This document shows, one piece after another, positions 1-64,000 of a stretch of DNA of 64,000 bases (the first letter of the stretch is position 1; each line of letters begins with the position of its first letter). The stretch comes from Polytrichum commune (lineage: Eukaryota; Streptophyta; Polytrichopsida; Polytrichales; Polytrichaceae): NCBI GenBank assembly GCA_950295325.1, contig OX485808.1, positions 12,526,501 through 12,590,500 of the forward strand, given 5' to 3'. The position numbers were made by a program, and so were the translations under genes. The notes below the pieces were generated by a model. It saw only the letters and a program-made list of their open reading frames with translations, was not told the DNA's origin and ran no database searches.

Positions 1-575
1 TTCGTACACAGTTGTAGTGGCAAAAAGTCTGTTACTTTCACTTCCGGAACTACTTACACTAGTTTTAAGTAGCAATTCCATACTTGGGGTGAAGAAGGTA
101 GTAGGATTCAATCACCACTTACTTGACTGCATGTGAGTGCCTTCGACTTCCTTTTCTGGCAGTCGCAGCGGCAAATGTCTGTCTCTTTCGGAACTACACT
201 GGCTTTGGGTAGCAATGCCATAGTTGAGGTGAAAGACTTTTGTGGATAGGAGGGTGATAGTGGGATTCGATTACAATCCACCTAAGTGCATTGAATACCT
301 GCCACTTTCTTTTCAAGCCTTTCCTATACGGTTGTAGTGGCAAAAAGCCTGTTGTTATCCCTTCTAGTACTACTTACACTAGTTTTAAGTAGCAATGCCA
401 TCCTTGTGATGAAAGAAGGTGGTTAGCATCCAATCACCACCCCCACTTGGCTGACTGCATTTGAATGCCTTCCACTAATTTCTCTTAAAACCTTCGTACA
501 CACTTGCAGTAACAAAAGTTTGTCACAAATCTCTTTCGGAACTACACTAGCTTGGGTAGCAATCATGCTATAAGT
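1..575. repeat. Tandem repeat, about 165-bp units in A-B-A-B order
   Basis: Four related units begin near 1, 160, 320 and 491; each has a GTxGxAGTGGCAAA-like start and an ACTAG...TAGCAAT core. Units 1 and 3 share ACTTACACTAGTTTTAAGTA. Units 2 and 4 share CTCTTTCGGAACTACACT. This makes a higher-order dimer of about 325 bp. It probably lies in an intron or the 5' flank of the kinase gene that follows. No coding potential is seen. Confidence 0.75.
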
Positions 576-731
576 TACTTGGGATGAAAAAAATGTTGGC
601 AATGCTCGAACGTTCAAGTTCTCCCTTTCACATACTACTAAGTTGTGCCATACAGAATAATCTTGCCCTATTTCAAGCCATTCTGGTATGCATGCGTTTA
701 ACTTACTGTTTTCCTCTTCTTCAATGTGCAG

Positions 732-3700
732 CTGTGATTGCAGGAAGAAAGTATGAGACATTATCCAAGAAATGGCTGCTCATCATCATCCTCACGCCAG
801 GTGCCTTGTTCGCAACCGGCCTCGCTGTTCTTCTTGTTTGGGCTTGCTGCAAACGAAGAGGAAAGAGCAATTTAACTCCAGGGATGTTAATTTGGACCAA
901 CCAATCTACACTACAACGACGCCTTGATTGCGAACTCTCACCGGAATCCTTCAGTACGTAGCGCACGACCTATCTCTGACTGCTGGGATAAGTTTTTGTG
1001 ATTGAAACTACACCAAAAAGTTCTGTGAACTCCTTCAGCACGCCTGCGTGCATATCAACATTCACAGCATTTCTCAGGGTCCAGTGTGCCATTTTGCAAG
1101 TGATTCCCATGTTCAATGTACATAAGAGGAACTCCTATGGTCACTATAAAATGATTGTCTCATTAATCGGCTTTCAAAGTTTTTATTGGGGCCAATTCTG
1201 CATGCTCATCTCACAAATAGAGGCCATGTAAATCATAAATCTTCATCTCAAACAAATTATTGTGAGAGAGAGAGAGACTACCCCGTAACCCTCAATTCTT
1301 GTGTTACAGGACTTTATGGGGTTGGCTCTCTCTCACAATAATTTGTGGGCAATGAAGATTTATGATTTATATGGCCTTTATGTGTCAGATAAGTATGCAG
1401 AATTGGCCCCAATAAAAACTTTGAAAGCCGATTAATGAGATAATCATTTTACAGTGACCATGGGAGTTGCTCTTTGTACATCGGAATCATTTGCGAAACG
1501 GCACACTAAACCCTGAGAAATACAGTTGATGATTTTGAAGAATGTTTAAGAAGTCTACTGATGTAGTCTTTTGATGTAGTAGCACGCACGTATAGGCTTT
1601 GTGGGTGGAATGAGCATGCGTCTTGCGTTTAAAAACTCTAGAAAGCCGATTATTGAGAGAATCATTTTCCAGTGGCCATAGGAGTTGCTCTACTAACCTA
1701 CAGAGAATGTTTGAGTCTCACAACGAATATTGTTGATATTTTCTTCAGAGACGAAGGGGTCAGGAGCATGGATGAATCCTCTTCATGACTTTACCGGCTG
1801 CACTAAGAGCGGTGTACCATGTACCTTTCCCTACTCCTTGCTGCAAGCTGCTACCAGCAATTTCAGTTCCTCCAACTTGCTGGGGGAGGGGACTTTTGGG
1901 CATGTCTTCAAAGCGAGCCTGGATTATGGTGTGTATGCAGCTGTGAAGAGGCTCACAAATGCTGGAAAGCAGGGTGAGAAAGAGTTTCAGGTGCGTGCAC
2001 GCAATTCATACCATCTGTGGACTTACAGAATTCCTCATTTCCAAATCTAACTAATTGAAACAAGGAGAATGACATTCTCCTATCCTTGGACTGCAAGCAT
2101 ATTTCTTTTACTTATTATTAGCTCCACTTGACTCCGATTGAAACAGAGATTACAAATTTATCTGAATTGATGAAATTTGTGGTAATGTTATGACATGCAG
2201 GCTGAAGTGGACCTCATGAGCAAGATAAGGCATCCCAATTTGGTGGCTCTCCTGGGCTTCTCCAATGATGGTCCTGAGCGGTTGCTTGTGTATGAGCTCA
2301 TGCAAAATGGGTCCCTCCATGATCAGCTCCACGGTATGTATATATGTGGCTGTAGTACAAATTTCCCTTCCCGACTCTGGAAGGGTTAATTCTCCAGAAT
2401 CATAGAGCTTCGTGGGGCCAAAAATTTCAGGGTTGTCACATTAGAGATAACAAGGCATACTTTACGTTGCGCGTCACATAATTGTATTCGATCCGGTCCA
2501 GGGTGGATATGATCAGACCGCGGTGGACCAGACATCCGGTCCAGTGTGGCCGTGTATGGACATGACTGGACTAGAGTAAACCTGAGCAGACCTGATGGGA
2601 TTGGAGTGACTGGACCTCGGACCAGACTGTAATGGACACTAAGATGGACATTGATTGTTGTAATTACTTTGAAATTAATGACTTCGCCCGTTTTGATTGA
2701 TAAGTTCTTTCCCTGGAGGAGTAATATGAAATTACCTTATGTCGCGGTGATGGTGACATCAGCCACGTCATATCATTTGTGACCGTATTTGATGTGTGAC
2801 GCCCATCTAACTATCTATGAGCAGTTGGAGATTGGGAATCACCATGATGAAATGTGGTTGCTGATGTATGTAGGCCCTTCAAATGGAAATGCACTCACCT
2901 GGCATTCTCGGCTCAAGATTGCTTTGGAAGTTGCCAGGTCTGTCTCATCCATATGCTTTACATATGTTCCTTCATTGACAAGTCATCAGACCTCCTCACT
3001 AGAGATAGTTTGCTATGACATCATTTTGCAGTCCTCTAACGATGTAGTTGGGTCTGCTTAGAAACATGATCAATTTGTTCTGGGTTTGTGGTATGTCACA
3101 ATATCTCAAGTTGACAATTGCTTGGATGGCAGAGGGTTGGAGCACCTGCATGAAAATTGCAAACCTGCAGTTATTCATAGAGATTTGAAAGCCTCCAACA
3201 TTCTCCTAGACGCCAGCTTCAATGCAAAGGTGGGGCTTGGCACTCACGACAATGCATCCCCTGCAAACATATGAGAATAGATGGTACCAGTAATTGGTTT
3301 AAAATCCTGTCATATGTCTTCTGATATGCTGTCTTTGATTTATTGGAATATCAATCAAGGGAAGTTGATACTGGGGGATGTCAGTTTGCTCAAGTTACAT
3401 TCTAATATCTAGTTGAAGCTCTAATTTCTGAATTAATACTGTATTCTATCTATGAAGGTATCCGACTTTGGGCTGGCATTAACTTTTGGGGAAGGGAGCT
3501 CACCGAAAGATGATATTCAAGTGCAAGGAACATTTGGCTATGTTGCTCCAGAGTACTTAATGGATGGTGAGCAGTCAATAGTTGGAATATGAGCATTTAT
3601 ACTGGCTCAACTAATTTTAAATAAGCTTACAACGAAGTCAGTAGCACTGAGTGCATGAGCTTTTCCCAGTGTTGTACTCTTTGATATTCCAAGCTCCCAC

Positions 3701-5503
3701 CAAAGTAGCACGTTCATTTGTCATTGTTAGGTCCCATTGCTGTCAAATTTTCATCATCTTGTTAGTATGTGATCTGGAATTGCTCAGGTGAAGATTACGG
3801 GGCATACATGCTTCAATCTGACTTGAATAAACTGTGGAATTTCTTTCAGGGACTTTGACAGAGAAGAGTGATGTGTATGGCTTTGGGGTAGTGCTCCTGG
3901 AGCTTCTTACAGGCAGACTACCTGTGGATGCCTCGAAGCCTGTTGGAACACAGTCTCTTGTTACTTGGGTAAGGCCAAAATAAATAAACTACAACTGTGT
4001 CATTTATTGACTATGTCATTCAGTTATCTCTAACTTTGGGTGGGTGCTATAGCAGTACCTACTACCTATACCTAAGCAATTGTGAATGTTCTGTTGTTTG
4101 ACATTCCTATTTAATTCCCTATTTCCAATTCCAGTAACTTGTTGGCAAGCTTTACTTTTACACACATAGGCCTTTCTTAGAATTAGATGCAATATATTTC
4201 TCTATGTGCATCCATTTGATGTCGTATTTTTGTACATCAGGCAAAGCCGCTGTTCAGTGACAGAGCAAAGATGTTGGAAAGCATTGATCCATCTCTTCAA
4301 ACGACTGTCAATTTGAAGCACCTCTATCAGGTATGATCCTGACGTTGAATCAGCAGCCCAAACCTGTACCCTAAGGGTGTCTCTAACAATTACTGAAATT
4401 ATTCTCTCAAACAATCCGCTTCCTGGGTTTTTTGGAGAGCAAAGCTGCATACTCTTCCCATCCACAAAGCCCAAATGTTATCCACATCTTTATTGCCCAC
4501 CAAATAATTATTGAGAGACAGAGGCAACCCTCTAAACCCCTACCCACCCTCAAAATTTGAGTGAGAAAGGACTTTAAAAAGGTTATCTCTCTCACTCAAT
4601 GATGTTGGGCAATGTAGATTTATGATATACATGGACTTATGGGTGGGGTGAGCATGAGGCATTGGCCCAAAAAACTTGAAAGCTGCTAATTGAGAGAACT
4701 ACTTTACAGTGACCATACAAGTTGCCCTACATTTGTGTTATCAAATAATAGTTGACGATATTCATTATCTACACAAGCGTTACCAAATATTGCCACCTCT
4801 TTTGAACAGATAAGAGAGAAGCACCAAAAACGATATGAGCTCATGTACGTAGAGCTGATCGTATGTACACAATTCCTCAGTTTAATGGTGCTACATTTAC
4901 CCAATTCACACATGATCATTTGTATTATGGTCAAGAAATGGAAAGAAAAATAAATTTTGGTCTTATGACCGACACGAATTTGAGGCCATTGGCCTTTTCA
5001 AGAGTTCCCTTGTTACATAATAAGTTTTACTGCCTACCTGCAGGCTTTTAATCAAATCTGTCGTACATAAATCTGAATGATTGAAGCTTTGACTTAGAGG
5101 AATAACATACAAAGTTTGAGTAGATGATTGAAGTGAGATTGTGGGCCCAGATTGACTCTGTTACTCTAGAAAATAAGAAAGTCCAGACTACTTTGTATAC
5201 ACTACCTGAACTAATGTCTTGTGACACTTGACTTTTTCTCCTTAACAATAAATCTTGTTTTATGTGCAGGTTGCAGCAGTTGCAGTGCTGTGTGTGCAAT
5301 CTGAACCCAGTTACAGACCACTCATTGCAGACGTGGTTCAATCACTGGTTCCTCTCGTTCCCCAAGAACTTGGCGGCGCATGGCGCGACCCCACTTCAAT
5401 AGGTGGCAGCAAAAAGCTCTCACACTCATCTATTGAATTCTGCGAGACAGACAGCCATTTGCAAACTTCTTCCAAGAGTTTTAAGTACAGTGTCACTCAC
5501 TAA
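732..5503 (+). CDS. Receptor-like protein kinase, 5' part not resolved
   Basis: Serine/threonine kinase at the plasma membrane. Exons 732-953, 1749-1990, 2201-2333, 2874-2937, 3133-3229, 3458-3566, 3850-3968, 4241-4330 and 5270-5503 join with matching phases and GT-AG borders to give about 436 residues. Residues 15-40 form one membrane helix ([16 protein letters not shown]...) followed by KRRGK. The kinase domain has the glycine loop [11 protein letters not shown] lysine, [12 protein letters not shown] helix [25 protein letters not shown] and YRPLIADV, so all catalytic residues are present. The sequence strongly resembles the Arabidopsis At1g80640/At2g25220 group, including the ending [12 protein letters not shown]. 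The start codon and any ectodomain are not resolved; they may lie in 1-731 or upstream of the window. The ligand is unknown. Confidence 0.88.
1118..1481. mobile_element. Foldback MITE in a kinase intron
   Basis: Two arms of about 145-160 bp are near-perfect inverted copies: 1118-1290, and 1320-1481 on the other strand. The termini read TGTACA..AGxGxAACTCC and the arms contain TGTCTCATTAATCGGC. The central loop includes a GA run. A decayed single end of the same family lies at 1636-1696. The element sits in the intron between the membrane-helix exon and the first kinase exon. The superfamily is not assigned. Confidence 0.8.
1636..1696. repeat. Solo end of the foldback MITE family
   Basis: The segment with AAAGCCGATTATTGAGAGAA followed by a CCAGTGGCCATAGGAGTTGCTC end matches the right arm of the element at 1118-1481. 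The partner arm is missing. Confidence 0.6.
4374..4729. mobile_element. Second foldback MITE of the same family
   Basis: The left end reads AGGGTGTCTCTAACAATTAC and the right end reads, in reverse complement, TAGGGCAACTTGTATGGTCA. The arms share the internal motifs of the element at 1118-1481 (TCTCTCAAxxAATCxGC, and GCAATGTAGATTTATGATAT against GCAATGAAGATTTATGATTT). It lies in the last intron of the kinase gene (4331-5269). Confidence 0.75.
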
Positions 5504-7287
5504 ACAAAGATCTCCAAAAGAAGCTGAGTTGATTGTACTCAATCGCGGAAGATAAATTTTGGAGAGCCAACCATATGACAGCATGACGCCCTCATGAAGT
5601 GGTGCTCAGTTGAGATTAGTAAGATAGTCCAGAAGTAGATAGTCCTTCTCTACTGAAGTTGTAAAGTCGGCAACCCAAGAGCAAAATTCCCCTCCCAAAG
5701 TGCTAAATGTTATCATCTTTATGATCTGTACGACAAGAATTGATATAATAGTTTATCATGTAGGGTTTCTAGTCTATAAGAGAATCATCCTAGAAAGAGA
5801 GTATATATATATGTACACTTCATGCAGCTGATAATATGATGTTTATAACCTCAGCAGGTCTTACTGACACAAGACCAGCTAGACAAATATATTCCAGCAT
5901 AGAGTAGTGGCTTCTCGACTTCATCTAGGACTTAGGGTCCATCTTGTCCTATGTATTGGGAATTCAAAACATTGCAGTTATTCAAAAATCATCTCCTACA
6001 CATAAGACTCATTCAGATTGGGAATGCATTTATTTGTGAAGTTATACATGCTGAGATCTGAACTAAAACCCAGATCCCAAATTGTCCAGAGATTTGTAGT
6101 ATTCAGCTTGACCCCCAGCATGCTCTGAATGTCAAGATCATGTACAGCATACCCTTCTTGTGGAGGAATTGCCAGGGCCGAGTAGAATCCTAAGAGCAAT
6201 ATGCACTCTCGGAAATGATGTGTTTATGCTGAGAACTCCTGTGCTATGAACTACACATATGGAGTTGATGTGTTATAAGAGTTCCTAAATCATCTTGGGT
6301 GTAGGGTTTATGGTTTAGGTGTCCTTGTCCTATGAGTTGAAAATTTGAAACATTGCATTGCAGCATTATAAAGTAGAGCTACCCAAAATCGTCTCCTCAC
6401 ATTGAGAATGAATATGGTTGTGGAGTTATACATGCTGATATCAATTTATCAGACATCTGAACTACAAAGAGACAGTAAGAGATCAGTGGAATTAGGAAAG
6501 AAGAACAAGCGCCCTCATGAATTCTTTGTGCCCGCTTATACCACCCTGTACTATGAAGTCCAACTCTACTTTCCAAATTACAACGCATGTGCTGAAATAA
6601 ATTATCCAAAGGAAGAAGATCAAGGATGATGAAAAGAATCACGTGTTTCAGCTCAGATCCCCTCCACTGAGAGTTCCTACCTACTGGAGAGACCCGTAAG
6701 AGGATAAGTAGGATTCTCAAAGAACAACAGGCACAATTCCTGAAAAATTCTGTGTCTGCTGATATCACCCTGTCCTAGGAACTCCACCCTCTACTTTCCA
6801 ATTTACAACGCATGTATCAAATTAACTATCCAAGGGGGAACCATGGAGAGAGTTAACCCCGAAAGAATTCTGAGTTTCTGCTGAGAGCCCCTATCTTATG
6901 AACTACACCTGACAACTGCATGTATCAAGAGCCCCTATCTACGGGAGACACCGTCAGAGGGTGAGTGAAATTCTATAAGAACAGGCACAATTCCACAAGA
7001 ATTATGTGTGTATGCTGGTATCACCCTGCCCTATGAACTCCAACTCTACTTTCCAACTTACGACGCATGTGTAAAATTAGCTATCCAAAGAAAGAACCAT
7101 GGAAGATGATGTCTCCGAAAGAATCATGTGTTGGCTGCTGAGATAACCTGTCCTATGAACTACGACTTACAACTGCATGTATAAGTTTTAACTATCCAAA
7201 AGGAAGAACCATGGGAGATGATGTCTCGGAGAGATAGAGAAAGAGAGAGGGACTGACTTTGTGTTGTACCTTCTGCTGCTTTTTATG
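5504..7287. repeat. Convergent intergenic region with decayed direct repeats
   Basis: This lies between the 3' ends of the kinase (+) and the RlmN-like gene (-). From about 6220 to 7235 a unit recurs at least four times (near 6543, 6769, 7025 and 7147). It contains CCCTATGAACTCCAACTCTA, CAACGCATGT, AACTATCCAA and AGAACCATGGxAGATGATGT. Spacing is roughly 120-260 bp and copies are diverged. No gene is supported; the parts next to each gene may be 3' UTR. Confidence 0.65.
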
Positions 7288-8616
7288 CTATTGAACTTGA
7301 TTTATTGCTTCTCTTCGCCTCCTTGTAGGTTTAGGCAACACAGAACCTAACTGGCCACAAGCCATCTTTTCATCATCCCCACGACTATTTCGAATGTGCA
7401 CAATTAACCCGGCATCAGCAACCCTATCCCTAAACCTCAAAACATCCTCCAAGGCAGTGGGCTGAAAGGCACTCCCTGGATGCGAGTTAAACGTAATCAA
7501 ATTTATCTTAGACGGAATATCCTTCACCAACTCCACTAACCTAACTGCATCATCCTCCGAGTCATTCACATCCTTCAACATCACATACTCAAAAAACACA
7601 CTCTCACCTGGCCGGTACATGCTCAACTCCTCTTTCACACAATCCAACAATGCCCTAATATTATACTTCCGGTTAACCGGCATAATCTCATCCCTAACCT
7701 CATCAGTGGTTGCATTCAAGCTGACCGCAAGAGCACATTTCGATCTGCGACAGAAATCTCGAATCTGCGGAACAAGCCCTGATGTCGAGATTGTCACCTT
7801 CTTCGGACTCAAATGCAATCCTTTGTCGTTCACCATAATCTCCGCAGCTCGAATCACACTCTCCAGGTTATGTAGAGGCTCCCCCATGCCCATGAACACA
7901 ACATTCGTCACATGCCCTAACTCCTCACTACACATCCTCGATGCAACCACCAGCTGCTCAACAATCTGTGAAGTTCTCAAATTCCCTCTTAACCCCATCT
8001 TGGCCGTAAAACAGAATTGGCAGTTCATTGCACACCCGATTTGGCTGGAAACGCATACGGTAACCCTTCCCCTTGGCCCAGGGATGATGACTGTTTCCAC
8101 CGATGCATTAAATTCTTCCACGAAGAAGACAAGCTTTCTTGTACCATCCTTCGCCACATGGACATGTTTCAACACCAAATTTGGTGAGAACTCTGCGGTT
8201 TCTTCGAGCAATGATGCGAATTCTTTGCTCAGCCGGGGAATTTCGGCGGGGGATTGCACCCATTTGTTGTTGCCGTAGAGGTGGCGCCACAGAACGGTTG
8301 CTCTGCCTGGTTTATGGCCACGTGACTCCACCCATGCTTGAAGCTCGTTCAATGTCATGTCCTTTAGGGATATCTTATTCGGAGATGGCGGTGTGAGGGT
8401 TAGGGATGGTGTTTCGGAGATGGCAGTTGCGCGTAGAGTGCAGAATCGGTGGAGGCGACGAGTAAGCGATGACGGTGAGCGTGAGGCGGGTGTGGCGATG
8501 AGGCGACTGGCCGCGGTGCCCAGCGCCATGGCCGCCATAGCCGCAGCCAGCTCTGCAACAAACTCCACAACGCAAACGCAACGCTCTTCTTCTTCTTCTT
8601 CTTCTTCTTCTTGCAC
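7288..8616 (-). CDS. RlmN-like radical SAM adenine C2-methyltransferase, plastid type
   Basis: The family methylates C2 of an adenine in 23S rRNA and some tRNAs, using S-adenosylmethionine and a 4Fe-4S cluster. It is one uninterrupted frame of 442 codons. Seen: the cluster motif CAMNCQFC (Cys195, 199, 202 from the first Met), GMGEPLHN, SLNATTDEVRDEIMPVNRKY, and the C-terminal MACGQL. The Cys in MACGQL (420) corresponds to the methyl-relay Cys of E. coli RlmN. The upstream Met precedes a run of nine Glu encoded by a GAA microsatellite. The more likely start is Met27 (codon at 8536-8538), giving 416 residues that begin with an Ala/Arg/Ser-rich stretch typical of an organelle transit peptide. 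A bacterial-type enzyme acting on plastid ribosomes is the simplest reading. Confidence 0.92.
   Translation of the reverse strand: MQEEEEEEEEERCVCVVEFVAELAAAMAAMALGTAASRLIATPASRSPSSLTRRLHRFCTLRATAISETPSLTLTPPSPNKISLKDMTLNELQAWVESRGHKPGRATVLWRHLYGNNKWVQSPAEIPRLSKEFASLLEETAEFSPNLVLKHVHVAKDGTRKLVFFVEEFNASVETVIIPGPRGRVTVCVSSQIGCAMNCQFCFTAKMGLRGNLRTSQIVEQLVVASRMCSEELGHVTNVVFMGMGEPLHNLESVIRAAEIMVNDKGLHLSPKKVTISTSGLVPQIRDFCRRSKCALAVSLNATTDEVRDEIMPVNRKYNIRALLDCVKEELSMYRPGESVFFEYVMLKDVNDSEDDAVRLVELVKDIPSKINLITFNSHPGSAFQPTALEDVLRFRDRVADAGLIVHIRNSRGDDEKMACGQLGSVLPKPTRRRREAINQVQ
8584..8613. repeat. CTT/GAA microsatellite at the RlmN-like 5' end
   Basis: About nine CTT units on the + strand, read as GAA on the gene strand. 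They encode Glu only if translation starts at the first Met; from the downstream Met they are 5' UTR. Confidence 0.85.
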
Positions 8617-9659
8617 TATGATAGAATTACCATGTTATAATGTGAAGGTTTGGCCACACCAAGGTTTAGGATTCCATAATGTTAAGGGCCTAACACCAAT
8701 TGAAAATGACACATTGACATTTTCATTGTTAGCACGTTGATATTATCGTGGTGTTCTTAACGCATTTGACTCAATGTGGTGTGTCAAAGGTCTTATTGTT
8801 GGTTGCATAAATTTGTTGGTTACTTGGAAGGTTAGACTTCAGATGGGCGTTATTTCTTAAGTCCCCTTGGTTTTGCGCTGGATTTCTTGAGGTGACATGT
8901 ACTTTTCATTTGCAGTTGAATTTTTTTTCAATTTGTGCCAAAAGAAAGAAGACATTGTTAGCATCTATGCTATTGTGATTTCTATAGCAATCCTATTGTC
9001 CACATCTACACCTTCTACACCTATTATTGTGGTCGTTTGTTATATATGTCAAACCATGATAACTTCGATTAGTGTAACTATTCTTGATCCATGCCATTTT
9101 TGATCCCACATTATTATATGCTCAAAACTAGGAATATGAATTCAATGTTTTTTACAAGAACATGGATTCCTACCCATTGAAAATCTATAATAGAAGCATA
9201 ATACTAATCAATACAATACTAAAATACCAATGCATTAGTAATAAAATTATCAATGTTTTGTGAGCATTTTATCATTTCATATTTTAATACTAATATTCTA
9301 TAAATTTGTACGCCACCCTAATTTTCAACCCACACATAAAGTATAGGGGGCCATGGTATCTTCTACCCAAATTAATTTTCAGGGCACGGTAATAAGTGTA
9401 AATGGTGTATAGTAGTGTGGTAAAGTTAACAAATTTGACTTAATTGACCGTTTCTTAGACACTTAAATGCCAAGTTATTTTAAGCTAAGACTTGAGACTT
9501 AATAATGAGAGCTAATGATAGCTTAGCAGTAAGCAATATCTTACTAGTATCTTTAACAACAAAACCACGCATCATATGTCACATAAGAGTTGATGTTATC
9601 TAATATGAAATGTTGGCATGTTGTATGTTTGTTTTTTCCTTAACATTGTGTTAAATGCA
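8617..9659. other. Intergenic, no gene seen
   Basis: AT-rich DNA upstream of the divergently placed RlmN-like gene. It should hold that gene's promoter near 8620-8750. I see no coding region or clear repeat. Confidence 0.5.
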
Positions 9660-10545
9660 ATGACAAATAATGCTTGATAAATGGTTGTGGTGACAATACT
9701 GAACAAAATGACATGGTTATATGCCGGGTAACTATATTATTCATGTACAGTCCAACTGGTCTTAGGTGTGGGATCCGCTTCAGTTGGGCAAAGAAGCTGC
9801 ATTCATGTGGTCCATTTGGCATAAAGCAGTGGCAATCAATGAATGAAGGGCTTGCATTGAGCCGGCATTATCTCCAAGCAATGTACCTTTTGCCTCCCGA
9901 ACATGAGCAAATCAGTCAGACACAAATTTTGGGATTTCATTCAAGCAAAAAGGGCATGGAGATGGGCCATATTTATCATGCATGAACTATGTGGGGTTAG
10001 AACTGGCAACTATGATAGGTTAACTGGAAGCAAATTTTGTTTGGGGAAAATATATCATTATTTGGCACCTTTTACGGGGTATTGCGCTTTGGACCATTTG
10101 GATTGAGCGCAATGACAAAGTGTTCAACCATGAACAATAGCATGACTCTAAGGTCAAACATTGTATTTGGGATGAACTCTATCATCTACGCCAAGGCGGC
10201 ATGGAAACGAGTGATCAAGCATATCAAGATCAACAACTTCTTCGTTGTGGCCATGCTCCAAGGCGCAAGGAATGTCCTCTATAGAAGGAGCAATTTACAT
10301 ATTGAATGGAATTGGAAGCAACAACATAAGTAGGCAACTCAATTCTGTGGTGGTTTTTTGGTGGCTTGGGGATTGTCATTGGCTTGGTGGGTTCAGTGAG
10401 TTGTCCGTGGTGGGGTTTGGTCGTCATTACTTTTTATGTGGTGATTTTTCGCCTCCCCTCGATGTGGGAGCATTTTCTTGGTTCTTAATGCATTTGGTGT
10501 TGGCTTTGTTGGCATTCTGTCTCAAAACAAAAAAAAAAAAACCCA
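9660..10545 (+). mobile_element. LINE (non-LTR retrotransposon) 3' remnant
   Basis: Short, frame-broken stretches on the + strand resemble the C-terminal end of plant LINE reverse transcriptases. The clearest is LWTIWIERNDKVFNH at about 10089-10133, followed by a stop and then KHCIWDELYHL in frame. An A-rich tail (AAAACAAAAAAAAAAAA, near 10528-10542) closes the segment, as expected for target-primed insertion. The copy is dead and 5' truncated. Confidence 0.6.
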
Positions 10546-10589
10546 AATAAAGGAGCCGGGTATATACATGGGTTCATAAAAGGCACATA

Positions 10590-10700
10590 TCCGGGCACCT
10601 AATCATACCCGGAAGTGCATGCCTAGTCATACCCGGAAGTGAGGTCCTCTACATACCCGTATTTTCTTAAGTCGGAAATACCCGGAGTGTGGGGAAACAA
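10590..10700. promoter_or_regulatory. CCCGG-rich short repeats upstream of MED21
   Basis: CATACCCGGAAGTG occurs twice, 24 bp apart, with further ATACCCG(G) copies up to 10683. They lie about 190-300 bp before the MED21 start codon. A telo-box-like GGGTTTAGGGTTT follows at 10745-10757; such boxes are common in promoters of plant housekeeping genes. A role for the CCGGAAGT copies is inference. Confidence 0.45.
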
Positions 10701-10884
10701 TGTATTTTTTCAGGCTTCACTCCCGACATCGATGCTACCCGAGGGTTTAGGGTTTGTTCCTCGAACGATCGGAAGAAGGACCGCCTCGATCGTTAATCCG
10801 ATGCTCACATTGTGATCGGCCATGTTACGGAGGCCAGATTGTTCATAAGAATCGCTGAAGAAGGGGGTGCGTTTTGACTAGGAG

Positions 10885-13800
10885 ATGGATATCATCGCTC
10901 AATTGCAAGAGCATGCTAGCAAAATTGCATATATAGCTTTCAATGCTGCCGGGACTATCCAAAGAGACGCGCCACCTTCACAGTTGTTCCAAGACTATCC
11001 CAGACCACCTGCCGTCTCTGCCGATGCCCTTACCACTGTTGTCGAGCAGCCGAAGGAGATGGCTGCAGCCTTTGTAGATGCTGTTAAACAGGTTTCCTCG
11101 TCTTCTCGCAATTTTCTTTCCAGGTCATTAGTTTCAATTTCTAACGTGCATATTTTTCCCATCTCCAAAATGCAAGTGACTAAGGTAGACGAGCCTATTA
11201 CGGTTACGTCCACGAGGTTTGGTCTTTTCTGATGTGCAATAAATCCAGGTAAAAAACCAAGTCGATTAGTAAATCTCGTACGAATCCAAAACCATAAGGT
11301 GACTGAACCTCAATGTGTAATGAATTTTCAAAGAGCATATATGCAATCTTCTCAAGTGGTTATATAGGCAATTTTCTTTCGAAGTCATCAGTTTCACTTG
11401 TTCAGTTGCACACTTTGTCCATCTCACAAATGCAAGTGACAATGCAAGTGACTAAGGTAGACAAGCGTATTACGACTACTTTCAGGAGGTTTGGTCTCCT
11501 CTGATGTGCAATAAATCCAGAAAATCAGCCGAGTCTATCAGTAAATCTTGTACATATCCTAGACCCCTTAAGAATGAGATTAAGGTGACTAAACTTGAAT
11601 TTGTGACAATTTTCAAAGAGCATATACGTGATCTTCTTAAGTGGTTACATAGGCAATTTTAGGTCATCAGTTTCGCTTCTTCACTTGCACACTTTGTCCA
11701 TCTCAAGTATGCAAGTCACTAAGGTAGACGAGCCCTATTACAGTTGCTTTAGTCTCTTCTGATGTGCAATAATCCAAGTAAAAAAAGCCAGTTGAGTAGT
11801 AAATCTTTCACAAATCCCAAATTGTAAGAACGAGATTAAGGTGAATAAACCTTAAATTTTGACAAATTTTCAAAGAGCATATATGTGTGTTTTCTCAAAT
11901 GGTTACATGGGTGTGCCTAAAGAGGTTGGTGTTGAGCTTTGACTTTCTGGCTATCCCAACCAATTAGCTGTCATATTCATCCTCAGAATAATACTAGAAG
12001 CGTTATTATCTTGGTTATCTTGATTAGACCCACCCCCGAAAGGGAGTAGTAGCTTACTGGCGAGAAGCTCTTCACTCATCCTTGCTCCACCTGAAGTCGG
12101 CGTTTTTATTTAAAAGCATTGGTTTTAGGAGGATGTTGAACCATTTGCACCAAAAAGTAGGTGGTTGAATAAGGCATATCTACATTAGCATTCAATGTTG
12201 AGTCAGAGTCAGTTTTGATAAATGCCCTTGAGATTTTAAAATCTTTTGAGTGTTAACTCAACATTTAGCTCATTTAAATTCATAATTCAACCTTTTAGAT
12301 CTTGCAATGATAAAACATGAATCTTAAAGATTAAAATTGCAACTTTATGTTTAGTAAGCATTGTTTCAATATTGTAATTTGATGTGATTGAAAAATGTGG
12401 AATCAGTGCTGAATTAAGAGGTTTATGATGTCGTTTATCAACTTTCTTGACAATCATGTTCCTCAGAGTTGTTGCTTTCATACCAGCTTCTAGGTTTATC
12501 ATTACTCAGCTGAGACCATTTGTCTTGGCTTACCTCATCAGATTTGGTGTGATAACTGTGACGTACTTGACGCAGTTTGATGCTCTAGTAGCAGCTCTAC
12601 CTGTAATTGGAGGAGGAGAAGAGGCACAATACAAGCGCATAGCAGAATTACAGGTATGGTATTTTTCCCTGTTGAAGGTTGTTTTGCTCGAGCATCTCTA
12701 CAGATTTACTCTTCTATTAAACTTCAACTACTACTTCTACTCCTCTCTTTTTTCAACTTTTTTTGGCATTTAATTAGTTTGCACATCAATTTGGGAGTAG
12801 TGTGGATTTGATGTGGACCACACAGTCCAACTACTTTTTTCTAAACATGTTTTTTTCCATGAACAACTCACCACCTCCAAGTCACGCATGCATGGTGTTC
12901 TTATTCTTCTTGTGCCACCAATACTTGCCTATATGCACAAAAATATTAGTAACAAGTAGGTACTCAAAAGTCAGCAGGACTAAACCAATGTTCTTCATGA
13001 TGCACATTACTGCAGGATGTTGTCTGAAATGCTGAATGCTAATTTCCACGTTGGATTGACCACTGTCTTGACCAATATGAATATGACACGTGTCAATTTC
13101 CTTCTGAAAAATAACTGTTTTGTGTTGAACTAGACAGCGCCGTATGGTATTTTGGATGCAACAAAATTGATGTGTTGAACGTCCATACATTTTAATTATC
13201 AGAATTGATGCTGACTTCAAATTACTGTGGACCACCTCAATTTTGAAGATGTGGGCACTACAAACATAGTGTTGTATAGGCCCTAATGAAATAAAAGGTG
13301 TAGGCTGTTTGTGGATAAAGTAAAGAGTTCTTTAGATTCAACTTCATGGACATAATAGAAGTTATATTGTTATGGCTGCAGGCTGAAAACGATGAAGTTG
13401 ACCAGGAGCTGCAGAAGGAGTTAGAGGCAGCAGGTCAGGACACAACATTTGATGTTTGCAGTGTGCACTGAAGGGTAGTGTGCTTAAAATGATGGTGATG
13501 TTTGAGTCTTGTTTGTTTGGGTTTGAGTCTGCCACATTGATGAGTCATTGTTGACAGTTGGCAGCGTGTGATTGCCCATGACTTGAAGAGGTCATTGAAT
13601 GGGTTGCCTTGTGGTTTGATTGATGTAGGTTTACTGGACTTGTGCAATAGATAATTATGCCTATAGTTAGTGAAGTATGTGTCCAGATTTTCTTGTCAAC
13701 CTCTTGAACCCTGATCACAAGATGAATGCCCTTTTTTAAATAGGTTTTTTCAAACCACAATATCAATTGACCTGACAATCTGGTAGTTTCACTACATGTA

Positions 13801-14189
13801 TAACAAAGTTAGGCCTGGTGATAGTAATAAGAATGGAAGTGGGAATCAAAAACTTCCCTCCAAATGGTTTGCGAGACCTTCAATGAGTTGTGCTAATGCA
13901 AGGTGTTTTTGGTCCAAGTGTGGGGGAATTGCAGTTGTATGATGACTAAGCAATGTTGAGGTTGTGGAATCATCTCCTCTTCCCTTTCCCACCTGATTAG
14001 CTCTTTGCTTTGTGCAAGCCTGCCGAAAGAGGGCCAGGTCTTGGTTTCCTGCTCAATAAGTCAGTAATAAGGCATTTGTAATATACAAAGCTGAAATTTT
14101 GGTGTTGCTGTACAGGGTATGAGTTGAAGCAGGTTCAAGAGCTCTTTGATATGGCAGCTGACAATTGGTTGCAATTGAAGCCACCCTAA
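10885..14189 (+). CDS. MED21: Mediator complex subunit 21
   Basis: MED21 is a small coiled-coil subunit of the Mediator middle module, linking activators to RNA polymerase II in the nucleus. Exons 10885-11091, 12576-12653, 13382-13433 and 14116-14189 have GT-AG borders and consistent phases, giving 136 residues; the Arabidopsis protein is about the same length. The N terminus MDIIAQLQEHA and the motif TIQRDAPPSQL match the family signature. FDALVAALPVIGGGEEAQ and KRIAELQAENDEV follow, and the end GYELKQVQELFDMAADNWL matches the conserved C-terminal helix. Introns are 1484, 728 and 682 bp. Intron 1 carries a triplicated repeat. Confidence 0.95.
11105..11920. repeat. Tandem triplication in MED21 intron 1
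   Basis: Three units of about 270 bp begin near 11105, 11367 and 11650. Shared blocks include GGTCATxAGTTTC, ATGCAAGTGACTAAGGTAGAC, TCTTCTGATGTGCAATAA and TTTTCAAAGAGCATAT. Unit 2 has an extra internal doubling of AATGCAAGTGAC. The copies are well diverged, so the array is not recent. Short open frames in them are not coding. Confidence 0.8.
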
Positions 14190-16624
14190 TGTTACTCTTA
14201 TCCAATATGATTTCTATTTCATCACAGCACCACATGTATCAGAACTTAGTGGGACTTCTAGTGTTCAATGCCACTTTAGGAGCTAAGCTCATGGATACCC
14301 TACTTTTTTGCTGGTTGAAATTTGTCAAACACTCTCTCATTCTAACATTGAGGGATTGTGGTTGTTGAATGTTCGTAATGATGTCATTAGAAAGTTAGAA
14401 TTTACCCTTTGAACAGGGTGGTGTTAGTTTTTGGCTCCAAACTGTTCTAGTTGATCTTACAGATTCTTTGGCCACTGTATATACCATTTGGCATGAAATC
14501 ACTCGAACACCTCTATAGAGATCCTCCCATGATACCCACTCAACTTGGATGACTACACTTTTAATGTTTTGAGTTTGCTATTATTTATTACAGACTGAGC
14601 GTTGGTTCATTATTGTGGACCTCATGAATTGGAATCATGTAGCTATCTATGTTTTCACGAGTCCTACTTCAGACCATGCTGTGATGTCAAATTGTTTTTC
14701 TGTAGGACAAATTTAACTATCAAACAAATTAAGGTCGACACTCCAAAACTTAATTTCCTCAACAGGGACAAATTATTTGGCGGGAGAGGAACGACCTTGA
14801 CTTCCATTCTGAGAGGTGGCCAGAGCAAAAGATGTACTGATGTGTATCTGTTGCTTGACTATAAGTGGCAGGAATTGGTGGAACACTTTCATAAATCTCT
14901 TATTGCTCAACATGATATTCTGGAACGTTTTGGCGCCACTTAGTGCACAAGGGAGCTCATTGTTCATAGAAAAGAAGCACACCATTACTGGGAATCCCAA
15001 AGGTATGGTGTCATTAGTAACCATGTCTACCAATCCCCTGTGTTTGTAACAGGGCTTCCTATTCCGTTGATTTTTTTCCTTTTATTTCCCTCGAAACTTG
15101 GCATGTGTCAGTCCTACATTGGTAAAGACCTACTTGAATCCCATGTGTAAACTACAATCTAGATTACTAGTATTCAAAAATGGAGAAACCAACAAAAATT
15201 AAGACATTTTCTCTGATATTAGGCTATGAAGAAAGATATTGGCTGCATGGATTCTGCAACTTTCGAAATTCTCATTTCTTCAGTTACTTAGTGTTGGATT
15301 GCATAGAAAACAGTTACAATGCACTAGAATTGATCTATGAGCTAAAACTCATAAGAAGCTTTGTAGTGTCCATATTCATATAATTTTTCATATAATTTTT
15401 CTGTGCCATAAAGTCTCATCATCTTCAGCATTGTTTGCTCACATTAATTCCTAATATCGAAGCAAATTTATCAAACAAGTTGCACCCCTCGCTCCTTGCC
15501 TAGACACTTTATGAAATTTTCACAATTTCTGGTGATGGACCTTGTGCATATCAATTTGTAGCCCTAGTGGTTGTGGACATTTTTGTGCATATGTATCCTC
15601 ACCACCCGATACTGAGGCTGAAATTTCTTGTACATAGGTGACAATTGCTTGAGGAGTAATTAACCCTTAACCTACGAGGCCATATTTGGGCTTATGAATG
15701 ACTCTTGAAGGCAAATTTATCCAAAAGGAAGGTGCTAGGAAGGGTACAATAGGTATCATTGTATTCTTCATGAATTTTTCTTGTCAACGATGGTGATGAT
15801 CCCATATCAATATGAAAAGATGATTGTTAACAAGAAAATTTTAGTCAAGAATGAACTAACTTTTCCCTTTTTTGATACATTTCTATAAATATTATTAACT
15901 TTGAATCAAAATTGTCAATCTATTATGGAGACTATTTCTTACCTCAAAGTGTACATCTTTTCTTAATATAACCATGAAAGTTTGGACTATAATTTGATTG
16001 CAAATATTTATCACAATTTCTTCAAGTTCGATGATTTGATATTGATTATAAACAAATCATGACAATTACTCAATATTGCTACCATATTGATGTGATCTTA
16101 AAATCACTACACTAAATATACCAATAAGTGAGTGTGGGCTAATAGTCAGGGTGGGAAATTAACGGATGATACTAAATTTCTTTACGCTATGAATTAGTGC
16201 CACCGGAAGAACTAGGAAGCAGTGTTCATCTCGGCACTTGGCACTATTCACTTAAAGTACCAACACTTGGCATGAAAGTATCATCACTTAGCACTAATCA
16301 CTAAATGTATAAAAAATTGTCATTATTTACTAACAAGCATGTGGCACACACTACTTTTCTTGAAATCTATGGTAAATGAGCATAGAATTTATTGTCTTCA
16401 TGAATGTAGTGTCATTCAATAGCAACTTCAGCCTTTGGTAACTTTGAGATTTGGCTAGATTATGCGTGTGACTTGAATTAGTACTGCCTCAATAATTGGT
16501 ATACTTAGTGTAGCAACAACTTTTCTTTTAGGTACAATAAAGATTGAGCTTTAGAAAGCTTAGTTTCTAGATGATCCAATAAAACCACAACATGCTCCAA
16601 GAAGTTAAGGGTTAATGTGTATAA
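14190..16624. other. Intergenic, no gene seen
   Basis: AT-rich sequence with scattered short open frames of low coding character. The first few hundred bases may be MED21 3' UTR. No element boundaries recognised. Confidence 0.5.
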
Positions 16625-17007
16625 AGGGTTGGTTCACATGGGGTCCCAAGTTCCCAACTCCCACTCATGCTAGCAAGTCCCAACATGAAGGCAAAGGCCC
16701 AACTTTTGATCCTCACGAAACCATTAAAATATGGTTAATTACCATTAAAGTTGGATGTTAGTTACTTCATGCAAAAACATTTGCAGGACTTGTGTTGAGA
16801 GTTGGGTCTAGCTTTTTGCTCAACGCAAATCTCAACACAAGTCCCAAGCCTCACCTCCAAAAGTGTTGCCATGTAGGCATCCATGTCATACTTGGAACTT
16901 AGAACTTGGGACCCCATGTGAAATGGTAAGTGCCAACTTCTATGTTCTCAACGGTTGAGATTGCATGGATTGACCTCGAGTGACTTGGGACCTGTGCGAA
17001 CCCGCCT
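16625..17007. mobile_element. MITE with TAA target duplication (copy A)
   Basis: Terminal inverted repeats: left AGGGTTGGTTCACATGGGGT and right, in reverse complement, AGGCGGGTTCGCACAGGTCC. The flanks are TAA at 16622-16624 and 17008-17010. An internal palindrome (TTGTGTTGAGA ... TCTCAACACAAG) surrounds a short loop near 16791-16842. A 3-bp TAA/TTA target site suggests a Tourist/PIF-Harbinger-type element. It is related to copy B at 20469-20837 in opposite orientation. Confidence 0.8.
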
Positions 17008-17153
17008 TAAGATCTCAAGCAAGAAATATTTTCATGAATGTGATTTGGGATGTGATTTGGGATGTGGATTAGGACATGGTTCGGGGACGTGGTTTGGGGA
17101 CATGGATGCATCGGGCATGAGACTGGGCTATGGTTTGATTGAAGGGACAAACT

Positions 17154-17348
17154 ATGGCGACGCCGCTCCAGGTTCCAACCAACCTCTCGCCTATGTCTCT
17201 CCGTCGCCAACAGTTGCGTCCATCTCGCACAAATTCTCCCTCCTTTTCGTCCCTCTCTCTTAAAAATTCCACGGCGCACTCATGCATCTCGCTTCGGCGT
17301 ATTCCACATCACAAAAATTTGCGAAAGTTCCTTCACGTTAAATTTCAT
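17154..17348 (+). CDS. Possible orphan first exon with transit-peptide character
   Basis: An ATG in CpG-rich DNA opens a 65-codon frame, MATPLQVPTNLSP..., rich in Ser, Arg, Leu and Pro and poor in acidic residues, as in plastid transit peptides. It ends at a possible donor (CAT|GTAATT). I could not join it in phase to the RING-CH exon at 18714, so it may belong to another transcript, be a degenerate gene start, or be chance. It is weakly supported. Confidence 0.25.
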
Positions 17349-18713
17349 GTAATTCTCGCTCTTCATACCATTTAGAGGTTCACTGTTGCGTTGTCATGGT
17401 TGATTACATCTGAATCAAGCTAAAGACTGTTGATGAAATGCGTGTGATGTCTTACTCATTGATTTTATCAAGAGTGATCCTTTTGGTTCTTGTTTTCTGC
17501 GTTGACGAAAGTGAAATGCTAGGAAAAATGAAAGGACAGGTTTGGTATGACCTGTAATATTGGTTTGCTTATGATACACTCTTTTGAAGCTTCAAATTTG
17601 CGAGAATTTTGTTCATGGTTTGGTAGGGTTCTATGGCAACAATGTTATAGCGACATTTGTATTTGACATGCTGGTTTTCGTGTAATGTGACGAGAATGCT
17701 CTTGTTGGGAATTTAATCATTTTCATTATTTGCCAAAGTTCCGTTTTAAGACAATGTGTTCACTCAAGATTTTTCTATATAGTGCATGAACTGGGAGTTT
17801 TTCTCGAAAGGAATTGAGTAATCTTCATTGGTGTTGGTATAAGAATACCATTTGAATCATGACCAAAATTATGGTTACCTCTTCATAGCTTAGGTCAAGA
17901 AATTTGAGGGGATGGCTGCCATTCAAGCCAACCCTCGGATAATCTAGTGCAATCAAGGCAAAGATCAAATTTATATAGAGTGCGGAATAGAGTACACTCA
18001 ACCAGATCAAACTGCTAGTGTTTGCTGAAGGTGATGGATCAAATAAAGGGTGATTTATGTCGCCATGCAAAGTGAATTGCTCTTTGAATTATATGATTAT
18101 GGCCCTGATTTTGATACCGCATCAAATTTTAAGTGAAATATACCACCAAATTTTTCAATGAGAGTAAGATGGATTGATCCAAGTCCGGAATGCTACAGAG
18201 AAGTCACCTTCAGGATATTTCTTGAGGGACCACTGTAACACGTATTTGAATCTGGTTTGCTTTGGGTCGTGAATTTGGTTGAGGACGTTTATTGCAGGCT
18301 TCAACGTTTCCTTGTTTCTTAAATCATAGGAGCAATTTCAAAGAAAAAAAAGAAGAACAAAAAAACTATGCAACTTTCTTTAAAGCCACATTATGCATCT
18401 AGCTTGCTTGAGGTACATATTTACTCAAAAGTTTCAGAACCTCATTGAGGTTGCAGTGTGCTTTGCAGTGACTACATCAACATTTCGTTGAATTGAATGA
18501 ACTCCTCGAGTGTTGAAGCTACTCTCACCATCAGATGCAGTTGCGGAATGCAACTCATATTCTATTACCGCAGTGGAAGTGTGGAGTTGCATGCTGACGC
18601 AAATCATGAAGCAAATCCTCATTGGTAACAATTAGACAAGGGGCCTACATTCTACTCTGACGAGGAGCTTGAATGAAGGGCCCACTTTAGTAAGGAACCA
18701 GAGTTACAAAAAC

Positions 18714-21700
18714 ATGGAAAATACTCCCCAAACAGGGCAACGAGAGGAGACATGTCGCATTTGCCTGGAGTCATCCCCAATAGCCAACACCAGCGCTAGC
18801 AAAATTTCAAGATTCACAAATTTTGACGATGAAGATCGCCTAATTTCACCATGTGCATGCAGTGGTACTCACGCCCCACTTGTTTCTGCTCAAGTGATGG
18901 ATGTTAAACTTGAAGCACGTAACAGCTCTAGTAACCTTCAAACTACAATCACTACTAGTTTTTCATTTGTGCTGTTACATATTTCTCGAGTTACCATGTT
19001 CCAGTTCTCTCTAACATAGGCAATGTTTCCAATTTTACAGGAACTCAAGCCTACGTACATTATAAGTGCCTCCAAAGATGGCAAAACTCTGTAATGACGT
19101 CAAGAAGACCTGGCCCCGGACAGAGCCCAGCTCTCATGTAAGAGACCACCTGCGTTCTACTCTATGTTCGACACTAAACTGATTTATTCATTAGGGGTTA
19201 TCAAATACCGCAATTGCTGGAAAAGTGACCTTTCTTAGAATTTTGAACTGCAGATGCTCTGTGTGTACCCACAAGTTCTCAGTAGCGCCTCCCCGACCTA
19301 CATTGAGCTTCCGAATTCGGAGAATTCTATCGAGCTACGCATGTGAAGTCACAGGCCTTGTTATCATGCTAGTGAGTACTCCCCCTCTTGGATATCTATT
19401 CGTAATATCACGCTCGTGGCAACCAAAGGGCATGTGATATCAAGGAGTTCTATAGTGTTAGCATGGATGTCTGGTAAAAGAGAATTAGTGTAACATGTGG
19501 CATTATGGAATAACACAAACACAACATTGCAATAATGACAATTAAGTACAATATCGGTGACAACATGATGCATGCAAGCGTGTGGTTTGAATTCTTTGAT
19601 GGTTTATTTTCATGTCAAAATCCGTGATATAAGGGAAGGAAACGTGAGAATAAGGAGTGAGATTCAGACTACGAATATCCGTTCCCTAGGGTTTCAGGAT
19701 ATAAGAGGAGTAGCATTAAGGAAGTTGATATTAATGAGTTCAGAGTGTAATTAGGTTTGTTTACAGGCACAATATTTCAAGCATGATGTGAGCATTGTGT
19801 CTATGAAGACTTAGTTGCAATTGTACCTTGAATGATACATAATCAACAATGTGAGGGTTTCCACAAATTGAAAGAGTGAAAATGAGCGGATGTTGAGTAA
19901 TGGCATTGGTTATTTTTGGGATTGCAGCAGCTACTCATGACCCTTTACATGACAAGGGGCGTGATGCTTTAGTAGGCACTACATATGCCCTGTGTGTTCC
20001 TGACTTTCTGCGTTGTTTCCTAGTTTGCGTGCTACGTGGCTCTGGCTGGCCACAATTTGCAGACTTTGATCGATGACCTGGAAAGTGGACTCTCACTTGC
20101 CATTGAGGTTTTACCATGCAGCCTTCAGATGAAGGTTTTGGAGGATGGTTGTAACTCAAGAACGTGCAAGTAAGCTATACCGTCACCTTACAAGTGTGTC
20201 GACTTCAGTTTTGCCTTAGCTGCATGATCACTTTGAAGCTCAAAAATGATGCTAGAATTCCAAACAGAATACGTGGATCTACATGTTGTGGTACTATTTG
20301 CAACAATGAACAATTCATGTGCATTGAATCTTGGTGTTCGTTCCCTAAGTACTTTTGCTTGGACGTGTAAGTGTGTGCTTGGTCACGTTTTACGTTGTCT
20401 ACTTCGATAATTAGTTGCCAATATTATGGAGGATCGTCTTGCCCCTGTCATCATCCAATTTGCACTAAGGACAAGTTCACACAGGACCCGGGTCCTAAGT
20501 CCCAAGTCACTCGAGGTCAATCCGTGCAATCTCAACCATCGAGAGCATGGATGTTGGGACTTACCACTTCACATACGGTCTCAAGTCCTCAGTCCCAAGT
20601 ACGACATGGACGCCTATGTAGCAAGACTTTTTCGAGGTGAAGATTGGGACTTGTGTTGAGACTTGGGTTAGGAAAAAAGCTAGACACAACTCTCAACACA
20701 AGTCTCACGAATGTTTTTGCATAAAATAATCAAGACCCGACTTTGATGAACATCAACCATACATGAATGGTTTCTTGAGGCTCAAAAGTTGGGACTTTGC
20801 CTTCATGTTGGGACTTGGGACCCATGTGAACTGGCCGTAAATATGTCAGCTTGTCGTGTGCTTTGGTATACTTTTTAAGAGCGTGAGTTCGATGAAGAGG
20901 TCAGTCTCTGAAAGGTTTGTGTAGCTACAATGTGTAGCACAGCGGCAGGGTGACGCGAGTCTTTTGACGGGGTGTAACAGGAGTGGCGGAGAGGGCCAAT
21001 GCTGCGATGTGGTGGGTTAGTTTACCACGGTCTAAAAACTAACCCAAGTGGAGGACCCCTGCAGCACGCTCAAAATGGGGAGCAGGTTGTGGGAAGCTTC
21101 GAGTTCTCTGCATCCGGGCACTCTTTTGGTGGCCACCCCAGCAATGCTATCTCCATACTACTTTGGCACAGTGGTACGTGCTCCGCTCCTCGATAAATTT
21201 AACTTTCAATCGTTTCAGTTTGAACGTTGTTCACCACATAAAGGATGGGATACTTGTCCCTCAATTCACGTAGTTTAACCTGATCTATGATACTATGTTG
21301 TGGCTCCACGATTATATGATTCTGTGACACTCAAATCAACATGTTGGGTTCCCGCAAAGCTCATATTTTTGCATGATATATGCCGCTTGTGAGAGGCAGT
21401 TTTGTATGATATTTGAATTGAGTGCACAAATGTTGTCGTCCAGGTTTTGTTATACGAGCACGAAAGGTGCCGAGGTTCACGAGGTCTAATACTCAACAAG
21501 CATGCGGAGGTACTCACTAACTAATCAGGACCAAGGGCATTCTAATCTGTGAGTAGGACAACGCTTCCACACATAGCGTGCATGGGCGAGAGGGAATTAT
21601 CGTATGCGAGCGTACGTATCGTTCATCTCATATAAAAGCCCTGAAAGATTACACAAAGTGGAGGTTACTTTTTTTAGTTGATTTGACATCGGATCTAGTT

Positions 21701-22786
21701 TTAAAGACCCCAAATTAGTGAACTTGAGGTCATTTGAGATGAATCGGCAACAAACCTATAGGGGGTGAAGGTTTTATGTTGGATGGAGGTAATTCTCGCT
21801 CTCCGCATGCATGAATGAAGAGAATGTTGGAAAGATTTTAGGATATGCCGCAACCAACAGTAAGTGGCGGATTACAAGCGCAATAATTGCATCGATTTTT
21901 ATTTATTTAATCTAAGTTGAAGAACACTCCTAATCATGTAGAGAATTGCTTAGGTTATGATTGCTATGATCGTTAGCATGTGAGTGCTGAGTTTAATTTC
22001 GACATGGACTGGGCTAGGAATCACACAAGACACTAATGGCAATTAAGTTCCACGAATGATGAGCGTAGACAACAAGTGATAGCTTTTCTATGAGAAACAG
22101 TAGACAACTCAAAATTTGGTCAAACTTGAAAACGTGGTTTTCTTGTGTGAATTCTTCGAGCACAAACATATGCAAAGAACATCAAATCCAACAAGGACTC
22201 ATCTCCACCTAATGGATATATATGTATATATATATATACTCATCAAGTGTTGTGAATATGATTCTAGGAGGGGGACATTGTGCATTGGGAGAACCAATTG
22301 TTTCTAGGAGTCCACAACAATGCTGCGTTGAGACACATTGCACATGGGACGGGTGGACCTTACAAACCAGAAGAATGGTTCATCTTGCAACGATGCTCTC
22401 CGTCGCCTGTGAATTGTAAGCATTGTACACATGAAGCAGGCAGGCCGAAAACATGCAGTAAAGACTGGGGACGGGAGATTCTACCTGGAATATTTATAGG
22501 CAAGGATGTGGGGCCGGTGTTGCGCCATCTCGGTGGTTGCAAAAGGCCCAATGTGCTAATCGAGCAGGGCTCCGAGAGAACCGAGGCTCTGAAAGAAGAG
22601 AGTGACCGAAATGGCGAAGAATGCTATAACGTCGACCACCAGGTCATACATGGCCATGCGGAATGGTTTGTCGGCCAGTTAGGAAGTGCCGTGCGACGAG
22701 GGCTATGGAAAACACGAGAAAACGCCTCGTCTATTCTTCTTTCAACGCCGCCTCATGAGCTATGGCACACTTTGCTCACAGAGTAG
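18714..22786 (+). CDS. RING-CH E3 domain fused to AlgH/UPF0301 (DUF179) domain
   Basis: Exons 18714-18864, 19041-19137, 19254-19371, 20024-20169, 21065-21173, 21444-21509 and 22268-22786 agree in phase and GT-AG borders, giving 401 residues. The first part is a RINGv/RING-CH zinc finger (C4HC3): Cys14, 17, 47, 49, His57, Cys60, 84, 87. Such fingers recruit ubiquitin E2 enzymes, often at membranes. A hydrophobic stretch at 113-131 may be one membrane helix. From about 173 the protein matches the bacterial AlgH/YqgE family: HPGTLLVATPAML, VVLLYEHE, SRGLILNKHA, ILPGIFIGKDVGPVL, HAEWFVGQLG and HELWHTLL. That family's biochemical role is not settled. Exon 5 skips an in-frame stop by using the acceptor after CCCTGCAG. 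Substrate and location are unknown. Alternatively these are two genes joined by my model, but phase agreement argues against that. Confidence 0.8.
19402..19749. repeat. Dispersed repeat, copy 1 (intron)
   Basis: It begins GTAATATCACGCTCGTGGCA and shares most of its length with 23689-24016 in the same orientation, including ATGGAATAACACAAACACAA and ACATTGCAATAATGACAAT. It may be an LTR or other retroelement piece. It lies in the third intron of the RING-CH/AlgH gene. Confidence 0.7.
20469..20837. mobile_element. MITE with TAA target duplication (copy B)
   Basis: Left end GGACAAGTTCACACAGGACC; right end, in reverse complement, CGGCCAGTTCACATGGGTCC. TAA flanks both sides (20466-20468 and 20838-20840). 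It has the same internal palindrome as copy A at 16625-17007 but in the opposite orientation. It is inserted in the fourth intron of the RING-CH/AlgH gene. Confidence 0.8.
21658..21810. repeat. Dispersed repeat with GAGGTCATTTGA core
   Basis: Contains AACTTGAGGTCATTTGAGAT and TTATGTTGGATGGA. Related sequence lies at about 54345-54500 (same strand), and a more diverged one near 33380-33510 on the opposite strand. It sits in an intron of the RING-CH/AlgH gene. Confidence 0.5.
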
Positions 22787-23688
22787 ACACACACTCTTGA
22801 GAGTCAAAACTCTTGTTTGTATAAATATAAAAGTCTCACACAAGTTCCATTCCAAAAATTGTACACTCTAGCCCCTAAATGCTCAAGCCTTCACATTCGA
22901 TTTCTGGGCAAGGGCAACACTAGTGCTTCAAATTTCAATCATGTATTAAAAAAAAAAAAAACCTCAATTTTTCTTGAAATTCCAACCATATGTATGTGAA
23001 CTAGACTAACATATATTCCTGCTATGAAAATTTGAAGTCAATTGGACGACATTTACTAGGTCAGGTTGACATGTGAACAAGGCCTTCATCAAGGGGGCAA
23101 CTACTAGAGAAAACTTGTTTCATGACCATTTCGGTCAAGCCAGAAATGCTTGATAGCTAGAAATCTTGCCACTGTATATTCTATGGTTGACAAATGAACT
23201 ACTCTGGAAAAAAAATTGGGTTTTTTTCATGAAATTTAGACGAAGTCCATCACCCTTGAAGTTGAAGGGTCACATGAGGACATTTTGGGATATTCACTCT
23301 TGACTGGGAGTATGCAACATGTGCACTAAAAACTTTCCAAATCTATTTAGTCAAGTCGTGCACAACGGCCACCGTGTCCTGGGGGCGGGGGGGGACCCCA
23401 CTCAAATTGGGCATCTATATGCGAAAGATATTGGCTCATAATTTGGCTCCTAGATTTGGGTAGTTCATGGGACCGCCTCCTAGAACAAGCAATTCCAAAC
23501 TAACAAAAATCTTACATGCTTGGAGTATGAGGTTTTTATATCTTATTTTAGCCCATGAGGTAGTGGGCACTGCCCTACACCAACAAATAATTTCCATCCA
23601 CATAGATCGCCACCTAGTGGGTCCCAAACCCATTAGTATATTAGGTGGCGACCCATTTGGTTGCATGAGCATTTAAGGGCTAAACTAT
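22787..23688. other. Intergenic, no gene seen
   Basis: Includes the probable 3' UTR of the RING-CH/AlgH gene, a 13-A run near 22948, a G-rich run at 23382-23396 and a short hairpin (GATCGCCACCTA ... TTAGGTGGCGACC) at about 23606-23653. No coding region supported. Confidence 0.5.
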
Positions 23689-24016
23689 GTAATATCACAC
23701 TTGTGGCATCCAAAGTGCATGTGATGTTAAGGAGGTTTGTAGTTTTAACATGGATGCAAGATAAAAGATAATATCTTGTAGCATGTGACATTATGGAATA
23801 ACACAAAGACAACATTGCAATAATGACAATATAATACATGCGAGCATGTGGTTTAAAATCTTTGGTGGTTTACTTTGATGTCAAAACCCGTGATATATGG
23901 GAGGAAAATGTGACAATAAGGAATGAGACGTAAATTGAGAACATCCTTTCCTACGGTTTTGGGATATAAGAGAAGAAGTGACATTAAAGAGGTTGATGTG
24001 AACGGTTTAGAGTGTA
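23689..24016. repeat. Dispersed repeat, copy 2
   Basis: Second copy of the element at 19402-19749, same orientation, roughly 80 percent alike by eye. Both begin GTAATATCAC and end near GAGTGTA. Confidence 0.7.
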
Positions 24017-24137
24017 TCCATTTCTTATCCCTATAGTTGAGTTTCAAGGTAATTGATACCTCTAGAGGTTTCTAGAAAACATTGATCAATAATCAAGTGA
24101 TCCTGAGTGGGCATGAACCATGTAGAATTATGCACTA

Positions 24138-24711
24138 CAGTGAAACTTGTTAGATTGAACAACTCCTCTGAATGAACACCTCCTTACTTTGAACGGTTTG
24201 TGGACGTAAACTCAACTTTGCCATACAAATGCACCTCCTCTAAATAGACACCCCCAACCTTGAACATTGAACGTTTTTTTTAACACTCCTCTCAAAATTT
24301 CCTTGTGAACTGCGTCCCAAAATAGAACAGCCTCCAGTTCCCAGAATAGTGCACCTTCGGCACTCTACCATGGCATGCAGCGAGATGGAACAATCATAAC
24401 TACAGACACTTGAGATTCGCCCCCCTCGCGAGCGCGTGTGTTTATGTGTGTGTGTGCGCTTTAATTGAACATTGACCGGAAAAAACATACGCTAAGAAGA
24501 CCTTGGCCCAATAGGCCGACGCATTACAAGACTTGTCCAATGGCATGGCTATGAGAGCTATGGAGAAATCAAAGAGTGTGACACTTCATGAGTTCTTCCA
24601 AAAGAAGCAATAAAAGATGACTTCTTAAGTGTCCCTCTTAGATTGAACACATGCCTACATTGAACAATATGGCCGATCCCCAAGGGTGTTCAATGTAAGC
24701 AGGTTTCATTG
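24138..24711 (+). mobile_element. Tc1/mariner (pogo-like) element remnant
   Basis: The ends are CAGTGAAACTTGTTAGATTG and, in reverse complement, CAATGAAACCTGCTTACATT, flanked by TA on both sides (24136-24137 and 24712-24713). TA duplications and CAGTGAAACCT-type ends are typical of pogo/Tigger elements. Near 24505-24615 a + strand frame reads ADALQDLSNGMAM and then TLHEFFQKKQ before a stop. This resembles the C-terminal tail of pogo transposases, so the copy looks internally deleted rather than a pure MITE. Confidence 0.7.
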
Positions 24712-26840
24712 TATAAGCAAGAGGATTTAGTATTATATATGGTTTACCAAGTTTCATGTAGTGATGCCTTGTTAAAGTAAGGTCAAGGCATCCATAGTCA
24801 ACCATGTCCATCTAACCGTTCACTAGGGTCACGTAATGCCAACATGGATGAGATCTATATTTTTTAGGCAAACGGAGTTAAGGTTTATGTGGTGGAGGCT
24901 TGTGATTGATTACCTTCATAAGAGTTTTGATAACTGTCATAGCCAAGCATTAGAATTTGGATGAGTGGTTATCGTTAACCTATAAATTGACTATGTGTTA
25001 CCCTAACTTTATCATTTCAAATTTGTAGCAATGTCCATATTCATGGATAAAAAAATTAGTTAATTTTATTTTGCATTCTCCTCAGAACTTTTTTCTCTTC
25101 GCAAGAAAAAAATGCCCTACTATTAATCCTCTTAAATAGATGCAAACTCTATTAATTTATTGGTTATAGGTGCCTCAACCTTAATGCCAATCTTCTCCAT
25201 GTCTCAACATAACCAAGACATGTCCATGAACATGTTTCTTCACATTGGCGATAAATGCTCCTCCTTTGGAACACTTGGTTTTTCATGTTCATACGAATCA
25301 ATTGGCTTGGGGGATCTTATCTTATAAGGTAAGCATGCCTCAATTGATTACTCTATCTTAAACCGAAGCCCGATGGACACATGTATTTGGGTGGTGCGTG
25401 GTTGGGTGTAAAGATAGATAGATATAACGGACAATGGTGCGTCATTGGGTGTAAATCTAATAACGGACACCAAAAACACATGTTCAAAAGAGGTTAGACT
25501 ACGTGCTCAAAATATGCTAACCATTCTAAAATCAATAGAATAGATATTCCTATGAGCTCCAAAAATGATGAGGAAAATGGCTAGGGGTACGATTTGCATT
25601 TGCTAAGAATCTCACACTACTTGCGTCTTTCATATCCTATGAGAAGTGGGCATAGAGCACGTTCTCTCGTATAATGTTCCTCTCCATAATTGATGGGCTT
25701 TTCAGATTCGTACCATACTCTCCTTTTAAGATGAAATATTTCTTTAAGGCATGTGGGTGCTAGTTGGTTTGTTTTTCTTGTTCTCCAACTTCTACTGATT
25801 AGACTTACACAACAAAATGAGTGTTACCTTAGCAAATCTATGATGAACTTTTGCAAAAGCTAGATTGAAAATCGGAACTCTCTTGATTTAGTTATGATTT
25901 TCAGAAGTGCATGTTGATTGATTTCTTAACTAGATACATAGGTCCTCCCAATTATATTCATTATTGAGTGTAGAGTAGTTATTAATATTTGAAGACGTAG
26001 TCCAATCTCTTTTGAACATGTGTCTTTATGATGTTTGCTCTTTAATCCTCACCAAACCACATACCAAACCACATACCAATCAAATCCAAGGTTCCAATTA
26101 AGGGAACGAGCCACTTAAGACCCATCTACCTTATGGTGGATGAAAACTCTTCTAACGAAAGTAACTCTCCAATGTCAACTCTGAGAAGAGAGTTGGTGCA
26201 CTTGTTTAAATGTCAAAGGATCATTTCTTCTTGTTGGGAAGCCTTCAAAAATGGCAATTTCTTATGAGTTTACAAAATTTCCTACTTTCCTATATCCCTG
26301 ATTGACCTCTCATCTGCTCATCGACTCGTGCACTTCCGCATCGTTCTTCGTGAGTAACAGATTATCTACCTCAATGCCGTAAGTGGAAATATTGGAAGCA
26401 ATTTCATGTACTTTGGATTTCATTTGGGGACGTCTGCGCACTCTTATTGTGAGAGATCAGGCTGAAATCCTAATCCTAATTCCTCCGAGCCAGAGGTTTC
26501 CTAGTTTCCTGAAGCCTTGGTTTACACTCTCCTGCTCAAGTCCTAATTTGTGGCGTCGTTCTCCTGGAAATGTGGTGCAAAATTTTCTACATGGACAATG
26601 TAGTTCAAAAAATATTTGGAGTGATCCATCAAGCCTTGCTGAGTTGAGTTGTAGTTCAGCTTCTCACAATTTTCTGAGAGTGCCTGCCAAAACCCTAAAC
26701 CCCAATGTTATGTGCCGATTGAATAATATGTGATGACGAATTCTGTTGTAGAATCTGGTTTCGGGCGGCTGCATCGACCAAGGACTCGCACACGCTAGGC
26801 GACTGCATGGAGAGTTCGTAATATTTTGCTGATTTTGAGT
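24712..26840. repeat. Repeat-rich intergenic region with an inverted pair
   Basis: About 25371-25560 (+) and 25739-26070 (-) are pieces of one repeat family that reappears intact in order at about 53480-53830 (+). Shared motifs include GGACACATGTATTTG, AGAGATTAGGCTA-like and GTTGGAGAACATGAAAAA-like blocks. No gene supported; the 117-codon open frame from 26383 lacks coding character. Confidence 0.5.
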
Positions 26841-26844
26841 AGAA

Positions 26845-26908
26845 GTTTAAGACACCTAAGGCCGGAGTAGTACTCGGATGGGTGGCCTTCCTATCACTTG
26901 ATCACCCA
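26845..26908 (+). repeat. 5S rRNA-derived fragment with internal promoter
   Basis: AAGTTTAAGACACCTAAGGC followed by GGAGTAGTACTCGGATGGGTGGCC aligns with the internal control region of plant 5S rRNA (AAGTTAAGCGTGCTTGGGCGA, then GAGTAGTACTAGGATGGGTGACC). Both the A-box and C-box regions are recognisable, but the 5' part and the 3' stem of 5S rRNA are not. Such fragments occur in Cassandra TRIM LTRs and 5S-derived SINEs; which one is not decided. It is not a functional 5S gene. Confidence 0.65.
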
Positions 26909-27194
26909 TGGTCCACCCAAATCACAGGGCTTACCCCTTCGGATGAATCGGGTGATTCGCGCAAGCTGGTTATTGTTCACGCCTGTTCAAGGTGTTCACC
27001 TTTCAAAGGAGAAAGAGTCTTCAAGGAGCCTCTAATTATCATGATGCCTGTTTTCGGATTACATCTAGACTTTAGACCAATTCGAAGATGAAGCAACACC
27101 ATAATCCACGTCGGTGGCAAGCAACAATCGGTTGCACCTCTTCACTTCTTCTCTTCTCCTTCGGTTTCCTTACGTCGATTTCGCAAGATTTTTC

Positions 27195-30100
27195 TCACAC
27201 TTTTGGAGGCTCTCGACCTTTGATGATGCGCTGAATGGTGTCCTTGATTGGCATATACGAGTCCGCATATCCCATTCCATGGCACCCAAGGGCTTGCACC
27301 TCCCAGCGTGTCAACAAGGCGGGGCTCCGGTACATCCGGCACATGATGACCGAGGTGTGGTTCATCAGGGTTTTGTCTTCGAGCGTATACTCACAGAGCT
27401 CCGTTCCGGTGGCTTCGTCTTTCAGCTGCACAAAAGGGAGCCTGAAATCGGACAGCTTCACACCACGCCACCCACTCATCGTGAAGTAGAGCTCCTGAAC
27501 CGCCATAGGAATATCTGCAAGGAGCCAAAGCGTTAATTAGCCAGTGTGTCCCTTTAATCTGTTGATAAGTTTGTAATAATGCACTTCACAAGTTCAGTAC
27601 ATAGTTCTTAAAGTAGGTCAACCTTAGGGCTGGGTTGGAGTCAATTAGAAAAGAGGGAATGATTATAAATAATACCTGCGAAGCTGATAGTTATTGTGTG
27701 CGTCCCTTGGTTGATATTGTAGTCTATCACATCGCCGGAGTGCCGCACAGCCCCATTCACACCAACCCTACGCGAATAATCCACCACCTCCAGAAACTCT
27801 CCACCGAATCCATACACCAAGCACGAAGCATCGAGGAATTTCGTCCCGACTCCGACCCATCGCCAAGTTTCAAGCATCTTCGCTCTTCTCATGTTCACCG
27901 GCGCGCTATACGACTCCCCCTTCAACAGGATCTTGGACACTCCCCGATTCTGGATGTTCTCAAACCTCGTGGTCCGGGTGTGGTAGCCTTTTCTCAGAGA
28001 GTTTCTCCAGCACTGCCCTAGCCAGCTTGTAAGATACTCCTTACTCGGCGTCTGCATTCCCATGACGGTGAAGAAGAATCCCCAATCGTATCCAACATTG
28101 ATCACCTTCTTGATGAACTCCTGGATCCGTTTCTTCATGTATAAGGATGGCATCCCATAGAGCGCGTCATAACCGGTCACCACTTTCTTCAATGAAACAC
28201 CATTAGGTCTTGCGAGTAAATGCAAGAATCCAGCATGAAACATGTTAAGTCGGAGTGCAACTCGGCTTCCCTCCCAAGCAGATCGTAAGAGCACTTCATC
28301 GACATAGTGATCTTTTCTATCTGTGCTGTATCCTGCCTTTTTGAAGTTCGTCACAATCGAAGGATCATGTTTACAGATCCACATGACTGTGCGGTCGAAA
28401 ACCTCACTCGTGAGTGGCCGGACTATCTCCTTCCAAGCTGTTGCGGGAGAGACGCAAACGCTTAACCTTGCCATCATCCTTCCAAGGTCCGGACACTCGT
28501 CTTTCGTTTGAAATCTTGAAGAGTTTCTGAACCGAATGACATCCTGTTCTGCCTTCTCGTGAAGATTGTATTTCTCACAAAGCGCTAGGAACAGACGGTG
28601 CATCAGGCAGTATCCTTCGATGGCTCTCTCGCTTGCTTGCAATCCTTTGTCGCATAGAAGCACCACCATGGTGTTCAGCACCTTAGGCATAACTTCCAGT
28701 GCCATGTCGGGATGGAATGGTGATGCGGGAGAGTATGATTTGCGGAGGAACGGGCAGAGCTTTGCGATTGTAGCTTGAATGAGCGGCAGAGCACGTTCGA
28801 AGTGCTCCGGAGTGATGTAAAGAGGTAGGAGCAGATTGAAAGTTTGGTTGTCAGCGGTGTTGCGTACTCCATGGCCGTAAGCATCTCGAGACATGATGTC
28901 GAGGTGGACTTGAATGTAGTCCACGTCTCGTGTGCGGGGGTTAATGGTGTAGGAGATTGGAAATCCTAGGATATCCTCCTCGTGTGTGCACTTGGTGTAG
29001 AAACAGTGTAAGCTCTCGATGATGTTGCCCTTCTCGAGAATGAACACGTGCTTCCAATCCTGCATGGATGCAGCGCTGAGATTCGAGGCTGGGAAGTGTC
29101 TCCGTAGTAAAGATTTCCACAAATATCCATCTTCGCTGGCTGCCTTTAGCCCTCTGCATGTCGAAGACATGGAGCTCAGATCCTGTGTTGACAACATGCA
29201 CATAATGGTTGTCAGTGGCTCCGGCGGGAGCAACCCGAACGCTCCCATGGCTTCCTCCATGGTGACCTTTTTTGTTTCCTCCAATTGGATTTGAAGAAAT
29301 AATCCAGAAATGAAGCTGATCCGAGGTTTGGTTGGATTTGGATGCTTTCTGTACTTTCCTGCAGCACTCGTCACATTCGGATGAGCGCTGGACGTTTTCC
29401 TCTTCTTCGAGGTTACAGTTTGCCATCCACGTTCCTCTTCCTCCTCGAGCAGATCCACAGCAGAGTCCTTGACGACATTGGATGTGTCCTGCTCATGATG
29501 TGATTTCTCTGCTGCAACTGAATGCAGTAATCGATGTGGAGCGGAGATCAACTTTTTCTGCCGGTTTGTTAAGGTAACCTCAATCTCATCCTGTGTCAAG
29601 AACATTGGGAAGGGTTTGGTACCGGTGTGTGCACATCCTTCACACGAAAAGCTCCTTGACCTCTCAATAGCAAGATGCATCGGCACCTTCTCAACGTCGT
29701 AGAGCAGATCCTCCTGAAGGAGGAACGTTTGCAGCTGGAGCAGGACACTTTGCACACTGTAAGCACTGCTCCAGCCTTTGTAAGCTGGGGTGCAGTGCCA
29801 CAACGATACTTCCCACAGAACTTGAGCTCCACTTTCCGCAGCCTGCACAAATCAAAGAGGTTAATGTTGTTGCTTCAATTTTTTCATCAAAATGTGCATT
29901 CAATTTTTAATGTCTGCAATTATATGACAACGTGGATCATCCCCACTGGTTGACAATGCATATCTGTTGAGGGAATTTAACGGGGCTGTATACTAATCTG
30001 CATGTGATCGAAGATTCCACTGATCAAAATTATATTTCCTGAGAGGTTTACAAATCAAAGATGTTCATGTCGTTAATTCAATTCTTGCATCAATTTGTGC

Positions 30101-30714
30101 GTTCAAGTCTGCAAAGATATGAACAACGTGGATCCTCACCGGTTGACAATCACCATGCATATCTGTAAAGGGATTTTAACCAGGTTGTTTACTAATCTGC
30201 ATGTGTTCGCAGAGTATACTCATTAAATTTCATGGGAGGGTTACAAATCAAAGATGTACATGTTGTTGCTTCCATTTTTGCATCAAACTACTATGGATTG
30301 TCTGCAAAAATGTGAACAACGTAGATCCGTACCGGTTGACAATCACCATGCATATAGGTGATGAGGAATTGACAGGGATGCGAGTTGCATGTGATCGAAG
30401 AGTGTAAGTACTGATCAAATTACCTGGGAGGGTTGTTGAAGCGCAACATTGGGGTGAGGCAGAGGTGTGCAGAGGTACACTTTGGGACCGTCGGTGGGAA
30501 AGGAGGAAGGAAACTGCAGAATGAGATGAAAGACTGCTCTGCTGAAAGGGTTGCTCGCCTCCACCATCTCGTCATCTTCCGAGGTTCGGATATTTACATG
30601 CCACACAAAGAGATTGAACTCCTCCGGTTCCCCAACCACATTGACAAGAGGACATTTTTTGACCTCTTGCAGGTCCTTGAGGAGTCGCCGAACTGCCAAG
30701 GCTTGTGCCGCCAT
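27195..30714 (-). CDS. UBC (E2-like) / F-box / TerD multidomain protein
   Basis: Exons, in gene order, 30424-30714, 27676-29842 and 27195-27514; phases agree and 925 residues result. Residues 1-140 form a ubiquitin-conjugating fold (RLLKDLQEV start, LPHPNV, GWSSAYSVQSVLLQLQTFL). A FSCEGCAHTGTKPFP Cys pair follows, then an acidic/basic linker. About 300-345 is an F-box (LLPPEPLTTIMCMLSTQDLS, CRGLKAA, LWKSLL), the usual Skp1 contact. About 350-750 is a conserved-looking region I cannot name. About 755-905 is a TerD-type stress domain: FLDASCLVY, GAVRHSGD, ELYFTMSG, FVQLKDEATGTEL, WEVQALG. TerD proteins are calcium-binding stress factors in bacteria. A role as a ubiquitin-ligase component that senses a ligand through TerD is inference. 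The catalytic Cys position of the UBC fold appears to be Ser (VSLWH). Confidence 0.85.
29845..30420. repeat. Triplicated repeat filling intron 1 of the UBC/F-box/TerD gene
   Basis: Three units start near 29846, 30049 and 30242, each beginning ACAAATCAAAGA. They share TGTTGTTGCTTC-like, TTTTGCATCAA, GAACAACGTGGATC and GGTTGACAATCACCATGCAT blocks. The period is about 195-204 bp. The array spans essentially the whole intron (29843-30423). Confidence 0.85.
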
Positions 30715-31412
30715 GGTGGTTATTCAGGTGCTTGCAAAAGACCCCTCCGTAAAGAAAATCCTTGGTAGGAAATTCCGGGTTAGCCTCCCAAATCCACCGA
30801 AACTCAAACCGTCCGAATCTCGGTCCCCCTGTGATAACCAACTTCAACTTCAGAATCGCCTTCAAAAACCTCCGAGGGATCAAAGCATGTGAATTCGGTA
30901 TAAAGGAAAATTCTTCCTGACAATCAAAAACTGGTACTCTACATCAAAAATCCACTGCTGAAAACTTCAACATACCATGGTGCAAATTCTTAATCCCTCA
31001 TCACTTGTTGCACTTGAGAAATTCACGCTAGACGATCGTTATCCACTACCGACAATTTAATCTGCCGAATCTCTCCAACTCCTTGAACTATGAAATCCAG
31101 TTCACAAACCTGAGAAAACTTGGTTAAAGTGGCTGGAGCTGAGTAACAGATTGCATAAATGTTGGAGAAGACCCAAAGAGACGAATCGCTCCACCTCCCC
31201 AGGATCTCTCCAACACTCAAATCCAGCTGCTCCGCATCAATGGACAGCTTGAAGAAACAAACTCCCAAGGAATGGATACTAATCAAGTTATGCAACTGGT
31301 CGAACAATGGATCAAGATGACATTGTTGTTGTTGTTGAAATTGTTGGATAATTAGGTAAGTATATATTGAGAAAGATGTCTTGGTTGGCAAGCAATATTG
31401 ACTCTGGGCCAC
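30715..31412 (-). other. 5' flank of the UBC/F-box/TerD gene
   Basis: Open stretches on the minus strand at 30772-30883 and 31023-31412 have moderately protein-like composition. I see no phase-consistent join to the start codon at 30714, whose family-like N terminus looks complete. The stretch most likely holds the 5' UTR and promoter, or remnants of a duplicated gene piece. Confidence 0.3.
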
Positions 31413-34400
31413 TAAAATTAGACTGCTAGATTGATTGCTGCACTTGATCTTGAGTTACCGATCCCATTGTTACCGACAGCTGATGCTATGGGCCGTGAGT
31501 GCCAAGCAACCACTATCTAAACACCAGTTTTATTCAAACATATGGGACTTGTGAGTGCAAAATTGTTCAATATGCTCTTTAAAACCAGTCTTTTGAGTAT
31601 TATTCTAAGGATTAAAGGCTCCAATTTTATCAAAAGTCTCTGAAGAGACAAGGATTAAAGGCTCCACAATGTTCCACCCAACTGTTGACCACAATATATG
31701 ATTTAGGTAGTGGAAAACCAAGAATGAATAAATTGGTATATATATTTAGAATTATGATAGGTTGTTCGAATATTATTATAGAACATACATGACTTTGCTA
31801 GGTGAAATATTACATTTTCAATATTATAGTTATATCACTACGTAACGTTGAATAGTAACACACACTATCAATGTAGCAACATCATCATTGTTTTTCATCA
31901 TATAATTTTTTTTAACATTTCACTTTAAATTAAAAATATACTAATTGATCCGACCCCTCCAGTATGATTCGAGGATGGGCCATTTCTATTGCCTTGCTAA
32001 CTCTTGGCATTTGCCGTCCCAACCCATGTGCAATTTATCTCCTTGTCTTTCTATCCTTGTACCTTCGCCTATAATACCACAACTACTAAAAAAATGCGAA
32101 GAACAAGCACATTCTCACCCTAGTGTTGAAATCTAGGTTTTAAAATGCATGTGTATAGAACATGTCCAGAACAATGCTTGAAACTGTAATGATTGAGCAC
32201 TTCGGAGTTCTTCATAAAGTGCATAAGCCATCTCCAACTTTAGGACGTGAATGGAATTAATACAATGGCCCATTGCTTGGGAATGAAGATAGCCAAAAAG
32301 TCAATGCTCAACACTTGCTCAACACTTGCTCAACACTAACCGCTTTAGACATGTGCCTATGCAACCACTCAAGAAGATCACACAGTGTATGCTCTTTAAA
32401 AATTCACCACAATTTGAGATTATGTAGGCTCATTCTTATGGCATTGAATTCGTACCCATTTGCCCGTCTTTTTTTTAATTAATTTGTATTTATTGCACAT
32501 TAGAAGAGCCCAAACTTCTTGGAGGTAACTATTATAGGCTTGTCTTCCTTATACACTAGCACCTAATTTACCTTACCCAAAATGTAGGCTTACTGTAGAC
32601 TTTGGATGAATGGGATTTCATGCTTTCTTAAACGTAAAGGTACGCAACTCTAATTTGGGCACATCCAATTCCACAAACATCGTTGATCGCTTGAATTGCT
32701 CCGGAATTGTCTCATCCTATCATCAGTGTTTAATCACAAGGACTGTCGTTTCAATTTCCAATTTGGAGTTGAGATTCAAAAGTTATAGGAGATCATTGTG
32801 AAGATTCTCTTTCTTTATTAGTACACATAAGTTTGACCCTTCCAAGTGTGTCAACAATTGAACGTAGAAAGGTGTGATTATTTTGAGCACATAGATGGTC
32901 CAATCTAATCATAGCACGTGTCTTTTAAATATTTGTTCTTAATCACAAGCCTTATCATATACCCTTCAAATATAGGTGTCCAATTTAGAATAGTGGTCAA
33001 AAAAGTAAAATTAAAAAGAAACGTTGATGTCCATGCACCAATGTGAATGTGAGCCCATTCCTTATTATGATCATGGGTAACACAACCATGATGGATGATG
33101 AGGTGTATTGCCTTCCTTTCGGAACGTAGGCTCCACAATGGCGACACTATTAGGGGTCACATATCTTAGCTCATGCTCAAGTGGATGTTTAGTCCTCTTT
33201 TGAGATAGTAATGTTTCAACCGATTTTGGATTTGTATCACAATCTTTCTATATAAATTGTGTACGAATAATGAAGATTCTACCAAGTTCTGAAGATAATA
33301 AGGTATGAATACACTAAGCCTATTATATATTTTCCCATCAATAGGGTCTATATATGATGATTCCAAGACATTCAAGCCGAGAGGGCTCTATTGTGACATA
33401 CAAGCATACCTCTCATCTATCCAACATAATAATTTGACCCCCTATAGGTTTGTGGCCATTTTTTCTCAAACAATTTCGACTAGACTAAATCGGGGCCTTT
33501 GAAACTCATTCCAATTTCAAGTAAACTAAATTTGTAAGTATCCTCTACACTAATACTATTTCAAGGCTTTGTATTAGATAAATGAGAGGTACTCGTATGC
33601 AGTAAGTCCCTCTTACCCGCATTCACACCCACTTAAAATTGCCCTAATATCAAAACGATCAAAAGGATCATAAGGACTCGGGTATAAGTTGCAATGGTCA
33701 TCTCGTATTGTAATATCCACACACTTAATACCAGAGCACCGTTTCCATGGATTTCAATTCCTGCTGCAATATGCATACAATTTCGAGGTGAACATGGCGT
33801 TCTTCCTCTGTATCTCTTGTGTTTGGTTTTAAGTGAAGTACGCGTTGAGATTTTTGTCTCCACTTCTCCAAAAATAGTGGAAAGTATTCACCTTTGATAG
33901 TTGTTGTGAGGCACTCTTCGTCGAGCTCTCTGCTGTTTTCTGTGATTAAGGACTCATGAAGAACGCCCCACTGGACTTGACATAAGAAAATTCTCTAGTC
34001 TACGCTTCTTCAAGAAGCTCAACTCATTCTTGGTAAAACGATGTGTTTTAAACACTGCATCAATGCTTAAGAAAAAAAGGTTTTGTAGCCTGGTACATGA
34101 CACCGCCATGCATGAGATCCATTTTGAAGTGTGCCTCTCATGCTTCCTGGCTCTCCCTCTCTCTCTCTCTGCTCTATTCAAGATCAATTGCCACAACTGT
34201 TGCTTGCACATTCTTGGATAGAACCCCAAATCCTCAGTATTGTACTCAGTATTGTACGTGACTGTGGAAAAATGCGTAATGCATGATTGTTGATGCATAA
34301 TGGTCTTCAACAACTCCTCCTCGATCCTCTTCACAATCCTCGCCATGCTGGCTGATTCATCCATGGTGTGGTGGTTACATTCACCTTCCTAAATGTATCA

Positions 34401-35053
34401 TGTTGGGTCCCTGCCCCAACCTTGGCTACAATTACGGAGCAAAGATTTTCTGAAATGTGGAGGCCATGCGAGCAAAAGAAGTGGTGGCAAAACAGAAAGA
34501 CGCGGCGACCGAAGCCAGATGGGCCACCGTCAACATAGGCATTGTGCATAAGTAGGCTTAGTTTAGATCGTACTATCCAATAATGGTTATGTAGCGCTTG
34601 TTTGCTACTTAGTTTTTTGACCCTACCTTGTAATGTTTATTTCCCGTAATATGAATATCTTCTTTCTCGTCCAATGTTGTCTTATGTTTGGGTTGTCCTA
34701 CCAAAACCATCCTAGTAGGAGTTCTTTGTCAAGTTATGCCTTCATTTGTGCATGGATTGATGTAGATCACCACTTTTGAATGTTCGCATGTTTGAGTTTT
34801 ACACACCTTTCCCTAATATTTATATGACAATTTAATGTTCTTATATATGTAAATGTCTCAAAATGCCAGATTAAGTCTCAACTTACCTAATATACTAATG
34901 ATGTATATTAAAGTAACGTTGCAATATTATAGGAAACATTTGGGCCGTAACATTTCAAATATGATCATGCCGATAGCAAATGGATTGACATGGATTGCAT
35001 TATTCCTACTATGACCATGAGCTACATTTCTATCAACGAAGTATACACACTAG
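31413..35053. repeat. AT-rich intergenic region with dispersed repeats
   Basis: Decayed repeat pieces around 33150-33620 resemble 21658-21810 and 54345-54500 in inverse orientation (for example CTCATCTATCCAACATAA at about 33413-33430). Open frames at 33954-34364 and 34331-34549 (minus) are not recognised and have no clear splice context. No confident gene. Confidence 0.45.
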
Positions 35054-35426
35054 CAGAGCCCAACATTTTCCTTTCTAATTGCACCCATACCCAAACCATG
35101 CCCATCAACAACGACCTATGCCCACCCATGCCCACCCATAACATGACATGTGCGCACCCATGCCCACCCATGCCCACCCATGATATTCAAATTGCGCCCA
35201 TGTATTCAAAAATTATGTAATGTGTATTGTGTAATTGTTTAATTGTGCCCCACCCATGCCCACCCATGAACAATAATAGCGCAGCCATGCCCACCCATGC
35301 CCGCCCATGAACAATAATATTGCACCCATGCCCACCCAAAACCCATGGGCATGGGTGGGTATGGGCATGGACATGGGTATGGGCATGGGCATGGGCATGG
35401 GTATGGGCGCCCAATGTAGGGCTCTG
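35054..35426. mobile_element. hAT-type MITE built on a CCCATG foldback minisatellite
   Basis: A perfect 8-bp direct repeat CACACTAG flanks the element (35046-35053 and 35427-35434). The ends are CAGAGCCCAACATT and, in reverse complement, CAGAGCCCTACATT. An 8-bp duplication with CAGxG ends is typical of hAT elements. Inside, CCCATGCCCACCCATG-type repeats (about 35086-35345) are followed by the same repeats in reverse (GGGCATGGG, 35342-35408), so the transcript could fold into a long hairpin. Confidence 0.88.
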
Positions 35427-35434
35427 CACACTAG

Positions 35435-36212
35435 ATATAATTGATGCAAAGGAGCTGGAAAAGTTTGTGACTAAGAGAAATGTATAGGGTTCATGTACGA
35501 GGTTTGTGCTCATGCGCAAACTCCTATGGAGTGGGTGTTGTGTTTTTTTAGCATAAATCATTTTTTTTTTGGGTGAATACACCTACACTTTTGAAATGCA
35601 TATGGTGTATGATAGTTTAGTTGTTGATATGGTTGTGTATGACATGCAAGTGTGATGTGGTTGAGTTGAATCTGAAGTCCCTTTGAAGTTCATGACTTCA
35701 GGAATTGTGTTTGCAATAGTATGTATGCAATGGTATGTATGGACATGAATTACTTTTTATTACTCATAAGGAACATAGACTACAACAAATTCCATTGGAA
35801 TGGGAAATATAAGTAATGGGTGTAGGGTGAAAACAAATAGCTTGTTTTAGATAATTAAGTAATATAAGAAACCTTTAAGTCATGCATTGGAAGTAAAGAA
35901 CCCCTAAATAAAAACCCCTCGGCCGCACATGATGCACAAAAATCCTATAGAATGACCCACATGTGCTTTTCACATAGCAAAACACTCCATCTCGATTCAA
36001 AAGAAAACCCTAACTTATCTCACAATTGTAAGGGATTTGGGAACAAAAATAATTTACCAGACTCCAACACATTGTTTGTTCCTCACAACTCCATATTGTT
36101 GGCAACTATTCATTGGATAGAACATGTTGGTGTTTTTGCTTGTGCTCATCACTTGATCGGAAGAATTTGTTATTCAACTCGCTTGGTACAAAAATTCTAC
36201 AAGGCTCCTTGA
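35435..36212. other. Intergenic, no gene seen
   Basis: Contains a T run near 35560 and AT-rich sequence; it includes the probable 3' UTR of the minus-strand gene ending at 36213. No coding evidence. Confidence 0.45.
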
Positions 36213-39200
36213 TTAGAATAAAGGGTTGTCGTCGGAGATGATGAGCTTGGGTTGCAACTTCACGGGACTATCCCACACCATGTCTTTGCCACATACCCAA
36301 ACCCATTCTTTGTTGTCCGGTGGTTTCGGTGGCATCTGCAATATAATAGTGAAATCATGGTGAAATATGAGAAACCCTAATTTGGCTCCAGATTGTCAAG
36401 GGTGTCAACACAAATGGGTAATTAGTTCTAGATAGATATACATACCATTATTCAGCCTTTGTACCAAGTCTTGTGGCAATATTGTTTGAGGACATATGCT
36501 AGGATAATTCTACATTAATGTGGAAATGGCTACCTATGCATTTGGATAGGTCAGTCATATAGTTAAAGGAGAGTCTCTTTGCTTGTGGGCTACTACCACT
36601 TTGCCCTCTCTTCTTCTTCTTTTAAGACGGGGGGGGGGGGCACTCTTTGTGTTGGTTTTAGTTGACCGGCATTGTCATGGGTTATCAAGTGGGAAGGCTG
36701 GGGGTCACCTATGGTTGGTGTTGCAAGTGGTGGAGAGTTTACTTACTAAACTTGTTCTAACTTGGGAGGGTCTGAGGTTCAAGTTCTAGGAGGCAATTTT
36801 ATTAAAACTAGGCTTGTGTAGGAAAGTGCTACCTTTTGCCATAATTGGTACAAAGGAGTATCTAAGCAATGATACAATCCATGGTCTACAAATTCTCAAC
36901 CTACAATTTCAGAAAGACTAAAAGAGCAAAGACATGGTTATCTTGTCAAGAAGCAAAAAAATCAAAAAAATCAAAATTTATGTCTTTATTTTTTGCTTCC
37001 CGATGTAAATATGATCTCGTTAGCCTCGTAGTGAAGCTACTTTTATTTGTTATGTTGCATTTGATATTTAAGAAAAAGAAGAAGAGAATCTTACTCCCTT
37101 TCCGCCTGGTGGGAAGGCTTCAACCCAATACTCAGATCCCCACTTGCCATTCCAGAAAACTGGTCGCGAGTACCATTTTCTGCACATAATCCACCCCAAC
37201 ACAACATTGGATAAATGCTTACCAAACATAGTTTTTGCAATCTTGATATTAAGGAATCTAAAATTCATTGTTGCAAGATCCAAACATGCAAGTTATGACT
37301 TAATCTGATGCTAAATACATCAATAGCCAAATTTTGAGTTAGGTGAATTTTGAGATGTGGGTATAAATGAACCAAAAAAATGTGTTCCCCTTTTGGAATA
37401 TTTACACACGGAGGATGAGACTTTGAGACATGCATGGAGAGTGGATTGTGACTTACACCAAAGGAGCTCATTTGTATATGGGTTTTAAAAAGTATTTGTG
37501 TTCAAGAGGTATCTTATGGGGGGTACACTGTAATGGCATAATATAGAAATATTTCCATTTATCTAAATGCTATGATGTGATTATTTATTCTATGAATACT
37601 TTTATTTTTATTTTTTGAGACACCCAATGTTATTTACAACCTCCTTCATCACACCTTTGGGTACTTGTATTGAGCCTAATACTTTATTATGTTTACCTCC
37701 AAATTATGAATTATAGAAACCTTATTTTGATGATTTTGTATTTTGCAATCATAGTGCCCTCCTCTAGGGCTTACATGGCAATCATCTCGCGAGGTTTGTA
37801 TGTTGCGTCTTCATTGTCAGCATTAATGTGACCATGCACTGTGCTCCTGAATTTATCGTAAGTCCAGAATGTGGGATCTAATGTGTCCTTCGTGTGCACC
37901 TTATGGTAAACAGAGTCACCCATGAAGACTTTTTCTCTCTTGTCCTGCACTCATGTACACAATAGGACCTAAATTAGGTAGTTATTTCATCATCTAAAAC
38001 CGATCGTTCATCTAAGAGGAGAAGGGTTATCAAAATTCATCGTATTTTTTCATTCATGGAAGCACAGTAGCATTCATGATTCTTAAATCATGTCCATAAG
38101 CTAATCAGTTGTCCAGTCCAGTCCACATCACAAACCTCTAAGTTCATATATTATCAACATTAAACCTACATTGGCTCCATCACATGATTTACATTATACA
38201 TTAAACCAATACCTACCAAACATAGGGTTGCAATTTCAATCTTTTGCTCTATATTTTATCATTTTGGCAGACCTAAAAGGTTGACCTACGAGTTGAATCA
38301 GTGTTGAATGAATCATGAGCTACATGTATAGTCAACACCTAAATTTGTATTAAACCCTAATGGGTATGAGTCGACAACAAACTCAACATTGAACGCTGCA
38401 AAGAATGCACACTTGAGTCCAATATGAAATCATGTTGGCAGTATGGAAGTTAGCTTGTTGTATGTACATGTCGCTTATATATGTGGTTTGCACATGTGTT
38501 CACACAAAAGTGTTCACAAGGAGGGTGTAATGGATTAATTGAGAAATAAATTATCGAGGATGATGGAAATTGTAATGATGCATTGGATGTCCAAGGCTAA
38601 GGAGCGTGATGTAAACAAATCGGTGGATGAGAAGTTAGGGCCAGTTCACACTATGCCCAAGTCGAGAGGAGAAGCATCACTGTTCTGGACCAAACTATGT
38701 CGAGAGGAGAAGCTATATTCACATTTTGAATATTTTAATGAAAAAAAGTTTGGCCTCTCGACGGGAGTTTGGGTTGAGCATTTTGCTCGACCCAAACTTT
38801 GCTCGAGAGGCCGAACTCTTGGCGGCATAACTTCCTAAAAGTGTTGCCACCCAGGCTCTTTTGGAGGCGACGTCCTTTGGACTTCGGCCTCTAGTGTGAA
38901 GGCCGAGAGGACGGACTTTGGACATTTATGCATTTTCATTGGTCCAAACGCTTCTCCTCTCGAAGTTTGGCCATAGTGTGAACCGGCCCTTAGATAACTA
39001 TGACCTATACAAAAGAGAAAGAGAGGATCTTAAAGTGAAATGATCTATGTTATATAGATAAGGAGGCTTCAATTTGCATGTAACAAGACTTGAGACTTCT
39101 AAAAATAACTCTTAGATACTACGTGTAAATAGGGATAGGGTTTGGGAGAAAGAGAACACATGTCTTAGGGCGACTTCACACACAAGATTGAGAGCCCCTG

Positions 39201-42200
39201 ACCGATACACTTCAAGCACTCTCATTGGTGGGAAAGGCGGAGCCGGTCCAAGGGCGCTTCACACTACGCTTGAGGGCCCAACAAAGTATGTGAATGCAAG
39301 GTGGATGTAAAGTCTACATGGATTCATACATGGCAACGAATGGATCATGTTTCATGGTCAGTTGGACTATTTTCAAAAACCATCTCTTGGAGGTAGGCTT
39401 AACACAAAACCGGGAGACCATGGCACTCTGAACACTCACAACCGTTGATTTATTCTATTTTACCATATGTGAGGACCCGCATGAATAAAAATTCATGGAA
39501 ATAGCATTTGGTTGAGGGCCCGGTCACATATGACTTCACACTACCCTTGAGGATCCGTGACCACACCACGTGGTTTTGGAAGTGTGTTGGGACGGCCTTT
39601 GGACACTTTCTTTTGGGCTCTCACAGTTTCATGGTCACGGCTCTTGGCTCGAGTGTGAAGTGGCCCTTATATATGCTTTGTGTGTGCCTTCAAATTGTGA
39701 ACATTGTAACACGTGCTTAACACAAATATGTTACGGAGGAGAGGGGGTAAGCAACGAGATGATAGATAGAAACTCCAACCCCTTTCAAGCAAGGGGCCGG
39801 CGTGAATAAAGTGTCCGTTCGTAATGCTAATGACCCGATACCCACTGGACAAGGGGACATTGGGACAAATACTACTCTCCCCTTTCGAGGATGGACATTA
39901 TAGTGACACACAATACAAGTTCCTAGCGTAAGCAACGTGTAAGTTAAGGACCTTTTCCAAGTCATGCTTCGTGGGATCCAAGAGGTGCTTCTCATTGTAG
40001 TGCACTCCAGTCCCCTGCAACTCGAAAGGATCGTAATTCTCGTTCTCAATGTCTCTGAAGATCTTTCTGTCATTCACCGCCTTCGCATACCGCATTTGTT
40101 GGTACTCTGAGCCACAATCATAGAAGAACAATTGTTCTCCTTGTGAATCATCTTGTGCTCTCAAGAACTGGAACTGGTAAATGACACTCTATTCTTTCAA
40201 GACATGGTTTTACCTCGTAAATGCACCCATATTTTCACAGTTTTTGTGACAGGGTTTCTGCATTAACGGTGAGGAGTTGTCTCCAATGCAAGGTATGTGT
40301 CTTGTTGTGACCCTATGGTACTTGGTGGTTTGAGTGTTTTGAAATTAGATGCAATGAATAGGGAGCACAACATTCTTCAGATCCATAACAATGTTATGTG
40401 GGACTGACAATATTTCACATAATATTTGGGGATACTCTCCCCATTCAGTATGAATGTGGGAAATATTCCATGAAATATTGTGAGTCTTACATAACATTGT
40501 TGTGGATTTGAATAATGTTATGAGAATTGAGTACTAGTTACAAATGAATTGGTTGAGTTTGAGAAATAACTAGTTGAAGTTCAAGATTTCAGGAAAATTG
40601 CTCATTATTTTAGAGGAATCTATAGAATATACCTCAAATGAATAAAGAAAAAACAATAGATGTCAACATGTGACCAGTTGGACTTGGAGAACACTAGGAT
40701 CTCAACCGATTATGCCCTAAAATCTCCCCGGACACCAATTAGATAGATTTATCACCAACCCCCGAGGTTTGGTTTCTAATTTCTTGGGTTACTCAAAATG
40801 ATTCCACACGGTGTGAAAGTAAAGTGGATATAATCCCTCAACAATGAGGTGCCAACACATGAACATGAACATGATCACTATGATAGAATGTGGGATTTTC
40901 AAGCACACATCCATGGAATGGAGCTTGTGTTATGTGACTTGAAAGCAGTCTTCAAAGTTATGAACCCAAAAGAAATCAAATAAAATGTTGAAAATTGTGG
41001 GCTTTTATAGTCACATAGGATATGTTCCATTTGATAGAGCCACAAATCTTTAAGAACCCCATATTTAGTAGTAGTGTGAACAGCATCGTAAACACACTTC
41101 TAGTTTTTTTGCAATTTGATTTCTTTCCCCCAACTTTCCCCTTCATTACAACAATGAGGTGCCAACACATTTCTTATGAAGACAACAATACTAAAGAAGG
41201 TGGGATTCTTACGCCCACGTCCATGATTAAGTAGAGCGTATCCTATGTGACTTATAAGTGATGATCAAACATTACTAACCCAAAATAAAAAGTGATTATG
41301 GTCTTCAACAAAAGTCGTATGGGACACATATCATTAAATTGAGCCACAAATCTTAAGACCCTCATATTTTGTAGTAGGTGTGAACATTGTTGTGAACAAC
41401 GTACTCAATTTTTTGGCAATTTGATCTGGAGAGAGCCTCTTGAGTTTCTTCGCGATTTGGTTGTTGATATTATGAAACACTTCCTTCTCCCACAACTTGT
41501 ACATGGCTGCTTTCCGGTCATCATAGTTGTTTTTCTCGCGGATAAGGAGATCACTCGTTTCTTTCATCACACCATCCTCGTTGTTCATGCCCGATGTTAC
41601 AGAGTGCAAGAGCTCTTGGAATTCCGCCTCTTCGATCGCCTCTCGGATTGCTTGCTTCTCTAGCAATTCCTACACCCACTTCTCGCCCTCACTTGTTGGC
41701 TTAACTATGATTTCAAATATTGACTCCAACTCAATTGCATATTTTGCTACTAAAGATCACATTGCGTGTTCCAAAGGAACTAAATGTAGCACCCATTTTC
41801 ACCAAATCTATCACATAACATTATTAAGTGGGAAGAGTCTAGTCTTTTTGTGGGGAATGATCCTAGCCAACACTTTAACAATAGTATAAAAGCTCAAGTC
41901 TATAGGAAACTTTTTTCTCATTTTCAACCAAAATCTAAAAATGGATGGAAGTGGTGGGAGTTTCTTTTACTGGGATTGGAGAAAAAAAACATGCTTGATA
42001 GGTTTGGTCTTAAGTTACAATGCTCAACAATTATAACATTGAATACGTGGTACTTGACCCACATAATGTGCTCAAATTCTAAAATTTTGACATATTCAAT
42101 TGAACAAAGGATAGATTGGAAAGTTCTTTCCTTCAAATGCATGAAACTCCTCATAATAGGGAAGATCTTGCGGTCCAATATGAGGCTTTATTATAGGTCA

Positions 42201-43089
42201 CTACGACAACTATGCAAGGCTTAATATTTGGAATTGAAATAGCTACCAAGTTATCTTGTTCGTGACGATATTACCTCATTGCATCATTAATTTCCGATAT
42301 CACCATGCTAAGGAAACAACAGAACTATCTAAGACTTGAGTGAAGACTAAAGTGCTATGGACAAATACCATTTATCATTAAATCAATCTGTGAAACAAAA
42401 AATAACATTTAGAAAGAAAGATAAAGACTCTATAGATAGATCAACTTCCTTAGGAAGCAAGCATCAATGAAGAGCTTTTTTGCTTGCAAATTACTACCAC
42501 CTTTTAGTGGGGACTCTATCGACAATTCTTACACTAGCTTCCAACACACTCAACAAGGTTGGCAAAGCCGTAAACACACAAGTTACAAATAGCACCTTAG
42601 TTGTTAAGGATTTCTCCCTCTTCTTGCTCGCAGCCAATGACTTCATCTTTATTCCTTCTCTACAATGTAATATACGAGCTTGAGGTGTTTTTTGTTCACA
42701 TCAATTATGAGCTCTAAGAGTTAATTACCTCCCACTCCTCAAGTGTGTGGTTGACGAGGTCACGTGGCATGGGACGAGGCCTCCATTTCCTACACATCCA
42801 TCCCCCGCCCTTCTTCCGGTTGATGACCCCTTCAGGATCTACGATCCTGCAGTGGTGCTTCACATCTCTTGTCAAGGTGTCACTGATCCATTTGCCAATT
42901 TAGAATTCAATATGACTAATAGGGGCTAAATAGTGGGGCTAGTAGGGGGCTAAGTAGTGAGCCCCCCTACGAGATCTTGAACCTCATGGACCCTTGGCCC
43001 TCGAGATTCGATGGTGCCATAAATGTGCGAACCTCTTCAAGGGTTTATGCCAAGCGTGTCCTTTCAATAAAGTTTCTTCAAAATTAGGA

Positions 43090-43126
<37 letters not shown>

Positions 43127-43900
43127 TAGACATCATGAGATTCGTGGTTGAAGTCCAACTCATCAAGGACTCAAACATAATCTTTTGAGGATTAGTGGGA
43201 TTTTTTTTTTGGTGTTGCATTGCTATATGGGCGATCAACCTAGTTAATTGTTGATGATTCTATGCGCACATGTATATGGGAGAAGCCCAACAAAATGCCC
43301 ACAACCAATATGAAAAATGGCAATGCCAAAAAAAAAGAATAAAATTTTAAAAATGATGTCATATGAATAACATTAGTTTGAAGAATACTTATTATTTTAG
43401 GCATATTTGGGTCAACACAAGTTGACACCAATTTCATGTTTGTAAAGTTTTAGTCATTGTATTACACACCATAATATATAAGACTTTACTAATGTTGCCT
43501 TAATTGATGACTGCCTTAAAGAGTGAAAAACTCATACCCCACTCATAGATTTTTGACACTAACATGCAATTAAATCTTGAACATGGCAAAAGTGATACAA
43601 GAATGATTTCATTCCCTTGACAAAGTTTGTTACACATAGCTTGGGACAGATCAAGTAAAAAACCCATATACCCACGTATATGGGTCACCAAGCACTTGAA
43701 CCCTAGGCAAAGATTTAAAAAGACATGTGAAGTGAAGTAGGTACAAGGTTTGGGACCTTGTGTGGTCACACTTCTCTTGATTGAACACCTATATTTGGGA
43801 GGTATATGGCAAGGCTTGTACTTACAATTGGACTTCAAAGAGACACGTGCTCCAGTGAAGTTGAACTATATGCTCAAAACATAGACACCATTCTAGGTTC

Positions 43901-43943
<43 letters not shown>

Positions 43944-44551
43944 ACTTTTAACTTCTCATAACTTTGGCATGTCAACTCCGACTCTAAAACTTGAAATGAC
44001 AATCTTCATAATTCACAAGTGTTGACTGGCTAGGACGATTCCCGATCTGAACCAACACCCAAAATCATTTGTGGAGTTGGAAGTCATAACCCGCACCAAA
44101 ATGATACCCTTACGCCTAACAATGCGTAAATTGTAGGAAAGGATACATTTACGTCTCCGGACGCGACGGCTTTGTGCAGCTGGTTATGAAACGGCGGTCC
44201 CTTGTCCACCTCTTGTGGAACGACGGTATATTGAGGGGGCCGCACGGTGAAATCGAGAGGGTCGTCGACGGGAACACATGGGTCGATCCACCTCTCCTTG
44301 TGCACGGGTTTCTTGAACTCCCCCCATCTCACATACCGACCAATTTGCGGGCGGCCGGGGAATCGCAACACTTTTCTCGGGCCGTAAACGAGAGGCACCT
44401 TCCATATACCGTTGGGTTGGTCGATGAAGATGGGGCCGTTTTCCTCCCATTGGGGAGGCTTCGTGGGGTCGAATTTGTAGGGCACCGGGCCTTGGTAGTT
44501 GGGATCCCATGACCCTCTCTTGTCCACTTTATCTTCTTCGAATCCGGGCAT
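36213..44551 (-). CDS. Multi-exon gene of unknown function, Trp/Pro-rich
   Basis: A series of protein-like exons on one strand. Exon 1 is 44153-44551 (start MPGFEEDKVDKRG, ends at GAC|GTAAAT after HKAVASGD, which resembles the start of an ankyrin repeat). Others are about 42729-42846 (GGGWMCRKWRPRPM), about 41405-41669 (ELLEKQAIREAIEEAEFQEL), about 39898-40173 (YDPFELQGTGVHYNEKHLL), 37775-37944 (DSVYHKVHTKDTLDPTFW), 37095-37179 (FWNGKWGSEYWVEAFPPGG) and 36213-36335 (WVWVCGKDMVWDSPVKL, stop). Joins 42729/41669, 37775/37179 and 37095/36335 agree in phase; other joins are unresolved and small exons may be missing. I do not recognise the family. With flagellated sperm in mosses, a flagellar protein is one untested possibility. 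Confidence 0.55.
38638..38989. mobile_element. MITE with TTA target duplication (copy C)
   Basis: The ends are GGGCCAGTTCACACTATGCC and, in reverse complement, GGGCCGGTTCACACTATGGC, flanked by TTA at 38635-38637 and 38990-38992. An internal palindrome GTTTGGGTTGAGC...GCTCGACCCAAAC is present, as in copies A and B. Tourist/PIF-Harbinger type. It lies within an intron of the unknown minus-strand gene. Confidence 0.85.
39178..39666. mobile_element. MITE with TTA target duplication (copy D, compound)
   Basis: Left end GGGCGACTTCACACACAAGA; right end, in reverse complement, GGGCCACTTCACACTCGAGC. TTA flanks both sides (39175-39177 and 39667-39669). End-like sequences recur inside (near 39252 and 39532), suggesting nesting or internal duplication. 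Confidence 0.7.
40538..40735. repeat. Dispersed direct repeat, copy 1
   Basis: Shares TTGGTTGAGTTTGAGAAATA, ACTAGTTGAAGTTCAAGA and ATTATGCCC...CTCCCCGGACA with 52968-53166 in the same orientation. Origin unknown, probably a retroelement. Confidence 0.7.
40842..41440. repeat. Tandem duplication, about 310-bp units, at an exon/intron edge
   Basis: Two units begin CAACAATGAGGTGCCAACAC near 40842 and 41150. Both contain GAGCCACAAATCTT and the GTGTGAACA...TTTTTTGGCAATTTGAT region. The second unit runs into the candidate exon 41405-41669; the first appears to be its decayed copy. Confidence 0.7.
43091..43127. repeat. TA/CA microsatellite
   Basis: ATATATATATA followed by about 13 CA units. Confidence 0.9.
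43903..43940. repeat. GA microsatellite
   Basis: About 19 GA units. Confidence 0.9.
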
Positions 44552-44599
44552 CTTCGGAAGTGTCGTTGTTTTTTTTTAAGCAAATTACGGATCCCACTC

Positions 44600-45930
44600 T
44601 TCACATGCGGTGTTCGATCTCATCAAAATACTCCGAAGCGTTGACTCCTCGGGTCACCTTGCAAGAGCAAAGGTCCGCATATTGAATGCCAGTTGAGATC
44701 CATTCCGACCCAAAAGTCTGTGGTTATTACGGCATTGTTTATAACAACCCTAAAAAATGCGGATTGCACAAGAATGTCGTGATACTATATTGCTGTGACA
44801 CTGTGACATTCGAAAGGCTTCCGATGGAGATTTGCCTCTGTGCAGCCATGTTGCCACTTATTAAGCTCTGGAAACCGATATCTTTGCACTTGATCGACAT
44901 GTAATTGGAGTGTAAACTATGCGGGTTCAATTTTCGCTCAGAGGTTCCATATTTACGAGCTTCGGCCACCATTTGGAGATTACTGCAAAGACCATAATGG
45001 CGCCTCATCTTTCAAAAGCCATGTAATCTGCTCTGGACATGCATTATTGCTCGAAAATTTCGGACTTTTCCACCTCATCGTAACTATGTTGTGATATATC
45101 TTGTAACATCCTGCTTCCCTGTTTCAGACTCAAGAAGTTAACCCTCGATGAACATTCTCACGAAATTTATGATCAAGAGCAGATTGTGGATTCAACAATC
45201 TCACGACGTACATCAACAGCAAATTTGCCATAGCCGCATGGTTATGAGAAAGTTCAGATATCTGTATCCTTACAATAAGCTTAGATTGAATGAACTGCAA
45301 ACAATGCTTGACACCTTTTGTCATTGGAGTTAGCGTCATCGACCTCGAAATGGTAAACTCCGAGCTTCTCCAGAATCATCGCCTATGCACAAGGACCAAC
45401 CTGCTCTTTGAAGCTTGACTTTGATTTATCACTGTAACTTTGAATATCCATCCAAAGGACTAGGTTCTTTTCTTTACTTTTTTTTTTTGGGTACAAATTG
45501 AAGATCCATCCAAAGGATTCAACTCGAACTGAACCCAGTGCATCGCTCACGGAAGAAAGGGTCAATTCAAGACAGGGAAAGAGAGAGAAACAGCTGAAGC
45601 AATCTTCACTCCTCAACACTATGATGAACACAATAATGATGATATTATAATAATAATCCTTGAATCTGAAAGGGCTGTTCCAAATCAATTTGGACTTGAT
45701 TGGGTAGGCAAATGCCGAGGATTTTGAGGCGGAGAGTGAGTTCTGGGAGGCCCAGGCCTGCAGGCAGCCACTTCGGAGGAGGTTTGAACGGCAGGAGCAG
45801 CCCATGATTAACGGTTAGTAACAGGCCAACGCTTCATACTGTGAGAGACACGTGGCGTCAGCGGGAGCTGCCACGTGTGCGCATAGGAAGAAGCCGGCTG
45901 CATTATTTACTTGCCATGCAAATGATCATG
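44600..45930. other. Flank of the unknown gene, no gene confirmed
   Basis: Upstream of the minus-strand gene. Several open frames on both strands (for example 45383-45805 minus, 44686-44904 plus) have weak coding character and no recognisable motif. A TAATAATAAT-type run occurs near 45638-45656. Confidence 0.35.
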
Positions 45931-45943
45931 TTTGCATGGAGGC

Positions 45944-46347
45944 ATGAACATGAGTCCTAGGAGGCCTATGTGCATTTCTATGGAACTTAATATAGTTAGT
46001 GTAAGGGTTGGTTTAGACAACACTAAAGAAGTGCACTGGTCAAGAATTTTAGGGGAATGGAGTGATATGAGTGGCTATGAAATGGGTTCTTCACCGGCTG
46101 GGGTTTATGCTATGGCCAAGACTTCTCCGGTGGAGGCATAAACATGATTCGTAAGAGGTTTATGTACATTTCTATGGAACTAAATATAGTTAGTGTAAGG
46201 GTTGGTTTAGACAACGTTGAAGAAGTGCAGCGGCCAAAAACTTCAGGGGAATGGAGTAATATGAGTGGCTATGAAATGGGTCCTTCACCAGCTAGGGTTC
46301 ATACTACGGCAAAGACTTCTCCGGTGGAGAACCTCATGCATGGATGA
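45944..46347 (+). repeat. Two tandem 200-bp units, each keeping one open frame
   Basis: Units at about 45944-46141 and 46142-46347 are around 85 percent alike. Both keep the same frame open: ISMELNIVSVRVGLDN, then GEWSxMSGYEMGxSPA and AKTSPVE, with a stop ending the first unit after SPVEA. No start context or neighbouring exon identifies a gene. It may be a piece of a repetitive coding region or of a transposon. Confidence 0.6.
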
Positions 46348-46708
46348 AAAAATGACATGGCTGGCCAACATGGCAACAATTTTCGCTAAGGGAGTTCCCT
46401 AGAGGTCGAGTTTCTTGGGCAACCTCAAATCCTCTAAATAAAAACTTGACCTATGAAGAACTTCAACTTGAGGCATTTAAAAAAAATTGTGTTTTCCATC
46501 TTGTCCGCCATACCAATCATTACCTCCAATAACCTTGTCTTGGGTTAAAATTCTTGACTGACCAGTGCACTTCACCGCCATAGTCTTACTTACACTAATA
46601 TTGGGATAGATTGGCTATATCATTAATTAGCAACCAAATGCATCAAGGTAACTCCAAAAGGCAACAACCTAAAAAAACACATCAGTGAAAGAAAAAGGCC
46701 AACAATGC

Positions 46709-46746
46709 AACCTAAACCCTAAATCCTAAACCCTAAACCCTAAACA
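46709..46746. repeat. Interstitial telomere-type repeat
   Basis: CCTAAACCCTAAATCCTAAA followed by CCCTAAACCCTAAAC: about five AAACCCT-type units of the common plant telomere sequence, with one variant. Confidence 0.8.
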
Positions 46747-46833
46747 CGGATTGGGACGTGAAGCTAACGGCGGCATTATGGGCTTATTGAACGACCTATA
46801 AGGTGACCACCCAAGCTACCTTTTTTTTCCTTA

Positions 46834-47241
46834 GTGTATGGATTAGAGGCTACGCTACCCATTGAGTTTGAAGTGGAGTCCCTACAAGTGGCAATTGGAT
46901 CACGCCTTACCGAGAGTCAGTCATTGAGGAATAGGCTGACAACATTGGAGGAATTGGACGAAAAAAGACGGATGGGTGCTCAGCACATTGAGGCCATCCA
47001 ACGGCGAAGGAAGATCATCTTCGACAAGCGGCACAAGAAAAGGGCACTGAGGCCAGGAATGATGGTGATCATTCAAGATGCTAGGAAGCTTGAATTTCCA
47101 GGTAAGTTCGATGCAGTTTGGTTGGGTCCCTACCTTGTGCGTGAGGCATTCACCAACAACTCTTTGCAATTGAAAACACTAAATGGGGAGAGCTTCCCAA
47201 CACGAACGTCGGGAAGTCGGTGCAAGGAATATCGAGCTTGA
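46834..47241 (+). mobile_element. Ty3/gypsy retrotransposon, C-terminal integrase fragment
   Basis: A 135-codon open frame reads YGLEATLPIEFEVES, RLTTLEELDEKRR, QRRRKIIFDKRHKKR, GMMVIIQDARKLEFPGKFDA, WLGPYLVREAF and NNSLQLKTLNGE. These are hallmark segments of the integrase C-terminal region in plant Ty3/gypsy Pol proteins. The upstream catalytic core is absent. The frame is intact over this length, so the fragment is fairly young. Confidence 0.9.
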
Positions 47242-47300
47242 ATCGATAACTCGCCTGCGTAGCAAGAGTCTTGGGATCCGTCCCCCGATGGTCGCCAATT

Positions 47301-48120
47301 ATGTGAGCCCAATATGGTGCCCACATGTTTAGTTGATCCTTAAAAGTTATTATGATTTGATTTTGAAATTCTTTTAGTTATTCAAAAACTTAAAAAGAGT
47401 GCAAGCCTCGATTTTGGTTTGGAGTTGAAATTAACAATGAGTTAGGGTGCTTTAGTGGTTTTGGAAGGAGGTGTATTTAATTAAAGTGAGTAAAAGTAAT
47501 TGAGGGAAATTTAGTTGTAAGGGGGGTTAGAGCTGGGTTTTGTTAGCTTTATTGGGCTTTGCTGGTGTTCATTTAAGGGGTGAGGTCACTATGACCTAGA
47601 CAATTCCGGACCAGGGGATTAGGAAGTTCGGTGGCCGCAACCGCTCTTGCTCTGTCTTGGTTAAGCTCTACAGGATGCGCCTGGGAGAGAGCCGGTGGCC
47701 CAACAGGGCTTCGGAATCAGTGGCCGAATTGATCTCAACTCTCTTGCGAGAACGGGAAGAATGGCGAGGAAGGGCTCTAGGAGTTTAGCGGCCGGTTCAG
47801 GGGCTGTTGGGCTGCACTGAATACGAGGGAGGACACACATCAGAATGGATGGCAGGGGGGTCGAAAGGGTGCTCTCCGAAGGGGGCGATGCTATGCCATT
47901 CTGCCAAAAAGCAGCAGCCTCCCTGAGGGAGGTTTTCGAAGTTAACGGTGACCTAGAGGTGAAATTAAAAGCTGAAACGAAAAGGGGAAGACTGTGAGGG
48001 CATCTATCGGTGATTCGAAGTTGCATTCTCGGAGCCGAACATCTCATCTGTTGCACCAAAAGTTGAGATTGCTCACAGTGGTGGTACCAACTGTTGGGTG
48101 CGAGATTCGATTGAATGAGG
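47301..48120 (+). mobile_element. Possible 3' LTR and downstream part of the gypsy element
   Basis: Just after the integrase end, TGTGAGCCCAATATGG could be an LTR start. GC-rich, non-coding sequence follows to about 48120, where GGTACCAACTGTTGGGTGCG occurs. No second LTR copy is in the window, so the limits are uncertain. Confidence 0.35.
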
Positions 48121-50890
48121 ATTCAGAGTCCTCCAGGCTCAATTAAAACAGAGAAAAGGCGAGCAGCTAAGCTGCAACCCTGTTGAAAGGCAGACATTCA
48201 AGGGCTTGAGCTTCGGCGAGCTGCCACTGGGCAGCAGCCTGGAATCTCACATTGTGACCGCAACTGGTAGGTAGCAACAAGGGGCAATCTGCACTTCCAG
48301 GAACGATGCAGTTCCGAGCCGGGAGCCGCTTCAGCGAGGACCACCACGGTGGTGACGGGCGATGACGGGCTCGCACCCGGGATGAACAACGTAGAATTAC
48401 TGTTAGGATGGGAGGACTGAGGACCGGTAACCGAGCCCCACCTGAAGGGCTAATGACCGTGCATCAATGAGAAAGGAGGTTTGATTAAGGGGAAAGGGGT
48501 GCATCCAAGAGGGGTAGGATCAACTTGGGTTGGGTAAACATAATTAGTGGTAGTATGACCTTTGGGGGGATAGGTTAGGAGTGGTTAGGGAATGAAGTGT
48601 GTAATTGGTGTGCAAGCGGGCAAGACAAGGTTAGAAAAGCATTCCTAAATGCTTGTAACTCTTGCTATGGAATAAAATATGTATGATTGATGTTACTATT
48701 GGGAAGATCAGAGCAAGCACACAAGATTGGAACGTTGGGATTATCACATGTGAGCCACATGCCTTCCCCCGGATTACGACGCATAAGGGTGGGGGTTTGT
48801 GGCTGACACATCCCAACCCAACAAATCTTAAATTTTTTGTGCAACACCAGCAGACTACTAAAATTCCCCTTTACAACCATGTGGAAATGCTTGTGCATCA
48901 ATGCACCACCCCTCTCCACCAAGCACAAACCCACACTACAAACTCTCCTCAAATTTACAAGTAGGCTAACATCTATATCCACACCTCCCACTGTAATCGT
49001 CGCCAAAGCCTCAATGTATTGGAGGCATGCACGTGTACGCTCTCTAGTTTGTGAGCAGGCAAGCTCCCGCATCCTTGGATCCATGGTACGTAATAAATAA
49101 ATAAATAAAATGCAAATTTGAAAAGAAGAATCACAGCTAGTCACAGGTAGATCACTCCATTGTCAAGTTGAACACCACGTGCGACCAAAAAAAATCTTCT
49201 TTTGGTAAGTTGCACCACCAAAATGGGTCAAAATTTTATCAAATTTTTTTCATGAGTACCTATGACATAGTCAAAAGTGGTAACTAAATTTGATGATTTT
49301 TTTTTTCATAAAACATACCATTTCTAACTAGAATGACACAAAATTGAACTAAAAAAATAAAGATGACTAAAAATTTCAAAAAAGTATACAAAAGATACTA
49401 TCAATGGTTATGTATATGTAGAAAAAATATCATAAATTTTAAAATTATATATGGCATGTAATATAGGGGTAGCAAACTTTGTCCGCACGTGGTGTCAACT
49501 TGACAATGAAGTGACCTCCCCGTGCAGCTAGTAGCAAACCCCAAGGGGTGGACTCTTCATACCAAGTATAAACTAACGTGAGTTTAAGAAGGGGTATTAT
49601 TTCATGCATTAGCATGTATAGTATACATAGAGGGGAGGTATTATTTTTTCTAGTGTGTACATTTAAAACAATTGTTATGAATGTTGAAGGAAAAATAGAT
49701 GTACAAAAGGGGGTCCTAGGTGTTAGATTTTTTTTGACAATAGATGTGTTAGTTTCATTCAGTTCACATTTTCATCCATTGTTGTCATATGGTAATAGTC
49801 TTCATCAAATATCTTGTCCATTTGTTGGGGTTTGCATTTGGGTCCTAGATTTTTACGAAATTAGAGGCACTTGGAGCATTCATGGGCTCCTCTGAGTTTT
49901 GCTTTGTATATTGTGGCTAAGTTATTGTGCTCTTGTGATTTGTCTTTGTTTGCTTGATGCAATTATTGATTAACATGCTATCAATGAAAAAATGTTCAAT
50001 GACTTAGCGGATTTTATATGTATTAAGTGATTGTAATTTAAGATTTATATTTTGTATATGTAGTGGAGGCATATATTTCAATACATCGAAAGCATAGTAT
50101 AAATACATGAGTTTGTTTTCTAGCCTACCGTTTGTATGTGTACATTTGTTTTTCTTTATAAAGCTCTTGTGTATAAGGGGTTTAATTTCATGGGGATCCA
50201 CACACATTATTTTAGGTTCCCAATGAATAGTCCACCCCCCAAGCAACAAAAAATAACCTATAGCAAATAAATAGCATTGGAGCACAACAAGGCTCCCAAC
50301 TCATACGGCCAATGGGAGGGTTCACCCTGTAGATTTATCCTTGATGGCACCCCCCAGCCAATACCCCAAAGCAGGTCCTACTTATTCTAAACCGGACCTA
50401 AAGTGGAATTGTGTATTTCTTTGGGCTTACTAATTAATGTCATGTGGTATTCTAAGTCAATGTGGATACTTTTTAATGACATTTTTGTGAATAAGTTTAC
50501 AAATACTGACATTCCAACTTACATTTAGTTTATCCACTGCCCAAGACCCTATATGCTCCGCGGGGTTGTTAATGTGTAATTAATTAATGCATGGTCTTGC
50601 TCATCCTCTCTTCTTTGGCATAATGCATGAAATCCATGTCAATTGTTGAATGTGCCAAACGGTCAATTACATAATTTAGGTTGAGCAAGGGACAACTTCA
50701 TGATCCATGATGTAAACATCCCCTTACATCGAGTTTGAGATTGGGACACACATAACATTATTCAATCACGTGGGTTGGTTCCATGACCCTAGAATATGTC
50801 AATTATATTCCTTGGGTCCCTTGAACAAATTGGGAATATTCATCTACTATTCACAAAATGAAGCTGAACTTGGAAATTTGGGTGTAATTA
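48121..50890. other. Intergenic, repeat-derived, no gene seen
   Basis: The first part to about 48650 continues the GC-rich retroelement-like sequence; the rest is AT-rich. Open frames such as 48665-49144 (minus) have no recognisable motif. Confidence 0.4.
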
Positions 50891-51298
50891 GGGTGAGTTT
50901 CCATGTAGGCTACTCGCCCACTAGATTCTAGAAAAATAATAGGTTGGAGGTGTTTGCATGTAGTTAAGCACAAGCCACCATCCTACCACATTCAGGCAGT
51001 CTGCTAGAATGTGGAGGGCCATGGACACATGCTATCAAACTTCCATGCGTCCACTAAAGAATCTTTAACCTACAACTGCCAGTCACAGAAGGATCAAAGA
51101 CCTATTTTAGAAGGAGAAGGAGGTTTTAACCCGGAGGAGGAGGGAGGAGGTTAATAGGTGCTCCTAGATACGAGAAGACAGGAATAACTAGTTGGCACAT
51201 ACGAACCCTACCCCATCATATTCCCTCTACATTGGGGAGGATTTATCCTTATTCACACTAGAATCTAGTGGGCGAACGGCCTACATGGAAACTCACCC
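50891..51298. mobile_element. MITE with TTA target duplication (copy E)
   Basis: The ends are GGGTGAGTTTCCATGTAGGC and, in reverse complement, GGGTGAGTTTCCATGTAGGC, identical over 20 bp, followed by a shared CGCCCACTAGATTCTAG block. TTA flanks both sides (50888-50890 and 51299-51301). Its end sequence differs from copies A-D, so it is a separate family of the same target-site type. Confidence 0.88.
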
Positions 51299-54200
51299 TT
51301 ATACTCCCGGCACTATGTGCATGAATTATTGTTCATCTCAAGAATATTCATAGGGAAACATTCTTCATACAATACTATTCCCTTGAATCACTATTAATAG
51401 CAAAAATATTATTGAAAATACCGGCACTATTCACAACATTCTTACTATTTGAACTGACATTATTCATTATTCGTAGTGACGTCAATTCCTTCTTATTTTC
51501 TAAGTTTCTTCCCATGATGGTCAGATAGCGGAGACCCATGTCGGATGCTAAATATAGAATGTAAACACAACCATGCAAATGAATAATGTTATGCATAGTT
51601 CCACCTTTAGCAGCTTAACTTAATTGGCTCATGGGGATATGATTTCGGTTAGTAACTGGTGCGTAACATGTACCAAATGTGAGCGAGAGTACATTGAATG
51701 TCCTTGTTTCTAGTACTTACACAAATCAAGGGGGTACATATGAACATACAGTTGTTTTCTTCTTCTTCTTCTTCTTATAAGTTATTGATACGCCATATTG
51801 AGTAATGTAGCTTAAGATAAGTGGAGAAGATAAGGTACCTTAGCCCACATTAAATCTTAATTGAATGTACTTCAGGCAGATTGGAGTATGACCGTCTACA
51901 CCAGGTCACCTGAGCCACACCACCCGGTCGCCACCAGTCTCCTCAGCCCTAATAAGTCCTAAGTCCTGACTCCTCTCCCACCTAAGATCTTCATAATGTG
52001 TACATTTCAGCTCCTGTGGGTGGATTGCAACCTCTGATCCCAATGCCCTAAAATGTACGTGGTTGGTACATTTCTGACCCCTATTCATGGTCTATCCACT
52101 CATGAAATCTGTTGGGATCTATCACAAGGGGAAACCCATGACACCCCAACATCATGAAAACCGCGTGTGATCAATGAACGGGAGAACCAACCGCTACACC
52201 GTTTATAGTATTTAGTGTTACGCACACTATTTGCAAAGAGCTTAAGTTAGATGCCTAGAGATTTTAAAGTGTCACACCTGTTAATTGTCAATATGGTTCC
52301 ATTCTTCAACATAATGTATATTTTTAAGTGAAAAATATCTACATTTATGACATTTAGAGTAGCACATTGGGATATTTTAGATGATAGTCTTGCGTTTTAG
52401 TATGCAATGGGAAGATTAGTTTAGCGTGCCAATGGCAAGTGTTATGTGTCTACATTTTAGTATGCAAGTGGAAGATACTCTTGAGCACGTACTAATGACA
52501 AGCGTCATTTGTGTACACTTTAGTCAAGTTGTAGACCATTGTGTAACATAAGCATGCACTTCATAACATTAGTGAACATACTCATGCCAAGATATTAGTA
52601 AGCTCATTTGAATGCCAAGTGCCATGAGGTCACACTTATGGTGAAGTTGTTAATCATCGATGTAACCTAGCATGCGCCTCAAAATAGGGTAAGTGACACT
52701 ATTACACATGTGACATTGAATACCATAAACAATGTACATTAATTATGATATTTAGTGTCACTTACTATTTGGAATCATGCAATGCTATATCTATTTACCG
52801 TATAGCAATGTATATCTCATATTCTACCAACAATTGTTAAATTGGTTGCTTTGGACATTATAGAACATTGATAACTTTACTTGGTAAACAAATTACATCA
52901 ACAACAAAGAGATATAGCATTGTGTGAATCCAAACAGTAAGTGACACTAAATATCATATATAGTTAGTTACAAAATGAATTGGTTGAGTTTGAGAAATAA
53001 CTAGTTGAAGTTCAAGACTTCATGAAAGTTACCGATTGTTTTAGAGGAATCTATGGAATATATCTCATTTTCGTAAAGAAAAACCAAAAGATCACAACAT
53101 GTAACTGGTTGGACTTGGAAACACTAGGATTTTGACCGATTATGCCCAAAATTCTCCCCGGACATTGCGTGTGACTCTCTCAAGCCAACCTTTTCCGGAG
53201 AAAATAAATTCGAGTACCTTCACTCCACGGGCATTTTCAACTATGAATGTGAAGCGTACTTGAAACAACCATTGACACCACCCCACGCAACATCAATGTT
53301 TCTTACCACACCTGGAATCATACGATTGGCATTGAAATTGGTAGGTGGTTGACTATTCCAATACAACTTGAGATAACATATTATGTCACTATTGCTCTTA
53401 CAATGTAGTTGGAAAGGAGGCACATTTTATGTTGGAGTGTCCCTTCTAGTAAGGTATGCGGATGTTATTTGGTTACTTCTCTTAATTGGACACATGTATT
53501 TGATTGGTGTGTGGTTTGGTGAGGATCAAAGGACAACACCAACAAAACTCATGTTTTAAAGAGATTAGGCTATGTCTTTACATTTTATTAACTACTCCAC
53601 ACTTAATAGTGACACACAATTGGGAGGATCTAAGTATTAAACTAAGAAATCAACAAACATGCAATTCTGATTAACCGTAACCAAATCAAGGAAGGTCCTA
53701 TTTTCAATTTGACTTTAGTTGGTGATTCATTGTAGATTTGCTAATGCAACACACATTCTGATGAGTAAATATAATTGGTAGAAGTTGGAGAACATGAAAA
53801 ATGAACTAAGCATAACACCCACATACCTTACAACTTTATCATAGCATGCCCACACTAGGACCAACAAGTGGCCCACAATAGTGGGAGAGCTTACCTATCA
53901 ATAGGAGTTTATGTCTTATATGTAGTGAAGTGAACATGCAAACTTGCAGTACATTACATCTAATGAGAATACTTTGGGTAGGATGAAAAATCCTTATTGC
54001 TATTAGTAAATTTTAGAAAGAGATGAACTTTCCCTAACAAGAGGGAAGCCTGATGCGGCCAAGGAGCATCAACTAACCCTTGTGCGGGCATGCTTTTAGA
54101 GTCATGTTTCCTTCCCTACTTGAAAACGTAGCATTAGAAAATCTAAAGTCTTTCTTCCATTTGAATCACCAAGTTGGTATTCGGCTCTATCTCTTGGAGT

Positions 54201-54550
54201 TTGCTACACTCCGCTACTCAAGGGAGTTAGCCTCTTTGTCACCATATCGATGTACTTTTAGTTCCAAGAGAAAGGGAAGTATTGTACACGAGCTTAATTC
54301 TCATTCTTCCAACATCGAAACCTTGAAATAGTGTGCATCATGGATGTTACTTTCCTTAGTTGATTTGATACCGGAATTAGATTTAAAGAGCCCAATTAAT
54401 CTACTCGAGGTCATTTGAAACGAATTGGAAACAAAGCTATAGGAGACCAAGTTCTTATGTTGGATGGATGAGAGGTACACTTGTATACGATAATTCCCTC
54501 TCTCCTTAGTCCCATAGGCCTTTGCCTTCTCAAGCTTCAAAATGAATTTC
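51299..54550. repeat. Repeat-rich intergenic region
   Basis: Contains a copy of the 40538-40735 repeat at 52968-53166 and a copy of the 25371-26070 family at about 53480-53830. A TACACCAGGTCxCCTxAGCC block at about 51897-52010 recurs at 54573-54690. A CTT microsatellite lies at 51755-51777. No gene supported. Confidence 0.55.
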
Positions 54551-54983
54551 ATTTCATTCTAAATATGACCGCTACACCAGGTCGCCTAAGCCACACCACC
54601 GGACGTCACCAGTCCCCTTCTGGATTGCCCCGTCTCCCCGTCCCCTCTCAGCTAAGATCTATAAGAAGTGTACATTTCAGATCTCCAGCCTCCGAATGTT
54701 CTTGTCAGGGACATGCTAGAGCCCTATAGTGATCGCTCCGGTGTCGCAGCGTTTTGTGTGGCCATGGTGGCCACACCCTTTTTTTGCATCTCGCAAACTC
54801 GTTGCCCTCCACGTCGCCTCCCGAAATAGGGCAGCTGACAAGAACGTCTCCGTCGTTCGCTTCTGTCCTCCTGGCCCTCTTCCATTGAAGCTCAGATTGC
54901 AAAACAGGGTATACCCAACGCAGAGGAGAGGTTTTTAACGTAGTTTGCATTTTCGAGGTTCTGGTCTTTTCAGTGGGGTGAAA

Positions 54984-57900
54984 ATGGCTACAATGGCAGC
55001 CACTCGAGCTGCTGCTGCTTCCGGAGCTTCGTTGCAATGGCAACAACCTTCACAGAAACATCAAGGCCATGTGAAGAGCATGCACATGGTTTCGGTTCCC
55101 ATGGGGTTAGGATCCTCCGCCTCGCTTCACTTGGCTATGTCACCTCCATTAAGAGCTGCCACTGGACATAACAACACATGGGGGATGAGGATAGTGGCTC
55201 AGAAGAGAAAGGCTGTTGGAGTAGCAAGGGCAAGCAGCGGTGCGAATCAGAGTGTATCTCGCCCTTCTTCCCAGCCACGCTTCATTCAACATAAGCAGGA
55301 GGCATTCTGGTTTTACCGCTTTCTGTCCATCGTGTATGACCACATCATCAACCCCGGCCACTGGACCGAGGACATGCGCGAAGACGCTCTGGAGCCTGCG
55401 GATTTGAATGACCCGAATTTGACCGTGGTGGATGTTGGTGGAGGCACTGGCTTCACCACTTTGGGTATTGTGAAGACCGTGGATGCAAAGAATGTCACCA
55501 TTCTTGACCAGTCGCCCCATCAGCTTGAGAAGGCTAAGGCCAAGGAGCCTTTGAAGGAGTGCAAGATCATTGAAGGTGACGCTGAGGATTTGCCTTTCGA
55601 GACTGACTACGCTGATCGATATGTGTCGGCTGGAAGGTATGGGGTGAGATGCCTGTTCGGTTGTCTGTCTGTCTGTCTGTCTGGGTTAACATGAATTAGT
55701 GCCAGTTTTGGTCTCTGGCATGGATTTTTTCTTTGACGCTATGGTGGGTTGTATTTCTTTTTCTTGAGAACTGGGTTGCATGCAATTCGTGTACCCAATG
55801 TATGATAGCCAGGATGCTGGGAGCGAGAGTTCACAGACCTAATCTGGAGTTTGTAAAATTGAGTCTGTCTGTCTGTCTGGGTTAACCTGAGTTAGTGCCA
55901 ACTTTGGTGTCTGCGTGATTTTTTTCTTGGAGGCTATGGTGAGTCACTTATCCTTCTTGCTTGAGAGATGGGTTGCATGCCATTCACATAGCCAATGTAT
56001 GAGAACTAGGCTGCTGGGCGCGAGAGTTCACAATCCTGGCCTGGAGCCTTCAAATGGTTTAGGAGTCAGTCAGCGATTTGTTATGAAGTCAAATAAAGAT
56101 AGGGACTGTCGAGATCTATTTGGAAGGTTTGCACCATGTCCTTATCTGCTGGGATAACTCAAATCAATCTGCTCTCTGCATGGCTCTTATTGTAAGCTAA
56201 GTCGAGTCCCTTGTCCTTCTCTTTTTGAGAAATGGGTTGCATGCCATTTGCATACTCAATGTATAAGAACCAGGCTGCTGGGATGAAGAGTTCATATTCC
56301 CCACGTGGAGCTTTCAAACGGGTTAGAAGCAATTAGTGTTATACTCAGTTACTTGTTTCTAAGCCAAATGAAGTTAGTGATTAGTCGTTTTTGTAGAGCT
56401 TCTCGAGATTTATTTGGGAGGTATTTGTCACTCCCAAATCATTGCCAATTGCTTTCTGGATGGTTTTTGTTTTTAGCTATGGTGAGTCACTTGTCTTTCT
56501 TTTCTGAGGGATGGGTTTCTAACATTGCATTTACATTACTCACCTGGGGCTTTGAAACGGTCTAGGAGTTGATCAACAATATTATCAATAATTGAACGGA
56601 AGCTATTTTTTCTGCAAGTAAAATAAGTTCTATTGCATGGATTCTATGCATGATTTGTAGCAGGCACTAAGTTGAGCAGAATTGCACTTGAAAATCTGGT
56701 GCCTTGTTTGAAAGAAGGAATATCCAGGATAAAGTTTTGTGAATCTGTCACTGCCATAATCATAAGGGCACAGCCTGGTATTTTGAGATTTGGCAACTCT
56801 GAAAGTCTGGGTGCAGTTCAATTTACTATTGTAGTCTATATTTCTCCTGATTAAGTGCCTCTTGTGTTTGTAATCTTGCACTGTACTTCCATTCTGTTAC
56901 ATTGCATGAATTCTATTCTTGGTTCAGAACAGGCACTGAATTGAGCACAATTGCATTTTAGAACCCTGTGTTGACTTTGGGGAAAAGATAAAGCCCAGAA
57001 TAAAGTTTGGCGAATTTATCACTGCCAGAACTATGAAGAGGATGGCCTGTTGCTTTGAAGTTTGGCAACTTTGAAAGCCTCTGTGCAGTACAATCCATTG
57101 TTGTAGTCTAGATTTCTTTTGGAGAAATGCATCTTGCTTTTTAACATTGCATTCTTCTTTTACACCATTATGTCTGGAAGTAGGATAAGTTTGATTCTGT
57201 GCATGACTGGAACAGGCACTGAGTTGAGTACAATCGTATTTTAGAATCCAGTGTCATATTTGGAGGGAATCTGTCACTGCCAGGACAATGAAGAGGATGG
57301 GCCTGGTAGTTAGAGAGCTGGTAACTTTGAAAAGCTCGAGTGCAGTTCAAATCATTCTTGTAGTTTGGATTTCTCCTGGATTAATGCATCTTGCATTGTG
57401 ATACTTTCACAAGCAGAGTGGAGATTTATCTGAACATTTCGTAAGTCACAGCTGCATGCTGTCAATCTTTACTGCTGGGAAGCAAAATGTGCATAACTGT
57501 TATCTCTAGTGTTGTCCTTAAGGGTAACTCTTTTAGGGATTAATATTTAGTCACACCCACCCAAAGTCCCTGTTTTTGCTGAGGTTTTCTATGTGATTTT
57601 ATATGGAATCTTACTTTGCACAAGTAATCTTAAGCATAGGTGCAGGTATTCATATCATTGTTTGGGCTTTGTGTGACAGCATTGAGTACTGGCCTGACCC
57701 TCAGCGCGGTATCACTGAAGCTTACAGAGTGCTCAAGAAGGGAGGAAAAGCGTGTCTCATTGGTCCCGTGCATCCTACATTCTGGCTCTCTAGATTTTTT
57801 GCAGACGTGTGGATGTTGTTCCCAACAGAAGAGGAATACATTGACTGGTTCACAAAGGCTGGTTTTACAGATGTGAAGTTGAAGAGAATTGGCCCAAAGT

Positions 57901-58409
57901 GGTACCGTGGGGTTCGCCGGCATGGTCTTATCATGGGCTGCTCTGTCACTGGAGTGAAGGCTGAATCAGGAGAGTCACCTCTGAAGGTACTCAATTCACA
58001 CACAATTTTTGATAAATGTTGAGAATTAGTTTTTATGGGTGCTTGCATAAGTGCCACATTTCCAACAAGATATTTCATGTCTCAAATGGCCACAGGCCCT
58101 CAAGCTCTACTGTAAAGTGCTTAAACCCTTAAACCCTAGGTATCATTGTTTCCTCAAAAGGGATGAGAATTTCACTTCTGGTGTTCTGGCAAGCAGTGAT
58201 GATGTTCCTGTAAGTAGTCTCAACTTTTTTCTTTTCTTTGTCTGTGGATGCAGTTGGGACCCAAGGCAGAGGATGTGAGGGGCCCATGGAACCCATTCTC
58301 ATTTGCGTACAGATTCATTGTTGGAGGCCTTGCTTCATTGTACTATGTTCTCATCCCAATCTACATGTGGTTGAAAGACTTGGTTGTGCCCAAGGGACAA
58401 CCAATTTAG
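54984..58409 (+). CDS. VTE3: MPBQ/MSBQ methyltransferase, plastid (VTE3/APG1 type)
   Basis: It methylates 2-methyl-6-phytyl- and 2-methyl-6-solanesyl-benzoquinol with S-adenosylmethionine at the plastid inner envelope, feeding tocopherol and plastoquinone synthesis. Exons 54984-55636, 57680-57986 and 58254-58409 give 371 residues with matching phases; Arabidopsis VTE3 is slightly shorter. Residues 1 to about 85 are an Ala/Ser/Arg-rich transit peptide. FWFYRFLSIVYDHIINPGHW and the SAM motif VVDVGGGTGF (148-157) follow, then SIEYWPDPQRGI across the first splice, PVHPTFWLSRFFADVWMLFP, and a C-terminal membrane anchor (FIVGGLASLYYVLIPIYMWL) ending KGQPI. The start is chosen because AAAATGG is the first ATG in frame and is followed by a typical transit peptide. 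Confidence 0.96.
55655..57420. repeat. Two tandem repeat families in VTE3 intron 1
   Basis: Family 1 (about 55655-56560) has units starting with GTCTGTCTGTCTGGGTTAAC (55661, 55865), plus two more diverged units with GCTATGGTGAGTCACTT and GGGTTGCATGCxATT. Family 2 (about 56630-57400) has three units near 56641, 56915 and 57197: GCATGA...CAGGCACTxAGTTGAGCA, CACTGCCA, GTGCAGTTCAA and GTAGTxTxGATTTCTCCTG. Together they make up most of the 2043-bp intron. Confidence 0.8.
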
Positions 58410-59457
58410 GAGGATTTGAGTCTGCAAGTTTCACCCTCTGAATGGGTCATTTTGCCAGCACAGGTCCCTTGTCAGTGATGTTTGAAAATCATTGATGACA
58501 TAGCCCGTGCAGGTGTTGTTTCATACCTTAGGCAGCTGTACACTTTGTGTCCAATTTTTTGTAGCAGAGTTGGTAAATTAGGTCAAATATTGGGTAAAGA
58601 GAAGAAGTCTGGCCACCTGAATTCTTGCCAAGAAAGTATCATTTTTTTTTTTAGCTTCTAGATGTACTAGTTAATAATCCAAGAGGGAGAGATTGAATGA
58701 GAACAGGCGGTCGTTGCCTGAAGTGTGTCTTCAAGACTCAAAGAGTGACATTTTCTGTTGATCTTAGGATCAAAGCTTGCTAATATTACAGGCATCTCAT
58801 GATCTCTCAAGCAAACATTGCAGCTGGGACACTTCTTTGATTTGCAGAGATGGAACAGAGTTGCAAGTATGATATATTACAATAAGTGTGGATGATTTTG
58901 AACCATGCACCCCTGTCTATAGATGTGAATCTAAGGTTTTACTAAGTGAGAAGTTGAGCGAATTTCCTCCATAGTGCAAAGGTTTGTGCTAGAGTTGTGC
59001 TGAAGTTACAGGGATGGTGGCTACCTAACACTGCACATCGCGTAAAAATTGGTATAATCATACACTTCAGCAACATGGTTGGTGATGTGCTGTGCATATT
59101 TTTGTGTATTTTGCAAATGTGCTGTAGTTGCACTGAATATCCACTTGCTTAGGCCAAATGGATAAGAGTGTGTGGCATGCTTAAGTCGTTCAAATATCCG
59201 AATTTTTAGCAGTGAAGAAAAATAAAATCTTTCGAGCAATGAAATGCTGATAATATGAGATTCCCTGCTGCTGCTTCTGAAGACGACATGACAATGAAAC
59301 TGGTGAATAAAAGTCATCTATTTTGCTATTGCTGCCGGCATGCAATATGGTAATCTGTAGGCTAAAAGACATTGGTGAATCTGATAGTGCACCAAGTATG
59401 AGAGGGGGCCATATTTGTCAATATGGTGCCAGATTCTGTGACTCTTGGTGTGGAAAG
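58410..59457. other. VTE3 3' UTR and intergenic
   Basis: Moderately AT-rich; probable polyadenylation region of VTE3 in the first few hundred bases. No further gene seen before the abrupt GC rise at about 59458. Confidence 0.5.
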
Positions 59458-60008
59458 GGATCTCTGTATTGTAGTCCTACGAGCGTCTCGCGGAGGCCTT
59501 CCGCGGGCTGCCCGAGTCTGCCCTGCCTCCAGACCCCCCCCACGCGAGACTTCCGGTGCCCGTCCCTGACCCGCGACTCGGGTAGTTCCGTCCGTCCCCT
59601 CCCGCTCCGTCGTCCCTTCCGTCCCTGTTGAGTCACCCACCCACCCGCCCTGCCCCGCCCCCCCCCCCCTCCCCGATCCCGGCCGTGCCCATTCTCGTGT
59701 GTCTCCGCCGTGCTGCATCTCCGCCGCGCTGCTGCAGCACCGTGCTCCAGATCCACCGTGCTCCTGCACGCGCAAGCGGCTGTCCTGGGATCGCATGTGT
59801 CCTGGGACTCAGCACATTCAACTCAACGTCACGTCATCATTGAAGACACGATTACTTCGTGGTGCTTCTGCCTTGCGTAGCTTCATCACCCTGGTGACAT
59901 CGTATACGGGGTCCAAAACTTCGGGAGGCGCGAGCATTGAGCAGTCACGAAGGTCCGGCTCGACATAGGCCATTATACGGAGGCGTTGCAAACAACGGAG
60001 CTGCGAAT
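59458..60008 (+). promoter_or_regulatory. GC-rich leader/promoter of the island gene
   Basis: Base composition changes sharply at about 59458 to C-rich, CpG-rich sequence, with a C run at 59658-59669. It leads to the start codon at 60009. Open frames here on both strands are by-products of high GC. It is likely promoter and 5' UTR; a start site cannot be placed. Confidence 0.45.
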
Positions 60009-62931
60009 ATGGCTGCCCGGGTAAGATCTCATTGAGTTGTTTTTCTGTCAGCCATTTCCTCATGTCCGCACACCGTCCTTGTTGTTCTGGTCGCCGTTGT
60101 TGTCTTTCACTTCCTCTCGCCCTCTCATTGTAGACTGTCATCTCTGTCCAGGGCGCTGATCGGAATGGAGCTGATCTGTCCGGACTCTCCTATGCCGAGG
60201 CAGTGGAGTACTTGCGGGAGCAAGCAACCATCCTCGACTACAAGACCCTCGGCCGGAAAGGACAGGATGCGCTGAATGCTGCGACGCCAGGGATTGTGCC
60301 CGGGGTAAGTGCTTCATTACCTTCCTTGCAACCATGGTGCGGTTGTAATGCTAGATGTCAGTGACCTTGTTCTCCATTGCCCTGCGTTTTAGGGTTCATT
60401 CTCCTCCAATCCTGCAGGTCACGGTGAAGAACAAGAAAGGGGAGTTGGAGAATGTGATACTCTGCACGACGGTATGGACGGACAAGCCTAGGATGAGGGA
60501 GGCTTACAGTATTTTGGAGTTCGACTGGATGGTGGTCGAGGTGAATGCTCTCTGGAGGCGGAAGCATAGGACGGTGAATCAGAAGGCCAAAAGGATCCTT
60601 TTTTTCTGCCGTCTGTGCAACAGGGATATGGTGGATAAATCAGAATTGGCGTGGCATAGGCAGCATGACCTCTGTCCCATGTATGATGCCCTCAAGGACG
60701 GCCCTCTGAAGATGTTCCCTGTCAATGGCGCCAAAGGGAATTCGGAGATTGCGGCAGTGTTCAAGACATATAAAATCAAGCTCCCCTGGCAGAATGGTGG
60801 CACTGGTGGAGAGAGGCCCGAGGACGAGCCGTTGGTTGGTGAAGTGGAGATGGAGGACGTTGTGAACCTTAGCAGCGACGCTTCCAGTCGAGACAACGCA
60901 TTCATGTCCCAGACGCCAATGAAGAGGAGGAAGGTCGGGAAGTCTATCCTGGAAGAGATAGAAGACATTCGGCGGTTGAAGCAGGAGCATATGCCGAAGG
61001 AAACAGCCACCGCGGCTAAGAAAGTTAAGGGTGCACTGGCGGACAAGGGGAAGGGTGGACTGGACAGGACGCCGAAGCCGCATGCGGCCTCCAGGACGAG
61101 CACGCCGGTCCGTGCCGTAGCTGCAAAGCGATCCACTGTCGGGACGCAGTCGACTAGGATGCCTGGACAGAGCAGCCGCCCTGCTCCGAAAGGATCACCT
61201 GCGAAGGAGCCATTGGACACCATGCCCCCGCCACCCTTGGATCCCAGGATCGAGCTGGAGGGACGTTTACAGTTGAAGGCAGCATCAAAATTCCCGGATT
61301 GCAACATCGGATCGGAGCCGAAGAAACCAGGTAAGCCCCCGGGATTATATAGTCTCATAGAGCAGACGGGGGATGTGATTGATCTGGACCTTCTCACGTC
61401 CCTCCAGAGAGCCAAGGACGCGGTGTTCACTCTCCACGCCAACGGGACATTGGGGAGGAAAATCTTCAACGCCTGGGGGGCGTTTTCGATGGATCCCGCC
61501 ATCCGGGTGAGTAGTTTTCCAGTACTCCTAATCTGAATTTTTGGCTATCTATACTGTTATTTTCTCCATTGCTGATATCCCCAGTCTGCCAGTATTCCTT
61601 GTCTAAATTTGCTGATACGTCCTCTTTGCGGTGTGCTCCAGGACGGTCTCCCACAACCAGTCTACGAGGCGGCAAAGCAATGCCTGGAAGCGTTTCGGAA
61701 GAAGGACGACATCCTCATGACGATGGAGATTGACGCGTTTATAAGACACCACAACGACGTTTGTACTTACCAACAACAGGCTGATGCGAGGCAGCGGGCA
61801 AAGGAAGCCGTCTTGGCCCAGAGGTCAGCGTACGTTGCGTCGGCACTGGAGAAGTACGACCGCAACATGTTGTTGGAGGCGGAGGCCCGTGTTTGGCAAT
61901 GGTCCCCCCTTTTCTTGCGCTTGCTGGAGAAGCCTGTCCCGGGATTCCTCACCTTGCCTTACAGGCACAATGAGGAGGAGTTCCAGGACATCCTCACCTG
62001 GATTCGGGCTGAATGCCGCCGCCAGGAAGGTAGGACAGCTGCCCCTCCATTTCTTAGAGCATTGAAGCTCTTCAATCGTGGGGAGAATGGCGTGGAGGCT
62101 CCCATGATATGTCCCCGGGTTGGCGTGTCCTCTGGTTTCCTGTACGACCGGATGCCACAGGTAAAATTCGCTATGAAGGACTTGCCAACTCTGGGCATGC
62201 TTCTGTTCCCTACAATGGACATCACGTCGGAGGAATTCCAGGCATTCAAGGATGTGACATCCAGCGGGGTTGGGTTTGAGGGCTTGCTGGAGATTGCAGC
62301 GTCCTGGATGCGTGCCTGCTTCTGGAGGGCATGCAATGACATGCTCGCCCTCGACAAGGAGGACAACCTACGGGTCCTGTGGCTGGAGGCATCGAAGGAG
62401 AGGCGGGACCGGGCACTAGAGGCATTCTGGCGCATCATGCTCTTACGGGAGGGGGTAGACCTTGAGTATGCGCTGGCGAGCCTGGACTGGACAGGGTTAA
62501 GGACTGTTGTGCCTCAAGATGTTGTGCAAGCGATGAAGGATCTCCGGGATGTGTCAATGAAGTTCTGTCTTACGAAGCTCAGTCCCTGGAGCGGAGGTCA
62601 GAGTCAACCAGTTCACTTGGACGACCTTCAAGGTCTGGATCTGAGTGACTTTGGTGCCTCACAGGTCCTATGTACCATGGAGGCACTGGGCAGGGTGGGG
62701 GATTTGGGAGCCCTGTCCCAGCAAGGTTGTGGTGGTGGAGGTGAGGGAGCTGAGGCGCAGCCCGAAGAGGACCCGGGGGCAAAGGCACAGGACGCACTTG
62801 CCAAGGACACGGTCTACAAGGGTGGTGTCGCGGAGGTGGTAAGTGCGTCCGACTATAAGACGGAGGACAGCAGCGCAGGTGACGAAGAAGGCGACACTGA
62901 GGCTGTAGTGCACCTGGGCGAGACACAGTAG
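60009..62931 (+). CDS. Large nuclear-type protein of unknown family in a GC-rich island
   Basis: Exons 60009-60020, 60152-60304, 60418-61506 and 61642-62931; all three introns are in phase 0 with clean GT-AG borders, giving 847 residues. Exon 1 codes only MAAR. Residues about 119-138 form a C2H2-like finger (CRLCNRD ... WHRQH, C-x2-C-x12-H-x2-H). Further on are a basic MKRRKVGK motif (possible nuclear signal), a Pro/Lys-rich low-complexity stretch (about 250-330), and an all-alpha-looking second half with WIRAECRRQE and SWMRACFWRACNDM. The C terminus is acidic (SSAGDEEGDTEA). Codon third positions are GC-rich, unlike every other gene in the window. I do not recognise the family. A DNA-binding or transposon-associated protein, or a recently acquired gene, is possible. 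Confidence 0.7.
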
Positions 62932-63843
62932 ACGGATATTATTTCTGTGTGCTCCGTCATAGTAGTTGTACAGTTTAGGGCACGACAGGTCTAGGGCGGG
63001 AGATGCACTTGAGTTGTAAATTTTCCATGACACTCTGATTTGGTATAAAACCGAACTTCGTGACCTATCTTATGAACTTGGTTTGTGTCATGTGGGCACT
63101 GGCACGCTTGGGGTATCCAGGAAAGGACCTCAGACGAGTCTCAAACGGACCCGATGTTCAAGCCACACCCAATGTTCATTTCGGTGCCACGTCCTCAAAT
63201 TCCTGGTCCGGAACACTCTTGCAGGCAGGAACAATGTGAAACCTGGCGCGCATTCCGTCACTGTCTTAATTTGGCGCGCTCTTTCTTGAATACATCTTTT
63301 CCCTTCATCTCGTCCTGGCTTTCGTCCCTTTGTCTCGTCGCTTGTCCTGTTTTGTTTTGTGTGCATTTATTGTTTTCTGGTTTCTTGTCAGCTGGGTTTT
63401 GCAAGCTTCGGAGGGTAAGTTCTTCATTATGTTTTTTCGACAGTTCCAATGATTTCAAGTCAGATGAATCAACAAATGTGAAGATGATATGGTTTTAAAA
63501 AAAAAATGAAAAAAATCCAAACATAAAAAAGAACACAAATTATTGGAATTTATGATTTTTTTCTTGCCTAACTGTATGTTTGAATGGTAAGTTTTGGGGG
63601 CATTCACGGTTGGGGTACTACTTTTGGGTGTCTAACGGAAAAAAGACTTTTTTAGATAACTTCACATGCTTGGTATGCTTAGATTTGTATTGTGAAGCAT
63701 ATTTTGAATCATACCTACATTTCATACTCCATATTGAGTACACCTACAAAGTTAATTTAGAAAGAATAGGGTCATCTAAGATATCCTTTTGATTCCTTAA
63801 AGGACATTTAGGAGTGTTGTCTTAATTGTTCACCTTACGATCA
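62932..63843. other. 3' region of the island gene and return to AT-rich DNA
   Basis: GC content falls between about 63060 and 63480. The first part is probably 3' UTR. A-rich runs lie at 63494-63525. No gene supported beyond it. Confidence 0.5.
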
Positions 63844-64000
63844 GGAATTGGGACCTTGGGGCCCCAATTCCTACACTCGGGGCCCGAAGTGCTACAGCTG
63901 GGACCCCAGTTCCTACACTCGGGGCCCGAAGTGCTACAACTCGGGCCCCAGTTGAGACACTTTGGGGCCCCAATTCCTACACTCGGGGCCCGAAGTGCTA
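63844..64000. repeat. GGGGCCC-rich tandem repeat, runs past the window end
   Basis: Units of about 43-45 bp alternate CCCCAATTCCTACACT with CGGGGCCCGAAGTGCTACA. At least three and a half copies are visible, with GGGGCCCC palindromes between them. The array continues beyond 64000. Confidence 0.85.

Follow-up and report, generated by a model that had tools for sequence, protein, structure and literature searches.

The window, a stretch of 64,000 nucleotides of Polytrichum commune contig OX485808.1, harbors on its minus strand a gene of three exons coding for a single protein with an E2-like (UBC) domain, an F-box and a TerD domain. Its features are listed here in the direction of transcription:

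30424..30714, minus strand: exon 1, residues 1-97, start of the UBC (E2-like) domain including the HPN motif
30459-30445, minus strand: HPN motif PHPNV, residues 86-90, in exon 1
29843..30423, minus strand: intron 1, 581 bases, GT-AG, phase 0
27676..29842, minus strand: exon 2, remainder of the UBC domain, linker, F-box, middle domain and start of TerD
29792..29809, minus strand: altered E2 active site VSLWHC, residues 109-114
29627..29650, minus strand: CxxCxH motif FSCEGCAH, residues 162-169, after the UBC domain
29396..29446, minus strand: linker motif acidic-W-x-x-V-basic, EEEEERGWQTVTSKKRK, residues 230-246
29102..29233, minus strand: F-box, residues 301-344
27980..29059, minus strand: middle domain, residues 359-718, with no Pfam or PDB relative by sequence
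27908..27943, minus strand: peptide GVSKILLKGESY, residues 731-742, ahead of TerD
27676..27835, minus strand: first part of the TerD domain, from residue 767
27515..27675, minus strand: intron 2, 161 bases, GT-AG, phase 1, within the TerD domain
27195..27514, minus strand: exon 3, remainder of TerD (ending at residue 896, base 27285), C-terminal tail and stop

The spliced coding sequence (291 + 2167 + 320 = 2778 bases) reads as 925 residues plus a stop, with no internal stop. The initial annotation had proposed three exons of matching phase and one frame of this length, and both the in-frame splicing and the GT-AG borders of the two introns bear this out. One relative, P0002, aligns to 99% of the window protein at 60% identity and carries all three domains in 881 residues, in an unbroken frame on a 3279-base contig. 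When the window protein was aligned with nine relatives, junction 2 was read through without a gap in eight of them, the ninth, P0001, being a near-copy of exon 2 that runs on into intron 2. Junction 1 was gap-free within six residues in only three of the nine (the two Riccia proteins and P0018), because the loop between the HPN motif and the active site differs in length; the main support for this junction therefore comes from its splice sites, the reading frame and P0002. That the exons were originally joined by eye, and that so few relatives span junction 1 without gaps, might suggest that exons of separate genes had been fused in the gene model. We reject this reading as extremely improbable, since the same order is found in the unbroken frames of P0002 and of records labelled as transcripts, junction 2 is continuous in eight of the nine relatives and the splice sites are canonical.

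A search of the moss's own genome (408 Mb, 64 contigs) returned three matches, which are the three exons of the window locus, and no second copy at an E-value of 0.001 among the best six candidates, which were those scored. The TerD profile search of this genome gave no match and missed even the TerD of the window gene, probably because the intron splits the domain. P0001, which stands for 18 member sequences, matches the window almost exactly from exon 2 into intron 2, apart from two differences within the middle domain; its source is probably the same species or a very near one. Intron 1 consists of about three tandem units of ~195 bases that are 72-85% alike, as if it had been duplicated in tandem, and by our reading one repeat boundary looks like the end of exon 1.

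Other frames were observed elsewhere in the window. On the minus strand, an open frame of 448 residues at 7288-8634 matches Radical_SAM (Pfam, E 6e-14) and, by our reading, resembles rRNA methyltransferases of the RlmN type, with an N-terminus of plastid style. On the plus strand lie an exon-like frame at 22268-22786 matching DUF179 (AlgH-like, E 2.2e-07) and a frame at 54939-55694 with a methyltransferase domain, whose plastid-style N-terminus and resemblance to a quinone methyltransferase of plastids were read from its sequence. Two long plus-strand frames at 60355-62931, without Pfam matches, fall in the GC-richest stretch of the window (0.545 at 60001-62000).

In the ubiquitin cascade, E2 and F-box are usually carried by separate proteins; TerD has mostly been described from stress operons of bacteria. 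All three had been recognized in one frame, in this order, from the letters alone, and this was confirmed with Pfam on the whole protein, where each passed its cut-off: UQ_con (UBC) at residues 10-139 (41.9 bits, cut-off 27), F-box-like at 301-344 (31.6 bits, cut-off 24.3) and TerD at 767-896 (42.2 bits, cut-off 25.3). No WD40, LRR or Kelch repeats were found in the window protein by Pfam.

A fourth part, overlooked by the initial annotation, is the stretch of ~350 residues between F-box and TerD. No Pfam family was found for residues 359-718; the weak Pfam matches to this middle domain each came from one of 10 members, and by sequence no PDB chain exceeded chance level (best E 0.32 with a profile, 1.6 with the single sequence). 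Its profile matches, wholly or partially, 163 of 163 sequences (162 search matches and the window), a count that is partly by construction, as the relatives came from searches that included the middle region. In P0142, P0143, P0148 and P0150 it forms the C-terminal end of the protein, and it is therefore a domain in its own right. Viral and prokaryotic sources found no support in non-exhaustive motif scans: 68 pattern matches in viral contigs (two motifs) and 11 matches in prokaryotic genomes (one motif) included no relative.

Three protein searches identified at least 172 relatives sharing ancestry with the window protein; two of them scored only the ~8000 candidates sharing most words, and one is represented by 120 of its 126 matches. 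The named matches span Viridiplantae, Fungi, Amoebozoa and SAR, including liverworts, ferns, a lycophyte, green algae, chytrids, Endogone and amoebae. Land plants are represented by Riccia (2), Adiantum (2) and Diphasiastrum; algae by Cymbomonas, Chlorella (2), Micractinium, Parachlorella (2), Tetradesmus and Myrmecia; and fungi by several chytrids, Allomyces, Blastocladiella and Endogone. Further named matches are Planoprotostelium, Balamuthia, Arcella, Kryptoperidinium and Octactis (taxid 35687), and the metamonad Anaeramoeba has a relative without TerD. By our reading of record prefixes, Tetraselmis, Physarum and Bigelowiella also belong here. The named matches listed contain no seed plant, animal or yeast, and no Marchantia, Physcomitrium, Selaginella or any moss. 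Drawn from searches of limited depth, this distribution suggests, but does not prove, a patchy loss of the family. The earlier suggestion that related proteins may exist in fungi or protists thus held, through the named fungal, amoebal and SAR matches, and the same domain order was found in liverworts, green algae, fungi and amoebae. Judged by these sequences, the combination of E2-like domain, F-box and TerD is no plant invention, since the named matches lie in Viridiplantae, Fungi, Amoebozoa and SAR.

The names deposited at NCBI for these relatives are mostly hypothetical proteins, and a few carry the JGI label 'stress response protein SCP2/ubiquitin-protein ligase'. The Balamuthia record P0022 is labelled 'Merozoite surface protein 1', which looks like a misnaming, judged by its domains. 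Among the titles and abstract openings of the papers listed, none describes a protein with UBC, F-box and TerD; the 2012 Ter-systems paper of Anantharaman, Iyer and Aravind may mention such fusions, and priority of description is uncertain. An anti-phage library gave no match for P0018, P0142 or P0002, and NCBIfam none for P0002 or P0018, while P0142 matched only vWA-type families, below their cut-offs.

The UBC domain was found by profile in 105 of the 173 sequences (172 relatives and the window). Four were set aside, being fragments without a readable site or starting inside the site. The remaining 101, in which 14 active sites were read by eye after the pattern had missed them, comprise 78 with the canonical Cys motif, 21 with what we call the green form and two with other losses (P0021 and P0161), so that the catalytic Cys is kept in 78 of the 80 site-covering domains outside the green form. 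Aligned with the E2 A and E2 2 (Rad6) chains, P0018 has its Cys at their Cys motif. The green form reads L-[SA]-L-W-D-C or a variant of it: the catalytic Cys is gone, its place is taken by Ser, Ala or Glu, and a Cys stands four residues on in 21/21, including the window (16 read directly, P0107 and P0124 by eye, and P0106, P0113 and P0115 through a pattern that itself requires this Cys). Twelve of these domains come from green-named organisms, and the other nine are the window and further proteins; the site-covering UBC domains of the green clade all carry the downstream Cys. In the window protein, Ser110 holds the place of the catalytic Cys and Cys114 is the Cys common to green-form members; the catalytic motif [IV]C[LM]D is absent, with VSLWHC instead, and HPN is present. 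Of the E2-like domain first proposed as part of a ubiquitin factor, the UBC profile match stands, but the domain is not to be taken for a working E2, as the catalytic Cys is missing.

The plant domain might still be an enzyme if Cys114 had taken over as the ubiquitin-carrying residue. The downstream Cys is found in all 21 green-form domains, and in each of the 20 domains measured it precedes the conserved Trp by 7 residues, compared with about 8 for the catalytic Cys of canonical E2s. A literal HPN is also kept in 19/21 green-form domains vs 32/78 Cys-type domains. Against this, with the Cys column excluded, placing Ser, Ala or Glu on the catalytic position outscores placing the new Cys there in 21/21; the zero offset beats +3 and +4 in all 21, yet it ranks first among 25 offsets in no more than 7/21, which makes for a weak alignment. 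A structural role is also possible for the new Cys, and we consider such a takeover quite unlikely. An hmmalign of the green active site to the Cys-type profile failed, with scattered columns mostly of low confidence. The absence of the canonical Cys motif stands regardless of this weak alignment.

UBC domains without a catalytic Cys are known from the UEV proteins (Mms2/Uev1 and TSG101 type), which the window domain resembles in this respect. Unlike UEVs, its PDB matches are ordinary, true E2s, with no UEV-named chain among the best 60 of 250. As fungal and amoebal relatives keep the Cys, the loss looks separate from that of the UEVs.

The UBC domain is under constraint. Between the window protein and P0002, identity is 97/139 in UBC, 37/50 in the F-box, 256/361 in the middle domain, 97/175 in TerD and 32/85 in the linker, so UBC is about as conserved as the middle domain and more than TerD. 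Being on par with the core, the UBC domain is therefore not decaying and still has a job. Two motifs recur in the linkers of 98 proteins, neither of them universal: CxxC-x(0,1)-H in 59/98 (shuffled mean 0.5), and acidic-W-x-x-V in 57/98 (5.9 in shuffles), with W-x-x-V plus a basic pair in 45/98 (1.8 in shuffles). We discarded an ATG8-binding (LIR) role for the latter, as its basic tail is unlike a classical LIR.

The TerD domain of the window matched bacterial TerD 3ibz in the PDB (E 4.5e-06), and a profile of relatives matched 3ibz and 2kxt/2kxv (E 2.8e-15 and 1e-13), with the LDAS and HxGD stretches kept. Over 133 near-complete TerD rows, conservation is 100% (rounded) at His798 and Trp890 and at least 98% at Ser799, Gly800, Asp801 and Cys860. 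A ligand list for Ca2+ in bacterial TerD was reportedly given by Pan et al. 2011. Unlike in bacterial TerD, the acidic stretch after HxGD (such as GEGDGDDE) is replaced, in the window by NINQGTHT, and Ca2+ binding by the window TerD is therefore not to be assumed.

TerD is exchangeable with vWA in this family. Where TerD is present, the GVSKILLKGESY peptide is kept ahead of it, and in P0137, P0139, P0145 and P0149 a vWA domain lies directly behind a similar GVSKILL-like peptide, GVS[KN][IF]LLRGK (the vWA is C-terminal in P0137 and P0145; P0139 and P0149 are labelled with vWA). The vWA therefore took the seat of TerD. In P0142, P0143 and P0148 the vWA stands ahead of UBC, and the N-terminal-vWA and C-terminal-vWA proteins form two separate groups in the middle-domain tree. 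Among other variants, P0155 has S1 domains, and P0161 leucine-rich repeats and an RRM. TerD and vWA are partners in bacterial Ter operons, which this exchange echoes.

It could be argued that the protein is no ubiquitin ligase, the E2-like domain and F-box serving as scaffolds and TerD doing the work, for example by binding Ca2+ or a small ligand. The loss of the E2 Cys motif in the window plant would fit, as would the binding of Ca2+ by bacterial TerD reported in an excerpt of PMC8123226. We find this rather unlikely, because the F-box passes its cut-off in the window protein as well as in relatives from plants, algae, fungi and amoebae, and because TerD, whose place vWA takes in some relatives, is not what stays constant.

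To place the protein within the family, three trees were used, all quick and without bootstraps. The middle-domain tree has 98 rows; 11 rows were removed by hand, mostly near-copies or fragments, and rows without a known active-site state were also omitted unless named. In this tree, a branch with SH-aLRT 98 separates the 20 green-form rows, Myrmecia and Tetraselmis from the remaining rows, and no Cys-type row falls inside this group; Myrmecia and Tetraselmis lack UBC, and the group table requires two changes owing to their placement in another group. The rows nearest to the window are P0002 and two Riccia proteins. In the TerD tree (72 rows), a branch at 95 splits 19 green rows from the others. 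As the green rows stand apart in both trees, these two domains appear to have a common history. The UBC tree, from which the active-site stretch had been cut (86 rows, 103 columns), was poorly resolved and did not set the green rows apart; the green label needs two changes there, of which starred branches force one, so this tree is compatible with a single origin of the Cys loss but does not demonstrate it. A single loss in the ancestor of the green members would be the simplest reading. Recent transfer from bacteria or fungi was rejected: in the middle-domain tree the window protein falls first with other land plants and next with green algae, and in the TerD tree it lies among green rows. 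The Dictyostelium genes capA/B also bring TerD into a eukaryote; unlike the window gene, they are listed under horizontal gene transfer in an excerpt of PMC3188802.

Taken with what such domains do elsewhere, these results make us lean, with modest confidence, towards an old eukaryotic family of E2-type domain, linker, F-box, middle domain of ~350 residues and TerD that would act as an SCF-type substrate receptor with an E2-type domain of its own. The F-box would dock on Skp1 of a Skp1-Cul1-F-box ligase and the middle domain would be the core, while the module at the C-terminus (TerD in the window protein, vWA in some relatives) might sense a ligand or bind the target. Where a lineage has retained the Cys, ubiquitin could be passed on directly, in cis, by the tethered E2. 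In green plants, where the catalytic Cys was lost, most simply once, the E2 part is therefore probably UEV-like and may keep ubiquitin, or another E2, close to the target and shape the chain. Binding to Skp1, to ubiquitin or to an E2, ubiquitin transfer and sensing by TerD are thus predicted activities, and a stress role would follow from the name TerD alone. Since several relatives have no F-box or UBC recognized by Pfam, not all may act in an SCF.

BIRC6 and UBE2O are E2/E3 hybrid enzymes that combine an E2-type domain and E3 function on one chain, as the window protein would. It differs from them in that its E3 part would be an F-box, its middle domain has no Pfam family and its E2 Cys is missing. 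SCF receptors share with it an F-box, here above cut-off, and the profile of the relatives weakly matches FBXW8 (E 0.011) and FBXW7 (E 0.02) in the PDB. Unlike receptors of this type, it has an undescribed domain and TerD, and an E2-type domain in front.

A possible, though doubtful, history would place the origin of the family in early eukaryotes, perhaps ahead of the split into their main groups. A Ter stress module from bacteria would have been built into a cullin-type ligase with an E2, a Skp1 dock, a core and an exchangeable sensor (TerD or vWA), joining sensing and transfer in cis; animals, yeasts and flowering plants would then have lost it, and green plants would have made the E2 non-catalytic. 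The conserved E2/F-box/TerD family opens a direct route to studying the function of TerD in eukaryotes, and the comparison of Cys-keeping fungi and amoebae with Cys-less green plants makes the role of the tethered E2 testable in vitro.
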